From NCBI RefSeq assembly GCF_001678475.1, contig NZ_JTJR01000015.1:1-64000 (forward strand): a stretch of 64,000 nucleotides of DNA. Direction: 5' to 3'. The position numbers and the translations under genes were made by a program. The notes beneath the pieces are model-generated. The model saw only the letters and a list, made by a program, of their open reading frames with translations. It was not told the origin of the DNA and did not search any database. Positions 1 to 64,000 of this stretch are shown piece by piece. How positions within the stretch are numbered: position 1 is the stretch's first letter; every line of letters starts with the position of its first letter. The stretch is from Gallibacterium genomosp. 3 (GTDB lineage Bacteria; Pseudomonadota; Gammaproteobacteria; Enterobacterales; Pasteurellaceae).

Positions 1-33
1 TGTCTACTATACCTTATCTATCGGGGATTTTTA

Positions 34-1008
34 TTATGCAACATCCCGATTTACTAGGTTGGTAGTCGGCTTAGTCGGTTGCAATGCCACAATTAAATTA
101 TCTACCGCTAACTCAGCCATTTTATACCTTGTTTCAACAGTTGCTGAACCAATATGCGGTACTAACACTGCATTTGGTAAAGACAGCAATTCTGAATCAG
201 CCGGCAATGGCTCTTGTACAAATACATCCAATCCCGCTGCCAAAATATGTTTATTCTTTAATGCCTCAATTAACGCCTGTTCATCAACAATTTTACCTCG
301 CCCACCATTAATCAAAATACTGGTTGGTTTCATCAATGCCAATTTTTCTTTAGTTAGTAGATTTTCCGTTTCTGGTGTTAAAGGTAGGGTAATACAAACA
401 AAATCAGCCTCTGTTAATAACTGATCTAATTCACACCATACAGCCTGATATTTTTGCTCAACCTCTGGTTTGTGTTGACGGCTGGTATATAACACTCGCA
501 TATCAAAACCACAAAAAGCCCGCTTAGCGACAGCTGCACCAATATTTCCCATTCCGATAATACCTATCGTCTTATGATGGACATCAACTCCAAATAAATC
601 ACGTCCAATACTCTTCTGCCATTTCCCTTGATGAATAAAATCAGAAACTTCAACTATCCGTCTTGCGGTCGTCAGTAATAAAGTAAAAATTAAATCTGCC
701 GTTGTATCTGTTAATACTCCCGGGGTATGCATTAAACGGATATTTCTCTCAGTTAATTCACTAATATCAAAATTATCGTAACCAACAGAAATCGTAGAAA
801 TTGCCTTTAACTTTCTAGCGTTAGCCAGTTTTTCTCCTTTTATATTAACGCCTGAACCAATCACACCATCAGCATCAGCTAATACAGCCAAAAATTGTTG
901 TTCATTATGGCTATCCACTTTATCAAAACAAATAAGATTAAATTCATTAGCTAAACGGGCTTGTAACTCTGCAGGGATTGGGGAATATAAAATAACTGTT
1001 TTTTTCAT
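34..1008 (-). CDS. ghrB: Glyoxylate/hydroxypyruvate reductase B (2-hydroxyacid dehydrogenase)
   Basis: 324 aa, the length of E. coli GhrB, and similar along its whole length. It should reduce glyoxylate, hydroxypyruvate or 2-ketogluconate with NAD(P)H in the cytoplasm. The Rossmann motif GMGNIG lies near residue 152. The catalytic set of the D-isomer 2-hydroxyacid dehydrogenase family is present: Arg in NGGRG (about 236), Glu in QEPLP (about 265), and His in VPHIGS (about 284). The start is the ATG just before MKKTVILY. It is a single gene downstream of yidE on the same strand, separated from it by a terminator hairpin, so it is probably transcribed alone. The exact substrate (GhrB versus another hydroxyacid reductase) cannot be fixed from sequence. 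Confidence 0.88.
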   Translation of the reverse strand: MKKTVILYSPIPAELQARLANEFNLICFDKVDSHNEQQFLAVLADADGVIGSGVNIKGEKLANARKLKAISTISVGYDNFDISELTERNIRLMHTPGVLTDTTADLIFTLLLTTARRIVEVSDFIHQGKWQKSIGRDLFGVDVHHKTIGIIGMGNIGAAVAKRAFCGFDMRVLYTSRQHKPEVEQKYQAVWCELDQLLTEADFVCITLPLTPETENLLTKEKLALMKPTSILINGGRGKIVDEQALIEALKNKHILAAGLDVFVQEPLPADSELLSLPNAVLVPHIGSATVETRYKMAELAVDNLIVALQPTKPTTNLVNRDVA

Positions 1009-1075
1009 AATTTTATCGCTATAACTGTTATCTTTGTTATCCTATCACTTAACGGCTAATTTAACAGAAATAGAT

Positions 1076-1112
1076 AAAAAAATAGCCTAACTCATTGAGT
1101 TAGGCTATTTTT
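1076..1112 (-). terminator. Rho-independent terminator after yidE
   Basis: A near-perfect inverted repeat at 1078-1112 (arms aatagcctaactca and tgagttaggctatt, tiny loop around 1095). It lies 14 bp past the yidE stop codon. Read on the minus strand it is followed by a run of T (the A run at 1076-1082), as expected for termination of yidE. Confidence 0.8.
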
Positions 1113-1125
1113 CATCAGAACTATT

Positions 1126-2784
1126 TTACAGCGCGAACAACAATATCGCTAATAACTGAGGCGAGATAATCCGTAAGAACATCACTAACGGATAAACGGT
1201 TGCATAAGAAAGTGCTGCTGCACCGCTCTCTTCTTTCATCGCATTGGCAAATGCTAATGCTGGAGGATCGGTCATTGAACCAGCAAGCAAGCCACAAATA
1301 GTCAAATAATTCAACTTACCATAGATTCTTGCCACAACCCCGGTAACAAATAATGGGATAAATGTAATTAACATCCCATAAAGTGCCCATTCACCACCAT
1401 CACCATCAATTAAAGATTCGAGGAAGTTTCCACCTGATTTCAAACCAACAATTGAAAGGAATAACACAATTCCAATTTCACGCAATGCCAAGTTTGCACT
1501 CGGTGGCATAAACCAGTAAAGTTTTCCGATACTACCAATTCTTGCCAAAATTAATGCAACTACTAAAGGCCCACCAGCAAGTCCAAGTTTTAATGCTACT
1601 GGGAAGCCCGGAATTTGTAAGGGAATAGAACCTAGCAATACCCCCAAAGCAATCCCAATAAACACTGGTAACATTTGTACTTGTTGTAATTTTTGTTGTG
1701 CATTTCCAATAATTGAGGTAACTGCTTCAATCGCATCTAAACGTCCAACAAGATTTAAAACGTCCCCAAATTGTAAACTGGTATTTTGACTCGGTACCAG
1801 TTCAACCCCTGCACGGTTTAAACGAGAAATCACTACTTCATATTTTTGATGAATATTGAGATCACGGATTTTCTTCCCTAATACTTGTTCATTCGTCACC
1901 ACAACACGCACAGTACGTAAATCAGTACCTCGTGTAGTTAATAATTCACTACCAGCCAAATCACCAACCACTAATTGCACACGGTGTAATACAGCTGGTT
2001 CGCCCACTAAATGCAAATAATCATGTAAATTCACAATAGTGTCATCTTTTGGCACCAATAAAGTATCACCACGTTTCAAGCGAGAACAAATCACCTCTTT
2101 AACTTCCAATCCCGGAATTTCACAAATACGAAGTCCTTCTAAATTCGGATTCGTTACTCTAACATTGATAGCATGTAAGGTTTCTTTATCGTGATTCATT
2201 TCACGTTCAAACGCCGCAGCTTCCTGATCAATTTTCACTTTAAAGAATAAGCGAATCAGCCACATAGTTAATAAAATACCACAGATACCAAATGGATATG
2301 CCATTGCATACGCTGTACCCATTGTTTCAGTAATATTCATAAAACCAAGTTCAGAGAGAATTTGTTGCCCCGCACCTAGTGATGGTGTATTGGTCACCGC
2401 ACCAGAGAAAATACCTAAAATAACAGGTAATTCTAAACCAAACAGCTTATACAGAATGACGACTAATAGTGCACCTAAAAAAACGATCATCATGGCGAAT
2501 AAATTGAGTTTTAAGCCTGATGATCGTAATGAAGAGAAGAAACCTGGTCCGACTTGAATCCCGATAGTATAAACAAACAGGATTAATCCAAATTCTTGCA
2601 CAAAATGCATAGTATGCGCATCTAGTGTAATCCCATATTGTGTTGTGAAATGTGATACCAATATTCCACCAAACAATACCCCACCGATCCCAAGACCGAC
2701 CCCTCTTATTTTCCAGTGTCCTATCCATAATCCAAGTACAGCAACTAACGATAGGAGACTGATAGTGATAGCAATATCACTCAT
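1126..2784 (-). CDS. yidE: YidE-family putative transporter (AspT/YbjL type with two RCK_C domains)
   Basis: 552 aa, matching E. coli YidE (553 aa) and the H. influenzae HI_0035 family. The layout is typical: about five hydrophobic segments in residues 1-175, two soluble RCK_C/TrkA-C-like domains at about 195-365 (visible in repeats such as [14 protein letters not shown] and [14 protein letters not shown]), then a second membrane block at about 370-552. The conserved segments [14 protein letters not shown] and [14 protein letters not shown] are the paired signature repeats of the AspT/YidE transporters. It probably moves a small anionic metabolite across the inner membrane, but the substrate is unknown. 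It is divergent from the ABC transporter at 2968, an arrangement also seen in Haemophilus (HI_0035/HI_0036). Confidence 0.9.
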
Positions 2785-2967
2785 ACAACTACTCCTTAAT
2801 AGTTAAAAATAAAACTAGCAAAATTATATTGCTTTCTATTAAGAAAAAAACTGAGGCAAGGCAATTTTTTACAACTTTTTTAGAAATTTTTTGCTTAAAT
2901 TGTTGTCTGTAAGCAAAATAATATAAGTCATCATATAAACAAGTTATCAATTTTAGGTTGTAATAGA

Positions 2968-4752
2968 ATGGATTTAGTTTCAGAAGCAGTGACTTCTCTT
3001 TTTTGGATTGTTAAAAGTTTTATCATTAGCAGTATTTGTTTTTGTTTAGCTCTTACTTTATTAGTTAAGTTCACCCGTTGGGGACACCAATTTTGGCAAT
3101 TAACTAAAGAGTATTTCATTGGCAAACAAGGTATTGTTCCACTTTTTACCTTCACTATTATTGTTTTACTCACGTTATTTTCCGTACGTTTAGATGTGAT
3201 CTATTCGCAATGGTACAACAATATGTATAAATCCTTACAGGATCTAAATGAAGAAGCTTTCTGGCAACAAATGGTTGTATTCTGCGTAATTGCTGGTGTG
3301 AATTTAGTGAATGTCTTAGTAATCTATTTTGTGAAAAGCAAATTCAATATCCACTGGCGAGAATGGTTAAATAGCCATTTCTTAGATCGTTGGCTCAGTA
3401 ATCAGAGTTTTTATAAAACACAATACACTTACAACCAACTGGATAATCCCGACCAACGTATTCAACAAGATATTACTGCCTATGTAGAAAATTCGATGAG
3501 TTTTGCAACAGGGGTTATTAGTGCAACTGTTTCAATTGTTGCCTTTACTGGTATTTTATGGCATCTCTCTGGTCCAATGAAAATTGCTGGATTTGAAATT
3601 CCACATATGATGGTATTTCTTGTCTTTATTTATGTATTGATTACCAGTGTATTCGCCTTTAAGTTAGGGCGTCCATTAATCAAACTCAATTTTGCTAATG
3701 AAAAATTAAATGCAGATTACCGTTATTCTCTTATTCGCATTAAAGAATATGCAGAGAGTATTGCTTTTTATGCCGGTGAAAAAATTGAGAGAATCTTATT
3801 GAATGACCAATTTAAGAAAATTATCGATAATATATGGAAACTTGTTTATCGTACTTTAAAGCTCTCCGGGTTTAACTTAGTTGTGTCACAAGTATCAGTT
3901 GTCTTCCCTTTTATTATTCAAGCACAACGCTTTTTCTCTAAACAAATTACACTAGGAGATATGGTACAAACTGCCCAAGCTTTTGGACAAGTACATTCAT
4001 CACTCTCCTTTTTCCGTAACTCTTACGATACATTTACTGAATATCGTGCAACATTAGAACGGTTAAGTGGCTTTACTGCGGCAATTCAAACTTGCCAACA
4101 AGGAAATGTTGCTGAAATCACACATACCTCCGAGCAGATTGTATTTGATAACCTTTCGGTACTGAATGCAGAAGGTACGACCTTATTAAATCAACTTAAC
4201 TTAACTTTAAACAGTGGACAACGCTTATTAATTCAAGGCCCTTCTGGGGTTGGAAAAACGACATTATTGCGAACAGTCGCAGGATTATGGCTCTACTCCA
4301 GCGGAAAAATTGCTTGTCCAGAAGAAGCCTTATTCTTATCCCAAAAAAGTTATTTACCACAAGGGACACTTCGTTCAACCTTATATTATCCAAACAATAT
4401 TCCTGATAATGATAACGAACGGGCACTTGAGATTTTAAAAGCAGTTCAACTACCGCATCTTATTGAGAAGTTAGATGAATATCGTGATTGGACTAAAATT
4501 CTCTCTTTAGGCGAACAGCAACGTGTTGCAATTGCTCGCTTATTATTGGCCCAACCTAAAGTTGCCTTCCTAGATGAAGCAACTTCAAGTATGGATGAAG
4601 GCTTAGAATATTCAATGTATCAATTATTGATTGAACGTTTACCAAATACGATTTTAATTAGTGTTGGTCATCGTTCTACATTACATCAACACCACACAGA
4701 TCTCTTAACCTTGCTAGGAAAAGGGGCGTGGCAAACAAAAGCACTAAATTAA
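2968..4752 (+). CDS. YddA/SbmA-type ABC transporter, fused permease and ATPase
   Basis: 594 aa, similar in length and order to H. influenzae HI_0036 and E. coli YddA. The N-terminal ABC_membrane_2 region (about 1-330) has several hydrophobic helices (residues 12-32, 55-75, 95-115, 170-195, 210-230). The ATPase follows: Walker A GPSGVGKTTLLR (about 422-433), signature LSLGEQQRV (about 511), Walker B VAFLDEATS (about 532) and switch His in SVGHRST (about 568). Proteins of this family export or import peptides or hydrophobic compounds; the substrate here is unknown. The ATG at 2968 has only a weak ribosome binding site. It is convergent with hpaC across a bidirectional terminator. Confidence 0.87.
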   Translation: MDLVSEAVTSLFWIVKSFIISSICFCLALTLLVKFTRWGHQFWQLTKEYFIGKQGIVPLFTFTIIVLLTLFSVRLDVIYSQWYNNMYKSLQDLNEEAFWQQMVVFCVIAGVNLVNVLVIYFVKSKFNIHWREWLNSHFLDRWLSNQSFYKTQYTYNQLDNPDQRIQQDITAYVENSMSFATGVISATVSIVAFTGILWHLSGPMKIAGFEIPHMMVFLVFIYVLITSVFAFKLGRPLIKLNFANEKLNADYRYSLIRIKEYAESIAFYAGEKIERILLNDQFKKIIDNIWKLVYRTLKLSGFNLVVSQVSVVFPFIIQAQRFFSKQITLGDMVQTAQAFGQVHSSLSFFRNSYDTFTEYRATLERLSGFTAAIQTCQQGNVAEITHTSEQIVFDNLSVLNAEGTTLLNQLNLTLNSGQRLLIQGPSGVGKTTLLRTVAGLWLYSSGKIACPEEALFLSQKSYLPQGTLRSTLYYPNNIPDNDNERALEILKAVQLPHLIEKLDEYRDWTKILSLGEQQRVAIARLLLAQPKVAFLDEATSSMDEGLEYSMYQLLIERLPNTILISVGHRSTLHQHHTDLLTLLGKGAWQTKALN

Positions 4753-4753
4753 G

Positions 4754-4790
4754 AAAAAAATAACCCGCATCTTATTGCGGGTTATTATTT
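4754..4790. terminator. Bidirectional terminator between the ABC transporter gene and hpaC
   Basis: Perfect 11-bp stem: arms aataacccgca (4759-4769) and tgcgggttatt (4776-4786) around a 6-nt loop. It has an A run on the left and a T-rich stretch on the right, between the two convergent genes. Confidence 0.85.
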
Positions 4791-4806
4791 ATCTCACCTA
4801 ATAATC

Positions 4807-5307
4807 TTATTTCACAACTTGGAATGTTCTATTGAAATAAACTAAACCTTGTCCTTCATGAACATCAATTTTATCTAATGTCACCAAGAAAAGAGAATGT
4901 GTACCTACTTCATGCACAGTCGTAATTTTGCCATGTAAATTAGACAGTGATCCTACTAGCGCTGGTGCATGGCCTGGTTCATGTTTTTCTTTCCATACAT
5001 CCATCTTAAAGCGATCTTCCATCGAACTTTCTCGCATTCCCGCAAAATGGCAAGCGAGTTCTTCCTGTTCTGCCGATAATACATTAATACAAACTTGTTT
5101 ATTTTGTTGGAATACAGGGTTCATTTGGCTATTACGATTAACACAAACCAATACCGTAGGAGGCGTATCCGTAATCGAGCAAACCGCAGTTGCAGTAATA
5201 CCACAAGTTCCTGCCTCTCCGTGTGTTGTAATGATATTTACTGCAGCAGCCATTCTCGCCATAGCATTACGGAAATTTTGTTGTTCTGGGGTTAAGGTTT
5301 TCGACAT
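4807..5307 (-). CDS. hpaC: 4-hydroxyphenylacetate 3-monooxygenase, flavin reductase component
   Basis: 166 aa (E. coli HpaC is 170). It reduces free FAD with NADH and passes FADH2 to the HpaB oxygenase. The short flavin-reductase fold of the HpaC family is recognisable by FRNAMARMAAAVNIIT at the N-terminus, GITATAVCSITDTPPT (about 36-51), VNRNSQMNPVF and the C-terminal GTHSLFLVTLDKI and LVYFNRTF segments. The ATG at 5307 has an AGGAGTG ribosome binding site. It lies 64 bp downstream of hpaB on the same strand, with a terminator-like hairpin between the two genes. No inactivating change is visible. Confidence 0.92.
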   Translation of the reverse strand: MSKTLTPEQQNFRNAMARMAAAVNIITTHGEAGTCGITATAVCSITDTPPTVLVCVNRNSQMNPVFQQNKQVCINVLSAEQEELACHFAGMRESSMEDRFKMDVWKEKHEPGHAPALVGSLSNLHGKITTVHEVGTHSLFLVTLDKIDVHEGQGLVYFNRTFQVVK

Positions 5308-5335
5308 AAAACACTCCTAGCGTTCAGGATAAAAG

Positions 5336-5363
5336 AAGGTATGCGATCTAAACCGCATACCTT
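5336..5363 (-). terminator. Terminator-like hairpin between hpaB and hpaC
   Basis: Perfect 10-bp stem (aaggtatgcg / cgcatacctt) with an 8-nt loop. On the hpaB-hpaC strand it is followed by tctttta. It sits between two genes that encode partners of one enzyme, so it may be a partial terminator or a processing or stability element that sets the HpaB:HpaC ratio. Confidence 0.55.
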
Positions 5364-5371
5364 GTCTATGA

Positions 5372-6973
5372 TTATTTACAGAATTTATTAAGGTCACCGA
5401 GCATATTAATATCATCTGGGTTAGTCAAGTGCGGAACTTTCCAGCCATTTTCGTCATAATCAGCCAAACATTGATCCACAAGATCAAAGCATTTTTGTAA
5501 AATGCCGTTTGCGGTTGATTGACCAAGCACTTGTAAACGGACCTCTTCTTGGCTACCAGCATAGTTAATTTCATAAAGCTCATGACGACCACCAAACTCA
5601 GTACCAATGGCATCCCATAATAATTTTAGAATCTTAATCCGTTCGCGATATTCAATATTATTTGAACCACGAACATATTTTTCTAAGTATTTATCAATAT
5701 CTGGGTTATTAAAATCAAGTTTATGCGATGGTAAATAAATCAATCCACTGGTTACAGTCTGCTCTGCAATTTTCTTCACCGCAAGATAAGCCATTGGTGC
5801 CATTACTCGATAAGTTTGAATTGCAGGTAAGCTTGGCATACGACAACCGCTTTCCCAAGAGAACGAGTTTCCATACATTGCATCAGTTAATGACCAGAAT
5901 AGGTTACGCCATGCTAATACTTCACCCATTTGTGCTGCTACACCACGGAACTCAATAACACCTGTACATTGTAGTGCTTTGTGAATGATACCTGATAAGA
6001 AATCTAATTTAACTGCTAAACGTGTACATGCTTGCATTGGGAATAATGTTGCAAACCCAGCATATTGAGCCCATTTACGGCAACGTTCAAAATCTTTATA
6101 AATTAAGATATTTTCTTTTGGAATAAATACCTTATCCAAAACTAGAATTGCATCATTTTCATCAAAACGGCTAGAAAGAGGGAAATCATATGGTGAACCA
6201 GTTGCACCTGCGGCTAATTCATAAGAATGGCGACAAATTAATTTCACTCCTTTTGCATCCATTGGTGCAATAAACATCATCGCAAATTTTTCATCTGAAC
6301 CGATAATTTGTGCAGAACCAAAACCGATAAAGTTATAGTGGGTTAATGCAGAGTTTGTAGCCACTACTTTCGCACCACTGACAATAATACCGTTTTCTAA
6401 CTCTTCTTCGACTTTAACATAGACATCTTTTACTTCATCAATTGGTTTATTACGATCAATAGGTGGATTAACAATCGCGTGGTTAAAATAGAGGCAAGAT
6501 TCTTGAATACGTTTATACCATTCACGAGCATTATCCGCATAAGGACCATAGAACTCTGCATTAGCACCTAATGATGTACCAAACGCAGCTTTATAATCAG
6601 GTGTTCTACCCATCCAACCATAACTTAGACGAGACCAGGCTGCAATCGCATCACGTTGCTCACGTAAATCTTCAGCCGTTCTTGCGTAACGGAAGAATTT
6701 ATGGGTATAACCGCCATTCCCAGTATCTGTTTCCCAGCATAATTCATCTTTGCTTTTTGGATCATGTAATGCATCATAAAGTCTTGCGATTGATGCTGCT
6801 GCATTTCTAAATGCAGGGTGAGTCGTTACATCTTTAACACGTTCACCATAAATATAAATTTCACGACCGTCACGAAGACTTTCTAAATATTCTTCGCCGG
6901 TAAATGGACGATTTTTTTCTTTACGGCAATCATCAGGTCTTTTATGTTGATAGTAACGATTTTGATCGGTCAT
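5372..6973 (-). CDS. hpaB: 4-hydroxyphenylacetate 3-monooxygenase, oxygenase component
   Basis: 533 aa (E. coli HpaB is 520). FADH2-dependent hydroxylase that converts 4-hydroxyphenylacetate to 3,4-dihydroxyphenylacetate, the first step of the pathway. Very close to the enterobacterial family throughout: FTGEEYLESLRDGREIYIYG near the start, SYGWMGRTPDYKAAF (about 115-130), FNHAIVNPPIDR, GAKVVATNSALTHYNFIGFG, GATGSPYDFPLSSRFDENDA and EFGGRHELYEINYAGS near the C-terminus. I chose the ATG at 6973 because AAGGAG lies 8 nt upstream; an in-frame GTG at 6982 directly abuts that site and is unlikely. Divergent from hpaA; the intergenic region carries a CRP-like site and repeats. The reading frame is intact. 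Confidence 0.94.
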   Translation of the reverse strand: MTDQNRYYQHKRPDDCRKEKNRPFTGEEYLESLRDGREIYIYGERVKDVTTHPAFRNAAASIARLYDALHDPKSKDELCWETDTGNGGYTHKFFRYARTAEDLREQRDAIAAWSRLSYGWMGRTPDYKAAFGTSLGANAEFYGPYADNAREWYKRIQESCLYFNHAIVNPPIDRNKPIDEVKDVYVKVEEELENGIIVSGAKVVATNSALTHYNFIGFGSAQIIGSDEKFAMMFIAPMDAKGVKLICRHSYELAAGATGSPYDFPLSSRFDENDAILVLDKVFIPKENILIYKDFERCRKWAQYAGFATLFPMQACTRLAVKLDFLSGIIHKALQCTGVIEFRGVAAQMGEVLAWRNLFWSLTDAMYGNSFSWESGCRMPSLPAIQTYRVMAPMAYLAVKKIAEQTVTSGLIYLPSHKLDFNNPDIDKYLEKYVRGSNNIEYRERIKILKLLWDAIGTEFGGRHELYEINYAGSQEEVRLQVLGQSTANGILQKCFDLVDQCLADYDENGWKVPHLTNPDDINMLGDLNKFCK

Positions 6974-7058
6974 GGCAGTCACTCCTTAATAAAGTTATTT
7001 GGAATTTTTACCCTTATTGGGTAGGTATTAACATTTATAGAGGAGAATTTGTGTTATT

Positions 7059-7093
7059 AAAATGTAATTTTTAAGTTAAAAAATGTACTTTTC
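7059..7093. promoter_or_regulatory. Direct repeats upstream of hpaB, candidate HpaA operator
   Basis: Two similar elements, aaaatgtaattttt (7059-7072) and aaaatgtacttttc (7080-7093), spaced 21 bp apart, as is usual for half-sites of AraC-family activators. The second is the exact reverse complement of a motif repeated twice upstream of the TRAP operon (8180-8211). That the repeats bind HpaA is inferred from position and repetition. Confidence 0.5.
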
Positions 7094-7116
7094 TGTTATT
7101 TCTCTGTTTTATAGAT

Positions 7117-7140
7117 AAAATGTGAGTCAGATCTCATTTA
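7117..7140. promoter_or_regulatory. CRP-like binding site in the hpaB-hpaA divergent region
   Basis: The core at 7121-7136 reads TGTGA, six bases, TCTCA, flanked by A/T-rich ends. It differs at one core base from the CRP consensus TGTGA-N6-TCACA. In E. coli the hpaBC promoter is known to be CRP-dependent, which fits. Which of the two divergent promoters it serves is not shown. Confidence 0.6.
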
Positions 7141-7239
7141 CTTGGATTGACTAGTTTTTTACCTAAGAAAGAATGATAAAATAAGTATGTTTTATTTGAT
7201 ATCTATTGTTAATGTTCAGTAAATTTTGAGGTCTCGTTT

Positions 7240-8159
7240 ATGCGCATTTATGATAAAGAAAGTTTTATTACCCTATTAGACGATGCCAAAAACCAAGCAA
7301 TTAATATTGATATCAACCAAACCTACGGTGCACCAAAGGATGGTTCACAGATTCATTATGAATCCTTCGAGAAATTACGTATCTTTTATGGACAATTTTC
7401 AAAACTTCATTTTCATGATCGTTATTTTCAACTGCATTATTTAACTAAAGGAGCAATTTATTTACAGTTAAGTGAGAATATTTATTCCTTGAAAGCACCT
7501 TGTTTTATTTTAACTTCCCCTTCCGTTCCACATAGTTTTTATACCGAACTTGATACAGTTGGTCATGTATTAACTATTCCACAACAATTTATTTGGGATT
7601 TATTGCGTTCTATTCAGCAAAATAACAATTACTTCCAACCGCTTTGTATCGAATTAGCCACAGATAGTCCTGAAACTAAAGAGATAGAAAATATTTTAGA
7701 TAAAATTGTCGAGGAATACGAAGATAGCCGTCCAGAAAAACATACAATATTACGTCTATATACCAAAATTTTGTTTATTAATATTGCTCGCTTAAAAGAA
7801 AAGAATTTACAAACTGCAGAAAAGCTACCTGTGAAAGGTGGCGATATTGATCTATTCAACCAATTAATTGAACAAAACTTTAGAAAAAACTGGGTAATCT
7901 CTGAATATTTAACTCATCTCTGCATTAGCGAAAACCGTCTCAATGTTTTATGCAAAAAGTTTTCTGGTCTTTCGCCTAAACAAATTATCATTGAACGTCA
8001 GCTACAAGAGGCAAGATATCAATTAATGTTTACCCAAGACTCTATTAGCAAAATTGCTTATGATCTTGGTTTTAGTGACCTGCTTATTTTTCTCGTTACT
8101 TCCAAGCTCGTGTTGGTGTTTCTCCAAAAAGATCTCGCGATCGAGATCACACATCCTAA
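7240..8159 (+). pseudogene. hpaA: AraC-family activator HpaA, C-terminus lost by a 1-bp frameshift
   Basis: The gene resembles HpaA, the 4-hydroxyphenylacetate-responsive AraC-type activator of hpaBC. Residues 1-280 read normally: a cupin-like sensing domain (HFHDRYFQLHYLTKG at about 63-77) and the first helix-turn-helix (VISEYLTHLCISENRLNVLCKKFSG). After FSD (about 8080) the frame shifts. The expected second helix-turn-helix, AYFSRYFQARVGVSPKR, continues in the next frame from 8082 and ends at TAA 8157-8159. Restoring one C (GACC to GACCC, giving Pro) gives 306 codons, close to E. coli HpaA (296). As it stands the frame runs to 8175 with an unrelated tail, so the second DNA-binding motif is lost and activation is probably abolished. 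Confidence 0.85.
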
Positions 8160-8179
8160 AAACTCTTTCCATTGAACAG

Positions 8180-8211
8180 GAAAAGTACATTTTTTCACGA
8201 AAAGTACATTT
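8180..8211 (+). promoter_or_regulatory. Tandem GAAAAGTACATTT repeats, candidate HpaA operator for the TRAP-hpa operon
   Basis: The 13-mer gaaaagtacattt occurs at 8180-8192 and again at 8199-8211 (19-bp spacing), about 200 bp upstream of dctP. The same 13-mer occurs once in opposite orientation upstream of hpaB (7081-7093). Sharing one motif between the two promoters on either side of the regulator gene suggests a common operator. Confidence 0.5.
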
Positions 8212-8342
8212 CAAGTTTGTAAAAAAATCTATTATAAATTTTAACAATCTTAATAATTTTTAACCAATAAGTATTAAGATTCTGTTTTGACTATTCTGTC
8301 TGTTTTCTAAATTGTCTTAACGATTTTAATAATAATTACTCT

Positions 8343-8383
8343 GCTTGCTTCTATGGTTTTAAGCAAGTGTTCATGCAACACTT
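8343..8383 (+). promoter_or_regulatory. Overlapping inverted repeats in the leader of the TRAP-hpa operon
   Basis: Two stems share bases 8365-8367. The first is cttgctt (8344-8350) with aagcaag (8361-8367). The second is aagtgtt (8365-8371) with aacactt (8377-8383). They cannot both form fully at once. Between hpaA and dctP I see no gene; a possible -35 TTGACT is at 8287. Function unknown: an operator palindrome or a leader RNA switch are both possible. Confidence 0.4.
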
Positions 8384-8407
8384 CATATTTATGATGGAGA
8401 CCTTACC

Positions 8408-9433
8408 ATGAAAAAAATGACACTACTTGTCCCTGTTTTAGCTTTTTCGTCTATCACAAACGCTTTGGCTGCAGATAAAGTCACGTTAAAAATCGGACAT
8501 TTTTTACCGCCACTTTCTACAATTCATCAACATATCCTTACCCCTTGGTGTAGTGATTTAAATAAAGAATCTAAAGGTCGAATTGAATGTCAACTTTATC
8601 CATTAAACCAACTTGGTGGCACTCCAGCACAACTGGTTGACCAAGTTCGTTATGGCGTTGCTGATATTGTCTGGACTGCACCTGGCTGCTCTGCTGGACG
8701 TTTTAAAACCATTGAAGCCTTAGAAACACCATTTCTTCTACCTAATTCCCGAGTAGGTAACCAAGTTGCATGGAAATTCTTTGAGAAACATTCTAAAGAT
8801 GGTGAATTCAAAGATTTCAAAGTTATCAGTGTACAAACCGACGGTGGGGTCACTTTCCATGCAAATAAACCGCTAGACAATGTAAGTGATCTCAAAGGAA
8901 TGAAACTAAGAACGCCTACTCGTTTAGCTTCTCAAGTAATGAAAGCACTCGGTGGCGAAGCAATTTCAATTCCACCATCACAAGTGGCAGAAAGTATTTC
9001 TAAAGGCGTTGTAGATGGTGCAATGGGTGCATGGGAAGTCGTACCACCATCTAAACTCGATGAAGTTACTAAATATCACGTATTGCCAGAAAGTGGACAA
9101 CCATATCCAACTGTAACGGTATTAATGCTGTTAATGAACAAAAATAAATACAACAGTATGCCTGCTGACTTAAAAGCTATCTTTGATAAATACAGTGGTC
9201 CAGCTATGGTTGAACGTATTACCAAAGCATGGGAACAAGCTGAAAAAGAGGCAATTGATAAAACATTAGCAGGTAAAGGTGTTATCGCAAAATATGACGC
9301 AGCAAAAATCCAACAAATGCAAGAGATGACAAAATCTGTTACTGAACAATGGATTTCTGATGCGAAAAAATCTGGTGTAGATGGCCAAGCATTAATTGAT
9401 GACATCAAAAATATGGTTAAAGAACAACAATAA
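8408..9433 (+). CDS. TRAP transporter substrate-binding protein, DctP family
   Basis: 341 aa with a Sec signal peptide (MKKMTLLVPVLAFSSITNALA, cleavage after ALA near residue 22). The DctP/TRAP periplasmic fold is shown by IGHFLPPLSTIHQHIL near the mature N-terminus, GVADIVWTAPG, DGGVTFHANKPL, the conserved LKGMKLRTPTR (about 165-175, containing the substrate-anchoring Arg of this family) and VDGAMGAWEVV. It is the first gene of the long plus-strand hpa operon and is followed by dctQ and a broken dctM. The context suggests an aromatic acid such as 4-hydroxyphenylacetate as ligand, which is inference. The reading frame is intact, but without the large permease subunit it cannot support uptake through this system. 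Confidence 0.88.
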   Translation: MKKMTLLVPVLAFSSITNALAADKVTLKIGHFLPPLSTIHQHILTPWCSDLNKESKGRIECQLYPLNQLGGTPAQLVDQVRYGVADIVWTAPGCSAGRFKTIEALETPFLLPNSRVGNQVAWKFFEKHSKDGEFKDFKVISVQTDGGVTFHANKPLDNVSDLKGMKLRTPTRLASQVMKALGGEAISIPPSQVAESISKGVVDGAMGAWEVVPPSKLDEVTKYHVLPESGQPYPTVTVLMLLMNKNKYNSMPADLKAIFDKYSGPAMVERITKAWEQAEKEAIDKTLAGKGVIAKYDAAKIQQMQEMTKSVTEQWISDAKKSGVDGQALIDDIKNMVKEQQ

Positions 9434-9454
9434 CCATTATTTTCTCAAATTTTA

Positions 9455-9475
9455 GCCCCATCTTTTGCGTGGGGC
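9455..9475 (+). other. Intercistronic hairpin after the TRAP binding-protein gene
   Basis: Stem gcccca (9455-9460) / tggggc (9470-9475), loop of 9 nt, without a T run. Hairpins at this place often stabilise the abundant binding-protein transcript relative to the membrane subunits; that role is inferred. Confidence 0.4.
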
Positions 9476-9486
9476 AGGAGGATGCA

Positions 9487-10014
9487 ATGAGTGAAACATT
9501 GCCAGTCAACGAAGTACCTACTTTAGTTGATACCCCTGTGGGACGAGTTCTATATCAAATCTCTAAACAATTTGCCTTGTTAGGTGGATTTATTTTTCTT
9601 GTGCTAATTGTTATTTCACTCTACTCATTAATCGGGCGCAAGTTAGGCTTTGGCGGTGTAGTTGGTGATATTGAGCTGGTTCAAGCAGGCGGGGCTGTTG
9701 CTGGTTCATTATTCTTACCGTTCTGTACCATTATGTATGAACACTTAAAGGTTGATTTCTTCACTATGAAATTGCCTCTCAGTATTCAAAACAAACTTGA
9801 TGCACTTGCTGATTTAGCATTATGTGGTGTTGCTTTATTGTTGGTATATCGAATGGCAATCCAAAGTGTAGCGTTATATGACTTTGCCGAAGTCACAGCA
9901 TTAATGTCTATCCCTGTATGGATCCCCAATATGCTGATGATCCCTGGATTTTGTTTAATGGCAATTTGCTCACTATATTACTGCATAGTTCACGCTACAC
10001 AAAAAGGAGAATAA
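9487..10014 (+). CDS. TRAP transporter small permease, DctQ family
   Basis: 175 aa with four predicted membrane helices (about 26-47, 65-85, 105-125, 137-165), the DctQ layout. The ATG at 9487 is chosen because AGGAGG lies 5-10 nt upstream; an upstream in-frame GTG at 9469 precedes that site. The stop is 3 bp before the dctM start, so the two are translationally linked. In TRAP systems DctQ pairs with DctM in the inner membrane. The frame is intact, but its partner is broken. Confidence 0.85.
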   Translation: MSETLPVNEVPTLVDTPVGRVLYQISKQFALLGGFIFLVLIVISLYSLIGRKLGFGGVVGDIELVQAGGAVAGSLFLPFCTIMYEHLKVDFFTMKLPLSIQNKLDALADLALCGVALLLVYRMAIQSVALYDFAEVTALMSIPVWIPNMLMIPGFCLMAICSLYYCIVHATQKGE

Positions 10015-10017
10015 CCT

Positions 10018-11338
10018 ATGATGAGTGGCGTAGAAATGGGAATTGTAGGATTCCTTATCTTATTAACCTTACTATTAATTCGTATCCATATTGGCATTGC
10101 AATGTTCCTAGCCGCCGCAGGTCTTTATCTCTATTTAGGCCAAGGTGATGTGAGTATGTTAATGTTCACGTTAAAAGGTTTAGTGTATGCCCGCTTATCT
10201 AACTACGATCTTGCTGTGATTCCATTTTTCATTTTAATGGGACAATTTGCATTAAATGGCGGTATGTCAAAAGCTTTATTTAGAGCAGCAAGCAGCTTTA
10301 TTGGACATTGGCGAGGTGGTCTAGCTATGTCAGCGATTGGTAGTTGTGCTGCTTTTGGTGCCATTTGTGGTTCATCTTTGCTACCGCAGCAACTATGAGA
10401 CAAGTCGCCTTACCTGAATTAAAGAAAAGAAAATATTCTGGTGCATTATCTACTGCAACATTAGCTGCTGGTAGAACATTGGGTATCTTAATTCCCCCGT
10501 CAGTTCCATTAATTATTTATGCTGTATTAACACAAGAATCAATTGGTAAATTATTCGTTGCCACAATTATACCTGGCTTATTAGCTATGCTCGGTTATGT
10601 TTTAGTGGTAAAAATCCTCGTTACCATTAAGGCCCAACATCAGAAAAAATGCCTTTTAAAGAGGCTCTAAAAAGCCAATTTTAGGTCATTCCAATTTTTA
10701 TTGTGCTCTTAATTGTAATTATCAGTATTTATGCTGGTTGGGCAAATCCAACAGAATCTGCCTCTATTGGTGCAGCTGCTTGTGGTGTGGTTGCTTGGCT
10801 AAATGGTGGTTTAACTTGGCGAGGCGTACTCGATAGTATTTTAGGGACAGCAACCACTACCGCAATGATTTTTATGGTACTGATTGGTGCTGACTTATTA
10901 AACTCAGGTCTAGCTATTACACAAATGCCTAATCAATTAGCAGCTTGGATAGTAGAACAACAATTTCCACCATTATTAGTTCTATTCATAATCTTACTCA
11001 TTTATCTCTTTTTAGGCTGTGTTATGGATTCTCTTGCCATGATCCTCCTCACTATTCCTATCTTTTATCCAATTATTATGGGATTAGATTTTTGGGGATT
11101 AGCCGATCAAGATAAATCAATTTGGTTCGGAATTTTGGCCTTAATGGTTGTAGAAATTGGTTTGGTTACATCACCGGCTGGGATGAATCTCTTTATTATC
11201 AATAAAATCGATGGTGAAACCTCTTTAGGACAAACATCAAAGTGGATCGTGGCATTTCTCTTCTCTGATTTTGCACGTATCGCATTAGTCACTTTTGTAC
11301 CAATTTTAGCGTACGGACTTGTTCACCTATTTGAATAG
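10018..11338 (+). pseudogene. TRAP transporter large permease DctM, two frameshifts and one nonsense codon
   Basis: DctM-type large permease, the ion-coupled channel of the TRAP system. It is broken three times. First, near 10376-10380 the frame shifts after FGAICGSS; the expected continuation ATAATMRQVALPEL is in the next frame. Second, at the A run 10652-10657 one base is missing (six A where seven restore the frame into MPFKEALKSQF). Third, TAG at 10682-10684 replaces the residue between QF and VIPIF, probably Trp. Adding back two bases gives 440 codons plus stop, the usual DctM size. Typical motifs survive: GILIPPSVPLIIYAV and the C-terminal GLVTSPAGMNLFI. It cannot be made full length. 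Confidence 0.9.
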
Positions 11339-11349
11339 AAGGTATTTTT

Positions 11350-12036
11350 ATGACTCAAACATCATTAGCCAAACAAGTGGTTGAAACCTGCACTACCGCC
11401 GCACCATCCGTGTTTGCGATTGCATTAAATAGCCGTGAACAATTAGCACGACTAGATGAAAAATTTAACCAAGCACCTTATCAAACACCGCCAAAAACAC
11501 CGGTAATCTTCTTATAACCACCTAGTACATTAAACATCAATGGTGGTGCAGTAGTATTGCCAGAAGGGCAAGCTGAATTACGCATTGAACCTCATCTCGG
11601 TGTGGTATTTGCCGATACAACCTCGAGAATCAATCAAGCAGAAGCGTTCAACCATATTCGTGGATTTGTGCCTGTTAATCTCTTTTCACTCCCTAGTGAT
11701 GATTACTATCGCCCTGATATTACAGGTCGTTGTCGTGATGGGTTCTGTTCCATTGGTCAAGAGATCAAACAAGCTGCCGTTACTGATCCAGATAACATCA
11801 GCGTTAGTATCAGTGTAAATGGTCAATTTAAGAAAAAAAGTGAGGGAAATATTATGTTACGCAGCATCTCAGAATTAATCGCTTTCCTTAGCCAATTTAT
11901 GACTTTTAGATGCGGTGATATTTTATTAGTTGGTACTGATGATTGTCCAATTATTATGACTAAAAATAGCTGTGTAGAAACTACTTTTGAACAGCTTGGT
12001 ACTGTGACTAACACCGTTATCGAGTCAGCTAAATAA
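11350..12036 (+). pseudogene. hpaG1: HpaG N-terminal-type isomerase/decarboxylase subunit, in-frame TAA
   Basis: Homologue of the N-terminal half of E. coli HpaG (5-oxopent-3-ene-1,2,5-tricarboxylate decarboxylase / 2-hydroxyhepta-2,4-diene-1,7-dioate isomerase). FAIALNSREQLARLDEKF at the start and CRDGFCSIGQEI in the middle match the family. Codon 56 is TAA (11515-11517). In E. coli the aligned motif is WFIKPRNT, here IFL-stop-PPST, so a Lys codon AAA to TAA change would explain it. The frame is otherwise open for 228 codons. Here the enzyme is encoded by two adjacent genes rather than one fused gene. A late TTG restart at 11557 would make only the C-terminal fragment. Confidence 0.88.
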
Positions 12037-12046
12037 GGAGAACACT

Positions 12047-12801
12047 ATGACGAAATATGCTCGTGTTTTATATCGTAATCAAGTCCATGTAGTCACCGTA
12101 CTTGATGACAATACATTGCTATTGGCCAATCAACAAACTATTCCTGCTGCCGCAGTGCAATAGCTGCCTCCATCAACAGGAACAATGTATGCACTTGGTT
12201 TAAATTATGCAGATCACGCTTCTGAATTGGCATTCAAAGCACCAACAACACCATTAGTATTTATCAAAGCACCCAATACTTATACTGGCCACAAACAAGT
12301 AACTTGCGCCCAGATAATGTTGAATATATGCATTATGAATGTGAATTAGTCGCTGTTATTGGAAAAGTTGCTAAAGATATTAAAAGAGAACAAGCAATGG
12401 CATACATTGCTGGATATACCCTTTGTAACGATTACGCCATTCGTGATTATCTAGAAAATTATTACCATCCTAATCTTAGAGTCAAAAATCGTGATGCAAC
12501 AACCCCTCTCGGCCCATGGATTGTGGATCGAGATGATATTGCCGATCCAATGAATTTAACCTTAAAAACGTGGATTAATGGTGAGTTAAAACAACAAGGC
12601 ACCACCAAAGATATGATTTTTGATATTCCATTTTTAGTTAAGTACCTCTCGCATAGAGTGGCATTGCAACCCGGTGACATGATTGCGACAGGCACCCCGA
12701 AAGGGTTAGCTGATGTGAAACCAGGTGATGTTGTTGATGTTGAAATCGAACAGGTTGGCAAGCTAACAAATTATCTTATAAGTGAACATGCTTTATTTTA
12801 A
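12047..12801 (+). pseudogene. hpaG2: HpaG C-terminal-type isomerase/decarboxylase subunit, nonsense codon and frameshift
   Basis: Homologue of the C-terminal half of HpaG, an FAH-fold enzyme. ATG 12047 has AAGGAG upstream. TAG at 12161-12163 (codon 39) interrupts just before LPPSTGTMYALGLNYADHAS; a Trp codon would fit there. A second lesion near 12298-12304 shifts the frame after TGHKQV; RPDNVEYMHYECELVAVIGK resumes one frame over. One missing base restores 251 codons. The downstream part keeps family motifs: the metal-binding Glu residues in HYECELV, YTLCNDYAIRDYLE and GDMIATGTPKGL. The protein cannot be made whole. Confidence 0.9.
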
Positions 12802-12832
12802 TCGATAAACAGTTTTTAGAGAGGAGCATACT

Positions 12833-14297
12833 ATGATTAAACATTGGATCAACGGCAAAGAAGTCGCAAGTGAAGAAACATTCCAAAATATTAATCCTGC
12901 AACTGGAGAAGTGATTTGTGAAGTAGCCAGTGGCAGTGAAAAAGAAATTAATGCTGCAGTACAAGCGGCAAAAGAGGCCTTTCCTAAATGGTCGCCCCCG
13001 CTAAAGAACGTGCTAAATTAATGCGTAATTTAGGTGACTTAATTGATAAACATATCGCCCAACTCGCAGAATTAGAAATTTTAGATACCGGTTTACCAAT
13101 TCATCAAACTAAAAATGTTCTCATTCCTCGAGCTTCACACAACTTCAATTTCTTTGCTGAAGTCTGTACCCGAATGAAATGAATGGGCACTCTTATCCTG
13201 TTGATGACAAAATGCTTAACTATACGCTCTATCAACCAGTTGGTGTTTGTGGGTTCGTTTCACCTTGGAATGTACCTTTTATGACAGCCACTTGGAAAAC
13301 TGCACCTTGTCTAGCATTAGGTAATACCGCAGTATTAAAAATGTCTGAACTCTCACCACTCACAGCCAATGAATTAGGTCGTTTAGCGTTAGAAGCGGGT
13401 ATTCCAGAAGGGGTATTTAATGTGGTGCAAGGTTATGGTGCCACTGCGGGTCATACCCTTGTTTGTCACAATGATGTTCGTGCAGTTTCTTTCACGGGCG
13501 GTACCGTTACTGGTCGCAATATTATGCGTAATGCCGGTTTGAAAAAATTCTCAATGGAATTAGGTGGAAAATCACCAGTATTGATCTTCGATGATGCAGA
13601 TGTAGAACGTGCTTTAGACTCTTCTCTATTTGCGATTTTCTCTTTAAATGGCGAACGTTGTACCGCAGGTTCACGTATTTTCATTCAAGAAACCATCTAT
13701 GATGATTTTGTTAAAGAATTTGCAGAACGCGCTAAACGTATCATTGTTGGCGATCCACAAGATTTTAATACCCAAGTAGGTTCAATGATTACTCGCCAAC
13801 ATTATGACAAAGTTACCGGATACATTCGTATTGGTATTGAAGAAGGCGCAACCTTAATGGCAGGCGGTCTAGAACGCCCAGAAGGTTTACCAGAACACCT
13901 CAGTAAAGGTAACTTCATTCGCCCAACTGTATTCGCTAATGTGAATAATAAAATGCGGATCGCACAAGAAGAGATCTTTGGTCCAGTCGTTTGCTTAATT
14001 CCATTCAAAGATGAAGAAGAAGCGCTTCGCTTAGCCAATGATGTAGAATATGGTCTTGCTTCTTATGTCTGGACTAACGATCTCGGTAAAGCACATCGTT
14101 TAGCACACGGTATCGAAGCCGGTATGGTATTTATCAATAGTCATAATATTCGTGATCTCCGTCAGCCATTTGGTGGTGTAAAAGCGTCTGGTGTTGGTCG
14201 TGAAGGTGGTGAATACAGTTTTGAAGTCTTTGCTGAAATCAAAAATATCTGTTTACCGTTACAAAATCACACTATCCCACGCTGGGGCGTAAAATAA
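12833..14297 (+). pseudogene. hpaE: 5-carboxymethyl-2-hydroxymuconate semialdehyde dehydrogenase, two frameshifts
   Basis: Aldehyde dehydrogenase closely matching E. coli HpaE (488 aa). It oxidises the ring-cleavage semialdehyde. Lesion 1: in the C run at 12995-12999 one C is missing (FPKWS then PAKERAKLMRN in another frame). Lesion 2: a 5-bp tandem duplication, atgaa at 13173-13177 repeated at 13178-13182, puts TGA in frame; removing one copy gives CTRMNGHSYPVDD as in the family. Correcting both gives 486 aa. The catalytic domain downstream is otherwise well kept: PWNVPF, ELGGKSP (catalytic-site Glu) and NGERCTAGS (catalytic Cys). An open frame from 13179 lacks the first 115 or so residues of the cofactor domain. 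Confidence 0.93.
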
Positions 14298-14313
14298 ACA
14301 TAAGGAGAGCACT

Positions 14314-15162
14314 ATGGGTAAACTAGCATTAGCCGCCAAAATTACACACGTGCCGTCAATGTATCTTTCTGAATTACCGGGGAAAAACCACGGTTGCCGT
14401 GAAAGTGCAATCCAAGGCCATTACGAAATTAGTCGCCGTTGTCGTGAGTTAGGGGTCGATACCATCGTTGTTTTTGATACACACTGGTTGGTGAATAGTG
14501 CTTATCACATTAACTGCTGTGATCATTTTGAAGGGATCTATACCAGTAATGAATTACCTCATTTCATTAAAGACATTACATTTAATTATGATGGTAATCC
14601 TGAATTAGGGCATTTAATCGCTGATTTTGCTGTGAAGAAAGGTGTACGTGCCCAAGCACATGAAATTCCAAGTTTAAAATTGGAATATGGCACATTAGTT
14701 CCAATGCGATATATGAATCAAGATAAGCATTTCAAAGTTGTATCAATTTCTGCATTTTGTACCTCGCACGATTTTGAAAATAGTCGCAAATTAGGTGAGG
14801 CTGTACTAGAAGCAATCGAGGCTTATGATGGTACTGTTGCGGTATTAGCTAGTGGTTCACTTTCACACTACTTCATTCCAGATGAACGTGCAACAGAGGG
14901 AATGAACAGTTATACCAGAGAGTTTGAACATCAAGTTGATTTGCACGTCGTTGATATGTGGAAACGAGGCAACTTCAAAGATTTCTGTGCAATGTTGCCG
15001 GAATATGCTGAATTTTGCCGGGGTGAAGGCAATATGCATGATACTGTGATGTTACTCGGTATGCTTGGTTGGGATAAATACGATAAGGGTGTAGAAATCC
15101 TTACCGATCTTTTCCCAAGTTCTGGTACTGGACAAATTAATGCGATTTTCCCGTTTGCATAA
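14314..15162 (+). CDS. hpaD: 3,4-dihydroxyphenylacetate 2,3-dioxygenase
   Basis: 282 aa (E. coli HpaD is 283) and very similar along the full length. Type of enzyme: iron-dependent extradiol ring cleavage (LigB-like class) giving 5-carboxymethyl-2-hydroxymuconate semialdehyde. Visible motifs are ITHVPSMYLSELPGKNHGCR at the start, DTIVVFDTHWLVNSAYHIN (about 50-68), SLKLEYGTLVPMRYMN, ASGSLSHYF (about 189-197) and EGNMHDTVMLLGMLGWDKY near the end. AAGGAG precedes the ATG. The frame is intact and translation would follow hpaE. If it were still expressed with HpaBC, a semialdehyde would accumulate, because HpaE is broken. Confidence 0.95.
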   Translation: MGKLALAAKITHVPSMYLSELPGKNHGCRESAIQGHYEISRRCRELGVDTIVVFDTHWLVNSAYHINCCDHFEGIYTSNELPHFIKDITFNYDGNPELGHLIADFAVKKGVRAQAHEIPSLKLEYGTLVPMRYMNQDKHFKVVSISAFCTSHDFENSRKLGEAVLEAIEAYDGTVAVLASGSLSHYFIPDERATEGMNSYTREFEHQVDLHVVDMWKRGNFKDFCAMLPEYAEFCRGEGNMHDTVMLLGMLGWDKYDKGVEILTDLFPSSGTGQINAIFPFA

Positions 15163-15172
15163 GGAGCAATAA

Positions 15173-15556
15173 ATGCCACATTTTATTGTTGAAGCAACAG
15201 ATAATCTAAAGGGTAATGTTGATTTTGCCGCTCTTTTTCCACAAGTGCATGACTATCTAGCTGGTACAGGTATTTTCCCTCTTGGTGGTATCCGTAGCCG
15301 AGTACATTGGGTTGATGTTTATCGTATGGCAGATGGTAAAGAAGATGATGCTTTCATCCATATCACCTTAAAAATTGGTGCGGGACGAGATCAAGCTGAA
15401 TTAAAACGTGTTGGGGAAAACCTGTTTTCATTATTAACACAATTTTTTGAACCAACTTTTGCTAAACGTTATTTCGCATTATCTTTTGAAATCAGTGAGT
15501 TAAGTGAAACATTGAATTTTAAAAAGAATAATGTTCACACACGTTTTAAAAAATAA
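15173..15556 (+). CDS. hpaF: 5-carboxymethyl-2-hydroxymuconate delta-isomerase
   Basis: 127 aa (E. coli HpaF is 126). Small tautomerase-superfamily enzyme. The catalytic Pro is residue 2 (MPHFIVEATDNL), and GIFPLGGIRSRVHWVD and DAFIHITLKIGAGRD match the family. It begins 10 bp after hpaD with an AAGGAG site. It isomerises 5-carboxymethyl-2-hydroxymuconate between the HpaE and HpaG steps. The frame is intact. Confidence 0.93.
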   Translation: MPHFIVEATDNLKGNVDFAALFPQVHDYLAGTGIFPLGGIRSRVHWVDVYRMADGKEDDAFIHITLKIGAGRDQAELKRVGENLFSLLTQFFEPTFAKRYFALSFEISELSETLNFKKNNVHTRFKK

Positions 15557-15577
15557 CTTCACTAAATAGGAGAGTAT

Positions 15578-16789
15578 ATGCCGAACTCACGTACACCAAT
15601 TAAACCTTTATCTGAAATTGCTCTGATCATTTTTTTAGGTGGTTTAGTTGGCTTCGGCCCACTCTCTATTGATATGTATCTGCCTACCTTCCCTAATATT
15701 GCGGAATACTTAGGAGCAGAAATATCTCAAGTTCAATTTACAGTAAGTACATTCCTGATGGGCTTTTGTGCAGGGATGTTACTCTATGGACCATTATCCG
15801 ATCGTTATGGACGCCGCTTTATTTTAATTATTGGTATGTCGCTCTATGTCTTAGCGAGTATAGCCTGTTTATTTGTCACCAATATTGAACAATTACTTAT
15901 TTGTCGATTTTTGCAGGCATTTGGCGGTGGCGCTGCTCCCGTTTTAGGACGGGCTATTGTGCGAGATCGCTTTCCACCGCAACGCACTGTAAGCATTCTA
16001 TCCATGATGCAGCTAATCACAATGTTAGCGCCATTACTCGCCCCTATGATTGGCGGCGTATGATTGCTCTTCTTTGATTGGCGTTCCAACTTTGTATTAC
16101 TTGCTATTTTAGGTGCTATCTGTTGGATTATTGTCTATTTTCGCCTTGAAGAAACTCATCAGGTTAATGTTTCTGCTCCATTAACATTAACAACTATATT
16201 TCATCCTTATTGTATTGTCCTTCGTAATCCACCTACCGTAGGCTATATTTTCTGCCTATCTTCAATGTTTGGTGGCTTATTCACCTATGTTGCAGGTACA
16301 CCTTTTGTTTACATTGATTACTTTCATTTCTCACCACAACATTATGGTTATTTCTTTGGACTCAATGTTATTGGGATCATCATATGTACTTTATTAAATA
16401 ATCGATTTGCCAAAAAATATTCATTACAAACTCTCTTAGCAGGCGAAGTCAGTTTAGTCGCCATTGCGGGTATTGGATTTGCTTTCGCAGATCCTAACAA
16501 CTTAATCGCCATTATGTTGCCATTATTCCTTTTTATTGGCCTAACTGGTGCGATTGCACCTAACATTATGGCAATGCTATTACAACTACATCGTGATCGT
16601 GCGGGCACAGCAATGGCTCTTGCTACCTCAATGCAATTTGCTGGAGGTCTCTTCGCTAGTGCAGCACTCTCTTATTTTTTTCAAGGAACACCACAAACCA
16701 TGCTTCTCGTGCTTTGTGTCTGTTCTATCTGTGCAGTAACAGGATTTTTACTCGCTGCATTTTTATCAAATAAACAACAAACATCATAA
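15578..16789 (+). pseudogene. MFS transporter of the DHA1 (Bcr/CflA) type, in-frame TGA
   Basis: A 12-helix major facilitator of the Bcr/CflA subfamily, with PLSIDMYLPTFP in helix 1 and the loop motif GPLSDRYGRRFIL (about residues 70-82). TGA at 16061-16063 interrupts between PMIGGV and LLFFDWRSNF, after about five helices. Family members have Trp there (GGW), so TGG to TGA is the likely change. Downstream the same frame stays open to 16789, for about 403 codons in all. It occupies the place of the HpaX permease in enterobacterial hpa clusters but looks closer to the Bcr/CflA drug exporters; it may have moved an aromatic acid. Its role is inferred from context only. Confidence 0.85.
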
Positions 16790-16807
16790 TAGGTTTAAGG
16801 TGAAACT

Positions 16808-17611
16808 ATGTTAACTCAAGACATCATTCAACAAGCGGCACTTGCATTAAATCAAGCAGAAAAAAGTAGAGCTCAGATTGAACAATTTTCTTTAGCTTAT
16901 CCAGGAATTACGATTGAAGATGCGTATGCAATTCAAAAAGAGTGGGTGGCAATGAAAATTGCAGAGGGGCGTGTTTTAAAAGGCCATAAAATTGGTTTAA
17001 CTTCTAAAGCGATGCAGAATAGTTCACAAATTGATGAACCTGATTATGGGGCATTATTAGATGATATGTTCTTTGAAGAAAATGGGGAAATTCCAATCTC
17101 ACGTTTTATTGTCCCGAGAGTGGAAGTTGAATTAGCCTTTATCCTAAAACGTGATTTAACGGGGCCTAATTGCACTATTTTTGATGTATTAGATGCCACT
17201 GACTATGTGATTCCTGCTTTAGAAATTATTGATGCTCGCATTGAACCTTTTGATCGAAAAACTAAAGTTCCTCGTCGTGTATTTGATACGATTTCTGATA
17301 ATGCTGCTAATGCTGGCGTGGTTTTGGGCGGCCGTGCAATTAAGCCAATGGATGTTGATTTACGCAGAGTTGCTGCAGTGCTTTATCGTAATGGTATTGT
17401 TGAAGAATCTGGAGTATCCGCAGCAGTATTAAATAATCCACTTAAAGGTGTTGCTTGGTTAGCTAATAAATTAGCACCTCATGGTGTCACCCTCAAAACA
17501 GGCCAAATTATTTTAGGAGGCTCTTTTACTCGTCCGGTGCCAGCAAGACAAGGCGATACATTCCATGTGGATTATCACGAGCTCGGCAGTATCTCAATGC
17601 AGTTCGTTTAG
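16808..17611 (+). CDS. hpaH: 2-oxo-hept-4-ene-1,7-dioate hydratase
   Basis: 267 aa, the length of E. coli HpaH. It hydrates 2-oxohept-4-ene-1,7-dioate to the 4-hydroxy compound that HpaI cleaves. FAH-superfamily/4-oxalocrotonate hydratase motifs: [19 protein letters not shown] (about 37-55), [25 protein letters not shown], the metal-binding [11 protein letters not shown] (about 99-109) and [22 protein letters not shown]-type site before ATG 16808. The frame is intact between two broken genes. Confidence 0.93.
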
Positions 17612-17623
17612 GAGGAATTGCTA

Positions 17624-18433
17624 ATGAAATTACCTGAAAATTTATTTAAAAAAGCGATTAATAACAAACAAGCTCAAATCGGTGTCTGGGTGGGTATGGC
17701 TAATGGATATGCTTGTGAAATAGCAGCGAATACTGGCTTTGACTGGTTATTATTAGGCGGTGAACACGCCCCCAATGATATTCAAACCTTATTATATCAA
17801 TTACAAGTTGTTAGCGGTTATCATTCAACTTCAGCTATCGTTCGTCCACCAATTGGTGATCCTGTGATTACTAAATAGTTATTAGATATTGGTGCACAAA
17901 CCTTATTAATTCCAATGGTAGAAACTGTTGAACAAGCAGAAGCATTAGTTCGAGCAGTACGCTATCCACCTCGTGGTATTCGTGGTGTTGGTAGTGCCTT
18001 AGCTCGTGCTTCACGTTGGAATAATGTAGAAAACTATTTACATCAAGCTGATCAAGAAATTTGTTTATTACTGCAAATTGAAACTGAAAAAGGATTACAA
18101 AATCTGTCTGAAATTGCTAAAGTGGATGGGGTTGATGGTATTTTCATTGGACCAGCCGATTTAAGTGCTTCATTAGGTCATTTAGGTAATCCGGGACACC
18201 CGGAAGTACAAGAATATATTGAGCAAGCGATTAGAATTATTCGCCAAGCCAATAAAGCACCAGGTATTCTTTATACAGATCCTAAGATGGCACATCACTA
18301 TTTAGCATTCGGTTGTCTTTTTGTCGCAGTAGGCGTTGATACCTCAATTTTAATGCGAGAGTTATCTAAATTGGCGAGTAGTTTTAAACAACAAACACCA
18401 ACGATAACAACAAGCCGTAATAGTGTGTATTAA
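17624..18433 (+). pseudogene. hpaI: 4-hydroxy-2-oxoheptane-1,7-dioate aldolase, in-frame TAG
   Basis: Class II, metal-dependent pyruvate aldolase of the HpcH/HpaI family. It would split 4-hydroxy-2-oxoheptanedioate into pyruvate and succinic semialdehyde. Start: ATG 17624 with GGAGGA upstream. TAG at 17876-17878 (codon 85) sits where E. coli HpaI has Gln in KQLLD, so CAG to TAG explains it. The frame is open again to 18433, giving 269 codons. Catalytic features remain downstream: [41 protein letters not shown] (metal-binding Glu) and [11 protein letters not shown] (metal-binding Asp). GFDWLLLGGEHAP lies before the stop. Only an 84-residue peptide would be made. Confidence 0.93.
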
Positions 18434-18449
18434 CACAAAGGAACAAATT

Positions 18450-19901
18450 ATGGATCTTTCAAATTTTAGTTTATTACGAACCCAATCATACATTAACGGT
18501 CATTTTGTTAATGCAGAATCAGGTAACGTTTTTCCCGTTACTAATCCTGCCACTGGTGAAGTGCTTTGTGAAGTTAGCGATGCAGGTATTAAAGAAACTG
18601 AACGAGCTTTATATGCTGCACAACAAGCACAACAAGCTTGGGCAACGAAAACAGGCAAAGAACGTGGTCAAATCTTACGTCGTTGGTTTGATCTCGTGAT
18701 GACAAATCAAGAGGAACTTGCACAATTATTAAGCCTTGAACAAGGTAAACCATTGGCTGAAAGTCGAGGTGAAATTGCTTATGGCTCCAGTTTCTTAGAA
18801 TGGTTTGCTGAAGAAGCAAAACGTGCTTACGGTGATGTGATTCCACAAGATAAAGTGAATCGTCGTATTGTCGTGATTAAACAGCCTATCGGGGTTGTCG
18901 CAGCAATTACACCTTGGAACTTCCCGAATGCGATGATTACACGTAAAGCTGCACCTGCACTCGCCAGCGGTTGTACGATGGTTTTGAAACCTGCACCGGA
19001 AACCCCATTATCTGCTTTAGCATTAGCTGTATTAGCAGAGCAAGCTGGCGTTCCTGCCGGGGTGTTTAATGTGGTTATTGGGACTGATGCCGTCGGTATT
19101 GGTAAAGTCTTAAGCCAACACGATATTGTAAAAAAACTCACGTTCACTGGTTCTACTCGTGTCGGTAAAATTTTAATGGAGCAATGTGCTTCAACAGTGA
19201 AAAAAGTTGCTCTTGAATTAGGTGGTAACGCACCATCTATTGTATTTGATGATGCTGATCTTGATACAGCGATCGAAGGCATTATTGCTTCTAAATTCCG
19301 TAATGCTGGACAGACTTGCGTTTGTACCAATCGTATCTATGTACAACGTGGCATTTATCAGGCTTTTGTCGAAAAATTCTTAGCACGTGTACAACAGATG
19401 AAGGTAGGCTCCGCTTTTGAACAAGGCGTAGAAATTGGTCCTTTAATCAATCAAAATGCTGTTCATAAAATCGAAGATCATATTGCAGATGCATTAGCTA
19501 AAGGAGCTACTCGTGTGTGCGGTGGTAAGTTACATGCTCTTGGCGGTACTTTCTTTGAGCCAACTATTTTAACTAGCGTTAATCAAAATATGAAAGTTGC
19601 TAAAGAAGAAACCTTTGCACCATTAGCACCAATTTTCTGTTTTGATACGGAAGAAGAGGCTATCCAAATGGCAAATGATACTGAATTTGGCCTTGCATCT
19701 TATATCTATACACCAAATATGAGCCGAATTTGGCGAGTCAGTGAAGCACTTGACTATGGTATAGTAGGAATTAATGAAGGCATTATTTCTACTGAAGTTG
19801 CACCATTTGGTGGCGTGAAACAATCTGGGCTAGGACGCGAAGGTTCACGTTATGGTCTTGAAGAGTTTATGGAAATGAAATATCTCTGTATGAAAATTTA
19901 G
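18450..19901 (+). CDS. gabD: Succinate-semialdehyde dehydrogenase (GabD-like)
   Basis: 483 aa (E. coli GabD is 482). NAD(P)-dependent aldehyde dehydrogenase. ITPWNFPNAMITRKAAPALA (about 147-166), FTGSTRVGK (cofactor site), the catalytic Glu in LELGGNAPS (about 255) and the catalytic Cys in NAGQTCVC (about 288) are all present, with EVAPFGGVKQSGLGREGS near the end. ATG 18450 is chosen (AAAGGAAC upstream); an in-frame GTG at 18423 overlaps hpaI. As last gene of the hpa operon it would turn the succinic semialdehyde from HpaI into succinate. It is intact and could serve other sources of this aldehyde. Confidence 0.9.
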   Translation: MDLSNFSLLRTQSYINGHFVNAESGNVFPVTNPATGEVLCEVSDAGIKETERALYAAQQAQQAWATKTGKERGQILRRWFDLVMTNQEELAQLLSLEQGKPLAESRGEIAYGSSFLEWFAEEAKRAYGDVIPQDKVNRRIVVIKQPIGVVAAITPWNFPNAMITRKAAPALASGCTMVLKPAPETPLSALALAVLAEQAGVPAGVFNVVIGTDAVGIGKVLSQHDIVKKLTFTGSTRVGKILMEQCASTVKKVALELGGNAPSIVFDDADLDTAIEGIIASKFRNAGQTCVCTNRIYVQRGIYQAFVEKFLARVQQMKVGSAFEQGVEIGPLINQNAVHKIEDHIADALAKGATRVCGGKLHALGGTFFEPTILTSVNQNMKVAKEETFAPLAPIFCFDTEEEAIQMANDTEFGLASYIYTPNMSRIWRVSEALDYGIVGINEGIISTEVAPFGGVKQSGLGREGSRYGLEEFMEMKYLCMKI

Positions 19902-19912
19902 CATTTTCGCTG

Positions 19913-19948
19913 ATAAAAAAATGCCAGTGCTTCGACACCGGCATTTTT
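19913..19948. terminator. Bidirectional terminator between the hpa operon and accC
   Basis: Stem with arms aaaaatgcc and ggcattttt plus inner gtg/cac, loop around the ttcg at about 19931, with A and T runs on both sides. It lies between the convergent gabD-like gene and accC. Confidence 0.85.
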
Positions 19949-19949
19949 A

Positions 19950-21296
19950 TTATTCATTTAAACCAAGTTTTTTCTCTAAGTAATGAATATTAGTACCACC
20001 TTTTTGGAAATTCTTATCATCAAGAATCATCTCATGTAGTGGAATATTGGTTTTAATCCCTTCAATAATGGTTTCATTTAATGCAGTTTGCATACGACGA
20101 ATAGCCACTTGACGATCTTCACCATAACTGATTAATTTACCAATCATTGAGTCATAATTCGGCGGTACAGTATAACCACCATAAATATGGGAATCCCAAC
20201 GGATACCAAAACCACCTGGCGAATGTAAATGCTCAATCTTACCTGGTGATGGTAAGAATGTCGCAGGATCTTCTGCATTAATACGACATTCAATCGCATG
20301 GCCACGTACTTTGATATCTTCTTGTTTGAATGAAAGTGGTAAACCCGCCGCAATACGCAACTGTTCTTTCACTAAATCTACACCAGTAATCATTTCAGTT
20401 ACTGGATGCTCTACTTGAATACGTGTATTCATTTCAATGAAATAAAATTCACCATTTTCATAGAGGAATTCAAATGTACCTGCACCACGATACCCAATTT
20501 CTTTACAAGCATTCGCACAACGTTCACCAATATTACGACGCATTTCTTCAGTAATGCCTGGTGCAGGTGCTTCTTCAACCACTTTTTGGTGACGACGTTG
20601 CATAGAACAATCACGTTCTGCTAAATAGATTGCATTGCCGTGTGTATCTGCTAGCACTTGAACTTCAATATGGCGTGGATTTTCTAAATATTTTTCCATA
20701 TACACCATATCATTATTGAATGCTGCTTTTGCTTCTGCCTTAGTCATCGCAATTGCTTCTTCTAAAGCACTCTCTTGACGAACAACACGCATACCACGTC
20801 CGCCACCACCACCTGATGCTTTAATAATAATTGGATAGCCAATACGTTTCGCAATTTCTTTATTTTTATTAATATCACGACCTAATGGACCATCTGAACC
20901 TGGTACACAAGGTACCCCCGCTTTTTTCATTGCTTCAATCGCAGAAACTTTATCTCCCATTAGACGAATAACGTCTGCTGTTGGTCCAATAAAGATAAAT
21001 CCTGAACGCTCTACTTGCTCTGCAAAATCTGCATTTTCAGATAAGAAACCATATCCCGGATGAATCGCATCTGCACCAGTTACCTCAGCTGCCGCAATAA
21101 TTGCTGGAATATTTAAATAGCTTTTTGCTGAAGGAGCTGGCCCAATACATACCGTTTCATCTGCAAGCAATACGTGTTTTAACATACGGTCGGCGGTTGA
21201 ATGAACTGCTACCGTTGCGATATTTAATTCTTTACACGCTCTTAAAATACGTAATGCGATCTCACCACGGTTGGCAATAACCACTTTTTCTAACAT
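19950..21296 (-). CDS. accC: Biotin carboxylase subunit of acetyl-CoA carboxylase
   Basis: 448 aa from the ATG at 21296 (E. coli AccC is 449); the longer reading frame from 21326 adds 10 residues not seen in the family. ATP-grasp enzyme that carboxylates the biotin on AccB, the first committed step of fatty acid synthesis. Motifs: [13 protein letters not shown] at the start, [27 protein letters not shown] glycine-rich loop (about 161-173), [23 protein letters not shown] (metal and bicarbonate site, about 285-300). It lies downstream of accB with 69 bp between, in the usual aroQ-accB-accC order. Confidence 0.97.
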
Positions 21297-21365
21297 AACT
21301 TGTATCCATGATTTGAAAGTTAACAACGCAACTTGTTATGAATTGCGTTGTAGATAAACATTGGT

Positions 21366-21827
21366 CTATTCGATAACGATTAATTGCTCATCAAACTCAA
21401 CCGCATCACCATCATTGACAAGAATCGCTTTTACAACACCTGCTTTATCAGATTCAATACGATTCATCATTTTCATTGCTTCAACAATACAAAGGGTATC
21501 ACCAACTTTAACGGTTTTACCAACTTCAACGAATGGTGCTGCTTCTGGGCTTGGGCTACGATAGAAAGTTCCCACCATTGGAGAGCGAATAATATGACCA
21601 GTTACAGTACCTTTCTCTTCTGCTGATATTGCTTTTGGTGCTGGCTCAGCCACTGCTGGTGCAACTTGTTGAGGTACAACAAATGATTGCGGCATTACTG
21701 GCACTGGTGCCGCAGCAACGTTACCACGACTAATACGTACTGACTCTTCACCTTCGGAAATTTCAATTTCCATGATGCCTGATTCTTCAACCAATTCGAT
21801 AAGTTTTTTTATTTTACGAATATCCAT
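21366..21827 (-). CDS. accB: Biotin carboxyl carrier protein of acetyl-CoA carboxylase
   Basis: 153 aa (E. coli AccB is 156). The C-terminal biotinyl domain has the biotinylation motif EAMKMMN (Lys at about residue 119) and the preceding thumb-type segment [20 protein letters not shown] Pro/Ala-rich linker (about 32-70) separates it from the N-terminal helix [15 protein letters not shown]. It carries the carboxyl group between AccC and the AccAD transferase. Same strand as aroQ and accC. Confidence 0.97.
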
Positions 21828-21889
21828 AATTTGATCCGTTATAAGTTAATTGTTTAATCGACAAACCACAAAAACGCTGGTGGCAATGA

Positions 21890-22342
21890 TTAATTTGCTT
21901 GTTGCTGCTGCAAATAAGCAACGGCAAACTGTAACGCATATTGATATCCTGCCGCACCTAAACCACAAATCACCCCCACAGCAACATCACTTAGGTAGGA
22001 ATGATGACGGAAAGGTTCACGGCGATGAATATTTGAAAGATGAATTTCCACAAAAGGAATCTCAACTGATAATAGAGCATCTCGCAACGCCACACTCGTA
22101 TGAGTAAAGGCTGCTGGATTGATCAAAATAAAATCCACTTCACCTAAGCTATCATGAATTTTATTAATAAGCTTTTCTTCGCTATTTGTTTGGAAACAAG
22201 TCAACGCAATATTGTATTGTGCTGCCACCTTTTGCATATCGTTTTCGATATCTTGTAATGTTTGTTTACCATAATGTTTAGGTTCTCGTTTACCTAACAT
22301 ATTCAAATTTGGTCCATTTAACAGCAAAATACGAAATGACAT
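21890..22342 (-). CDS. aroQ: 3-dehydroquinate dehydratase, type II
   Basis: 150 aa from the ATG at 22342 ([17 protein letters not shown]). The reading frame extends 12 codons further upstream, but GAGGAAAT precedes 22342 and type II enzymes start there. It dehydrates 3-dehydroquinate in the shikimate pathway as a dodecamer. Active-site loop REPKHYG (about 19-25, with catalytic Arg and Tyr), [17 protein letters not shown] (about 76-92) and [20 protein letters not shown] (about 102-121, catalytic His) are all present. First gene of aroQ-accB-accC, a common gamma-proteobacterial linkage. Confidence 0.96.
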
Positions 22343-22566
22343 AATTTCCTCTTCTTCATTCTCTAAATGAAATGCCACATTATAACGATTTTATTGAAAA
22401 TCACAGCATTTATCTGCTCGTACCACTCAAATTATTCTAAATTTTATCAAAATCGTCTTTTTTAACAACAAACGATATTCGCAACTTTTCACCCACTTTC
22501 TGCATTTCCTAATAACACCTAAGCATCAATAAGCGTTAAGATACTCCTCAATAAAGGAGTATTACC

Positions 22567-23553
22567 ATGAAAATTGCTGTTTATAGTACCAAAAGTTATG
22601 ACAGAAAATATCTTGAACTTGTGAATGTCAAATATGGTTTTGAATTAGAGTTCTTTGACTTTATGTTAAGTAAGCGAACTGCCAAAATGGCAGAAGACTG
22701 CCAAGCTGTCTGTATTTTTGTTAATGACATTGCCGATCGAGAAGTATTAACCCAACTTTCCTAATTAGGTATCCAAACTGTTGAATTACGCTGCGCTGGT
22801 TTTAATAACGTTGATCTTAACGCTACCAAAGAATTAGGTATTAATGTTGTCAGAGTTCCAGCATACTCACCTGAAGCGGTTGCTGAACATACCGTTGGTT
22901 TAATGCTAACCTTAAATCGCCGTATTCACTGGGCATATCAACATACTCGGGAGGCAAATTTTTCATTAGAAGGATTGATTGGTTTTAATATGCACGGACG
23001 TACGGTAGGTGTTATCGGTACAGGGAAAATCGATCTTGCTGTGATGCGGATTTTAAAAGGCTTTGGTATGTATATACTTTGTTATGATCCATTTAAAAAT
23101 CCAGCTGCACAAGAACTTGGAGCAACTTATGTTTCTTTAGATGAACTCTATGCTCATTCTCACGTAATTACCTTACACTGCCCTGCCACACCAGAAAATT
23201 ATCACTTGTTAAACCCTGATGCATTTAACAAGATGAAAGATGGTGTGATGATTATTAATACTAGTCGCGGTACATTGATTGATACTAAAGCTGCTATTGA
23301 AGCCCTAAAATCACGTAAAATTGGTTCATTAGGGATGGATGTTTATGAAAATGAACGCGATCTCTTCTTTGAAGATAAGTCAAATGAAGTGATTCTTGAT
23401 GATGTATTCCGCCGTCTATCTTCTTGTCATAATGTCTTACTGACAAGACATCAGGCATTTTTAACTGAAGAAGCATTGACCAGTATTTCTGAAGTAACGC
23501 TCAACAACATTGCTCAAATTGAACAAAAATTACCCTGTGCGAATTCACTTTAG
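22567..23553 (+). pseudogene. ldhA: D-lactate dehydrogenase (fermentative), in-frame TAA and damaged NAD motif
   Basis: Close homologue of E. coli LdhA (329 aa; here 328 codons). TAA at 22762-22764 is codon 66, between LTQLS and LGIQTVELRCAGFNNVD; GAA to TAA would explain it. The frame is the same before and after. Two missense changes also hit conserved sites: the NAD-binding GTGKIG reads GTGKID (GAT at 23032-23034), and the segment before the catalytic His, TGHQAF, reads TRHQAF (near 23448). Other active-site residues remain (NTSRG, YENERDLFFEDKSN, catalytic His). The gene has a good ribosome site (AAAGGAG) but cannot give an active enzyme. It sits between aroQ (divergent) and trxA. Confidence 0.92.
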
Positions 23554-23616
23554 ATTTTAGCTATTATTGGAATTCATCTTTTTTCATAGAATAATGTTAT
23601 AATGTTGCAACATTTT

Positions 23617-23641
23617 TAACATTGCTTAAAAAACAAGCAAT
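23617..23641 (+). other. Hairpin in the trxA leader
   Basis: Inverted repeat ttgctt / aagcaa with an A-rich loop, just upstream of trxA (start 23674). A TATAAT-like -10 at 23597 lies further upstream without a clear -35. The hairpin's role is unknown. Confidence 0.35.
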
Positions 23642-23673
23642 ATTAATCTATTTATTAACACAAGGATTTAATT

Positions 23674-24000
23674 ATGAGTGATAAAATTGTTTATTCTAGT
23701 GATGCAGCTTTCGAAGCAGATGTTTTAAAATCAGATGTACCTGTATTACTTGATCTTTGGGCGCCTTGGTGTGGACCTTGTAAAATGATCGCACCTATTT
23801 TAGATGAACTTGCAGAAGAGTTTGGTGACAGATTAAAAATTGTAAAAATTAATATTGATGATAACCAACAAACACCTGCAAATTTAGGTGTACGTAGTAT
23901 CCCTACTTTAATTATCTTCAAAGATGGTCAACCTGTTGCTACCCAAGTTGGCGCTTTACCAAAACAAAGATTAGCTGATTTTATTAATAATGCGATCTAA
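23674..24000 (+). CDS. trxA: Thioredoxin 1
   Basis: 108 aa, the classical single-domain thioredoxin. The redox site [13 protein letters not shown] is at about 29-41 and the cis-Pro is in VRSIPTL (about 72-78). It reduces protein disulfides in the cytoplasm and serves ribonucleotide reductase. AAGGA precedes the ATG. Single gene, closed by a terminator shared with smpB. Confidence 0.96.
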
Positions 24001-24010
24001 TTGAAAGTTG

Positions 24011-24047
24011 AAAAAAGCCTTAATCTTTACGATTAAGGCTTTCTTTT
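24011..24047. terminator. Bidirectional terminator between trxA and smpB
   Basis: Perfect 12-bp stem aaagccttaatc (24014-24025) / gattaaggcttt (24031-24042) with a 5-nt loop, A run on the left and T-rich on the right, between convergent genes. Confidence 0.9.
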
Positions 24048-24062
24048 ACTACCTAATACTAA

Positions 24063-24542
24063 CTAACGCCATGCATTTTTCATAATGCGATCTTTCATTA
24101 ATTTCCATTCACGTTCTTTAATATCTTCACGTTTATCGTGTTGTTTTTTACCTTTAGCAATACCAATCTTCACTTTAGCCCAAGCGCTCTTCCAATATAA
24201 CGATAAAGCAACAATGGTATAACCATCACGATTTGACTTACCAAATAAAGAATCTATTTCTCTTTTACTTAATAACAATTTGCGTGTACGTGTTGGATCA
24301 CAAACAACATGAGAAGAGGCGACATTTAATGGCGTAATATTGGCACCAAATAAAAAAGCTTCACCATGTTGGAAAATGACATAGCTGTCGCCAATATTTG
24401 CTTTTCCTGCTCTTAATGATTTAACTTCCCAACCTTGTAATGCCAGCCCAGCTTCAATTTCTTCTTCAATAAAATAATCATGTCTAGCACGTTTATTCAA
24501 CGCTATTGTATTATCTTTCTTAGTTACTTTTTTCTTAGTCAT
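24063..24542 (-). CDS. smpB: SsrA-binding protein SmpB
   Basis: 159 aa (E. coli SmpB is 160). Partner of tmRNA in rescue of stalled ribosomes. Family motifs: [18 protein letters not shown] (about 17-34), [19 protein letters not shown] (about 38-56), and the Lys/Arg-rich C-terminal tail [20 protein letters not shown] that lies in the mRNA channel. The tmRNA gene itself is not in this window. Confidence 0.97.
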
Positions 24543-24686
24543 TTTTTATATCCTATCAATTTTGTTGGCTATTCTACCCAATCACTTTTGGAAAAACAAA
24601 GAAAAGCGTCCCTATTCCCAGTTATCGCTCTCTAGTATAGAATGCGCTACAATTTAGCAATATTATTTTAATATGATGAGGACATT

Positions 24687-25994
24687 ATGTCTGAACAATC
24701 GATCTTAACTACATCTAAAGGGGCTAGAGTTGCCGTTGTTGATGGACTGCGAACTCCTTTTATTAAGCAAAATACCTTATTTAAAGAGGCAAAAGCGAAA
24801 GATCTTGGGGCTATGGTGGCGAACGAACTTTTAAGCCGTTTAGCTATTCCCAAACACAAAATTGAACAAGTGGTATTTGGGCAAGTCATTCAAGATCCCG
24901 ATATTCCAAATATCTCTCGTGAAATCTCCTTACTGCTAAATATGCCTCATGCGCAATCTTATACTGTTAGTAGTTCTTGTCCAACTGGATTACAAGTTTT
25001 AGTCAATTTAAGTAATAGTATCTTAATGGAAAATGCACATTATGCGTTAGCTGGCGGTGCAGACTCATTATCTAATGCACCAATTCGTTTAAATTCTCAT
25101 TTAATTCAGTTAATCCGAGAAATTCTTGCCGCTAAGAGCTATGAAGAAAAATATCACCTTTTCCGCCAAATTAGTTGGCAAGATCTCAAATTACAAGCCG
25201 TTAATCTTAAAGATCCATTAACTCAATTATCCCTCTCTGATGTTTCAGAACAGATGGCGCAAGATTTTCATTTAAATCGCCGAGAATTAGATGAATACGC
25301 TGCTCGTTCACATCGTTTAGCGTATCAAGCTTGGCAAAGCGGAGAGTTACGTCAACAAGTTATGGTTTCTTTTCCACCACCTTATGAAAAATTCGTGGTT
25401 TCAGATAACCAAATTGAACGTAATCCAAAACCAGAATTATTTGAAAAATTTAAACCTTTTAATGGTAAAAACTATGGTACTGCTACCGATTGGAACACAT
25501 CTCACTCTTGTGATGGTGCAGCTGCGGTCCTATTGATGAATGAGCATACTGCTAAAGCAGAAGGATTAAATATTCTTGGTTATATTCGCCACTATACAAT
25601 GACGGCGAATGATATCTGGAAAAATATGTTTGTTGGCGTTACTCATTCAGTAGCCAAAGTATTAGAAAACGCCAATATGCAGTTAAGTGATTTAGATCTT
25701 ATTGATTTCCACGAAACGTCATCCTCTCAGATCCTAGCAAATTTAAAATTACTCGAATCAGATACGTTTGCACGCCAACATTTAAATCGTTCAACCGCTA
25801 TCGGTTCTGTCGATATGACTAAATTTAATATTCTCGGTGGTTCAATCGCTTATGGTAATCCACGTGCCGTCAGCAGCTTAAGATTAATCATCCAATCTTT
25901 ATATGCATTAAAACAACGTGGTGGTGGTACGTCTTTAATCGCTTCTGGTGGTTTAGGTGGTATTGGTGGCGCTATGATTTTGGAGAGTGAATAA
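24687..25994 (+). CDS. FadI-like thiolase homologue lacking part of the catalytic set
   Basis: 435 aa, the length of E. coli FadI (436), with the thiolase fold along its whole length. The nucleophile is kept (SSSCPTG, Cys about residue 95). Other catalytic motifs are not. The family HEAFA reads HETSS, the GHP motif holding the catalytic His reads GNPRA (Asn in place of His, codon AAT), and the C-terminal CxG-type Cys region reads ASGGLGGIG, with no Cys. Ordinary 3-ketoacyl-CoA thiolysis would therefore be expected to fail. The frame is clean, with a GAGG site, and its stop overlaps the fadJ-like start by one base. It may be a repurposed or acyl-binding scaffold protein, or an early pseudogene; I cannot tell. 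Confidence 0.8.
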   Translation: MSEQSILTTSKGARVAVVDGLRTPFIKQNTLFKEAKAKDLGAMVANELLSRLAIPKHKIEQVVFGQVIQDPDIPNISREISLLLNMPHAQSYTVSSSCPTGLQVLVNLSNSILMENAHYALAGGADSLSNAPIRLNSHLIQLIREILAAKSYEEKYHLFRQISWQDLKLQAVNLKDPLTQLSLSDVSEQMAQDFHLNRRELDEYAARSHRLAYQAWQSGELRQQVMVSFPPPYEKFVVSDNQIERNPKPELFEKFKPFNGKNYGTATDWNTSHSCDGAAAVLLMNEHTAKAEGLNILGYIRHYTMTANDIWKNMFVGVTHSVAKVLENANMQLSDLDLIDFHETSSSQILANLKLLESDTFARQHLNRSTAIGSVDMTKFNILGGSIAYGNPRAVSSLRLIIQSLYALKQRGGGTSLIASGGLGGIGGAMILESE

Positions 25995-28135
25995 TGAATA
26001 CGTTACAAGAAAATCAATTATCTCCATTTACATTAACTATTGATGAACAACAAATTGCTTGTGTGTTGATTAATGTCCAAGATAAAAAACGCAATACATT
26101 ATCAGCTAATTTCGTTGCTCAACTTGATCAGTTATTAACTTCATTACCTGCTAGTACGAAAGGATTAATTATCCAATCTGCTAAAGAGAATAATTTTATT
26201 CAAGGTTTTGATCTTAATAGCTTAGTTGATAAATCCGATTTGCAATTAGAAGCATTTATTAATCAAGTTCATCAATTAATTGCTAAAATTCAGAACTTAC
26301 CTTTTCCAACTATTGCCGCAATTCATGGAGCTTGTTATGGCATTGGTTTAGAAATTGCATTGGCTTGCCGTTATCGTATTGCATCAGATGATATAAAAAC
26401 ACAATTTGCTATGCCACAAGTACGTTCAGGTGTTGTTCCTTTTGCCAATGGGATCTCACATCTTGCTGAACGTGTTGGTTTAAAAGCAGCCCTCTCATTC
26501 TTACTTTCCGGAGATAAATTTGATGTTCATACGATGCAATCATTAAACTGCATTGATGAAGTTGTGCCAAAAAGTTTACTCTTACCAACAGCATATGAAT
26601 ATTTTTCTAAGCAAACTTTTGTGGCAAAAACCCTTTCTCAAACTGCATTAGTATGGCAAAAAATCCAAGGACACTTGCACAATAATCCGCTTACTCGCCA
26701 TATTCTGTTTGATGCAGCTGAAAATAAAGAATGGTTAGGTCCTGTCGATAATTATCCTGCAATGGCAAAAATTATTGATATTTTAAAACAACCTACATAT
26801 CAACAACGTTTAGAGGTAGAAAAAAACGCCTTTATTGCCTTATTTAATAGCGAAAATTCTCGTGTATTGCGCAACCTTGAACAAACTAAACATGCAATGC
26901 GTATGCAATATGAAACTCGAGGCAATGTTCGTGATGTCAATAAACTCGCAATCATCGGTGGTGGTTTTATGGGAGCAGGAATTGCGTATATTACTGTACG
27001 TAATGCTAAAATTCCTGTTCGTATTAAGGATATTCACCCGAATGGTATCACCAAAGCTTTACATATGACTCACTCTTTACTGCAACGAGAAGTCAGTAAA
27101 AAATTAATTTCTTCTGGTGAAATGCAACAGTTAATGTATTTAATTTCTGGTGGCGAACGTTTTCTCGCTACACCTGATGCAGATTTTGTCATTGAAGCTG
27201 TGTATGAAGAGTTAGAGGTCAAACAACGTGTATTACGGGAAAGCGAAGTGTTTTATGGTGAAAATACTATTTTTGCAAGTAATACCTCAACACTTTCTAT
27301 TGCTGATATTGCAAGTGAAGCAAATCATCCAGAAAACGTGATTGGTTTCCACTATTTCTCTCCAATTGCACAACGCAAAATGCTAGAGATTATTCCTCAT
27401 GCCAAGACATCAGAAAAAACCATTGCAACCGCTATTCACTTTGCAATTCAACAAGGCAAAATTCCATTGCTGGTTGCTGATAAACCAGGATTTTTCGTTA
27501 ACCGCATTTTAATTCCATATTTGCTAGAAGCTTTCTACTGCTTATGTGATGGTGAAGCGGTTGATTTTGTTGATCGTGCTTTACAAGAGTTCGGTTTTGA
27601 AGTCGGTCCATTAGCTATGTTAGATGACTTTGGCTTGGATTTACTCGCCAAAATGTTACCAAACTTAGAACAACATTATGGTAAGCCTTTTGCGGTTCCT
27701 GCTAAACTTGGTAATTTATTACGTGATGATCGTAAAGGACGTAAGAATAGACGTGGCTTCTATCTCTATAATTTACAAACTGATGAACGCACCATGGTAG
27801 ATAAAAGTATCTATTACGTGATGGAAACCATCTCTGAAAATAACCTTGAGTCAGAACAAGTAGTGCGTCGCTGTATCTTAATGATGTTGAATGAAGCTGC
27901 TCGTTGTTTAGAGGAAGGCGTTATTAGTAGTCCAGAAGAAGGCAATATGGCTTCTGTATTAGGTGTGTTCTTCCCTGATTTCCGTGGTGGTATTTATGCT
28001 TATATGCAACATATTGGTGCAACCTCCATTATGAAAGCGTTAAATGAACACGTCAACTTGTATGGCAAACGTTTCCAACCTTGTGAATGGTTGTTGAATC
28101 AAGCAGCACAAGAACAACAAACCTTAACACATTAA
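25994..28135 (+). CDS. FadJ-like multifunctional beta-oxidation subunit with altered hydratase site
   Basis: 713 aa (E. coli FadJ is 714). N-terminal enoyl-CoA hydratase domain (about 1-190), then a 3-hydroxyacyl-CoA dehydrogenase domain with NAD motif GGGFMGAGIAYIT (about 317-329), catalytic His in GFHYFSP (about 450), Glu in KMLEIIPH, and C-terminal repeats (DDRKGRKNRRGFYLY). In the hydratase one catalytic Glu is present (GLEIALA) but the second is Gln: MPQVRSGVVP where E. coli has LPEVQLGLLP. The oxyanion segment is FIQGFDLN. So the dehydrogenase looks active and the hydratase probably not. The gene is coupled to the thiolase-like gene (TAATG overlap) and followed after 10 bp by a methyltransferase. 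Confidence 0.82.
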   Translation: MNTLQENQLSPFTLTIDEQQIACVLINVQDKKRNTLSANFVAQLDQLLTSLPASTKGLIIQSAKENNFIQGFDLNSLVDKSDLQLEAFINQVHQLIAKIQNLPFPTIAAIHGACYGIGLEIALACRYRIASDDIKTQFAMPQVRSGVVPFANGISHLAERVGLKAALSFLLSGDKFDVHTMQSLNCIDEVVPKSLLLPTAYEYFSKQTFVAKTLSQTALVWQKIQGHLHNNPLTRHILFDAAENKEWLGPVDNYPAMAKIIDILKQPTYQQRLEVEKNAFIALFNSENSRVLRNLEQTKHAMRMQYETRGNVRDVNKLAIIGGGFMGAGIAYITVRNAKIPVRIKDIHPNGITKALHMTHSLLQREVSKKLISSGEMQQLMYLISGGERFLATPDADFVIEAVYEELEVKQRVLRESEVFYGENTIFASNTSTLSIADIASEANHPENVIGFHYFSPIAQRKMLEIIPHAKTSEKTIATAIHFAIQQGKIPLLVADKPGFFVNRILIPYLLEAFYCLCDGEAVDFVDRALQEFGFEVGPLAMLDDFGLDLLAKMLPNLEQHYGKPFAVPAKLGNLLRDDRKGRKNRRGFYLYNLQTDERTMVDKSIYYVMETISENNLESEQVVRRCILMMLNEAARCLEEGVISSPEEGNMASVLGVFFPDFRGGIYAYMQHIGATSIMKALNEHVNLYGKRFQPCEWLLNQAAQEQQTLTH

Positions 28136-28145
28136 GGAGCATAAA

Positions 28146-28781
28146 ATGGCATCTGCAGCGCGTTGGAATCATTACAGTAAAATCTATAATTTTTTCCTTC
28201 AAGCTGCAGATAATATGCGCCAGAGCCAATTTGCCTTACTAGACCAACAGCAAATATGGCATCATTCTCCGCTGAATATCTATATTGCAGGAGCGGGTAC
28301 AGGATTAGATGTACCCTATCTTGCAACACGCCTTAAGCCAAACAGTCAGCTCACATTAATCGACTTTTCTGCTGATATGCTAGCAAAAGCAGATAAGCTC
28401 ATTCAGCAGCAACAATACCCTTGGCAAATTACGACTAAGGTTGGACGAGCAGAACAAAGTGAACTAGCGGATCAAAGTTGTGATCTTGTGTTGCTACATT
28501 TAGTTCTCGCTGTAACATCAACACCACAAGAGCTACTTACTGAAATTGTGCGAGTTCTGAAGCCAAATGGCATAATTTCTTTGTGGGATAAATTTTTACC
28601 TGATGGGCAACAAGCTTCGTTTTGTAGGAAAAGTATTGATAAGATTACTACGGCACTAGGTACAACAATCAATCTACGTTTACAAGATCTGATTGCACCA
28701 TTGCCATTGACAATAGAACAACATCAATTTTGCCATTGGGGCTTAATGCAACAAGTAGTATTACGCAAAACTACCACGTAA
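28146..28781 (+). CDS. Class I SAM-dependent methyltransferase, substrate unknown
   Basis: 211 aa. The SAM-binding motif I is IAGAGTGLDVPYL (about 42-54), followed by the acidic residue of motif II in LTLIDFSADML (about 69-79) and a motif IV-like LVLLHLVLAV (about 113-122), then VLKPNGIISLWDK. The layout is like UbiE or phospholipid N-methyltransferases, without the extra features that would name a substrate. AAGGAG site, 10 bp after the fadJ-like gene, so probably one operon with that pair. It is convergent with cpdA, 20 bp away. Confidence 0.75.
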   Translation: MASAARWNHYSKIYNFFLQAADNMRQSQFALLDQQQIWHHSPLNIYIAGAGTGLDVPYLATRLKPNSQLTLIDFSADMLAKADKLIQQQQYPWQITTKVGRAEQSELADQSCDLVLLHLVLAVTSTPQELLTEIVRVLKPNGIISLWDKFLPDGQQASFCRKSIDKITTALGTTINLRLQDLIAPLPLTIEQHQFCHWGLMQQVVLRKTTT

Positions 28782-28801
28782 TACCACTTTTGCCATTTTA
28801 T

Positions 28802-29629
28802 TTAATAACCACTCATATTATCTTTTGGTAAAAAGACTTTCTCTTTAATACGCTGCACTTTTGTTTCAATATGACCATCTGGGTGTAGAGTAATTTCACG
28901 CCAACCTGGTTGTAAACTATCTAAAGTAAAATGCGCACAATCTGGTTTGAACTGAATACAGGTCGATGGCGTCGCAAACACAGGAATACCTTGCCATTGT
29001 GCATTCACCTCTTGGTGAATATGTCCGTAAAAAATACCTTTTACTTTTTTATGTTTAGCCAACACTTCAGAAAAATCATATGGATTTCTTAAATTATGCT
29101 GATCTAACCAAGCAGAACGCGTTGGAACCAAATGATGATGCAAAACCACTAACGTATTACGCTCAGGATACATCAATAGATGATGTTCTAACCAAGCTAA
29201 TTCATCTTCACTCAACATACCATGTGGCACCCCGTATAACTGGCTATCTAATAATAAAACTTGCCAATGTTCACCGAGTAATAAGTGTTTATGTGGTTGA
29301 ATGATCGCTTTATATACATCAAAAACAGCTTCCATTTTAGGTTGGAAGTCGTGATTGCCTGGAATCCAGAAAACTTTTTTCCCTAATTGTGCAATTTCTT
29401 TTACGAAACGATGATATCCCTCTTCACTACCATCTTGCACAAAGTCCCCTGTTGCTAAAATAAAATCACTCTCAAAGCCAGAATTTTTAATTTCGCTTAA
29501 TACCTGCTGGAAACTTGCAAATGTATTAATGCCTAATAACTCACTCTCTGCATCCGCAAACAAATGAGGATCTGTCACTTTGAGCAACCTTATTACACCA
29601 GCCGATTCATCTTGAAAAAGATCTGACAT
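28802..29629 (-). CDS. cpdA: 3',5'-cyclic AMP phosphodiesterase
   Basis: 275 aa (E. coli CpdA is 275). Calcineurin-like metallophosphoesterase that hydrolyses cAMP and so lowers CRP activity. Metal ligands in order: TDPHLF (about 19-24), ATGDFVQDG (about 59-67), IPGNHDF (about 90-96), VVLHHHLVP (about 160-168) and FYGHIHQE (about 201-208). Downstream of nudF on the same strand with 140 bp between; this linkage is also seen in Haemophilus and E. coli. Confidence 0.93.
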   Translation of the reverse strand: MSDLFQDESAGVIRLLKVTDPHLFADAESELLGINTFASFQQVLSEIKNSGFESDFILATGDFVQDGSEEGYHRFVKEIAQLGKKVFWIPGNHDFQPKMEAVFDVYKAIIQPHKHLLLGEHWQVLLLDSQLYGVPHGMLSEDELAWLEHHLLMYPERNTLVVLHHHLVPTRSAWLDQHNLRNPYDFSEVLAKHKKVKGIFYGHIHQEVNAQWQGIPVFATPSTCIQFKPDCAHFTLDSLQPGWREITLHPDGHIETKVQRIKEKVFLPKDNMSGY

Positions 29630-29769
29630 AATGCCCCCTAAAATAATTTAAACTCCTTTTTACTACTTTAGACATTTAAATAAAAAAGTCAGTAGGCAAA
29701 TAGTAAAAATGTTAGTTTACGCACATTTTTTAATAAAATTTTTTCAGAATTGTTTGCTGTATCACAGAT

Positions 29770-30402
29770 TTACTGCCATATTTTTTGCAATTTTCCATAA
29801 TTTAATTGTAACCATTGCAAACCAATTACTGCGACACCATTGTCAATTTTACCTGCCTCTAGCCATTGATATGCTGTTTCTCTTGCCACCACATGCACAC
29901 GAATATCTTCATTTTCTTCTGCTAACCCGTGAATACCACCCACTTTACTAGAGTCAACACGTCCAGCGAATAGATGTATCCGTTCCGACATTCCACCCGG
30001 ACTATCCCAGAATTGCATAATAGGTAATATCTCTGTCAACTGTACACCAGCTTCCTCTTCACTTTCACGTACAGCAACCTCGTCCGGTTTTTCACCCGTT
30101 TCAATCATTCCGGCAACCAATTCTAATAACCACGGCGAAGCTGAAGATGTTGCATCAATTGCACCAATACGAATCTGTTCTACTAAAACGACATTATCTC
30201 GTTGCGGATCATATAAAACGACTGCGGTAGCTTCATTTTTGGTTAAGACTTCCCTCGTTACCACACCACTCATTTCACCTGAAAATAAGCGGTGACGAAA
30301 CTGCACTCGTTTCATGGTATAAAACCCTTTAAATACCACTTCATCATGTAACATTTCTACATCTTGTTGCCCATATTGGCGGATAACGGTTTCCTTTGTC
30401 AT
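29770..30402 (-). CDS. nudF: ADP-ribose diphosphatase (Nudix)
   Basis: 210 aa (E. coli NudF is 209). It hydrolyses ADP-ribose to AMP and ribose 5-phosphate. The Nudix box runs from GMIETGEKPDEVAVRESEEE to AGVQL (about 106-130; the REsxEEAG core is present). EQIRIGAI and the C-terminal GVAVIGLQWLQ region match the family. AGGAG site before the ATG. It lies between psiE and cpdA on the same strand, 9 bp after psiE. Confidence 0.93.
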   Translation of the reverse strand: MTKETVIRQYGQQDVEMLHDEVVFKGFYTMKRVQFRHRLFSGEMSGVVTREVLTKNEATAVVLYDPQRDNVVLVEQIRIGAIDATSSASPWLLELVAGMIETGEKPDEVAVRESEEEAGVQLTEILPIMQFWDSPGGMSERIHLFAGRVDSSKVGGIHGLAEENEDIRVHVVARETAYQWLEAGKIDNGVAVIGLQWLQLNYGKLQKIWQ

Positions 30403-30411
30403 ATAACTCTC

Positions 30412-30843
30412 CTATTTTCTCTTTTCCGCAATATTAGCTAAGAACAAAGCGCCTACCATTAATAAAACAGCTGCTGATATTGCTAAAGTACCTAATGCAC
30501 TTGAATGATCGACAATAATTAAACGAATCATTGCCGTGATCCCGATATATAAAAAATAACGTAATGGAAAATGGAATCCAGCATTGAAATACTTCACGAT
30601 TAAAGCTAAGAACTCAAAATACAAGAAATAAACCACAATACGTTCTGCTAACACATACGCTATCGTAGTATCACTTGCTTTCAAAACTAAAATTTGTCCA
30701 AGTTCAAAAGTTTGTTTCCCTAATAACACCACTAAGATCACTGATAAAACGATCAAAGCAGCATTCAAGATCCACTGCAAAATATTGGCAAACTTTAACC
30801 CAAATTCATGTTGGTTATAATGTTTAGATGGTTCCTCTGTCAT
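30412..30843 (-). CDS. psiE: PsiE-family inner-membrane protein
   Basis: 143 aa from the ATG at 30843. That ATG overlaps the stop of the phosphopantetheinyl transferase gene (ATGA) and has GGGAG upstream. Four predicted membrane helices (about 20-42, 65-85, 90-110, 115-135). [10 protein letters not shown]-type segment ([20 protein letters not shown]) and [17 protein letters not shown] match E. coli PsiE (136 aa), a phosphate-starvation-inducible protein of unknown biochemical role. Whether phosphate controls it here is not evident. Confidence 0.9.
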
Positions 30844-31559
30844 GCTTGCTCCCAATTCACAACCAAATAACGATTAAATTTTGTTATAACTTGCGCTAAC
30901 TTATGGTTATCCCATTGATAACAATAACAATGTTCCTCTCTATAATCTTCTACATAACAAGCCAAATAAAAAGGAAGTGTTGATGTAAATAACAGTGTCC
31001 CTGCAGGTGCATCACTGGTACTAAATCTCTGTTGTGTTGGTTCAAACATCACTTTAGAGATAGCACCAATACCACGACCCTTTGCTTTTAAAATCGCCTC
31101 TCTTGCACACCAGCTTAAATAGAAAGCCGGTTCTGGATGTTGGCATTCCTGCCACCACTTGAGTTCTTCTTCTGTCGCATAATACGCCAATAATCGAGCC
31201 AAATTACGTTGTTTTTTCGGATGTTCTAGATCTATTGCAACTACACTCTGATGTTGTCTGCGTTTAGCTAAAATCACCGCAACCCAATCTCCTGAATGGC
31301 TTAAATTAAAATCAAACATTTGATTAAGCAAACAAGGTCGCCCATTTTCACCACGAGTTATGCCTTGAATAAAAACACGCTCATCACCAATCTGCTTTAA
31401 TAATTGCCACAATAAAAAATAAGCTACTTGGCGTTGTCTTTGTTTCTGTTCAGGCAACGCTGGCTGCTGAAATTTAATCTCAGAATAATGACAAGGTGGC
31501 TGTAAGTGAAAAGGGTAGATTTGCTGGATATTTCCCCAAGCAATAAAAACTTCAGACAT
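30840..31559 (-). CDS. 4'-phosphopantetheinyl transferase (AcpT/Sfp type)
   Basis: 239 aa from the ATG at 31559 (a longer frame opens with TTG at 31589 and is less likely). It transfers phosphopantetheine from CoA to a carrier-protein serine. The magnesium-binding motif is [11 protein letters not shown] (about 128-138), and the second motif [16 protein letters not shown] (about 170-185) contains the WxxxEAxxK core. [12 protein letters not shown] (about 106-117) is the His-bearing substrate motif. It resembles H. influenzae HI_0152. No carrier-protein or polyketide genes are nearby, so the partner is unknown. Divergent from leuS. Confidence 0.88.
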
Positions 31560-31716
31560 AATAGGATCATTGTTCACAACATAGTGCAAGTGTACTCAAA
31601 TTCATCGCTAATACCAATAATATTTCTATTAATTACCCGCATTTTAAGCTATTCTATACCACATTTTTTAATTCTAAATATTAACTTAATTATCGGTACT
31701 AATAGGACAACTTATC

Positions 31717-34299
31717 ATGCAAGAACAATATCGTCCCGACGTAGTAGAGAGTCGCATTCAAAAATTCTGGCAAGACAACAAAACCTTCAAAGTTCAACAA
31801 GATCCCCAAAAAGAAAAATATTACTGCTTATCTATGTTCCCTTATCCATCTGGTCGTTTACATATGGGGCACGTACGTAATTACACCATTGGTGATGTAA
31901 TTTCTCGTTATCAACGTATGAATGGGAAAAATGTATTGCAACCAATTGGTTGGGATGCCTTTGGCTTACCTGCAGAAAATGCAGCAATTAAAAATAAAGC
32001 AGCACCGGCGACTTGGACTTACGACAACATTGAGTATATGAAAAACCAACTCAAAATGTTAGGGTTCAGTTATGATTGGGATCGTGAAATCGCAACCTGT
32101 AAACCAGAATATTATAAATGGGAACAATGGTTCTTTACTGAGCTTTATAAAAAAGGATTAATCTATAAAAAAACCTCAACAGTAAACTGGTGTCCAAACG
32201 ATCAAACTGTGTTAGCCAATGAACAAGTAAATGATGGTTGTTGTTGGCGTTGTGATACTCCAGTAGAACAAAAAGAAATTCCACAATGGTTTGTAAAAAT
32301 TACTGATTACGCAGAACAATTACTGCAAGGTTTAGATCAATTACCTGATTGGCCTGATCAAGTCAAAGCAATGCAACGTAACTGGATTGGTCGTTCAGAA
32401 GGGGTAGAAATTACATTTAAAATGCAAGACAGTGATGAAACTGTGACTGTCTATACTACTCGTCCAGATACATTCTATGGTGTGTCTTATCTTGCAGTTG
32501 CAGCAGGGCATCCACTTGCAGAGCAAGCTGCGAAAAATAATCCAGAACTCGCAAAATTCTTACAAGAATGTCGTAATACCAAAGTTGCTGAAGCAGAATT
32601 AGCAACAATGGAGAAAAAAGGTATGTTCACAGGCCGTTATGCATTACATCCAATTACAGGCGAAGCGGTACCTGTGTGGGTCGCTAACTTTGTGTTAATG
32701 CATTATGGTACTGGTGCCGTTATGGCTGTTCCAGCTCACGACCAACGTGACTATGAGTTCGCTCAAAAATACGACTTACCACTAAAACCTGTGATTACCC
32801 CCACTGATGGTAGTGAATTAGATCTTAGCAAAGCCGCTTATACCGAACACGGTATTGCGATTAATTCAGCTGAATTTAATGGTTTAGATTTTGAACAAGC
32901 TTTTAATGGTATTGCTGATAAATTAGAAGCGATGGGGGTTGGCAAACGCCAAGTGAACTATCGTTTACGTGACTGGGGTGTTTCTCGCCAACGTTATTGG
33001 GGTGCACCAATTCCAATGATGACTTTAGAGAATGGTGAAGTTGTTCCTGTTCCATTACAAGATCTCCCAGTAATTTTACCTGAAGACGTGGTCATGGATG
33101 GGGTGCAAAGCCCAATTAAAGCTGATCCTAACTGGGCGAAAACAACCTATAATGGACAATCTGCTCTACGTGAAACAGATACCTTCGATACCTTTATGGA
33201 GTCATCTTGGTATTATGCACGTTATACCTGTCCACAATACCAACAAGGTATGTTAGATAGTAAAGAAGCCAACTATTGGTTACCAGTTGACCAATATATT
33301 GGAGGAATTGAGCATGCTACTATGCACCTACTCTATTTCCGTTTCTATCACAAATTATTACGTGATGCTGGCTTATTATCTTGCGATGAACCTGCTACCA
33401 AACTACTTTGCCAAGGAATGGTATTAGCAGATGCTTTCTATTACACCTCACCAACCAACGAACGTATTTGGGTATCTCCAACTAAAGTGAGTGTAACACG
33501 TGATGAAAAAGGACGAATTGTTAAAGCAGTTGATCCTGAAGGTCACGAATTAGTGCACGCTGGTATGACAAAAATGTCTAAATCTAAAAACAACGGGATC
33601 GATCCACAAGAAATGGTGGAAAAATATGGTGCAGATACCGTGCGTTTATTTATGATGTTCGCCTCACCAGCTGAAATGACTCTTGAATGGCAAGAATCTG
33701 GTGTTGAAGGCGCTAACCGTTTCCTTCGCCGTTTATGGAAATTAGTCTATGACTATCAACAACAACCAGCAACAACCGCTATTGATGTGACTGCACTTAA
33801 TGCTGAACAAAAAGCATTGCGTCGTGATTTACATAAAACTATCGCAAAAGTAAGTGATGATATTGGTCGTCGTCAAACTTTTAATACAGCCATTGCCGCC
33901 GTGATGGAGTTAATGAATAAATTAACTAAAGCATCTTTAGCAACCGAACAAGATCGTGCGGTAATGAAAGAAGCATTAAATGCTGTGGTGAAAATGCTTT
34001 ACCCAATTACACCACATATCTGTTTCCAGTTATGGCAAGATCTTGGTAATGAAGATATGATTGATTTCTCTCCATGGGTCGTTGCTGATGAAAAAGCAAT
34101 GATTGATGATGAAAAACTTGTTGTGGTACAAGTGAATGGTAAAGTTCGCGGTAAAGTAACTGTACCAGCTTCCGCTTCTGAAGACGAAATTAAAGCTGCT
34201 GCTATGGCAGACGAAAATGTACAAAAACACTTAGAGGGTTTAAACATTATCAAAGTAATTTATGTTCCAGGTAAATTACTCAGCTTCGTTGCCAAATAA
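31717..34299 (+). CDS. leuS: Leucyl-tRNA synthetase
   Basis: 860 aa (E. coli LeuS is 860). Class I synthetase: HIGH variant HMGHVRN (about 49-55), editing CP1 domain (about 225-415, with TTRPDTFYG at about 247), KMSKSKNNG (about 621, the KMSKS loop) and a C-terminal tRNA-binding domain ending GKLLSFVAK. First gene of leuS-lptE-holA. Confidence 0.98.
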
Positions 34300-34399
34300 C
34301 AAGTTATTTAACTAATCAAGTGGTGCCATATTCAATGACTGAAATACGACTAATATAATATTTCTATGAATATGGCACTCTATCTGTAAAGGAATCCCT

Positions 34400-34888
34400 A
34401 TGAAAAAGCTAAAACACATTTTTACTTTATCATTAACACTGTTGCTATCGGCTTGTGGATTTCATTTTGCCAATGATGAACTTTCCAAAAACACCTTTAA
34501 AGAGGTGCAATTAGAAACAGGTGATAAATATAGTGATATTGCTTTAGCGATGAAAAAAGAATTGCGTTCACGTGGCGTTACGTTAGTCGAAAAAGGTAAC
34601 ACACCAATTTTACATTTAAATGGTGTATCCACTAATGACACTGTTGCTTCTGTGTTTAAGCAAGGACGTGAGGCTGAAAGCTTATTGACACTATCTGTTA
34701 ATGCTTCCTTACAAATGCCTGATAACAAACGTTATCCAATTAATATTCAAGTTTCACGCACATTCTTCGATAACTCACGTGCAGCTTTAGCAAAAAATGC
34801 TGAACAACGTACTATCTGGAGCGATATGTACCGTCAGGCAGCACAACAAATTTTGGTAAAAATGATCAGTATCCAACAACAATATTAA
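34400..34888 (+). CDS. lptE: LPS-assembly lipoprotein LptE
   Basis: 162 aa with a lipoprotein signal: hydrophobic core LTLLLSAC, lipobox Cys at residue 19, then GFHF as in the LptE/RlpB family. It plugs the LptD barrel and helps place LPS on the outer surface. Family segments LRSRGVTLV and SRTFFDNSRAALAKNAEQ are visible. It sits between leuS and holA as in other gamma-proteobacteria, 3 bp before holA. Confidence 0.94.
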   Translation: MKKLKHIFTLSLTLLLSACGFHFANDELSKNTFKEVQLETGDKYSDIALAMKKELRSRGVTLVEKGNTPILHLNGVSTNDTVASVFKQGREAESLLTLSVNASLQMPDNKRYPINIQVSRTFFDNSRAALAKNAEQRTIWSDMYRQAAQQILVKMISIQQQY

Positions 34889-34891
34889 TTT

Positions 34892-35929
34892 ATGATAGTA
34901 AGGATCTTTGCCAATAAATTGAGCTATTCTCTCCAACAGCAATCTTATCTTGGTTATTTGCTTGTGGGGCAAGATCCTTTACTTTTGGAAGAAAGCAAAG
35001 CTACGATTCTGGAATTTGCTAAGCAACAAGGTGTCGAGCAAAAACAAGAACTTGTTATTGATACTAGCACTGATTGGTCACAACTCTTCAATGACCTACA
35101 AACATTTGGTCTGTTTTCTAGCAAGCAGCTCTTTTTTATCACGTTACCAGAAAATCTCTCCACTACTTTACAACAACAGTTACAACAATTAGTTTCTCTC
35201 TTACATTCAGATACGATCGTTGTATTACAACTGGCAAAACTCTCATTAGCGATGGAAAAACAAGCTTGGTTTATAGCTTTAAACCAACTCGCTATTTTAC
35301 AGGTAAATTGTCAAACACCACCACTAGAGCAATTACCGCAATGGATTAAACAACGTGCCACAATGATGTCACTTAATCTTGATCCTGCTGCAATTGAATT
35401 ACTAGCTTACAATTATGAAAATAATTTAGCTGCCTTAAAGCAAGTTTTGCAGTTAATGCAACTGCTATACCCACAACAAACAATTACACCGTTAAATGCT
35501 AACCAATGCATTGAGCAATCTGCTGTATTCACGCCTTATCAGTGGGTTGATGCAATTTTACAAGGTAAAGGCTATCGGGCTGCGCGAATCTTAGAACAAT
35601 TACATAATGAAGGGGATATTCAAGCTGTTGTTTTATTAAGAATCTTACAAAAAGAAGTATTCTTATTGTTGGAATTAGGTACCGAACCGCAAGCAAAAAT
35701 TTCACCTCAACAACATCTTTCTGCGATGGGTGTAAAAGAACGCTTTGATCACTTACGCATCTGGAAAAACCGTCGCCCTTTTTACCTTAACGCGATTCAA
35801 CGTCTTTCCTATCAACAGATATACCAATTAATTCATCAATTAACGGCATTAGAAAAAGAACTCAAACAAAATGCAGATGCCAATGTTTGGCAATCATTAC
35901 AAGAAATTGCCATTAATCTGGCCAGTTAA
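34892..35929 (+). CDS. holA: DNA polymerase III delta subunit
   Basis: 345 aa (E. coli HolA is 343). Clamp-loader subunit that opens the beta clamp. Family features: YLLVGQDPLLLEESKATI (about 22-39), an SSKQLFFITLPE segment in the AAA+-like domain, AIELLAYNYENNLAALKQVL (about 166-185), and the C-terminal collar region RLSYQQIYQLIHQLTALEKELKQ. The start at 34892 follows lptE by 3 bp. Convergent with mutT, 2 bp apart, without a clear terminator between. Confidence 0.93.
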   Translation: MIVRIFANKLSYSLQQQSYLGYLLVGQDPLLLEESKATILEFAKQQGVEQKQELVIDTSTDWSQLFNDLQTFGLFSSKQLFFITLPENLSTTLQQQLQQLVSLLHSDTIVVLQLAKLSLAMEKQAWFIALNQLAILQVNCQTPPLEQLPQWIKQRATMMSLNLDPAAIELLAYNYENNLAALKQVLQLMQLLYPQQTITPLNANQCIEQSAVFTPYQWVDAILQGKGYRAARILEQLHNEGDIQAVVLLRILQKEVFLLLELGTEPQAKISPQQHLSAMGVKERFDHLRIWKNRRPFYLNAIQRLSYQQIYQLIHQLTALEKELKQNADANVWQSLQEIAINLAS

Positions 35930-35931
35930 AA

Positions 35932-36336
35932 TCACTCTTCTGTTTCAGCGAGTAATCGTTGGATAATTTTCACATTCGCTGGTGGAAACTGCCCTATATC
36001 CAGTTGTTTTTGCTCTAACCAAAATCCTTCTTGTCCTTCGCGACCAAAAGGTTCTCCGACCCACTCTTCAACTAAATAAAAATAGAAAGAAATAATTTTT
36101 TGTGGATACTCAAATTGGAAGTGTTCATACAATTTTGTATTAAGTACAAAAATACCCACCTCTTCTTCAAGCTCTCTTTTTAGTGCTTGCTCTGGCGTTT
36201 CACCTTTATCGACTTTTCCCCCTGGAAATTCCCATGATTGGGCGAAATCTTTTCCTTCTAAACGTTGAGTAAGATAGATTTGTTTGAATTCATTACGAAT
36301 AATTCCTGCGGCAACTTTAACTAACGGCTTTTTCAT
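35932..36336 (-). CDS. mutT: 8-oxo-dGTP diphosphatase
   Basis: 134 aa (E. coli MutT is 129). It removes oxidised dGTP from the nucleotide pool. The Nudix box runs across GGKVDKGETPEQALKRELEE to EVGI (about 39-62). KVAAGIIRNEFKQIYLTQR at the start and SWEFPGGK match MutT. Downstream of secA on the same strand, the order known in E. coli and Haemophilus, but with a terminator hairpin between. Confidence 0.94.
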   Translation of the reverse strand: MKKPLVKVAAGIIRNEFKQIYLTQRLEGKDFAQSWEFPGGKVDKGETPEQALKRELEEEVGIFVLNTKLYEHFQFEYPQKIISFYFYLVEEWVGEPFGREGQEGFWLEQKQLDIGQFPPANVKIIQRLLAETEE

Positions 36337-36377
36337 ATTTTCTCTCTTATTGCTTAATCCTATTTCATTTTATTGAT

Positions 36378-36414
36378 AAAAAAGCTGTACACATCTCCTG
36401 ATAATGTACAGCTT
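36378..36414 (-). terminator. Terminator after secA
   Basis: 10-bp perfect stem aagctgtaca (36382-36391) / tgtacagctt (36405-36414). Read on the minus strand it ends in a run of T (A run 36378-36383). Just downstream of secA and upstream of mutT. Confidence 0.8.
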
Positions 36415-36442
36415 CTCTGTTATCTAAAGCAAATTAAAAGCG

Positions 36443-39145
36443 CTATTTAATTTTGCCACAACAGTGTTTATATTTTTTACCCGAACCACAAGGGCAAGGT
36501 TCATTACGTCCGATTTTACGTTGTGATGCTCCATCTTCGGCTTGTCCTGACTCACTGTGGTATTCTACTTGTGCTTGTTCCGCCATTTTTGCAGCAGCCG
36601 CAGCTGCTTGAGCTCTCGCTTGTTCCGCTGCTTCGATCTCTTCTTGTGTACGAACTTGGACTTTAGTCAAAATACTTACCACATTAAACTTCAAGGTTTC
36701 CAACATATCCGTAAACATTTGGAAGCACTCTTTCTTATACTCTTGTTTTGGATCTTTTTGTGCATAACCACGTAAATGGATACCTTTACGCAAATGATCC
36801 ATTGCAGAAAGATGTTCTTTCCAAAGTTCATCTAATGTTTGTAACATCACACCTTTTTCGAAATTACGCATGGTTTCAGCACCAACCATCGCTTCTTTCT
36901 TCTTATAATCTTCAACTGCAAGTTCAACAATACGTTCACGTAATGTTTCTTCATGTAAGTTGTGATCTTCATCCAACCATTTTGCAATTGGTAAATCCAT
37001 ATTGAAATCCGCTTTTAAGCGTTTTTCTAAACCTTCCACATCCCAAAGTTCTTCGAGAGATTGTGGTGGAATATATTGATCAATCACGTGGTTAAATACA
37101 TCTTGACGGATCACATCAATAGTTTCAGAAATATCATCATTTTCTAATAACTCATTACGCTGTGCATAAATTGCATGACGTTGGTCATTAGCGACATCAT
37201 CAAACTCAAGCAAATTCTTACGACCATCAAAGTTATGGGCTTCAACTTTTGCTTGTGCAGAAGCAATAACTTTGGTCAACATTTTCGATTCCATCGCCTC
37301 GCCTGGCTCAGAAAATGCTTTACGCATTAGATTTAATTTACCTTCATTCAGGTAAATTCGCATTAACGCATCATCGAGTGATAAATAGAAACGCGAAGAA
37401 CCTGGGTCACCTTGACGACCAGAACGACCACGAAGCTGGTTATCAATACGACGTGATTCATGACGTTCCGTACCAATAATGTGTAAACCACCTGCTTTCA
37501 TTACAATATCATGGCGTTCTTGCCATGCTTGTTTAATCGCTTCAATTTGTTCCTCAGTTGGATTTTCTAATTTAGCTATTTCCGCTTTCCAGTTACCACC
37601 TAACACAATATCTGTACCACGACCAGCCATATTCGTTGCAATGGTTACTGCACCTGGATACCCTGCATCCGCTACAATTTCTGCTTCTTTAGCATGGAAT
37701 TTCGCATTCAAGACATTATGTTTAATCCCTTCTTTCTTCAAAATATCAGACAGTAACTCTGATTTTTCGATAGACACTGTCCCCACCAACACTGGTTGTT
37801 GGCGTGCAATACAGTCTTTAATGTCTTCAACTATCGCTTTGAATTTATCTTCTTCGCTCTTAAACATTAAATCTGTACGGTCATCACGAATCATTGGCTT
37901 ATTCGTTGGAATAACAATGGTTTCTAAGCCATAAATTTGTTGGAACTCAAACGCTTCAGTATCCGCAGTCCCTGTCATTCCAGCTAATTTTTCATAAAGA
38001 CGGAAGTAGTTTTGGTAAGTAATTGACGCCACAGTTTGGTTTTCGCTTTGAATCTTCACCCCTTCTTTTGCTTCAATAGCTTGGTGTAAACCATCAGACC
38101 AACGGCGACCTGCCATCGTACGTCCTGTATGTTCATCAACGATCACGATTTCGCCATCTTTCACAATGTAATCCACATTACGTTCAAACAGAGAATGTGC
38201 TCTTAATGCAGCATAAACGTGATGCAACAAGGTGATTTTTGCAGGTGAATAAAGTGATTCATCCTCTTTCATTAACCCAGCTTCCATCAATAATTTTTCA
38301 ATTTTGATCTGGCCACGTTCTGTTAAATATGCCTGTTTATTTTTTAAATCAACAGTATAATCACCATCACCTTGGAACTCTTCACTATCTTCTTTTTCTT
38401 GCTTAATTAAATGCGGAATGAGCTTATCAATAGCAATATATAACTCAGAACTATCCTCTGCTTGCCCTGAAATAATTAATGGCGTACGTGCTTCATCAAT
38501 TAAAATAGAGTCCACTTCATCGACAAGTGCATAATGTAATGGACGTTGGAAACGTTCTTGCATACTGTGAGCGAGATTATCACGTAAATAATCGAAACCA
38601 AGTTCACTATTGGTTGCATAAGTGATATCCGCAGCATAAGCAGCTCGTTTCTCCTCAGGCAACATTCCCGGTATATTTACGCCAACTGTCATCCCGAGAA
38701 ATTCGAACAGAGGACGGTTGGTTTCCGCATCACGGCGAGCAAGGTAATCATTGACAGTAACGACATGAACTCCTTTACCTGTTAAGGCATTTAAATAACA
38801 TGGTAAAGTAGCAGTTAAGGTTTTTCCTTCCCCTGTACGCATTTCAGCAATACAACGATTATTTAACACCATTCCCCCAATTAACTGCACATCAAACGGA
38901 CGTAAACCTAAAACACGTTTACTTGCCTCACGTACAGTAGCAAAGGCCTCTGGTAATAATTGATCTAAGGTTTCACCTTTTTCTAAACGATCACGAAACT
39001 CTGCTGTTTTTGCTTTTAATTCATCATCTGAAAGTTCTGCAAATTTAGGTTCTAATTTATTAATTACGGCCACACGTTTATTTAAACGGCGTAAAATACG
39101 GTCATTACGACTACCAAAAATTTTTCTTGCAATAGCTGATAACAT
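36443..39145 (-). CDS. secA: Preprotein translocase ATPase SecA
   Basis: 900 aa (E. coli SecA is 901). Motor of Sec protein export. Walker [10 protein letters not shown] (about 102-110), [13 protein letters not shown] (Walker B region, about 208-220), [23 protein letters not shown] and the C-terminal zinc motif [12 protein letters not shown] with the SecB-binding tail. Its translation is probably coupled to the upstream SecM arrest peptide. The start ATG 39145 lacks a strong ribosome site; ACAAG near it can pair with a CTTGT segment 30-35 nt upstream, a possible sequestering stem. Confidence 0.98.
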
Positions 39146-39220
39146 AATAATTTCTTTTTCTTGTTACAAAATCATACTTGCTGACGTACAAGTCAACACA
39201 CCAAAATAATTATATACAGA

Positions 39221-39550
39221 TTAAACTTGATAGGTTGGTCCAGCACGGATTAAGATCTGATAACGATTAATTTGTTGCCACTTATTTTGTTGCATCGCAA
39301 CAAAAACAGGCTGAACTTTAATCTTTTGGCGAGAAATAACGGTCTGTTGTTGAGCTTTCCGCAATAACAAAAAGTGAGAATTAACTTGTTGCTGTTGGAT
39401 TGCTGAAACAGTTTGATTAGCTTCTAATGGAATTGTTGTAGTATGGGTTGGCTGTTCTGCGTGGATCGGTAGAAAGAATAAGGTTAATAACCCTAATAAA
39501 AGCCGCTGCCATAATGCTTTTTTTCCGACCTTGGTTAATTGATAATCCAC
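39221..39550 (-). CDS. secM: SecM-type secretion monitor with C-terminal arrest motif
   Basis: 109 aa, directly upstream of secA. The N-terminus has a signal peptide (basic residues, then LLLGLLTLFFLPIHA, cleavage near residue 31). The C-terminus ends ILIRAGPTYQV, holding the IRAGP core of the E. coli SecM arrest sequence, with four residues after the Pro, as in E. coli. The upstream Phe/Trp-Ile elements of the E. coli motif are not at the same spacing; a Trp (KWQQIN) lies 14 residues before the Pro. SecM stalls its own ribosome when secretion is slow and thereby exposes the secA start. Start codon GTG at 39550. It is shorter than E. coli SecM (170 aa). Confidence 0.85.
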   Translation of the reverse strand: MDYQLTKVGKKALWQRLLLGLLTLFFLPIHAEQPTHTTTIPLEANQTVSAIQQQQVNSHFLLLRKAQQQTVISRQKIKVQPVFVAMQQNKWQQINRYQILIRAGPTYQV

Positions 39551-39646
39551 AATAATAAACCCAACAAAACCACTAAAAATAATAAGTTACGATTATAGAA
39601 TAATTCCTCTATAATGTCATACAAATTGCTGTAATAAGGTATGCAG

Positions 39647-39967
39647 ATGGCAACAAACAAAGACGTACGCAATCAAAAAGTGATGAATGTAAATGATATT
39701 TTGCAGCGTTCTTCACTTTCAACCTTGATAGAACAACACAATCAACTACAACAATTCTATCTTGATATTGAAAAATTAATTCCTGCCCAATTTCAGGGAA
39801 AGATGCGCCTCGCCGATCAATCCGAAAACAAGCTACTTTTTCATGTCGCTAATGGCATTGTTTACCAAAGTTTGTTGTTTCAACAGGCCCAACTACTAGC
39901 CAATATTCAGAAAAAATATCCAAAAATTCAGCAGATTGAATTTAAAGTCATTCCTAGCTTAGGATAG
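39647..39967 (+). CDS. dciA: DUF721/DciA-family protein, likely replicative helicase loader
   Basis: 106 aa from ATG 39647 (TAAGG lies 7 nt upstream; an ATG at 39641 is too close to that site). The DUF721 core is VNDILQRSSLSTLIEQHNQL near the start and LLFHVANGIVYQSLLFQQAQLLANIQKKYP (about 65-95, read as separate stretches), which fits DciA, the ancestral DnaB loader in bacteria lacking DnaC. The role is assigned by family only. Divergent from secM, and its 3' end overlaps dam by 14 bp. Confidence 0.75.
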   Translation: MATNKDVRNQKVMNVNDILQRSSLSTLIEQHNQLQQFYLDIEKLIPAQFQGKMRLADQSENKLLFHVANGIVYQSLLFQQAQLLANIQKKYPKIQQIEFKVIPSLG

Positions 39968-40838
39968 AGTTGTTTTTTGCCAACCATTTTTCTATCTTAG
40001 CGCGTGAAAATACAGCAATAAGTTCTTTCACTTTTACCCGTCGTTCACTGGATTGGCTAATCGAGCGTTGTACATTAATCTTACGAATCTTTGCCCCTTG
40101 ATATAAAGCACGCGTAAAGCTTGTATCATGATTTGAGATCAATACGGTTGCATTCTGTCTTAATGCGGTCATTCGTGCAAATTCAGCTAATTGCTGTTGT
40201 TGCTGTAAACTAAATTCATTGCCAGCATAACGCGTAAAATTTGATTCTTGTTGTAACGGTGCATAAGGTGGATCACAATACACCACACTTTGCTCTGTTG
40301 CTAATGCAAATGTTTCTTGGAAAGAGACACAAATAAACGTAGCCTGTTGAGCCTTTTCTGCAAAATATCGCAATTCATTTTCTGGAAAATAATGTTGGCG
40401 ATAGGCCCCAAATGGCACATTGAATTCATTATCACTGTTATAACGACATAAGCCATTAAAACCAAAGCGATTTAAATAGAGAAAAATTGTTGCCCGCCGC
40501 CAAATATCATCACTACGATTAAATTCATCACGCAACGCATAATAACGTTGTGCTGTATTCGCTTCTGCATGAGCAAAAAGAATTCGTGTTTCTTTGATAT
40601 ATTGCTCAACATCCGCCTTAACTAATTTAAAAAGATTGATCAAATCTGGATTAATATCGGCTAATAGATATTGTTCAAACTCACTATTCAGAAATACAGT
40701 TCCAGCACCAACAAAAGGCTCAATTAATTGTGATTTTCCTTGTGGGTAAAGGCGCTTAATTTCATCAATTAAGCGATATTTACCACCAGCCCATTTTAAA
40801 AACGATCGATGTTTTGGCGAATGTAGTTTATGTGACAT
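39954..40838 (-). CDS. dam: DNA adenine methyltransferase (GATC)
   Basis: 294 aa, class D12/Dam type. SAM-binding FLKWAGGKYRL (about 13-23), FVGAGTVFLN (about 42-51), LADINPDLINL, and the catalytic motif CDPPYAPL (about 188-195). It should methylate adenine in GATC. Last gene of aroK-aroB-dam, 3 bp after aroB. In E. coli damX lies between aroB and dam; no damX is present here. Confidence 0.95.
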   Translation of the reverse strand: MSHKLHSPKHRSFLKWAGGKYRLIDEIKRLYPQGKSQLIEPFVGAGTVFLNSEFEQYLLADINPDLINLFKLVKADVEQYIKETRILFAHAEANTAQRYYALRDEFNRSDDIWRRATIFLYLNRFGFNGLCRYNSDNEFNVPFGAYRQHYFPENELRYFAEKAQQATFICVSFQETFALATEQSVVYCDPPYAPLQQESNFTRYAGNEFSLQQQQQLAEFARMTALRQNATVLISNHDTSFTRALYQGAKIRKINVQRSISQSSERRVKVKELIAVFSRAKIEKWLAKNNSILS

Positions 40839-40841
40839 GGA

Positions 40842-41933
40842 TTAATTGGTTTGAATACAATCTTGAATCGCTTGTAACACTAACGATTTATCAACATCCG
40901 CAGTCACATATGCTCTACCAAGAGATTTTAATAAAATTAGACGCAATTTACCGGCTAATACTTTTTTATCACGCATCATATGCGGTAAATAATCTTCTGC
41001 TGTCATTTGTTCTGGAGAAAAAATTGGCAAGTTCGCTGCAACTAATAATGCTTGCAAACGGGTAACATCTTGTTGTGTAAGATCACCTAAACGATGAGAT
41101 AAATATGCAGCTATCATCATTCCTGTTGCAACCGCTTCACCATGCAGCCATTCGCCATAACCTAGATGCGCTTCAATCGCATGACCAAAAGTATGACCTA
41201 AATTGAGTAACGCACGCTCACCTTGTTCGGTTTCATCTTTTGCGACTGTATCCGCTTTTAATTCACAGCAACGTTGAATACAGTACTGCAATGCCTCTGC
41301 ATTTAATTGCATCAAAGCAGTAATATTCTGTTCCAACCAAACAAAAAAGGCATTATCTAAAATCGCACCATACTTAATGACTTCCGCCAAACCGGCACTT
41401 ACTTCACGAGCTGGCAATGTCGTTAAAGTATTGGTATCAATTACCACTTTTGCAGGTTGATAAAACGCACCAATCATATTCTTACCTAATGGATGATTTA
41501 CTGCTGTTTTACCGCCAACAGAAGAATCCACTTGAGCTAATAACGTTGTTGGTACTTGAATAAAACGTACTCCACGTTGGTAAGACGCTGCTGCAAATCC
41601 AGCAACATCACCAATTACCCCACCCCCTAAAGCTAAAATTGTCGTATCTCGACCATGTTTTGCTTCAAGTAGTGCAGTAAAAATTAAATTTAATGATTCT
41701 AGCGTTTTATATTGCTCACCATCTTGTAACAACACTTCGCTGACTTGACAACCAACTTGGTGTAATGCTGTTTTTACTGTTTGTAAATAATGGCTTGCCA
41801 CAGTTGGATTGGTAACAATCATCACTTTGTCACCAGACTTTAAAGGACAATAACTACTTGGTTCTGCTAATAATCCACTTCCAATACTGATTGGATAACG
41901 TCTTTCTTTAAGTTCTACATAAACATCTACCAT
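40842..41933 (-). CDS. aroB: 3-dehydroquinate synthase
   Basis: 363 aa (E. coli AroB is 362). NAD- and metal-dependent second step of the shikimate pathway. DGEQYKTL (about 71-78), [20 protein letters not shown] (about 103-122), the metal ligands in GLAEVIKYG (Glu) and [24 protein letters not shown] (two His) are visible. 33 bp after aroK on the same strand. Confidence 0.97.
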
Positions 41934-41966
41934 TTTTCTATCCTTTAAAGTTAATGTATCAACTGA

Positions 41967-42494
41967 TTAACCAGTGAAATTCTCTAACAAATCAATGATG
42001 TTATTTGCCATTAATTTGGCACTCTGATCATCAGTTTGTAAGGTAATATCCGCAATTTCTTCATATAAAGGCGTACGGATTTTCGCTAAATCTTCTAATA
42101 CTTGGCGAGGGTCTTCAACACCTTGTAATAAAGGACGTTTCTTATCACGTAATGTACGTTGATGTTGTTTTTCTACTGTTGTTTCTAAATAAATAACAAT
42201 CCCACGAGCGGAAAGATGATTGCGATTTTCTTTTGACATTACCGCACCGCCACCAGTAGATAACACAATACCTTGACGTTGAGTTAATTCATTGATGATT
42301 CTCTCTTCTCTTTTTCTAAAGCCTTCCTCGCCTTCAACATCAAAAATCCACCCAATATCAGCCCCTGCTCTTTGCTCAATCTCAGTGTCTGAGTCCACAA
42401 AATCCATACTTAATAATTGAGCAAGTTGACGTCCAATCGTACTTTTTCCTGCTCCCATAGGGCCAATTAAAAAAATATTTCTTTTTTCTGCCAT
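41967..42494 (-). CDS. aroK: Shikimate kinase 1
   Basis: 175 aa (E. coli AroK is 173). Walker [19 protein letters not shown] (about 9-26), [18 protein letters not shown] (shikimate-binding Asp), RKREERI, and STGGGAVM (about 79-86) match the family. Phosphorylates shikimate. First of aroK-aroB-dam; a structured 230-bp region separates it from comE. Confidence 0.96.
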
Positions 42495-42540
42495 GTTTTT
42501 ATCGTTCTAAATGATTTAAAGATAAATGAATAGTTTGATC

Positions 42541-42639
42541 TTTGAGTGTGCGTAACTGAATCTAAGTTACTCATTATGTTGTTTTTACTGCAAAAGAAAA
42601 AGAATACCGAAGTATTCTTCTATAATCACAACACTCAAA
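42541..42639 (-). other. Nested inverted repeats between comE and aroK (structured leader or 3' element)
   Basis: An outer pair, tttgagtgt (42541-42549) with acactcaaa (42631-42639), encloses two inner hairpins: gtaact (42552-42557) / agttac (42565-42570), and agaatac (42601-42607) / gtattct (42612-42618). The second, read on the minus strand, has a UUCG loop and is followed by T-rich sequence, like a terminator for comE. I see no gene in 42495-42727. Confidence 0.5.
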
Positions 42640-42727
42640 AGATCCCCAAGACCTCGAATGTTCATTGAGATAGCGTGATATTATCTCAATAAATAGGCGC
42701 ATTTTTCAACCTTACATTCAATTTTTA

Positions 42728-43876
42728 TCAAAGTTTATTCGAATGGATAAATACGTCTTTGCGTTTCTGATAATTTTCTAATGTTTCCGCAGCATTATGA
42801 ATAATTCTAGGTGTAATAAAAATCACGAGCTCACGCTTTTGATGGCGTTCTGTTTTACTACGAAATAACTTACCTAATCCAGGAATGTCCCCTAACAACG
42901 GCACTTTATTTTCTCCTTTTCCCATTAAATCATGGAAAATACCCCCTAAAACTACGGTTTCCCCATCTTTCACCATCACTTGTGACTGTACTTCTTGCTT
43001 ATCAATCGTCACCACTTGTCCTGCACCATAAGGAATTGCAGCCCCTGCAGAATTTTGTGTAACAATCAGATCTAACGCAATCATTCCTTGATGCAATATT
43101 TGCGGCGTTACCTCCAAACCTAAAACGGCTTCTTTAAACTCAATATGGGTACGACTACTCCTTTCATTGTCATCTTCTATCACATAAGGAATTTCTGAAC
43201 CTTGTTTAATCACAGCTCGTTTTTGATTGGAGGTTAATAAATGAGGACTAGCAATAATTTCTACATTGTTTTCTTGTTCTAAGGCTTTCAACTCAAGATC
43301 TAATAATCGCCCATGAATTTTGGCGACTTGTAGTGCAATAGAAGCTGCTTCCGAACTGGTAGAAAAGTTGACATTGAGGTGAGCATTCAAATTCTCTACA
43401 CCAAAACTATCCAATTTGGCAGCTACTTTATGAAAATTTTCTGTTTGTCCAAAAATACCCCAACGTACACCTAATTCCTGCAAACTTTCATTATTAATTG
43501 TCACAATCCGAGCTTCAATTGCGATTTGCTCCCCTGGTTTATCTAATTGCATAATTAACTTTCTAAAACGTTCAATCTGATTTTTATCTCCTTTTACTAA
43601 AATCAAATTATTCCTAGGTTCAACGCTAAATCCCGATAACGCAGATAATAATCCGCCACCATTTTCATTGAAAACTTTAGCTAATTCAGTCACTTGAATA
43701 TATTTTACTGCAATAGCTTCATAGTCATCTAATGGCATATCTACATCGGTTACAACCGGATCATTCTCCATAAAACTTGGCGTGATAGATTCAAAAAAGG
43801 GATCATTAATTGATGGTTTAGCGATGCTCATTATTGAAATCACACTACACAATAAACAGATACTTAATTTATTCAT
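42728..43876 (-). CDS. comE: ComE-like secretin (PilQ/HofQ family), short form
   Basis: 382 aa, shorter than H. influenzae ComE (about 445). Signal peptide at 1-19 (ends MSIAKP). Then about 30 residues with DPFFESITP, an N1-type domain (IAVKYIQVTELAKVFN to EPRNNLILVKG to IMQLDKPGEQIAIEARIV, about 53-125) and the secretin domain (about 130-365: ELGVRWGIFGQ, VEIIASPHLLTSNQKRAVIKQGSEIPY, VLGLEVTPQI, VVLGGIF, VPLLGDIPGLGKLFRSK, ELVIFITPRII). The N0/STN domain that normally lies before N1 is not recognisable. It forms the outer-membrane pore for DNA uptake and type IV pili. It starts within the comC stop (ATGA). Confidence 0.85.
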   Translation of the reverse strand: MNKLSICLLCSVISIMSIAKPSINDPFFESITPSFMENDPVVTDVDMPLDDYEAIAVKYIQVTELAKVFNENGGGLLSALSGFSVEPRNNLILVKGDKNQIERFRKLIMQLDKPGEQIAIEARIVTINNESLQELGVRWGIFGQTENFHKVAAKLDSFGVENLNAHLNVNFSTSSEAASIALQVAKIHGRLLDLELKALEQENNVEIIASPHLLTSNQKRAVIKQGSEIPYVIEDDNERSSRTHIEFKEAVLGLEVTPQILHQGMIALDLIVTQNSAGAAIPYGAGQVVTIDKQEVQSQVMVKDGETVVLGGIFHDLMGKGENKVPLLGDIPGLGKLFRSKTERHQKRELVIFITPRIIHNAAETLENYQKRKDVFIHSNKL

Positions 43877-44412
43877 ACACGCCTCATTTCAGAAAATAAC
43901 TGGATTGATATATGTAATCGTCTATACCCTGTTGCATCAGAATCACGTTCGAGTCGAATTGATGAAATTGCCCATTCAGCAAAAATGGATTGAAATAACA
44001 GATCAAAATTTGCAATAAAATCTTGGAAAGAGGTATATAAATGCAAATCAACTTTGAGCAAGTCTTTATTACTCATTTGCATATCAAAATGGATCTCTGT
44101 GTCCTGACTAAGTTGAGTTAGCTGCTGATGTAAGGTAGCGATCTTTTGGGTATTACTTTGTGTATCTTGCTGTTCATTCACTTTCTTTTGTAAAGCTTGC
44201 AGAATGTTTTGTTGCCTCTTTTCTGCTATTGTTAGTTCAGCAATCGTTGCTTTTAATTGAGAAAGTCGATAATCAGAATACCAATTTTGCCACACCGGAT
44301 AAGCCAATATTACAAATAAGGCGACTAACCATAGTAACGCCAACCAATAAGTTGGCAAATACAAAAGATACCAATAGATTCCTTGTGGATATTTTGTTGC
44401 TCGCTTTGACAT
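43873..44412 (-). CDS. comC: ComC, PilO-like inner-membrane competence protein
   Basis: 179 aa. One N-terminal membrane helix (WLALLWLVALFVILAYPVW, about 23-41), then a coiled-coil-prone Gln/Leu-rich stretch (about 50-105) and a small C-terminal domain, the PilO layout. Start overlaps the comB stop by one base and its stop overlaps the comE start by four bases. In H. influenzae comD lies between comC and comE; here there is no room for it. Assigned mainly by position. Confidence 0.78.
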   Translation of the reverse strand: MSKRATKYPQGIYWYLLYLPTYWLALLWLVALFVILAYPVWQNWYSDYRLSQLKATIAELTIAEKRQQNILQALQKKVNEQQDTQSNTQKIATLHQQLTQLSQDTEIHFDMQMSNKDLLKVDLHLYTSFQDFIANFDLLFQSIFAEWAISSIRLERDSDATGYRRLHISIQLFSEMRRV

Positions 44413-44978
44413 TAATTGTCCTCTTTCTTATTGAAACGCAACGTAAAGTTGTACTGTTTCTGTTGATTTTGGGTTAATGCACTCGGTTCTAATTCAATAG
44501 GATAAGGCCAATGGGATAATAAATATTGCTGTAAACGATAGAAGGTTTGTTGATCAACATTCTCTCCCATCATCAAAAAACTTAATTTCTCTTTCTGTTC
44601 TATCGCAAACGGACTAATATCAATTTGTGCCATCAATAAACGCCCTTTATCTAACGGTATTTGCACTAATGACTGCACAAAATGCACAATATCTTGCAAA
44701 GGGATTTTTGCGAGTTGCAGTTGATGGCTAAGAAGTTGTCGCTGTTTTTGTTGGGCGGAGTCTAATTGCTGTAATTGCGTTACTAACTGTTGTCGCTGTT
44801 GATCTAACAGGATATATTCCTGACTCTGCTGGCGGGTATCACGTAATAAAGAAAACCATCCTGCTATGGACAATATCAAAAGTAATAATAATAAAATCAT
44901 TAAGATACGAACTCTGTTAGCGTAATGTTGTTGTCGCCAGTTAAGTAAATTTATTTTATTACTCTGATAATCAAACAT
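44412..44978 (-). CDS. comB: ComB, PilN-like inner-membrane competence protein
   Basis: 188 aa from ATG 44978, which has GGGGG upstream and overlaps the comA stop by 8 bp. The N-terminal INLLNWRQQ is the PilN-type cytoplasmic motif that binds PilM/ComA. It is followed by a membrane helix (ILMILLLLLLILSIAGWF), a Gln-rich coiled coil (about 55-95) and a ferredoxin-like C-terminal domain. Assigned by motif and gene order. Confidence 0.82.
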   Translation of the reverse strand: MFDYQSNKINLLNWRQQHYANRVRILMILLLLLLILSIAGWFSLLRDTRQQSQEYILLDQQRQQLVTQLQQLDSAQQKQRQLLSHQLQLAKIPLQDIVHFVQSLVQIPLDKGRLLMAQIDISPFAIEQKEKLSFLMMGENVDQQTFYRLQQYLLSHWPYPIELEPSALTQNQQKQYNFTLRFNKKEDN

Positions 44979-45753
44979 TTTGCCCCCATAACGCACACCC
45001 TAAACAGATGAATTCACTCACAGATATCTTTGGTAATTGTTGAATAAGATACTTTTCGCTAACCGAGGATAAATCTATCTGTTCCATATCCTGGTCTTGA
45101 AAAACAACAATCGTATTAATTGTTTGGTTTAGCTCTGTAAGATATTTCTCTAGATTAAAAGCAATATTTTCTTGTAAAACAAAGATATCTGTTTTCTGTG
45201 GTAAGTCCAAGAGGAGAATCAATGACGTGGTGAAATAACAATACAGCGTATTTCCTACGGAACAATTCGATGATAAATGACGAAAAGATCTTAATAACAC
45301 TCGAGGTAACACATCCAGTACCCCCAGTTTCAGTGGTGCATATTTAGTGATTTCTTGCTCAGCATATTCCCGTCTTACTGCATAAATCTCTAAATGTTGT
45401 TGCTGATAACAATAATCAAACCAAACCTGCTCACGTTCTATCGGTAATTCATGTTCTAACAGGTGGTAAACCTGCTGCTCGATTGCATATTGAGTTAATG
45501 TTTGTGGATAGTAATAACTTTTTCGCCAAATTAAATGAAAAGGTAACACAGATACATACCTAACATAGCGTAGATCAAGCTGATATTTGTCAATTAGGCA
45601 TTGCTGTAAGCAATTAATACTCTCTACACTACCAGATTTAACCTCAAGATCTTTACTTAAAAAAGCATAGTAAAAACAATCAGATAAATAAAAAATACCT
45701 ATATTAACTGTTTGTTTTTTACCTTTTTTTCGTGGAGGAAATATAGCTTTCAT
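44971..45753 (-). CDS. comA: ComA, PilM-like competence protein
   Basis: 260 aa from ATG 45753 (MKAIFPPRKKGKK); the frame opens 10 codons earlier. Position and size match H. influenzae ComA (265 aa), the actin-like cytoplasmic partner of PilN. Segments such as VLPFHLIWRKSYYYPQTLTQYAIEQQ (read in parts) and LPIEREQVWFDYCYQ (about 100-114) fit HofM/ComA. Divergent from mrcA with 86 bp between. I looked for a Sxy-dependent CRP site (TGCGA-N6-TCGCA) upstream and saw only a weak likeness. Confidence 0.8.
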   Translation of the reverse strand: MKAIFPPRKKGKKQTVNIGIFYLSDCFYYAFLSKDLEVKSGSVESINCLQQCLIDKYQLDLRYVRYVSVLPFHLIWRKSYYYPQTLTQYAIEQQVYHLLEHELPIEREQVWFDYCYQQQHLEIYAVRREYAEQEITKYAPLKLGVLDVLPRVLLRSFRHLSSNCSVGNTLYCYFTTSLILLLDLPQKTDIFVLQENIAFNLEKYLTELNQTINTIVVFQDQDMEQIDLSSVSEKYLIQQLPKISVSEFICLGCALWGQNV

Positions 45754-45839
45754 CGTATAATCGTCACCCAAATTGCAAAACACAAATACACTTTACTGTC
45801 ATTTATTCGTTTTATTTTGATATAGAGGGTCTTTTTTCG

Positions 45840-48407
45840 ATGAAGATCGTAAAATTAATATTTAGTTCTATTTTGACCTTAGTTGTCATTGGTTGTGTTG
45901 CCGGTGGGTTATTCTATTTTCATATCAAATCCCAATTACCAGACGTTAATGAATTAAAAAACGTAGAATTACAGCAACCAATGCAAGTCTTTACCGCTGA
46001 TGGGAAATTAATCGGGGAGATCGGTGAACAACGCCGTATTCCCGTACCATTAGATAAAATTCCACAACAGATGATCAATGCCGTTATCGCTACTGAGGAT
46101 AGTCGTTTTTATGATCACCATGGAATTGATCCAATTGGAATTGCGCGTGCTTTAAAAGTTGCACTCACTTCCGGTGGGGCTTCACAAGGTGCAAGTACCA
46201 TTACACAACAAGTAGCACGTAACTTCTTCCTAACGCCAGAAAAAAAATTAATGCGTAAAATTAAAGAGGCGGTGTTAGCGATTGATATTGAAAACAACTT
46301 AACTAAAAATGAAATTCTAGAGCTTTATCTTAATAAAATTTATCTTGGTTATCGGGCTTATGGTATGGCTGCCGCTGCACAAACCTATTTTGGCAAAACA
46401 TTAGATCAATTAACCTTAAGTGAAATCGCCGTATTAGCTGGACTACCTAAAGCCCCATCAACAATGAACCCACTCTATTCATTAAAACGAGCAACTGAAC
46501 GTCGCAATATCGTACTTGGGCGGATGTTAGATGAAAAATATATTACTCAAGAACAATATCAACAAGCCCTGCAAGAACCGATTGTAGCGAGTTATCACGG
46601 CTCAAAATTAGATCTACAAGCAGATTATGTTGTCGAAGCAGTTCGTCAAGAGATGGTCAAACTTTATGGCGAAGAACAAGCCTATACCAAAGGTTATCAA
46701 GTCTTTACTACTATTAATTCAGAAGATCAGCTCAATGCTCAACAAGCATTAAGAGATAATCTTTTAGCCTATGATATGCGTCATGGCTATCGAAAAAATG
46801 CAACACTATGGAAACCAGATGAAGTTGCTTGGGATAAAGATAGAATTATCGGTTTTCTCAATAAGCAGCCTAATTCTGATCCTTTACAACCAGCTGCTGT
46901 ATTGGCTGTAAAAAACAACCAAGCTGAGGTGATGCTTGCTAATGGAGAAACAATTAATTTAACTCAAAATGCCGTTAAGTGGGCTGGCAATATCAACAAG
47001 ATCTTACATACTGGGGATATGATTTGGCTGATGCAGGACAATAAAAAGCAGTGGGTATTGCGTCAAATTCCAATCGCCAACTCTGGAATGATCTCATTAA
47101 ATAGTACCAATGGTGCAATTGAAGCAATGGTAGGTGGCTTTAGTTTCGCTCGCAGCAAGTTTAATCGAGCTACCCAATCTATGGTGCAAGTTGGCTCATC
47201 AATTAAACCTTTCATTTATACTGCAGCATTAGATAAAGGCTTAACACTGGCTACTATTTTAAATGATGCGCCAATTACATTACGTAAAGCAGGTCAGGCA
47301 CCTTGGCAACCAAAGAACTCACCAAATGTTTTCAATGGTCCATTACGTTTACGAGTCGGTTTAGGTTTATCAAAAAACGTTATGATGGTACGCGCTGTTA
47401 ATATGGTAGGTATCGATTATATTGCCGACTATTTACAACGATTTGGTTTCCAAAAAAATCAATATGCTGCCACAGAGGCCCTTGCTCTTGGTGCAGCCTC
47501 ATTTACACCATTAGAAATGGCTAGAGGATATGCGGTTATTGATAATGGCGGATTCTTAGTTGATCCTTATATTATTCAATCCATTAAAGATAATACTGGT
47601 AATGAGATCTTTACTGCTAAACCAAAAATTGCCTGTTTCCAATGCAGTGATAAACAAATTCCTGTAATTTATGGCGAAGTAAAACCGATTGATTTCTTAT
47701 CTTTAAAAGTGGATAACTCTGCAACAGAAGGAACAACATCAGACACGCCATTATCTGCAAACACTGAAGTTGATGAAGATAATAGTGAAGCAGTACCTGA
47801 TGTTCCAGAATTAAATACGAATAATGTTCAACTTGAGAATGCACCAAGTTTATTAGGCAAAAATAACAAAGAAAATACAGCGGAAAATACCCCACAATAC
47901 GCTCCTCGTGTGATTAGTGGAAAAATTGCATTCTTAATGCGTAGTGCGTTGAACTCTGGAATTTATGGTGAACCAGGCGGTAGTTGGACAGGAACAAGTT
48001 GGCGTGGTAAAGCGATTGGTCGTCAAGATATTGGTGGAAAAACAGGAACAACAAATAACTCCAAAGTCGCTTGGTATGTAGGTTATGGTAGTGATTTGGT
48101 TACCTCTGTTTATATCGGCTTTGATGACAATAAATTAGATCTTGGACGAGGCGAATCTGGTGGTAAATCAGCTATGCCTGCATGGGTTGATTATATGAAA
48201 AATGCTTTAAAACCTTTACCAGTAAGAGAAGATCCAATGCCTGATGGTGTTATTCAAAAACGAATCTCTATGGAAAATGGTCTATTAACAGATTCTGGCG
48301 GTAGATTAGAATATTTTATTGAAGGTACTGAACCTACTCGTCATTATGTTCCTGAACAAGGAAATCAAATTATCAATAGTCAAGGCGAAGTCAAAGAGCT
48401 GTTCTAA
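45840..48407 (+). CDS. mrcA: Penicillin-binding protein 1A
   Basis: 855 aa (E. coli PBP1A is 850). Membrane anchor at 5-28. Glycosyltransferase domain (about 55-230): IATEDSRFYDHHGID with catalytic Glu, GASTITQQVARNF, and ILELYLNKIYLG. OB-like insert (about 300-420). Transpeptidase domain: SxxK motif GSSIKPFIY (about 460), SKN motif GLSKNVMM (about 512) and KTGTTNNSK (about 734). Residues about 615-690 form an acidic, Asn/Glu/Thr-rich insert that looks disordered. Builds peptidoglycan. Divergent from the com genes as in Haemophilus. Confidence 0.97.
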   Translation: MKIVKLIFSSILTLVVIGCVAGGLFYFHIKSQLPDVNELKNVELQQPMQVFTADGKLIGEIGEQRRIPVPLDKIPQQMINAVIATEDSRFYDHHGIDPIGIARALKVALTSGGASQGASTITQQVARNFFLTPEKKLMRKIKEAVLAIDIENNLTKNEILELYLNKIYLGYRAYGMAAAAQTYFGKTLDQLTLSEIAVLAGLPKAPSTMNPLYSLKRATERRNIVLGRMLDEKYITQEQYQQALQEPIVASYHGSKLDLQADYVVEAVRQEMVKLYGEEQAYTKGYQVFTTINSEDQLNAQQALRDNLLAYDMRHGYRKNATLWKPDEVAWDKDRIIGFLNKQPNSDPLQPAAVLAVKNNQAEVMLANGETINLTQNAVKWAGNINKILHTGDMIWLMQDNKKQWVLRQIPIANSGMISLNSTNGAIEAMVGGFSFARSKFNRATQSMVQVGSSIKPFIYTAALDKGLTLATILNDAPITLRKAGQAPWQPKNSPNVFNGPLRLRVGLGLSKNVMMVRAVNMVGIDYIADYLQRFGFQKNQYAATEALALGAASFTPLEMARGYAVIDNGGFLVDPYIIQSIKDNTGNEIFTAKPKIACFQCSDKQIPVIYGEVKPIDFLSLKVDNSATEGTTSDTPLSANTEVDEDNSEAVPDVPELNTNNVQLENAPSLLGKNNKENTAENTPQYAPRVISGKIAFLMRSALNSGIYGEPGGSWTGTSWRGKAIGRQDIGGKTGTTNNSKVAWYVGYGSDLVTSVYIGFDDNKLDLGRGESGGKSAMPAWVDYMKNALKPLPVREDPMPDGVIQKRISMENGLLTDSGGRLEYFIEGTEPTRHYVPEQGNQIINSQGEVKELF

Positions 48408-48415
48408 ATAGACTA

Positions 48416-48442
48416 TTAAGGGGCTTAATAAGCCCCTTTTAA
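48416..48442. terminator. Terminator between mrcA and usg
   Basis: 9-bp perfect stem aaggggctt (48418-48426) / aagcccctt (48430-48438), 3-nt loop, T run after it, between convergent genes. Confidence 0.9.
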
Positions 48443-48449
48443 TACTTAA

Positions 48450-49436
48450 TTAATCTTGCCGCTCATCAATTAATTGTAACAACTCAATAGCTAATCTTGC
48501 CCGCGCAAAACCACGTTCATCGCCCACTGCCCACAAACTTAATTGCTCATCATCAGTATGTATTTGGCTAATATGTAATTGAGGTAATTGTTCTGTATTT
48601 TCTTCAGTTTCACCATTAATAACAGGTGTTACAATCTGTTCTGGATGATATGTTAATAATGGCTGCGATTGCCACACATTGGTAAAATCAACTTGTTCAA
48701 GATCATAACCCCCAACAGTGATCATTTGTGAAAAACCATAGAATACAGGTACTTGGATTTGATGTTCTACAAATTGTCCGGTGAACTCTGGCAAAATTTT
48801 AGCTAATAAAATACGCTGTTTATTCAGCTCTTCCCGACCAGTTATTGGTGCAACATCAAAAGCTAAGCGCTGTTGCTCTTCACTTAGTGGTACACCATTT
48901 AATAATTGTGCTGTTTGTCCAACTAATTCTCGTACTCTTTCTTCGCCAAAATACGCCATTGGTAATAATGAAGTTACCGATAATTCGGTCACTTGATATT
49001 GTTGTAATAATGGCTTTAATATTAACGCTAACTGAGAAATCTGTGGATTTGGTAATGAAACAATATTTCTCAGTCTTAAGTCAGCTAATACGTCATTATT
49101 CACAGTCGGTACAACAGCTGGAATATCAGTTAAATAAGCACAAATCCCTAATACATCAATAGCAATACACCCAGTTTCCGCTGCCGCAGCCAAATGGGGA
49201 ACTTGCTCGAGCTTTCCAGCAAATAATAAATAGTCATATTCTCGCCAATCTACATCATCAAAATTTAACTGTTCTACATATTTACCATTAAAACGAATGT
49301 TTTGTTCTTCAGAAAACTTCTCTGCTTCAATAACTGTAATATTAGCGGTACTTAGCCGGCTTTGTTCCAAAATAGTGACTAATTTTTCTGTTAAAGCAAA
49401 ATCAGCTGCAATTGCGATATTTAAACTTGAATTCAT
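48450..49436 (-). CDS. usg: Usg-type protein (aspartate-semialdehyde dehydrogenase homologue)
   Basis: 328 aa, similar in size and pattern to E. coli Usg (337). It has the ASADH fold segments [18 protein letters not shown] at the start and [13 protein letters not shown] in the middle. The catalytic Cys of real ASADH, in an NPNC-type motif, is absent: the region reads [17 protein letters not shown] (about 126-142). So it is expected to be inactive as a dehydrogenase; the role of Usg proteins is unknown. Divergent from ybaK; this pairing resembles H. influenzae HI1434/1435. Confidence 0.75.
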
Positions 49437-49504
49437 TTTCTTCTCCGTGCTACTCTTCGGCTCGCTATTCTAACAAATTAACTTTTAACTCGGGAATGTT
49501 TTCC

Positions 49505-49981
49505 ATGACTCCAGCGATTAACCTACTCAAAAAACAAAAAATTTCATTTCAAATTCATCAATATGATCATGATCCGAATAACACTAATTTTGGTAAAGAA
49601 GCTGTAGAAAAACTCAATCTTTCCCCATTACAGACCTACAAAACATTATTAGTCACTGCTAATGGTGATGATAAACATCTTGCTGTTATGGTTGTACCTG
49701 TTGCATACAGCCTTAATTTAAAAAAGACCGCAAAAGCATTAGGTGTAAAAAAGATCGATCTTGCAGATAAACATCTAGCCGAGAAAGTGACAGGTTACTT
49801 AGTTGGTGGAATTAGCCCTTTAGGTCAGAAAAAACGCCTACCTACGATTATTTCTAAAACAGCTGAAGATTTTAGTACGATCTTCATTTCCGGCGGTAAA
49901 AGAGGTATTGATATTGAGTTAAATCCACAAGATCTTGCAAAACTTACACAAGCAAATTTCGCAGATATTAATGAAGAATAA
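49505..49981 (+). CDS. ybaK: Cys-tRNA(Pro)/Cys-tRNA(Cys) deacylase YbaK
   Basis: 158 aa from ATG 49505, exactly the length of H. influenzae HI1434, the first YbaK of known structure; the reading frame extends 31 codons further upstream without similarity. It removes Cys mischarged on tRNA-Pro. [15 protein letters not shown] at the start, YKTLLV (about 44-49), the conserved Lys in [10 protein letters not shown], and [19 protein letters not shown] (about 97-115) match the family. Confidence 0.93.
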
Positions 49982-50095
49982 TTAACAAATAGGATAAACT
50001 TTTTGAATTTTCATTATCTATTGAATGTCATTAGGTTATTTTTCAGGCAAACTGGTTTTGATTAAACCAAACAGCAAAAAATCTAAAAATTTTTA

Positions 50096-50123
50096 TTGAT
50101 TAGTTCCTGAAAATCAGTATTAT
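50096..50123 (+). promoter_or_regulatory. Promoter of the tRNA-Lys array
   Basis: -35 TTGATT (50096-50101), 16-bp spacer, -10 TATTAT (50118-50123), followed by GC-rich gcacccg near the expected start, the type of discriminator seen at stringently controlled tRNA promoters. The first tRNA begins about 22 bp after the expected start. Confidence 0.55.
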
Positions 50124-50152
50124 AAGCACCCGTTGCAATGTGGTAACACTTT

Positions 50153-50228
50153 GGGTCGTTAGCTCAGTCGGTAGAGCAGCGGACTTTTAATCCGTTGGTC
50201 GAAGGTTCGAATCCTTCACGACCCACCA
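50153..50228 (+). tRNA. tRNA-Lys (anticodon UUU)
   Basis: 76 nt including an encoded CCA. Acceptor gggtcgt/acgaccc, D arm gctc/gagc, anticodon loop CTTTTAA (anticodon TTT), T arm gaagg/ccttc with ttcgaat loop. Confidence 0.97.
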
Positions 50229-50251
50229 TTTATTCCATATTCCACCCTTTA

Positions 50252-50327
50252 GGGTCGTTAGCTCAGTCGGTAGAGCAGCGGACTTTTAATCCGTTGGTCG
50301 AAGGTTCGAATCCTTCACGGCCCACCA
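50252..50327 (+). tRNA. tRNA-Lys (anticodon UUU)
   Basis: 76 nt including CCA, identical to the first copy except that the 3' acceptor arm is acggccc, which makes a U-G pair in place of U-A in the acceptor stem. Confidence 0.97.
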
Positions 50328-50349
50328 CTTAACACTTATTTATTTAAGT

Positions 50350-50425
50350 GGGTTATTAGCTCAGTTGGTAGAGCAGCGGACTCTTAATCCGTCGGTCGAA
50401 GGTTCGAGCCCTTCATGACCCACCA
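50350..50425 (+). tRNA. tRNA-Lys (anticodon CUU)
   Basis: 76 nt including CCA. Anticodon loop CTCTTAA gives anticodon CTT, which reads AAG. It differs from its neighbours in the acceptor stem (gggttat/atgaccc, all pairs still possible), D loop, variable loop and T loop (ttcgagc), so it is a diverged copy rather than a single-base variant. Confidence 0.95.
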
Positions 50426-50448
50426 CTATATTACTAACTCACGTCCTA

Positions 50449-50524
50449 GGGTCGTTAGCTCAGTCGGTAGAGCAGCGGACTTTTAATCCGTTGGTCGAAG
50501 GTTCGAATCCTTCACGACCCACCA
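50449..50524 (+). tRNA. tRNA-Lys (anticodon UUU)
   Basis: 76 nt including CCA, identical to the copy at 50153. Last of four tandem tRNA-Lys genes spaced 22-23 bp apart. Confidence 0.97.
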
Positions 50525-50659
50525 TTAATTAATCCTAGAATTAAATATATTATTTCAATAATCCTCCTATTCTTTACTAAGTTTCTTTCACATATTTTAT
50601 CTTGTATTGTCTAATGCTTATCGGGCATATAGGAAAGCACCATAAGACAAAATGGTCGC

Positions 50660-50709
50660 TAAAAAGTGGTTTAAATACTTATAGTAAAAGACTTTAAGCC
50701 GCTTTTTTG
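50660..50709 (+). terminator. Terminator of the tRNA-Lys operon
   Basis: Long stem aaaaagtggtttaaa (50661-50675) paired with tttaagccgctttttt (50693-50708) allowing G-U pairs, ending in T6. It lies about 135 bp after the last tRNA; I see nothing else in that gap. Confidence 0.7.
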
Positions 50710-50710
50710 A

Positions 50711-50746
50711 AAAATAAAAAACACTCTAACTATTTAGCTAGAGTGT
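50711..50746 (-). terminator. Terminator after ilvA
   Basis: 8-bp stem acactcta (50721-50728) / tagagtgt (50739-50746). On the minus strand it is followed by a T-rich run (A-rich 50711-50720), 19 bp after the ilvA stop. Confidence 0.8.
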
Positions 50747-50765
50747 CCTTCATTAATTGCTATGA

Positions 50766-52316
50766 TCAGCTCAAGAAATACCGATACGCTTTACTATCTG
50801 TTACATCTTGACACACATAACCAAGTTGACTGAGATGCTGTTTAAAATCAGCGAAGTCATCATTGTCAAATTGAAATCCTGCTAGAATATTGCCATAATC
50901 TGCACCATGTGCACGATAATGGAATAATGAGATATTCCAATGTGTGCCTAATGTTTCCAGAAATTTCAATAATGCGCCTTTTTGCTCAGGAAACTCAAAA
51001 CTGTATAAACGCTCTATTTTCTGGCTATTCGGACGACCACCAATCATATAACGAATATGGGTTTTCGCTACATCATCATCGGTCATATCTTCAACATAGA
51101 AACCTGCTTGACTCAAATCATTAATAATTTCAGCTTTCTCAGCTTCATTAATGGTTCGCACCCCAACGAAAATACAAGCTTTTTCTTCATCCGCATAACG
51201 GTAGTTAAATTCTGTAACGGCACGATTACCTAATAAATGACAGAATGTTAAGAAACTCCCTTTCTGCTCAGGGATTGTCACAGCTAACAATGCTTCACGG
51301 TTTTCCCCGATTTCGCAACGTTCAGATACATAACGAAGAGTATGAAAGTTTAAATTGGCGCCAGATAAAATTGCTGCTAAATTTTCATTTTTTAATTGAT
51401 GCTGACGAACATATTTTTTCAAACCAGCTAGCGATAATGCACCCGATGGCTCAGCAATAGCACGCACATCTTCAAACAGATCCTTCATTGCTGCACAGAC
51501 TTCATCGCTATCCACTATTACTACATCATCCAAATATTGTTGGCATAAACGGAAAGTTTCATCACCAATACGTTTTACCGCCACACCATCAGCAAATAAA
51601 CCGACTCGATCTAAATCAACGGGATGTTTCGCTTGCAATGCCGCATATAAACAAGCCGAATCTTTCGATTCTACGCCAATCACTTTAATTTCTGGCATCA
51701 TTTGTTTAATGAGTACAGCAACGCCCGCAGCCATCCCACCACCACCAACAGGCACAAAAATCCAATCAATATCCGAATTTTGCTGTAACATTTCCATTGC
51801 TAATGTTCCTTGCCCTGCAATCACTAATGGGTGATCAAACGGTGGAATAAAGGTCATTTTTTTACTTTGAGAAAGTTCTATTGCTTTTGCTTTCGCTTCA
51901 TCAAAGTTTGCTCCATATAACAACACTTCTCCCCCAAAACCACGCACTGAATCAACCTTAATACTTGGCGTATTTTGTGGCATCACAATTAAGGCTTTTA
52001 GACCTAATAATTTTGCTGATAAGGCTACGCCTTGTGCATGGTTACCAGCAGAAGCGGCAATTACACCTGCCGCTCGCTGTTCTGGAGTTAATGTTGATAA
52101 CATGGCATAAGCACCACGCAATTTAAAACTGTGTACAGGCTGGCGATCTTCTCGTTTGATAAAAATTTGATTATCTAGACGATTAGATAATTTCTCCATC
52201 TTTTGTAATGGAGTCACCTGTGCGGCTTCATAAACTTTTGAACCAAGCTTAACAATTGCTTTTAAATATTGAGAACCGCTTGGTTGTACTGTGGTGAGTA
52301 ATGCTTGCATATCCAT
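50766..52316 (-). CDS. ilvA: Threonine dehydratase, biosynthetic
   Basis: 516 aa (E. coli IlvA is 514). PLP enzyme making 2-oxobutanoate from threonine for isoleucine synthesis. PLP-Lys motif HSFKLRGAY (about 62-70), ASAGNHAQGVA (about 89-99), GGGGMAAGVA phosphate loop (about 192-201), and two C-terminal ACT-like regulatory repeats (about 335-515) that bind isoleucine and valine. Last gene of the ilv operon, 11 bp after ilvD. Confidence 0.97.
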   Translation of the reverse strand: MDMQALLTTVQPSGSQYLKAIVKLGSKVYEAAQVTPLQKMEKLSNRLDNQIFIKREDRQPVHSFKLRGAYAMLSTLTPEQRAAGVIAASAGNHAQGVALSAKLLGLKALIVMPQNTPSIKVDSVRGFGGEVLLYGANFDEAKAKAIELSQSKKMTFIPPFDHPLVIAGQGTLAMEMLQQNSDIDWIFVPVGGGGMAAGVAVLIKQMMPEIKVIGVESKDSACLYAALQAKHPVDLDRVGLFADGVAVKRIGDETFRLCQQYLDDVVIVDSDEVCAAMKDLFEDVRAIAEPSGALSLAGLKKYVRQHQLKNENLAAILSGANLNFHTLRYVSERCEIGENREALLAVTIPEQKGSFLTFCHLLGNRAVTEFNYRYADEEKACIFVGVRTINEAEKAEIINDLSQAGFYVEDMTDDDVAKTHIRYMIGGRPNSQKIERLYSFEFPEQKGALLKFLETLGTHWNISLFHYRAHGADYGNILAGFQFDNDDFADFKQHLSQLGYVCQDVTDSKAYRYFLS

Positions 52317-52327
52317 ATTATTACCAC

Positions 52328-54163
52328 TTATAGTTTGCTACGGTCACGTACCGCACCTTTATCTGCACTGGTTGCTAAAGACGCATAAGCTTTTAACGCA
52401 AAGGAAACATGACGTTGACGATCTTTTGGTTTCCAACCTTGTTGTTCGCTTTCAGCACGACGTTTACTTAATTCAGCATCATCAACTAAAAGTTCAATCT
52501 TACGTTGTGGAATATCGATCGCAATGAGATCGCCATCTTCTACAAGTCCAATCGTACCACCATTTGCAGCTTCTGGAGAAACGTGACCAATAGACAATCC
52601 AGACGTACCGCCTGAGAAACGTCCATCTGTCAATAATGCACAAGCTTTACCTAAGCCCATTGATTTCAAATAGCTTGTTGGATAAAGCATTTCTTGCATA
52701 CCTGGACCACCTTTTGGTCCTTCATAGCGAATAACTACCACATCTCCCGCCACAACTTTACCGCCTAAAATGGCCTCTACCGCTGCTTCTTGGCTTTCAT
52801 AAACTTTAGCTGGGCCTTTAAATACTAAGATACTTTCATCTACTCCCGCAGTTTTCACAATACAGCCATTCTCTGCCAAATTACCGCTAAGCATTGCTAA
52901 ACCGCCATCTTGACTATAGGCATGAGCTTTATCACGAATACAGCCTTGTTCACGATCATCATCTAATGTATCCCAACGACAAGCTTGCGAGAACGCTTCT
53001 GTGGTACGAATTCCAGCTGGACCTGCACGGTAGAATGTTTTAACGGCATCACTCACATCTCGTTTCACATCATATTGATTTAACTGTTGTTCTAATGTTA
53101 AACCTAATACGGTATGTGTTTGATTATTTAATAAATGTGCGCGATCCAATTCTCCTAAAATACCCATTACCCCACCAGCACGGTGTACATCTTCCATATG
53201 ATATTTGTTGGTATTTGGTGCTACTTTACATAAGCATGGTACGACACGAGAAAGTCGATCAATATCTGCCATAGTAAAATCCACTTCAGCTTCTTGTGCA
53301 GCCGCTAATAAGTGCAATACTGTATTTGTTGATCCCCCCATCGCAATATCTAGACTCATTGCATTATTAAATGCATCTTTAGTCGCAATTGAACGAGGTA
53401 ATACTGAGCTATCATCTTGCTCATAATAACGACGGCAAAGCTCCATAATTTGTGAACCCGCTTGTAAGAAAAGTTGCTTACGATCTGCGTGTGTTGCTAA
53501 ACAAGAGCCATTCCCCGGCAAACTTAATCCTAATGCTTCTGTTAAACAGTTCATTGAATTTGCAGTAAACATTCCTGAACATGAACCACAAGTTGGGCAA
53601 GCTGATCGTTCAATAATTTCACTATCCTGATCGGACACTTCTGGATTTGCACCTTGAATCATTGCATCAACTAAATCCAAACGAATAAGTTGGTCTGATA
53701 ATTTAGTTTTCCCCGCTTCCATTGGGCCGCCAGAAACAAAGATAGTCGGGATATTAAGGCGTAATGCCGCCATTAACATTCCCGGAGTGATCTTATCACA
53801 GTTAGAAATACAAACCATTGCATCCGCACAGTGGGCATTTACCATATACTCTACTGAGTCCGCAATTAATTCACGTGATGGTAAAGAATACAACATTCCA
53901 CCATGTCCCATTGCAATTCCATCATCTACTGCAATTGTATTAAACTCTTTCGCTATTCCACCTGATGCTTCAATTTGCTTTGCAACTAGCTGCCCTAAAT
54001 CTTTTAGATGCACATGCCCAGGCACAAATTGTGTAAATGAATTAACAACAGCAATAATTGGTTTACCGAAGTCAGTGTCTTTTACTCCTGTGGCACGCCA
54101 TAAGGCTCTTGCGCCAGCCATATTGCGACCTTGTGTACTGGTCGCTGAACGTAATTTAGGCAT
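52328..54163 (-). CDS. ilvD: Dihydroxy-acid dehydratase
   Basis: 611 aa (E. coli IlvD is 616). Iron-sulfur enzyme of branched-chain amino acid synthesis. [13 protein letters not shown] (about 120-132), [19 protein letters not shown] (about 193-211, cluster Cys), and [21 protein letters not shown] (about 488-508; segments). GGAGAG before the ATG. Between ilvM and ilvA. Confidence 0.97.
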
Positions 54164-54264
54164 AATCTCTCCAATCTATAATTTGTTTTCTTTTAACACG
54201 ATAAAATGTTCGACTAAGCGAATCATTGACTCTTTTCGCTCTGGCAGACTTTCTGCCACTACAT

Positions 54265-54492
54265 TTACTCCAATACTGTAACATCCGTTACGCCATATAA
54301 CTTCACTAATTGGTTAGTTAATAAAGATAGCTCTCTTTCACTACAAAGCGACATCGTTAAGCTTAATTGTTGGTTTTCTAATTGACTTGTTAGCGTTGTT
54401 ACAACAAAACCACGATGTCTTACAACCCGTAAAATTCTTTCTAATGTTTCTGGGCGCCATTCCGCTTGCACACTAATTTGATAACTCTTCAT
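54265..54492 (-). CDS. ilvM: Acetolactate synthase II, small subunit
   Basis: 75 aa from ATG 54492, one base after the ilvG stop (the frame opens slightly earlier inside ilvG). Single ACT-like domain: YQISVQAEWRPETLERILRV and HRGFVVTTL. It regulates and stabilises IlvG. E. coli IlvM is 87 aa. Downstream there is a 101-bp gap before ilvD, where enterobacteria have ilvE; no ilvE is present here. Confidence 0.92.
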   Translation of the reverse strand: MKSYQISVQAEWRPETLERILRVVRHRGFVVTTLTSQLENQQLSLTMSLCSERELSLLTNQLVKLYGVTDVTVLE

Positions 54493-54493
54493 G

Positions 54494-56149
54494 TTACACC
54501 CCAATATCCTCTAACATCTCATCATTCCTTGCACCAGGTGGAACCAATGGCCATACATTTTCATCTTCATGAATACAAACATGTAATAAGTAAGGTCCTT
54601 TGGCATTTAGCAAACGATCTAATGCTCCATCTACCTCACTACCTTTTTCAATACGCTCTCCTGGAATATCGAAGGCTTTTGCTAACATAAGAAAATCTGG
54701 GTTATCATCTAAAATTGTTTCACTATGGCGACCGCGGAAGAATAAGGTTTGCCATTGACGCACCATTCCTAAACGTTGATTATCTAACAGTAAAATTTTA
54801 ACTGGTAATTGCCCACGTTTAATTGATCCTAACTCTTGGATATTCATCATAAATGAACCATCTCCAGTAATCAGGATAACAGGATCTTCTGGTCTGGCTT
54901 TCTGTGCACCAATTGCAGCAGGTAAACCAAATCCCATTGAACCAAAACCTGCAGAAGTGATGTAGTTTTTTGGATCAAAATGCTGCATATGCTGTGCTGA
55001 CCACATTTGGTGTTGTCCAACATCAGTAGAAATCACGCTATTTTTAGTACGTTTTTTCGATAAGGTATGTAATAACCACCACGGATTAATATTGGTATCA
55101 CCACTATTTTCCGCATAACGGAAATCGTAACTGTGTTTTAAACGTTTCACATCATTACGCCAATCATCAATCGCTAATGGCATTGCCAACGCTTGTAACA
55201 CTTGTTTCATATCACCCATAATCGCAACATCTGCACGGCGTAATTTATTAATTTCTGCAACATCAATATCAACATGGATTACTTTTGCTGATGTAGCAAA
55301 ACTGTCTAATTTTCCCGTTACTCGGTCGTCAAAACGTGCACCAAACACTAACAATAAGTCACTTTCTTGTGCTGCATAGTTGGCTGCTTTTGTGCCATGC
55401 ATACCGATCATGCCCATATAATATGGATTATCTACCGGTAAGGAACCTAATCCTTTAATCGTCGAAAAGCTTGGTATCTGTGTTATTTGCACAAATTGGC
55501 GGAGTTCTTCCACTGCATTAGCCATCCCTACACCACCACCGACATAAAGAACTGGGCGTTTCGCTTGTTGTAATAAGGTTTTAGCTTGTTGCAATAATTC
55601 GCTATTAACGGTTTGTGGTTTAGGGAGAGGATTAACGAGAGGTTGACTATCAATTTGAGCAAACTGTACATCTTTAGGAACATCAACTAATACTGGACCT
55701 GGTCTGCCACTTTGTGCAATTTCAAATGCTTTCGCCATTACTTCTGGGAGTTCATCGATACTTTGCACAATAAAACTATGTTTAGTACAGGCTAATGATA
55801 ATCCCAACACATCTGCCTCTTGGAAAGCGTCTGTACCAATAAATGGCGAGGCGACTTGTCCAGTGATCGCAACAACAGGTATTGAATCCATCATTGCATC
55901 GCCTAATCCTGTTACTAAATTTGTTGCGCCTGGTCCTGAAGTTGCAATACATACACCAACTTTGCCACTTGCGCGAGCATAGCCAATCGCAGCCATTGCT
56001 GCACCTTGTTCGTTACGACAAAGTAAATGATCTAATCCCGAATCATAAATTGCATCATACACTGGCATAATCGCACCGCCAGGATAGCCGAAAATAGTTG
56101 TTATTCCGTGTGCTTTTAAACATTCTGTGATAAATCTTGCACCATTCAT
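54494..56149 (-). CDS. ilvG: Acetolactate synthase II, large subunit
   Basis: 551 aa (E. coli IlvG is 548), uninterrupted, unlike the frameshifted ilvG of E. coli K-12. ThDP enzyme. N-terminal [13 protein letters not shown] with catalytic Glu in [12 protein letters not shown] (about 44-55), [19 protein letters not shown]-binding middle domain, and ThDP motif GDGSFMMN (about 425-432). First structural gene after the ilvL leader and attenuator. Confidence 0.97.
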
Positions 56150-56170
56150 TTTTATTTCCTTTAAGCTATA

Positions 56171-56200
56171 AAAAACCCCCGCCTAGTAGTGGCGAGGGTT
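56171..56200 (-). terminator. ilv operon attenuator (rho-independent)
   Basis: On the minus strand: aaccctcgcc (56200-56191), loop, ggcgggggtt, then TTTTTT. A 10-bp stem with one G-U pair, 20 bp upstream of ilvG and about 50 bp after the leader peptide stop. With the leader peptide and the pause hairpin it makes a classical transcription attenuator. Confidence 0.88.
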
Positions 56201-56247
56201 CATCTGACCTAAAATCTTTTATTGAAAGTTTTATCAGCTTGTACCAC

Positions 56248-56310
56248 TCACCTCGTAGTGCTAATCACCACGAGGTTAATAATAATGCCAATAAAACGAA
56301 TAGAATTCAT
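56248..56310 (-). CDS. ilvL: ilv operon leader peptide
   Basis: 20 codons: ATG at 56310, TGA at 56250-56248. The peptide has six Ile, two Val, one Leu and two Thr, with runs IGIII and LVVIS; E. coli IlvL also contains LVVIS. It is too short for routine gene calling. Its codon content senses charged branched-chain tRNAs. The 3' part of the leader (56274-56251) folds into the first hairpin (ctcgtggtg / cactacgag), so a ribosome stalled on the Ile/Val codons would free the downstream segment to block the terminator at 56171-56200. Confidence 0.88.
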   Translation of the reverse strand: MNSIRFIGIIINLVVISTTR

Positions 56311-56504
56311 AGTTTCAATATCCAATGTGGGTCTAAGTATGTATGTTGTGTGCTTTTGAGCGTCTTTATTGATATCACATTTTTTGAATTAATCAAACAT
56401 TTTTTTATGAAAAATTTTTAATTTTTCTTTGCCATAAAAAGATACGCCGTTTATCACGATTTTTGCTAACATATACAATTTTTAGGGAACAATTTAGGAA
56501 CATT

Positions 56505-57326
56505 ATGCGCAGTTTACTTCCTTTTCAACTTGTTGCCTCAGATCTTGATGGCACACTACTCAATGCCCAACATATTGTTAGTGACTTCACGATTGATACA
56601 TTAAGAAAACTAGAACAAAAACACGTTGATATTGTGTTAGCTACTGGACGAAAACACGAAGATGTTTTCTCTATTGTGAAAAAAATCGGAATTGAAAATA
56701 TTCAAATTATTACGTCTAACGGCGCCAGAATTCACGATTTGTCAGGCAAACTTCTTTATAAAAATGATTTACCTGTGGATTTGGCGTTAGACATTATGAA
56801 CACCCCTTTCGACCAGAATAAAATCTTTGTTCACTCTTACCAAGATTCAGGTTGGTTTATCGATCGTGATATTCCACAAATGGCGAAATACCATCAAGAT
56901 TCTGGTTTTACGTATCAAGTCACTGACTTTCGTCATCATGATGCCTCAGGAACAGAAAAAGTCTTTTTTATTGCCAGAACTCAAGCTGATTTATTGGAGT
57001 TAGAACACTATTTACGTAAAACCTATGGTGATCAAACCGAAATTGTCTATGCTTCATTAAATTGCTTAGAAATTATGAATAAACAGGTTTCTAAAGGCAA
57101 TGCACTTAAAAAAGCATTAGCGGATCGCCACTTCTCAGCAGAACAATGTTTAGCCTTTGGTGATGGAATGAATGATGAAAGTATGTTGGATTTCGTTGGC
57201 AAAGGCTGCATTATGGCAAATGCCAATCCAGCGCTTATCAAAGCGTTACCTCACTTAGAAATCATTGGTTACCACGGACACGAAGCTGTGGCGAGTTATT
57301 TACGAGCAATCTTTAATTTAATCTAG
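56505..57326 (+). CDS. HAD-superfamily (Cof type) sugar-phosphate or PLP phosphatase
   Basis: 273 aa from ATG 56505 (TTAGGAA upstream; an in-frame ATG at 56463 lacks a site). Haloacid-dehalogenase motifs: I VASDLDGTLLN (about 10-20), II ATGRKHEDVF (about 46), III Lys in VSKGNALKKAL (about 198), IV FGDGMNDESMLDFVG (about 217-231). Similar to YigL and H. influenzae HI_0003-like proteins. Substrate not evident. 11 bp upstream of crcB. Confidence 0.87.
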   Translation: MRSLLPFQLVASDLDGTLLNAQHIVSDFTIDTLRKLEQKHVDIVLATGRKHEDVFSIVKKIGIENIQIITSNGARIHDLSGKLLYKNDLPVDLALDIMNTPFDQNKIFVHSYQDSGWFIDRDIPQMAKYHQDSGFTYQVTDFRHHDASGTEKVFFIARTQADLLELEHYLRKTYGDQTEIVYASLNCLEIMNKQVSKGNALKKALADRHFSAEQCLAFGDGMNDESMLDFVGKGCIMANANPALIKALPHLEIIGYHGHEAVASYLRAIFNLI

Positions 57327-57337
57327 GCATTACATTT

Positions 57338-57721
57338 ATGTTGTCGATTGTTTATATTTCGATTGGTGCAGCCTTAGGGGCTTGTTCTCGTTGGGGGCTA
57401 AGCTTGTTATTAAACCCAATCTTTACAGGTTTTACTTTTGGTACTTTAATTGCAAATTATCTAGGCTGTTTTTTAATTGGTATTGCCAGCGGCGCACTCA
57501 TCTCCTATCCGATGATTGGTAACGAGTGGCGCCTATTTTTTATTACTGGTTTTCTCGGCAGCTTAACGACTTTTTCTTCTTTTTCTGGCGAGGTAATTAA
57601 TATTTTTCTAGATCAACAATGGTTAACAGGCGTAGGCGTTATTTGCCTCCATCTGTTTGGTTGTTTAGCTTTTACCTTACTTGGTATTGGCTTATGGCGT
57701 CTATTGATGTTGGCGTTCTAA
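57338..57721 (+). CDS. crcB: Fluoride ion channel CrcB/Fluc
   Basis: 127 aa with four membrane helices (about 3-23, 33-55, 65-85, 100-122), the Fluc dimer subunit. GAALGACSRWGLSLL, TLIANYLGCFLIG (with the channel Asn) and the FLGSLTTFSSFSGE motif (about 73-86) match. Exports fluoride passively. No fluoride riboswitch is visible in the 11 bp before it; it is probably cotranscribed with the HAD gene. Its 3' end overlaps the convergent folA by 21 bp. Confidence 0.93.
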   Translation: MLSIVYISIGAALGACSRWGLSLLLNPIFTGFTFGTLIANYLGCFLIGIASGALISYPMIGNEWRLFFITGFLGSLTTFSSFSGEVINIFLDQQWLTGVGVICLHLFGCLAFTLLGIGLWRLLMLAF

Positions 57722-58189
57722 GATTTTAAAACAACAATTATATGGATTTTTTTCATCTGCCAAGTGAGTTTGCATAAAACTCACTTGCCACTCTTGTGAA
57801 TCAATTACAGGGAAATAAGTATCACCTTCTAATACTGTATCAATTTCCGTTAGATATAAACGATCAGCCCGTACAATCATTTCTGCAAATAATTGCCCAC
57901 CACCAATAATCATTACCTCAGTTTCATCTTTTACCAGTGCTAATGCTTGTTCTAAACTGGTCACAATCTCTACCCCATTAATTGCTACCGCCGTTCTTGA
58001 TAACACAATATTTCGACGTTTTGGCAACGCTTTTCCTATCGACTCAAAGGTTTTTCGTCCCATAATCACTGGTTTACCCAAAGTGTTTTGTTTAAACCAA
58101 GCTAAATCTGCTGGCAAATGCCATGGCATCTGATTATCTAAACCAATCACTCGATTTTTGGTCATTGCCACAATTAAACTTAATTTCAT
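57701..58189 (-). CDS. folA: Dihydrofolate reductase
   Basis: 162 aa from ATG 58189 (GAGG 6 nt upstream; the frame opens at a TTG 4 codons before). LSLIVAMTKNRVIGLDNQMPWHLPADLAWFK (about 3-33 in parts: active-site MPWHLPADLAWF with the conserved Asp), GRKTFESIG (about 44-52), LSRT and VMIIGGGQLFAEM (about 92-104) match the family. Makes tetrahydrofolate; trimethoprim target. 8 bp after pheA, so probably cotranscribed. Confidence 0.96.
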   Translation of the reverse strand: MKLSLIVAMTKNRVIGLDNQMPWHLPADLAWFKQNTLGKPVIMGRKTFESIGKALPKRRNIVLSRTAVAINGVEIVTSLEQALALVKDETEVMIIGGGQLFAEMIVRADRLYLTEIDTVLEGDTYFPVIDSQEWQVSFMQTHLADEKNPYNCCFKILERQHQ

Positions 58190-58197
58190 TTTCGACC

Positions 58198-59349
58198 TCA
58201 AGCTGGCTTCACAATATTACTTGGATAACATCCTAACACTTTGACAAAACTACAATAATTTTGTAATTCTTGTAATGCTTGCTGTGTTGCCTCTTGATGT
58301 AAATTGGCTTCAATTTCCACATAGAACATCTCTTCCCATGGTTTACCATAAATCGGTCGAGATTCGAGCTTATTCATAATAATTTGGTGCTTTTTAAATA
58401 CCAATAATGCATCAACTAACGCCCCAGCCTGCTGCGTAGTGGACATTAACAATAACGTTTTCGCATTCACTTGTGGTGAAACTTCAATTGGTTTCTTACT
58501 TAATACAATAAAACGCGTAATATTATTGACTTGATTAGCAATGCCATCTTGTAACACTTGTAATCCATATAATTTCCCGCCCTCAGCATTACCTAAAGCC
58601 GCAACATTAGGACGATTAATTTTTGCAACTAACTGCATCGCGTGTGAAGAGCTTTCACAATACTTAACATGGACACCTGGCAATGAATTAATAAATTGAC
58701 TACATTGCTGAATAACTTGTGGATGGCTATATAAAGTATCAATTTCAGTTAATACCGTTGTTTGTGAAATTAATACACAATGCTGGATCGGATAAGTAAG
58801 TTCACCAACAAGATGCAAGTCAGTATGCTGTAATAAATCATACACATCATTAATTGAACCTGATGTCGTATTTTCAATCGGTAATACACCATAATCCGCT
58901 TTTTCATGTTCAACTGCATCAAACACTTGTTGGAACGATTCACAGCTTAACTCAATTAACTGCTTTTGTGCTCGCTCTGCATATTTACGTGCGGCTAAAT
59001 TCGAGTAAGAGCCTAACATCCCTAAAAAGGCAATATGCACTTCATTCTTACGTTGCTGATTTAATTTATTTTGTAAATAGACTTGTTGAGTTAAAACCGA
59101 ATCTTCAATAATTTTCTGAAATACTTCGGTAATATATTGCGGATTAAGCTGATAATCTTGACTATCTGCATAACGAATCAATGCATCTAATAATTGCTGT
59201 TCACGCTCAATATCACGTAACGGCTTTTTAGTAATCTCTTTACTTCTCACCACGTCATAAGCAATTTGATGCCTCTCCGCCAATAACTTTAAAATTTCCC
59301 GATCAATTTGCGTAATTTTATAGCGAATCTCTGTTAAATCTAATGTCAT
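58198..59349 (-). CDS. pheA: Chorismate mutase / prephenate dehydratase (P-protein)
   Basis: 383 aa from ATG 59349 (GGAC about 7 nt upstream; the frame opens 5 codons earlier). H. influenzae PheA is 385. N-terminal chorismate mutase AroQ-type helix ([19 protein letters not shown], Arg at 9 and 28 region), prephenate dehydratase domain (about 105-285: [44 protein letters not shown]) and a C-terminal ACT domain (about 295-383, ESRP motif at about 328) for Phe inhibition. A TATAAT-like -10 (59390-59385) lies just upstream. Confidence 0.96.
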
Positions 59350-59401
59350 AATGCAGTCCATCATTCAGTTATATCAGGGGAATGATTATAAAGAATCCAA
59401 T

Positions 59402-59426
59402 AAAAAAAGGCGAGTTACCTCGCCTT
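59402..59426 (-). terminator. Terminator after glpC
   Basis: Stem aaggcgag (59407-59414) / ctcgcctt (59419-59426), loop ttac, followed on the minus strand by T7. 20 bp after the glpC stop and upstream of the pheA promoter region. Confidence 0.9.
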
Positions 59427-59445
59427 AATCACAAAAATAAACTAT

Positions 59446-60711
59446 TTACTCTTTTAATGCCATTGCTAATAACGTTATCGGATGTAAACAAGTACGACTG
59501 GTTGACATATCAATTTGCCATTTACAGGTTTCACAATCCGAAATCACATAATCAAAATTTCCCGCTTCAATTTGTTGGAATAAGCCATTTCCAATAGCTT
59601 GCGAAGTTTCATAGTTTTCTGATTTGAATCCATACGTTCCTGCAATACCACAACATTGTGAATTTAACATGACTAATTCCAAGTCTGGAATTTTTCTTAA
59701 TAATTCAATGGTATAAGGTACCCAGCCAGCTTTTTCCATATGGCACGCTGTATGATACGCCACTCGTAATGACAATGGTTTTAGCTGTAACGTTTTCTCA
59801 CCACTTTCCAATAATTTATAAATATAACGAGTGACTAAATTAATATGTCCTTTTACTTTGCTGTTATCTTTACCAAGAATATGCTCATATTCATCTTTTA
59901 AAGTCAACGTACAACTTGAAGATGTTCCCACAATTTCCAGACTTTTTTCAGCTACGACTTTCTCTAATTGTTGAATATTGAACTCTGCTTGACTCATCGC
60001 TTTTTGTGGAAAACCATTTACCATCAAAGGCAAACCACAACATTTTTCTTTTTCTAACAAGACAACGCCAATATCCATCGCATTAAAGACTTTAATCAAC
60101 TCTTTACCTAATTCAGGATTATTATAATTCACATAACAGCCGTGATAATACGCAACTTTATCATGGTATAAACTCTGGCGTTCTGCTGCATTCTTCTTAT
60201 ACCAATTACGGAAACTACCGAATGAATATTTTGGTAAGCTACGGCGTTGATCAACTTTTAGTGTTTTATCTAATAAGAAACGTGTCGCCTTTAAGCCAGT
60301 AATCATATTAACAATTGGGGCAAATGGCGTATTCATTGTTCCCATTAAATCGGTGTTACTTAGGATTACATCTCTAAGTTTTTGGATCTTACTTTTCCCT
60401 TTGCCTTTACCGTAATGATCTCTTGCTCGAACGATAATATCACCTATTTTCACGCCAGATGGGCAGGCTATTTCGCAACGCTTACAATTAGTACAATATT
60501 TAAGCGCCTCATCATAAAGCATTGGATTTTTTAACCGTAAACGTTCTCCATCAGGTCCAGCTTGTTTTGGTCCTGGATAAGCAGGGTTATTACGAGATAC
60601 AGGGCAAACTGCCGTACACGCTGTACATTTAATACAACTCTCAAACGTTGAATCATGATAAGGTTGTTGATGAGTTTGTTCAGCTTGAGCGATTAATTGT
60701 TGTAAATTCAT
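59446..60711 (-). CDS. glpC: Anaerobic glycerol-3-phosphate dehydrogenase subunit C
   Basis: 421 aa (E. coli GlpC is 396). Membrane-linked iron-sulfur subunit that passes electrons from GlpAB to the quinone pool. Two 4Fe-4S motifs: CIKCTACTAVCPVSR (about 26-40) and CTNCKRCEIACPSG (about 72-85), then two CCG domains (ligand Cys in YYHGCYVNYNNPE, KEKCCGLPL, YHTACHMEKAGW and SQCCGIAGTYG). Its start overlaps glpB by 4 bp. Confidence 0.96.
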   Translation of the reverse strand: MNLQQLIAQAEQTHQQPYHDSTFESCIKCTACTAVCPVSRNNPAYPGPKQAGPDGERLRLKNPMLYDEALKYCTNCKRCEIACPSGVKIGDIIVRARDHYGKGKGKSKIQKLRDVILSNTDLMGTMNTPFAPIVNMITGLKATRFLLDKTLKVDQRRSLPKYSFGSFRNWYKKNAAERQSLYHDKVAYYHGCYVNYNNPELGKELIKVFNAMDIGVVLLEKEKCCGLPLMVNGFPQKAMSQAEFNIQQLEKVVAEKSLEIVGTSSSCTLTLKDEYEHILGKDNSKVKGHINLVTRYIYKLLESGEKTLQLKPLSLRVAYHTACHMEKAGWVPYTIELLRKIPDLELVMLNSQCCGIAGTYGFKSENYETSQAIGNGLFQQIEAGNFDYVISDCETCKWQIDMSTSRTCLHPITLLAMALKE

Positions 60712-61985
60712 TGCTTGCCTCCCGCTAAAATGTAATCAACGACATTAAACGCTGTGGCAATAGATACCCCTGAACCACAGCCATCATGTAAGCCACTAAA
60801 GCCCCCAATCACCGCACCTACTGCAAATAAATTCGGTACAACCTGTCCATCTTTCATCACTTGGCAATGTGCATTAATTTTCACCCCATAATGTTGATAA
60901 GGTTGTGCATCAGCAAATCGGTGTTTCGTCCACTGTAAACGTTCGCTATCTGCAATCAAATCTAAGTTAAAGATTGGCTCAATAATTTTTTCAAATTTCG
61001 CCACCAATCCATTACTAAAAAAACTGCCTGACGCCAAAATATAGTTTTCTGCACTCAACGGAATTTCTTCATGTAATGCCGTATGGACTTGAACGACCTT
61101 ACCTTGTACAAAATCACCACGTAATACGGTATCTCCATTCATTAACACACCACCTAAACGCTGAAATTCACGCCGTAATTTATAATATTGACGTAAACCT
61201 AGCAAAGAAGGCGGTAATGTAGGTAGCTCAAACAATGCCAATCCTGTTGCTTGTTTTAATTGCATAAAAAAGCTTTCATCGTCTAGACCAAAACAGGCTG
61301 GTAAAAAGACTACTTTGGCTATACCCGCAGCTTGCTTAATTTCTTGTACCAACTCATTAAAGTTGAGTTTATGTTCTAATGCTTGCGAAATATTAATACT
61401 CCGGAATTCTCTTGCATTGGTACGTAAATGATCTAATTCTGGAATATGTAAAAAAGCGTGCTTAATTTCACAATCTGCAAATTGCGGTAATGTTTTTAAA
61501 TTGGCTTCTACTAAATGCGGTTGAAAATCATGGAATCCTTCAATCCCTAGAATCATCAACGATTGATAGGGAAATTTTTCTCCTGACATCGGTACTGTCG
61601 GTACATGAGTTGGCGACAGCCATGCGGGTTGTAATGATCCCAATGGAGTTACTCGATAATGATTTTGTTTGATATCGCCTACTAAACTAAGTTGTAACTG
61701 TTGTGCTAATTGTTGGAAATCATTTGCATAGGCTAAAACATTATCTTTGCCAATCAAACTATAAGGATGATGTTCATTTTGTTCTGCTAATTGTGTTAAT
61801 CCTGCTTTTAAATCTGTGACTTGTTGCTCAGCACAATAACTTAATAAATCTAATGAACCTGAAGAAAAATCTATCGCACTTTGTCCAGCACTCACAATTG
61901 CACAATGCTTGCCTTGTTGTTGTAATTTGATACCACAAAGCAACCCTGCTAATCCGCCACCAATAATAAGAATATCAAAATTCAT
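60708..61985 (-). CDS. glpB: Anaerobic glycerol-3-phosphate dehydrogenase subunit B
   Basis: 425 aa (E. coli GlpB is 419). FAD/FMN-binding flavoprotein subunit. Dinucleotide fold ILIIGGGLAGLLCGIKLQQQ (about 5-24), SFSSGSLDLL-type segment DFSSGSLDLLS (about 39-49), and GAVIGGFSGLHDGCGSGVSIATA near the C-terminus (about 389-411). Overlaps glpA by 11 bp and glpC by 4 bp. Confidence 0.96.
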   Translation of the reverse strand: MNFDILIIGGGLAGLLCGIKLQQQGKHCAIVSAGQSAIDFSSGSLDLLSYCAEQQVTDLKAGLTQLAEQNEHHPYSLIGKDNVLAYANDFQQLAQQLQLSLVGDIKQNHYRVTPLGSLQPAWLSPTHVPTVPMSGEKFPYQSLMILGIEGFHDFQPHLVEANLKTLPQFADCEIKHAFLHIPELDHLRTNAREFRSINISQALEHKLNFNELVQEIKQAAGIAKVVFLPACFGLDDESFFMQLKQATGLALFELPTLPPSLLGLRQYYKLRREFQRLGGVLMNGDTVLRGDFVQGKVVQVHTALHEEIPLSAENYILASGSFFSNGLVAKFEKIIEPIFNLDLIADSERLQWTKHRFADAQPYQHYGVKINAHCQVMKDGQVVPNLFAVGAVIGGFSGLHDGCGSGVSIATAFNVVDYILAGGKQ

Positions 61986-63648
61986 TTTTATCTGTCCCTT
62001 CGTCTGTTGCCTGTGTATTCACTTGTTTTAACCCTAGTAAGCTAAAATAAATCCAGCTACTAAATTCAGCTTCACGAATTGCATCGCCCCACGCAATCGG
62101 TTCAATACCTTTCCAACGTTCTTCTAGGAAAGAAGAGATTTGTGTAGTAGAACGTCTTGCTGAAATCACATTAAAACGACTCATTAGCCCAGCTGCTCGA
62201 CAAGCACACAATTCACCTTGACAAGTTCCCATCCCCACACGAGTACGACGACGTAAATCAACCAAATTATTCACATTCAATTCTTCAACGGCATAACGGA
62301 CTTCACCCGCAGTGACCATCTCACATTCACACACTAAACTACGATCTAAACGTTGTTCTGCTAATAAACGATCTGCTCTTGCACCATGTCGATAGATTGC
62401 AGAAATACGAATTGGATTAGGAATAGATACAATACGTTGATGTGTTTCGGTTGCCGTTTCTTGTGAACCTGGAAGGGGTTGGCTCGCTGTTTTACACACT
62501 GCTTGATGATTTAATTTTTTACAAATTAAATCCGTTGCCCATTCTGCCATTAAACGATAAGTCATTAACTTACCACCTGTAATGGTAATAAAACCTTTTA
62601 AGCCATCGCGTTCTTCATGATCTAATAACACAATTCCTCGGCTTACATTTCGTCCTGATGGATCATCATCACTAGCAACTAGTGGGCGTACTCCTGCATA
62701 AGCACGTAATACCCGAGTATGACGTAAAGCAGGAGCAAGCTTTTCACCTTCGGTAAACAATACGTCCACTTCTTGTGGTGTCACCACCATCTTGTCAATT
62801 TGATCATAAGGAATACGATCAGAAGTTGTCCCAATAACACAAATCGTATCACCTGGTACTAAAATATCTGCGTTAGCTGGTTTACGGCAGCGATTAATCA
62901 CTAAATTATTAATCCGATGTCCCATAATTAATAGCGAACCTTTCGCTGGGAACATTTTGATCTTTAAATCAGCATATTCTGCTATGCCTTGTCCCCAAAT
63001 CCCACCAGCATTAACGACTAATGTAGCATAAAAACGACCAGTTACTTTGCGTTTATGATCAAACGCTTCGACACCAATAACACGATTCCCCTCGCGCAAT
63101 AATTTCACCACTTCATGATAGGTTAAAATAGTTGCACCATTCTCTTTCGCATCTAACATATTTGCCGCAGTTAAACGGAACGGATCAACTGTACCATCAG
63201 GCACTACCACCGCGCCAATCAAAGATGGATTGACTGAGGGTTCTAATCGTTTTGCTAATTCTGGTTCAATTTGAATCGCTTCAATCCCCGCCTTTTCACA
63301 ACTCTCAATAAATGTTTTTTGATAAGCCAGATCATCTTCAGGCAATGTAATGAAAAGTCCTTTTGTATCTTCTACACAGTGGCGAGCAATCTGTTTTAAG
63401 ATCATATTTTCTTTAATGCACTCTTCCGCAGATTCATGATCATTAACAGCATATCTTGCCCCACTATGTAATAATCCGTGATTTCGCCCAGTTGCCCCCG
63501 TTGCGATATCACGTCTTTCCAGCAAAATACAACGAAGTCCTCTTAACGCACAATCTCGAGCAATCCCTGCACCTGTCGCCCCACCACCAATAATAATCAC
63601 ATCTGTTTCCCAATGTGGTGTGGTTGAATTTAGCTGCTGATTTGTCAT
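61975..63648 (-). CDS. glpA: Anaerobic glycerol-3-phosphate dehydrogenase subunit A
   Basis: 557 aa from ATG 63648 (GGAGG 8 nt upstream; the frame opens 6 codons earlier). E. coli GlpA is 542. FAD domain IIIGGGATGAGIARDCALRG (about 19-38), RNHGLLHSGARYAV, and the family's GGKLMTYRLMAEW (about 362-374). A C-terminal BFD-like 2Fe-2S domain has CECEMV and GTCQGELCACRAAG Cys residues. It oxidises glycerol 3-phosphate during anaerobic growth. First gene of glpABC; a CRP-like site lies upstream. Confidence 0.97.
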   Translation of the reverse strand: MTNQQLNSTTPHWETDVIIIGGGATGAGIARDCALRGLRCILLERRDIATGATGRNHGLLHSGARYAVNDHESAEECIKENMILKQIARHCVEDTKGLFITLPEDDLAYQKTFIESCEKAGIEAIQIEPELAKRLEPSVNPSLIGAVVVPDGTVDPFRLTAANMLDAKENGATILTYHEVVKLLREGNRVIGVEAFDHKRKVTGRFYATLVVNAGGIWGQGIAEYADLKIKMFPAKGSLLIMGHRINNLVINRCRKPANADILVPGDTICVIGTTSDRIPYDQIDKMVVTPQEVDVLFTEGEKLAPALRHTRVLRAYAGVRPLVASDDDPSGRNVSRGIVLLDHEERDGLKGFITITGGKLMTYRLMAEWATDLICKKLNHQAVCKTASQPLPGSQETATETHQRIVSIPNPIRISAIYRHGARADRLLAEQRLDRSLVCECEMVTAGEVRYAVEELNVNNLVDLRRRTRVGMGTCQGELCACRAAGLMSRFNVISARRSTTQISSFLEERWKGIEPIAWGDAIREAEFSSWIYFSLLGLKQVNTQATDEGTDKNEF

Positions 63649-64000
63649 ATTTGAAGCCTCCAACACACAATAAAATAGGATAAATTATTCCAATACGAAA
63701 ATTTAGAGGTATTTTAACCCAAAAAGAAAATAAAAAATCAAAATTTGATTGAAAAAGAACAAATATGCAAGCCAGATCACACTTTTTTATAAATTGGAGA
63801 GAAAATAAGGTAGAGTAACGTACAAAAAGAATAAGAAAACTAAATTTTAAGGTAAATAATTCATCTCATTTTTTAAAAATAGATAACTTATTTTTCGTGC
63901 TCGCTCAAAACTGTCTTACTAGATTAAAATCGAATAAAAATTGCTCTACCCATTAAGACGTAATCAACATAAAACAATATTTTTCCTTCATACAAAAAAC
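63649..64000 (-). promoter_or_regulatory. glpABC upstream region
   Basis: 352 bp without a convincing gene, strongly A/T-rich. It holds the glpA ribosome site (GGAGG), and a CRP-like site at 63763-63786. I did not find a clear pair of GlpR operators. The window ends before the next gene to the right. Confidence 0.4.
63763..63786 (-). promoter_or_regulatory. CRP-like site upstream of glpABC
   Basis: On the minus strand: TGTGA, six bases, TTGCA, with A/T-rich flanks (TGTGA half-site at 63782-63778). The left half is perfect, the right half matches 3 of 5. It lies about 130 bp before the glpA start. CRP control of glpABC is known in E. coli. Confidence 0.4.

Follow-up and report, generated by a model that had tools for sequence, protein, structure and literature searches.

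The adjacent fadI- and fadJ-like genes of the Gallibacterium genome studied here (family Pasteurellaceae; 2.45 Mb) most probably encode a repurposed, Pasteurellaceae-specific FadI–FadJ complex that no longer serves β-oxidation, a reading to which we assign a probability of about 90 %. Two of the three catalytic centres of the complex are altered by substitutions that belong to a single clade and are held under selection; Cys98 and His342-Glu343 of the FadI-like subunit stayed, as did the complete dehydrogenase site of its partner in most lineages. The variant is a real, selected rewiring of a known complex across the family and is new as a variant; our literature search found no paper describing it or the fadI/fadJ genes of Pasteurellaceae. 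Positions refer to the window, i.e. the whole stretch of 64 000 nt that was analysed, and FadI residues are numbered as in canonical FadI of the same order, where Cys98, His342, His391 and Cys421 are invariant. For residue comparisons, 54 aligned variant rows (some genomes appearing twice) were set against 67 canonical FadI sequences from other families. The FadI-like gene and its diagnostic sites are as follows.

24687..25994, + strand: FadI-like thiolase-fold protein of 435 aa (ORF, family matches, homologues, purifying selection)
24978..24980, + strand: Cys98 at the nucleophile position (SSSC98PTG), retained in 54/54 variants
25710..25715, + strand: His342-Glu343 at the HEAFA position, retained in 54/54 variants
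25719..25721, + strand: Ser345 for the Phe of HEAFA (H342ETSSSQ versus HEAFAAQ), 54/54 variants versus Phe in 67/67 canonical
25857..25859, + strand: Asn391 for the His of GHP (YGN391PR versus YGHPF); Asn in 44 and Ser in 10 of 54 variants, His in 67/67 canonical FadI
25863..25865, + strand: Arg393 for Phe, 54/54 variants versus Phe in 67/67 canonical
25947..25949, + strand: Gly421 for the second catalytic Cys (ASG421GLGG versus TAC421AAGG); Ser in 45, Gly in 7 and Cys in 2 of 54 variants

By its Thiolase_N and Thiolase_C domains (Pfam) and its predicted fold, the product of the ORF at 24687–25994 is a member of the thiolase superfamily. The predicted model (pLDDT 80.9) retrieved 8bnr_A in a structure search (E 4.6e-45, TM 0.85), and a second structure comparison also aligned it with 8bnr (Z 51.4, rmsd 5.0 over 428 residues). 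Scores for the FadI equivalog models fell below their cut-offs (462.4 of 560 bits for NF006516 and 432.0 of 711.6 bits for TIGR02446), and of the FadI catalytic set Cys98 is present, with His391 replaced by Asn and Cys421 by Gly. The thiolase catalytic set consists of Cys89, Asn316, His348 and the base Cys378, and across the superfamily the Cys is accompanied either by two His or by Asn and His (PMC3406046); His342, at the HEAFA position, corresponds to the Asn316 site of the Z. ramigera enzyme (fingerprint: PMC3406046). The initial annotation had read the nucleophile as kept, GHP as GNP, the C-terminal motif as a Cys-free ASGGLGG and HEAFA as HETSS, and sequence and alignment bear out each of these. 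It had also described a full-length frame coupled to the next gene; the frame is indeed open over all 435 aa, and its stop codon overlaps the FadJ-like start in the sequence TAATG.

The same gene was found in 27/49 Pasteurellaceae genomes of a first, smaller sample, and a wider genome search recovered the variant form from 49/140 genomes and 24/43 genera of the family. All aligned Pasteurellaceae sequences bear the variant substitutions, as opposed to none of the 67 canonical FadI proteins, so that the relatives whose alignment had been proposed as a check share these substitutions rather than carrying GHP and Cys. Ser101Gly, like the changes at 345 and 393, occurs in 54/54 variants, with the original residue in 67/67 canonical sequences, and A423L is a further change. 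As the motif changes are shared throughout the Pasteurellaceae variant clade and occur in none of the canonical sequences, they are not due to chance. The variants form one clade in our tree (support 100). Among 394 genomes sampled across the order, none outside Pasteurellaceae reached the variant score range (the 12 matching at a strict score limit were all Pasteurellaceae), and 53 aligned loci from outside the family were canonical. Within the variant, a single Volucribacter sequence, present as two rows, retains Cys421, and GNP has become GSP in a Testudinibacter/Chelonobacter/Spirabiliibacterium clade. Loci with Ser391 are L038, L054, L056, L082, L092-L094, L098, L099 and L129 (Testudinibacter, Chelonobacter, Pasteurella testudinis and Spirabiliibacterium).

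The initial annotation had also offered a very early pseudogene as an explanation, with a dN/dS near 1 as the sign of decay. Between Gallibacterium species, where the FadI-like protein is 94 % identical to that of G. salpingitidis and 89 % to that of G. anatis, we obtained dN/dS values of 0.015–0.041 for the FadI-like gene and 0.033–0.053 for the FadJ-like gene (Nei–Gojobori), resembling intact neighbours such as smpB and cpdA; the closest pair (dN/dS 0.015, dS 0.45) gives the safest figure, as synonymous sites are near saturation in more distant pairs. Visibly broken genes near the locus and one family copy with an internal stop codon (in genome G080) would fit decay; against it stand these ratios, identical substitutions across 24 genera and frames free of internal stops in 48/49 carrier genomes. 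Since dN/dS is this low and the substitutions are fixed across so many genera, we reject plain decay, the probability of which is negligible. The internal stop is a TGA (G080:C1:542913-544214), perhaps in a lineage that is losing the gene. Elsewhere in the window, a 4-hydroxyphenylacetate (hpa) catabolic region (5372–6982 and 9469–12801) looks decayed, its HpaG-like and TRAP permease DctM-like genes each being split and its HpaB-like oxygenase intact. A D-lactate dehydrogenase-like frame at 22903–23553 looks start-truncated (216 aa versus 328 aa in G. salpingitidis, locus L031).

The partner subunit adjoins the FadI-like gene at every variant locus, and its relevant features in the window are the following.

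25994..28135, + strand: FadJ-like protein of 713 aa with enoyl-CoA hydratase and 3-hydroxyacyl-CoA dehydrogenase domains (ORF, family matches, alignment)
26351..26353, + strand: Glu120, the first hydratase Glu, retained in 54/54 variants
26417..26419, + strand: Gln142 for the second hydratase Glu, 54/54 variants versus Glu in 67/67 canonical
26441..26443, + strand: Phe150 for Gly in the hydratase pocket motif, 54/54 variants versus Gly in 67/67 canonical
27287..27502, + strand: dehydrogenase catalytic Ser432, His453, Glu465 and Asn503, all four in the window protein

This protein likewise scores below the equivalog cut-offs of its family (710.1 of 869 bits for NF008363 and 668.5 of 968.5 bits for TIGR02440). 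It lacks the two-Glu hydratase signature of FadJ and possesses the Ser-His-Glu-Asn set of the dehydrogenase together with the NAD glycines G322/G324/G327; these glycines and His453-Glu465 are retained in all FadJ-like variants. In the crotonase family, an enzyme without the second Glu is expected to be inactive as a hydratase. Additional changes are Leu145Ser, in 54/54 variants, and replacement of Ala72 by Phe, Tyr or Leu. The bulky Phe or Tyr at 72, together with Phe150, suggests a filled hydratase pocket, which, along with the disappearance of key residues from two catalytic centres and the invariable proximity of the two genes, is in keeping with a pseudoenzyme scaffold, wherein a dead FadI-like subunit and hydratase domain would be kept to assemble or position the FadJ-like dehydrogenase or to bind acyl-CoA. 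A pure scaffold would, however, have no need of Cys98 and His342-Glu343, and the surroundings of Cys98 have been remodelled in a fixed manner (Ser101Gly), as for an active site under selection; we view this explanation as rather unlikely. It has a further point in its favour in the Testudinibacter/Spirabiliibacterium clade, where dehydrogenase Ser432 is also gone, and in the Ser391 clade the pair may be a scaffold. The complex has changed further in this clade: position 432 is Leu or Asn, and in Spirabiliibacterium Thr replaces Asn503.

With regard to genomic context, a search with the acyl-CoA dehydrogenase N-terminal domain drew no match in the Gallibacterium genome. Such a match was likewise missing from 17 of the 22 carriers scanned, the remaining five having only a low-scoring frame of ∼360 aa, unlike the FadE-type frames of roughly 750–840 aa found in other families of the order. 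A PF00108 search revealed no other thiolase or canonical FadI elsewhere in the genome, the other weak matches being two KAS III-type proteins and one 410-aa protein; FabH and acyl-CoA synthetase-type (AMP-binding) genes are present. As the genome is without an acyl-CoA dehydrogenase and any other thiolase, the pair does not appear to serve classical β-oxidation. FadIJ of Escherichia coli is a second β-oxidation complex (PMC9329746), and with this trifunctional enzyme (PDB 8bnr; TIGR02446/NF006516, TIGR02440/NF008363) the variant has in common its fold, two-gene order, coupling, ∼42 % FadI identity and a similarly kept dehydrogenase site. Unlike it, the variant is without the GHP His, the C-terminal Cys and the hydratase Glu, has sub-equivalog scores and resides in a genome without acyl-CoA dehydrogenase.

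These features also bear on whether the FadI-like protein is still a thiolase, albeit slower or of altered specificity. The H348N and N316H changes in Z. ramigera thiolase reportedly affect thiolysis less than condensation. As both mutants exist as folded proteins (PDB 2WL5, 2WKU), the His change alone would leave residual thiolysis possible, and a Ser at 421 might act weakly. Set against this, the His and Cys changed together with F345S, F393R and A423L; Gallibacterium has Gly or Ser at 421, and the window protein has Gly; and both the key residue of the substrate-making hydratase and the acyl-CoA dehydrogenase are missing. We therefore hold continued thiolase activity to be decidedly improbable.

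Genes further downstream differ by lineage, so that no pathway can be read from the neighbours. In the window the third gene of the cluster is the following.

28146..28781, + strand: class I SAM methyltransferase-like gene (family matches; cluster only in Gallibacterium, Testudinibacter and Spirabiliibacterium)

Of 140 genomes, 11 have this gene, all of them variant carriers, although these co-occurrences are not independent events as the genomes are related. In about 13 other genera its place is taken by a DUF945-like gene (named by eye from the sequence), and an NAD-dependent epimerase-like gene lies downstream in some lineages.

Within the repurposed complex, a specific chemistry can be put forward at somewhat less than even odds: an acyl-Cys enzyme working in biosynthesis, whose Cys-His-Asn set resembles that of KAS III and which is coupled to the dehydrogenase. 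The FadI-like subunit would still load an acyl group onto Cys98, which with His342 and Asn391 would form a set like that of KAS III (FabH). The Cys base required for thiolysis and for non-decarboxylative condensation is missing; hence condensation or transfer of the acyl group would run towards synthesis, with a malonyl thioester as a plausible acceptor. The resulting 3-keto compound would then be reduced by the FadJ-like dehydrogenase to give a 3-hydroxyacyl thioester, at which point the reaction would end because the hydratase site is predicted to be dead. The fuller proposal, that a thiolase evolved a KAS III-like site inside a β-oxidation complex and became a biosynthetic maker of 3-hydroxyacyl thioesters, fixed once in Pasteurellaceae, is more tentative and somewhat doubtful. 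The retained non-thiolytic role suggested by the initial annotation finds support in general terms, with its chemistry standing as a proposal. The altered catalytic Glu of the FadJ partner and the missing first β-oxidation enzyme went unnoticed there.

In E. coli FabH the triad is Cys112, His244 and Asn274, and decarboxylative condensing enzymes have no C-terminal Cys base, which fits its loss here. Profile comparison with FabH placed C98 on the FabH Cys in a local alignment spanning the N-terminal half only, and when the C-terminal halves were aligned globally by profile, H342 and N391 fell on the His and Asn of FabH, respectively, at a probability of ∼5 % and with a weak score, so that this register is supportive rather than proof. 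Unlike KAS III, the variant has a thiolase loop domain and FadI ancestry. The main evidence against the proposal comes from the clade with Ser391 (10 of 54 rows) and an altered dehydrogenase Ser432, in which a strict Cys-His-Asn triad does not hold. The FabH model TIGR00747 matched genes on contigs C24 and C17 of the genome and not the FadI-like gene; FabH was absent among the matches listed in the structure searches, which is uninformative either way. At the variant loci we saw no linked gene for a malonyl- or ACP-specific partner. The Gallibacterium genome itself encodes a second KAS III-like protein (G000:C17:17497-18450), whose score falls well short of the FabH cut-off.

Retention of the nucleophile with loss of Cys421, the base for C–C chemistry, would equally suit an acyltransferase or thioesterase in which Cys98 passes a thioester acyl group to water or a non-carbon acceptor, a C–C bond being neither made nor broken. 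Precedent exists in thiolase-fold acyltransferases such as PhlC, which has a Cys-His site and itself acylates carbon (PMC6392133). The retained 3-hydroxyacyl-CoA dehydrogenase partner, however, points to 3-keto/3-hydroxy substrates, and we regard this activity as quite improbable. Two other cases in the thiolase fold offer comparisons. TLP1 of Mycobacterium smegmatis (PMC3406046) resembles the variant in its altered but conserved fingerprints; unlike the variant, it is without the nucleophilic Cys, and the variant has a FadJ partner. The steroid aldolases Ltp2/Sal (PMC12329534) similarly have catalytic residues repurposed to another reaction, but differ in their SCP2-thiolase lineage, hydratase/DUF35 partner and a YDHF or YDCY motif that is absent from the variant.

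Such genes in Pasteurellaceae will probably be taken for genes of fatty-acid degradation; a genome-wide association study of Haemophilus parasuis discussed fadA and a SNP of a ‘fatty acid oxidation complex’ with regard to virulence, although that locus may differ from the variant (PMC4532294). For the locus described here the degradation reading is probably wrong, because carriers are mostly without the first β-oxidation enzyme and the complex is without key residues for two steps. If the synthetic reading is true, the Pasteurellaceae would provide a natural example in which a few fixed substitutions turned a degradative thiolase into a condensing enzyme.

Follow-up and report, generated by a model that had tools for sequence, protein, structure and literature searches.

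The contact between the HR domain of PilP and the N0 domain of PilQ is held to connect the frame in the inner membrane with the pore in the outer membrane of type IV pilus and type II secretion systems. What, then, is to be made of a competence operon in which both sides of this contact are missing? The operon in question lies in a stretch of 64,000 nucleotides of Gallibacterium genomosp. 3 (the window, in what follows), with the minus-strand gene order comA-comB-comC-comE-aroK-aroB-dam and with mrcA (ponA) divergent and upstream; the names of the flanking genes are readings of their translations. The initial annotation of this locus held that comD is missing, that ComE is about 60 residues short and lacks its N0 domain, and that an in-frame deletion may have fused the start of comD to comE. 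In Haemophilus influenzae (operon comABCDEF), the counterparts are two genes, ComD and ComE, with HR and N0 present; the Gallibacterium frame matches them in operon position, in its N1 and secretin domains and in a DPF head, and differs from them in being one gene devoid of HR and N0.

One short frame in place of comD and comE

All features of the operon are on the minus strand. The stop of comC (PilO-like, 43873..44412, placed by its ORF positions) overlaps the start of the next frame by 4 bp (ATGA, 43873-43876), and the ORF reading of the window finds no frame between comC and comE; the coordinates thus bear out the claim that comD has no space here. Upstream lie comB (PilN-like, 44412..44996) and comA (PilM-like, 44971..45783, where the ATG at 45753 may be the start), both assigned by position and conservation, as neither has a Pfam match. 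In the Gallibacterium loci the spacing between comC and the following frame is -4 or -1, values common for comC/comD of intact relatives; comD and comE of those relatives are usually spaced by +8 to +9. A separate observation concerns comA (44971-45783), which in Gallibacterium changes far more rapidly than comE (omega ~0.35-0.49 versus 0.05-0.07, in the more distant pairs).

The frame itself (42728..43876) encodes 382 aa. A typical intact relative (L051) has 445 aa and the family ranges over ~420-485 aa, which confirms the shortfall. Its closest named relatives are those of Gallibacterium salpingitidis F150 (86% identity), Gallibacterium genomosp. 1 (78%) and G. anatis DSM 16844 (78%; this strain is F149, genome G051, locus L094). 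Pfam recognizes only Secretin_N at residues 54-117 (39.7 bits, cut-off 28.2) and Secretin at 198-359 (PF00263, 170.5 bits, cut-off 27.5). With the structural model, PF03958 sets the KH-like N1 domain at residues 51-117 (43526..43726); the pore domain occupies 42800..43285 (E 3e-50). The type IV pilus secretin model TIGR02515 is also passed (322.4 versus 284.35 bits). The HofQ equivalog NF010083, which describes the full-length architecture, scores 345.7 bits, below its threshold of 554, and its match begins at profile position 124. We accordingly class the protein among the ComE/HofQ secretins, as a variant, and propose no new family for it.

No STN/N0 domain could be found in the window's ComE: there is no Pfam match to it, no room for it before N1, and none in the AlphaFold2 model (41 family sequences as input, mean pLDDT 65). 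That model, a prediction of the kind the initial annotation had suggested for the N-terminal region, has a signal helix at residues 2-18, disorder at 19-47 (pLDDT<50) and the N1 fold from residue 51. Compared by Foldseek with the HofQ N0-N1 crystal structure 2Y3M, it aligns over 67 columns only, about one of the two domains; both domains of 2Y3M are covered by the family profile, and intact members have N0 in the family alignment.

The other partner was sought with a profile of 36 intact ComDs, run over whole genomes in six frames. It recovered ComD in every intact control genome (E 1e-15 to 1e-35). Of the four Gallibacterium genomes, three gave no ComD, the window's own among them; the remaining one gave a weak partial match (E 0.075) within an open frame of 360 codons. 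The search thus shows no comD relocated elsewhere in the window's genome. The globular HR domain of ComD/PilP, with its two conserved cysteines, is absent from the short frame and has no match elsewhere in the window's genome. Both partners of the contact are gone, as had been claimed.

What has not gone is the beginning of ComD. Intact ComDs, which are PilP by Pfam in 30 of 36 cases and by fold (PDB 2y4y, E 4.9e-5; 3jc8, 2.5e-5), have a signal peptide followed immediately by DPF, with P and F invariant in all 36 aligned sequences. DPF is absent from the first 100 residues of correctly read full-length ComEs; the single full-length ComE to bear it (L038) is an over-long ORF reading into comD. 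By contrast with these, all 11 short Pasteurellaceae ComEs carry DPF or NPF behind a signal peptide. In the window the signal peptide (residues 1-19, 43820..43876; helix 2-18 in the model) is matched by the ComD profile from position 3, and it leads to DPF at residues 25-27 (43796..43804), identified by ComD alignment and profile; the frame thus carries the signal peptide and DPF segment typical of ComD/PilP. A disordered, fast-evolving linker follows (residues 28-50, 43727..43795), delimited by low pLDDT and by pN/pS. It holds the fusion junction, although the exact DNA breakpoint could not be placed within it, the sequences being too diverged.

When matches are required to cover the motif, each of the 11 short ComEs gets 5.7-26.2 bits from the ComD profile for its N-terminus; the background of 266 signal-peptide-like ORFs goes no higher than 3.2 bits, and intact ComEs no higher than 2.6. 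The window's head scores 6.2 bits, which is weak alone; its ComD origin is argued from the conservation of the head in the genus and its sister genus and from the stronger scores elsewhere (15-26 bits in the other fused lineages). In a blind whole-genome search, the best ComD matches in G082, G013 and G111-G114 fell on the opening ~40 residues of the short comE ORF. In G082 the two parents can be recognized on plain inspection: the head, SARDPFDKRQRS against ADPFDKTQRQ of intact ComDs, runs as ComD to the linker and then as the ComE N0-N1 linker (NEPNLTTTSIKLHYAKA). Pairwise alignment to the nearest intact ComD was good for two of the five heads of the Gallibacterium group and no better than shuffles or controls for the other three; therefore the profile test was relied on instead. 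The profile scores support the proposal of an in-frame comD-comE fusion, in which the short ComE begins with a signal peptide of ComD type and then DPF, the segment that is best conserved in ComD apart from HR.

Distribution and number of origins

The com region was read from 60 other Pasteurellaceae genomes and, with the window, gave 61 loci. Four could not be assessed: L036 ends with its contig, L082 has a stop in comE, and L040 and L067 have damage at the 5' end of comE. Among the remaining 57, 46 have both comD and N0, 11 have neither, and none has one alone, a co-occurrence far above chance. The 11 fused cases comprise four Gallibacterium genomes, G096, G082, G013 and four of genus g36 (G111-G114); thus, besides Gallibacterium, the fused architecture is found in seven sampled genomes of four genera. 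The two losses are joint in every fused case, and DPF is almost always retained. The original framing as a joint loss of interacting parts needs correction: the deletion is real, but loss of function is not evident, the loss matters less than the fusion, and the fusion is not unique to this genome.

A single origin for all the Pasteurellaceae fusions is rejected by the trees. On a PBP1A tree of 60 loci there are four changes of state, each forced by well-supported branches; four are found again when SecA+PBP1A are used for 30 genomes, at least three of them forced. Gallibacterium and G096 share one common origin, and genus g36 sits in the other deep clade of the family (100*). AU tests reject a grouping of Gallibacterium/G096 with G082 (p 1e-4) or with G013 (p 0.004). 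Gallibacterium with G013 is not rejected on PBP1A alone (p 0.12), and adding SecA rejects it; G082 and G013 as a single origin are not rejected (p 0.23).

The same build is met in Enterobacteriaceae, where an order-wide search brought up two 355-codon HofQ frames aligned from residue ~20. HofP/HofQ have the same gene order as ComD/ComE, and most genera retain N0 in HofQ and a separate HofP, whose motif is of the RDPFRP type. One starred clade, represented by 15 genomes in the tree (genera g109, g251, g207, g196, g161 and g241), instead has the operon hofM-N-O-Q, without hofP, and a HofQ of 348-368 aa. Here the absence of hofP rests on locus structure only, as the Pfam PilP genome search is uninformative in this family (it missed the HofP of intact controls also). 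The signal peptide of these HofQs is followed by RDPFQPP, RNPFAPP, REPFTPP, RDPFFPE or KDPFQAP, and in g207 (L158, L159, L160, L177) by RDLFQPV. This last is the sole fused genus seen without the proline, which argues that the proline is not essential; in all fused genera but one, [DNE]PF persists across species while the surrounding linker diverges. G512 has the same fused build outside the starred clade, and a common origin with it is not rejected (p 0.21). For Pasteurellaceae and Enterobacteriaceae together, at least four and at most six origins would be a safe count, since the pairings of G082 with G013 and of G512 with the Enterobacteriaceae clade both stay unrejected. A secretin-core tree, weakly supported, does not bring the fused groups together, which argues against the spread of one fused gene by transfer. 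Faster evolution of the secretin core after fusion appears in Gallibacterium and G013 and is not seen in g36 or G082; it is not claimed here as a consequence of fusion.

Selection, competence and the question of decay

A deletion of this kind has been met before and was taken for a defect. Redfield et al. 2006 (PMC1626085) described in Histophilus (Haemophilus) somnus a deletion that joins the 5' end of comD to the 3'-terminal 67% of comE; this is the same kind of event as that in Gallibacterium, but the H. somnus fusion carries a frameshift and was classed as defective, whereas the Gallibacterium frame is intact, conserved across species and selected. Genome G082, with an intact frame, may be H. 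somnus, a guess based on agreement in the 3' fraction. The fused comE has an omega of 0.05-0.07 in Gallibacterium and 0.11-0.12 in g36, as compared with 0.06-0.09 in intact comE; these Pasteurellaceae values are rough, dS being near saturation in most pairs, and the closest pair (dS 0.25) gives 0.046. The fused genes of Enterobacteriaceae give 0.05-0.15 at dS 0.25-0.71. By pN/pS, the pore and N1 are low and the linker is relaxed (0.23-0.74 over residues 21-56). The fusion frame is open in all four Gallibacterium genomes and intact in every fused genome. The relaxed selection or broken frame of an H. somnus-type defect was thus not found in Gallibacterium, and these ratios indicate that the fused genes are under strong purifying selection.

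Each of the 11 fused Pasteurellaceae genomes has ComEC/Rec2, TfoX/Sxy, ComEA and a protein of PilC type. As to function, one report (PMC10269479, citing Kristensen et al. 2012) describes G. anatis as naturally transformable; of nine strains tested, F149T was the weakest, at nearly three orders of magnitude below 12656-12; knock-outs of 12656-12 have been made by M-IV transformation (PMC9425032). These reports concern G. anatis only, not the species of the window. The fusion is present in all four sequenced Gallibacterium species sampled, and among the transformable strains the genome was read for F149T. That genome is fused and the strain is reported transformable; therefore the fusion is not simple decay, and no loss of function is evident. 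The initial annotation had named normal transformation as something that would refute it; this too needs correction, since F149T is reported transformable and the deletion is nonetheless real. An observation apart is that in G. salpingitidis F150 (G052, C1:40994-41176) the TfoX/Sxy frame has 142 aa with a partial TfoX_N match and is possibly truncated, so that competence regulation may be lost in that strain.

One might still read the fusion as competence on its way out, with comDE an early casualty as proposed for H. somnus, and the frequent breakage of competence genes in Pasteurellaceae would fit. This we judge very improbable in general and, for Gallibacterium, largely refuted: besides the competence genes retained and the transformation reported in G. 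anatis, the frames are intact wherever the fusion occurs, omega is ~0.05-0.15 and the fusion is kept across whole genera. Real decay in this family has another appearance, namely a comE broken at its 5' end, shortened or interrupted by a stop beside an intact comD, as at L040 (G108), L067 (G073) and L082 (G131). The least probable reading is that the short secretin has been repurposed for pilus display, for the use of DNA as nutrient or for secretion, rather than for transformation proper. We know of no efficient transformation supported by the hof genes of Enterobacteriaceae, and in that family the fused form has reached fixation across a large clade, points that speak for repurposing; however, in Gallibacterium the fusion belongs to a com operon of the usual kind, in genomes that have the other competence genes, and the usual M-IV protocol leads to uptake and recombination of DNA in G. 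anatis.

A probable covalent link between frame and pore

The explanation that we consider probable is as follows. An in-frame deletion would have taken out the HR domain of ComD (PilP) together with the N0 domain of ComE (PilQ), and joined the ComD signal peptide and DPF segment (~30-50 residues) to the N1 domain of ComE. The product would be a working DNA-uptake secretin, in which a covalent tether takes over from the HR:N0 bridge that joined the pore to the ComB/ComC (PilN/PilO) frame; each secretin subunit would bear its own DPF peptide, docking on ComB/ComC. In PilP, the unstructured N-terminal part binds PilN/PilO (PMC5805733) and the C-terminal domain binds N0 of PilQ (PMC3441751). A tether is the simplest reading because the deletion removes exactly the two domains that bind each other and keeps the segment on the PilN/PilO side. 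By analogy with these contacts, the retained head presumably docks on ComB/ComC; a literature search found no published study of DPF docking on PilN/PilO. We infer, too, that the fused pore is the pore for DNA uptake. The chain of contacts from PilN/PilO to the secretin would be the same as in the PilNO-PilP-PilQ alignment complex of type IVa pili (Pseudomonas, Neisseria, Myxococcus), with a covalent link for HR:N0 and, it is expected, one secretin ring layer fewer. The diverged Gallibacterium head, the fast linker and the DLF of g207 may be counted against this explanation, as may the low transformation of F149T and the classing of the H. somnus fusion as defective.

The linker and the DLF also lend something to an alternative: the secretin is truncated yet functional, the HR:N0 bridge is dispensable for DNA uptake, and the ComD head is kept for its signal peptide and ribosome-binding context, with DPF docking nowhere. 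A start codon and a signal peptide that still serves are what one would expect to survive a random in-frame deletion; moreover, conservation of the linker is poor, and g207 has turned DPF into DLF. What makes this unlikely, in our judgment, is the motif: a role as signal peptide needs no DPF, yet [DNE]PF lasts in every fused genus but one while the linker around it diverges, and its P and F are invariant in intact ComDs.

The tether reading is extended by genus g124 (L147, L170, L171, L173; G395, G564, G645, G767), in which hofO and hofP (PilO-PilP) are fused in frame: HofP is set on the C-terminus of HofO, with RDPF just past the PilO part, and HofQ keeps N0. The ORF in G564 seems to take in hofN too. 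Taken together with the fused HofQs, these genomes show the DPF segment attached in nature to either of its neighbours, PilO or PilQ. A broader proposition then seems somewhat better than an even bet: that the contact of PilP-HR with PilQ-N0 is replaceable, repeated deletion with welding of DPF onto the secretin having produced working single-chain PilP-PilQ pores in both Pasteurellaceae and Enterobacteriaceae, and g124 having welded PilP to PilO instead. If this is true, DPF is the minimal element coupling the inner-membrane frame to the pore. Selected, recurrent natural machines that do without HR:N0 and retain one short motif would reveal which part of PilP is indispensable; they call into question the indispensability of a textbook contact, and would offer ready-made minimal systems for structural work. 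Automatic annotation as ‘comD absent’, ‘truncated ComE’ or ‘non-competent’ is misleading for the fused genera. No report of intact, repeatedly evolved PilP-PilQ fusions was found in the literature searched, and priority is uncertain. Farther afield, ORFs on two secretin-bearing contigs of Omnitrophota (L103, L104) start with a signal peptide and RRDPF, which suggests that the motif may be a hallmark of PilP far beyond Proteobacteria.
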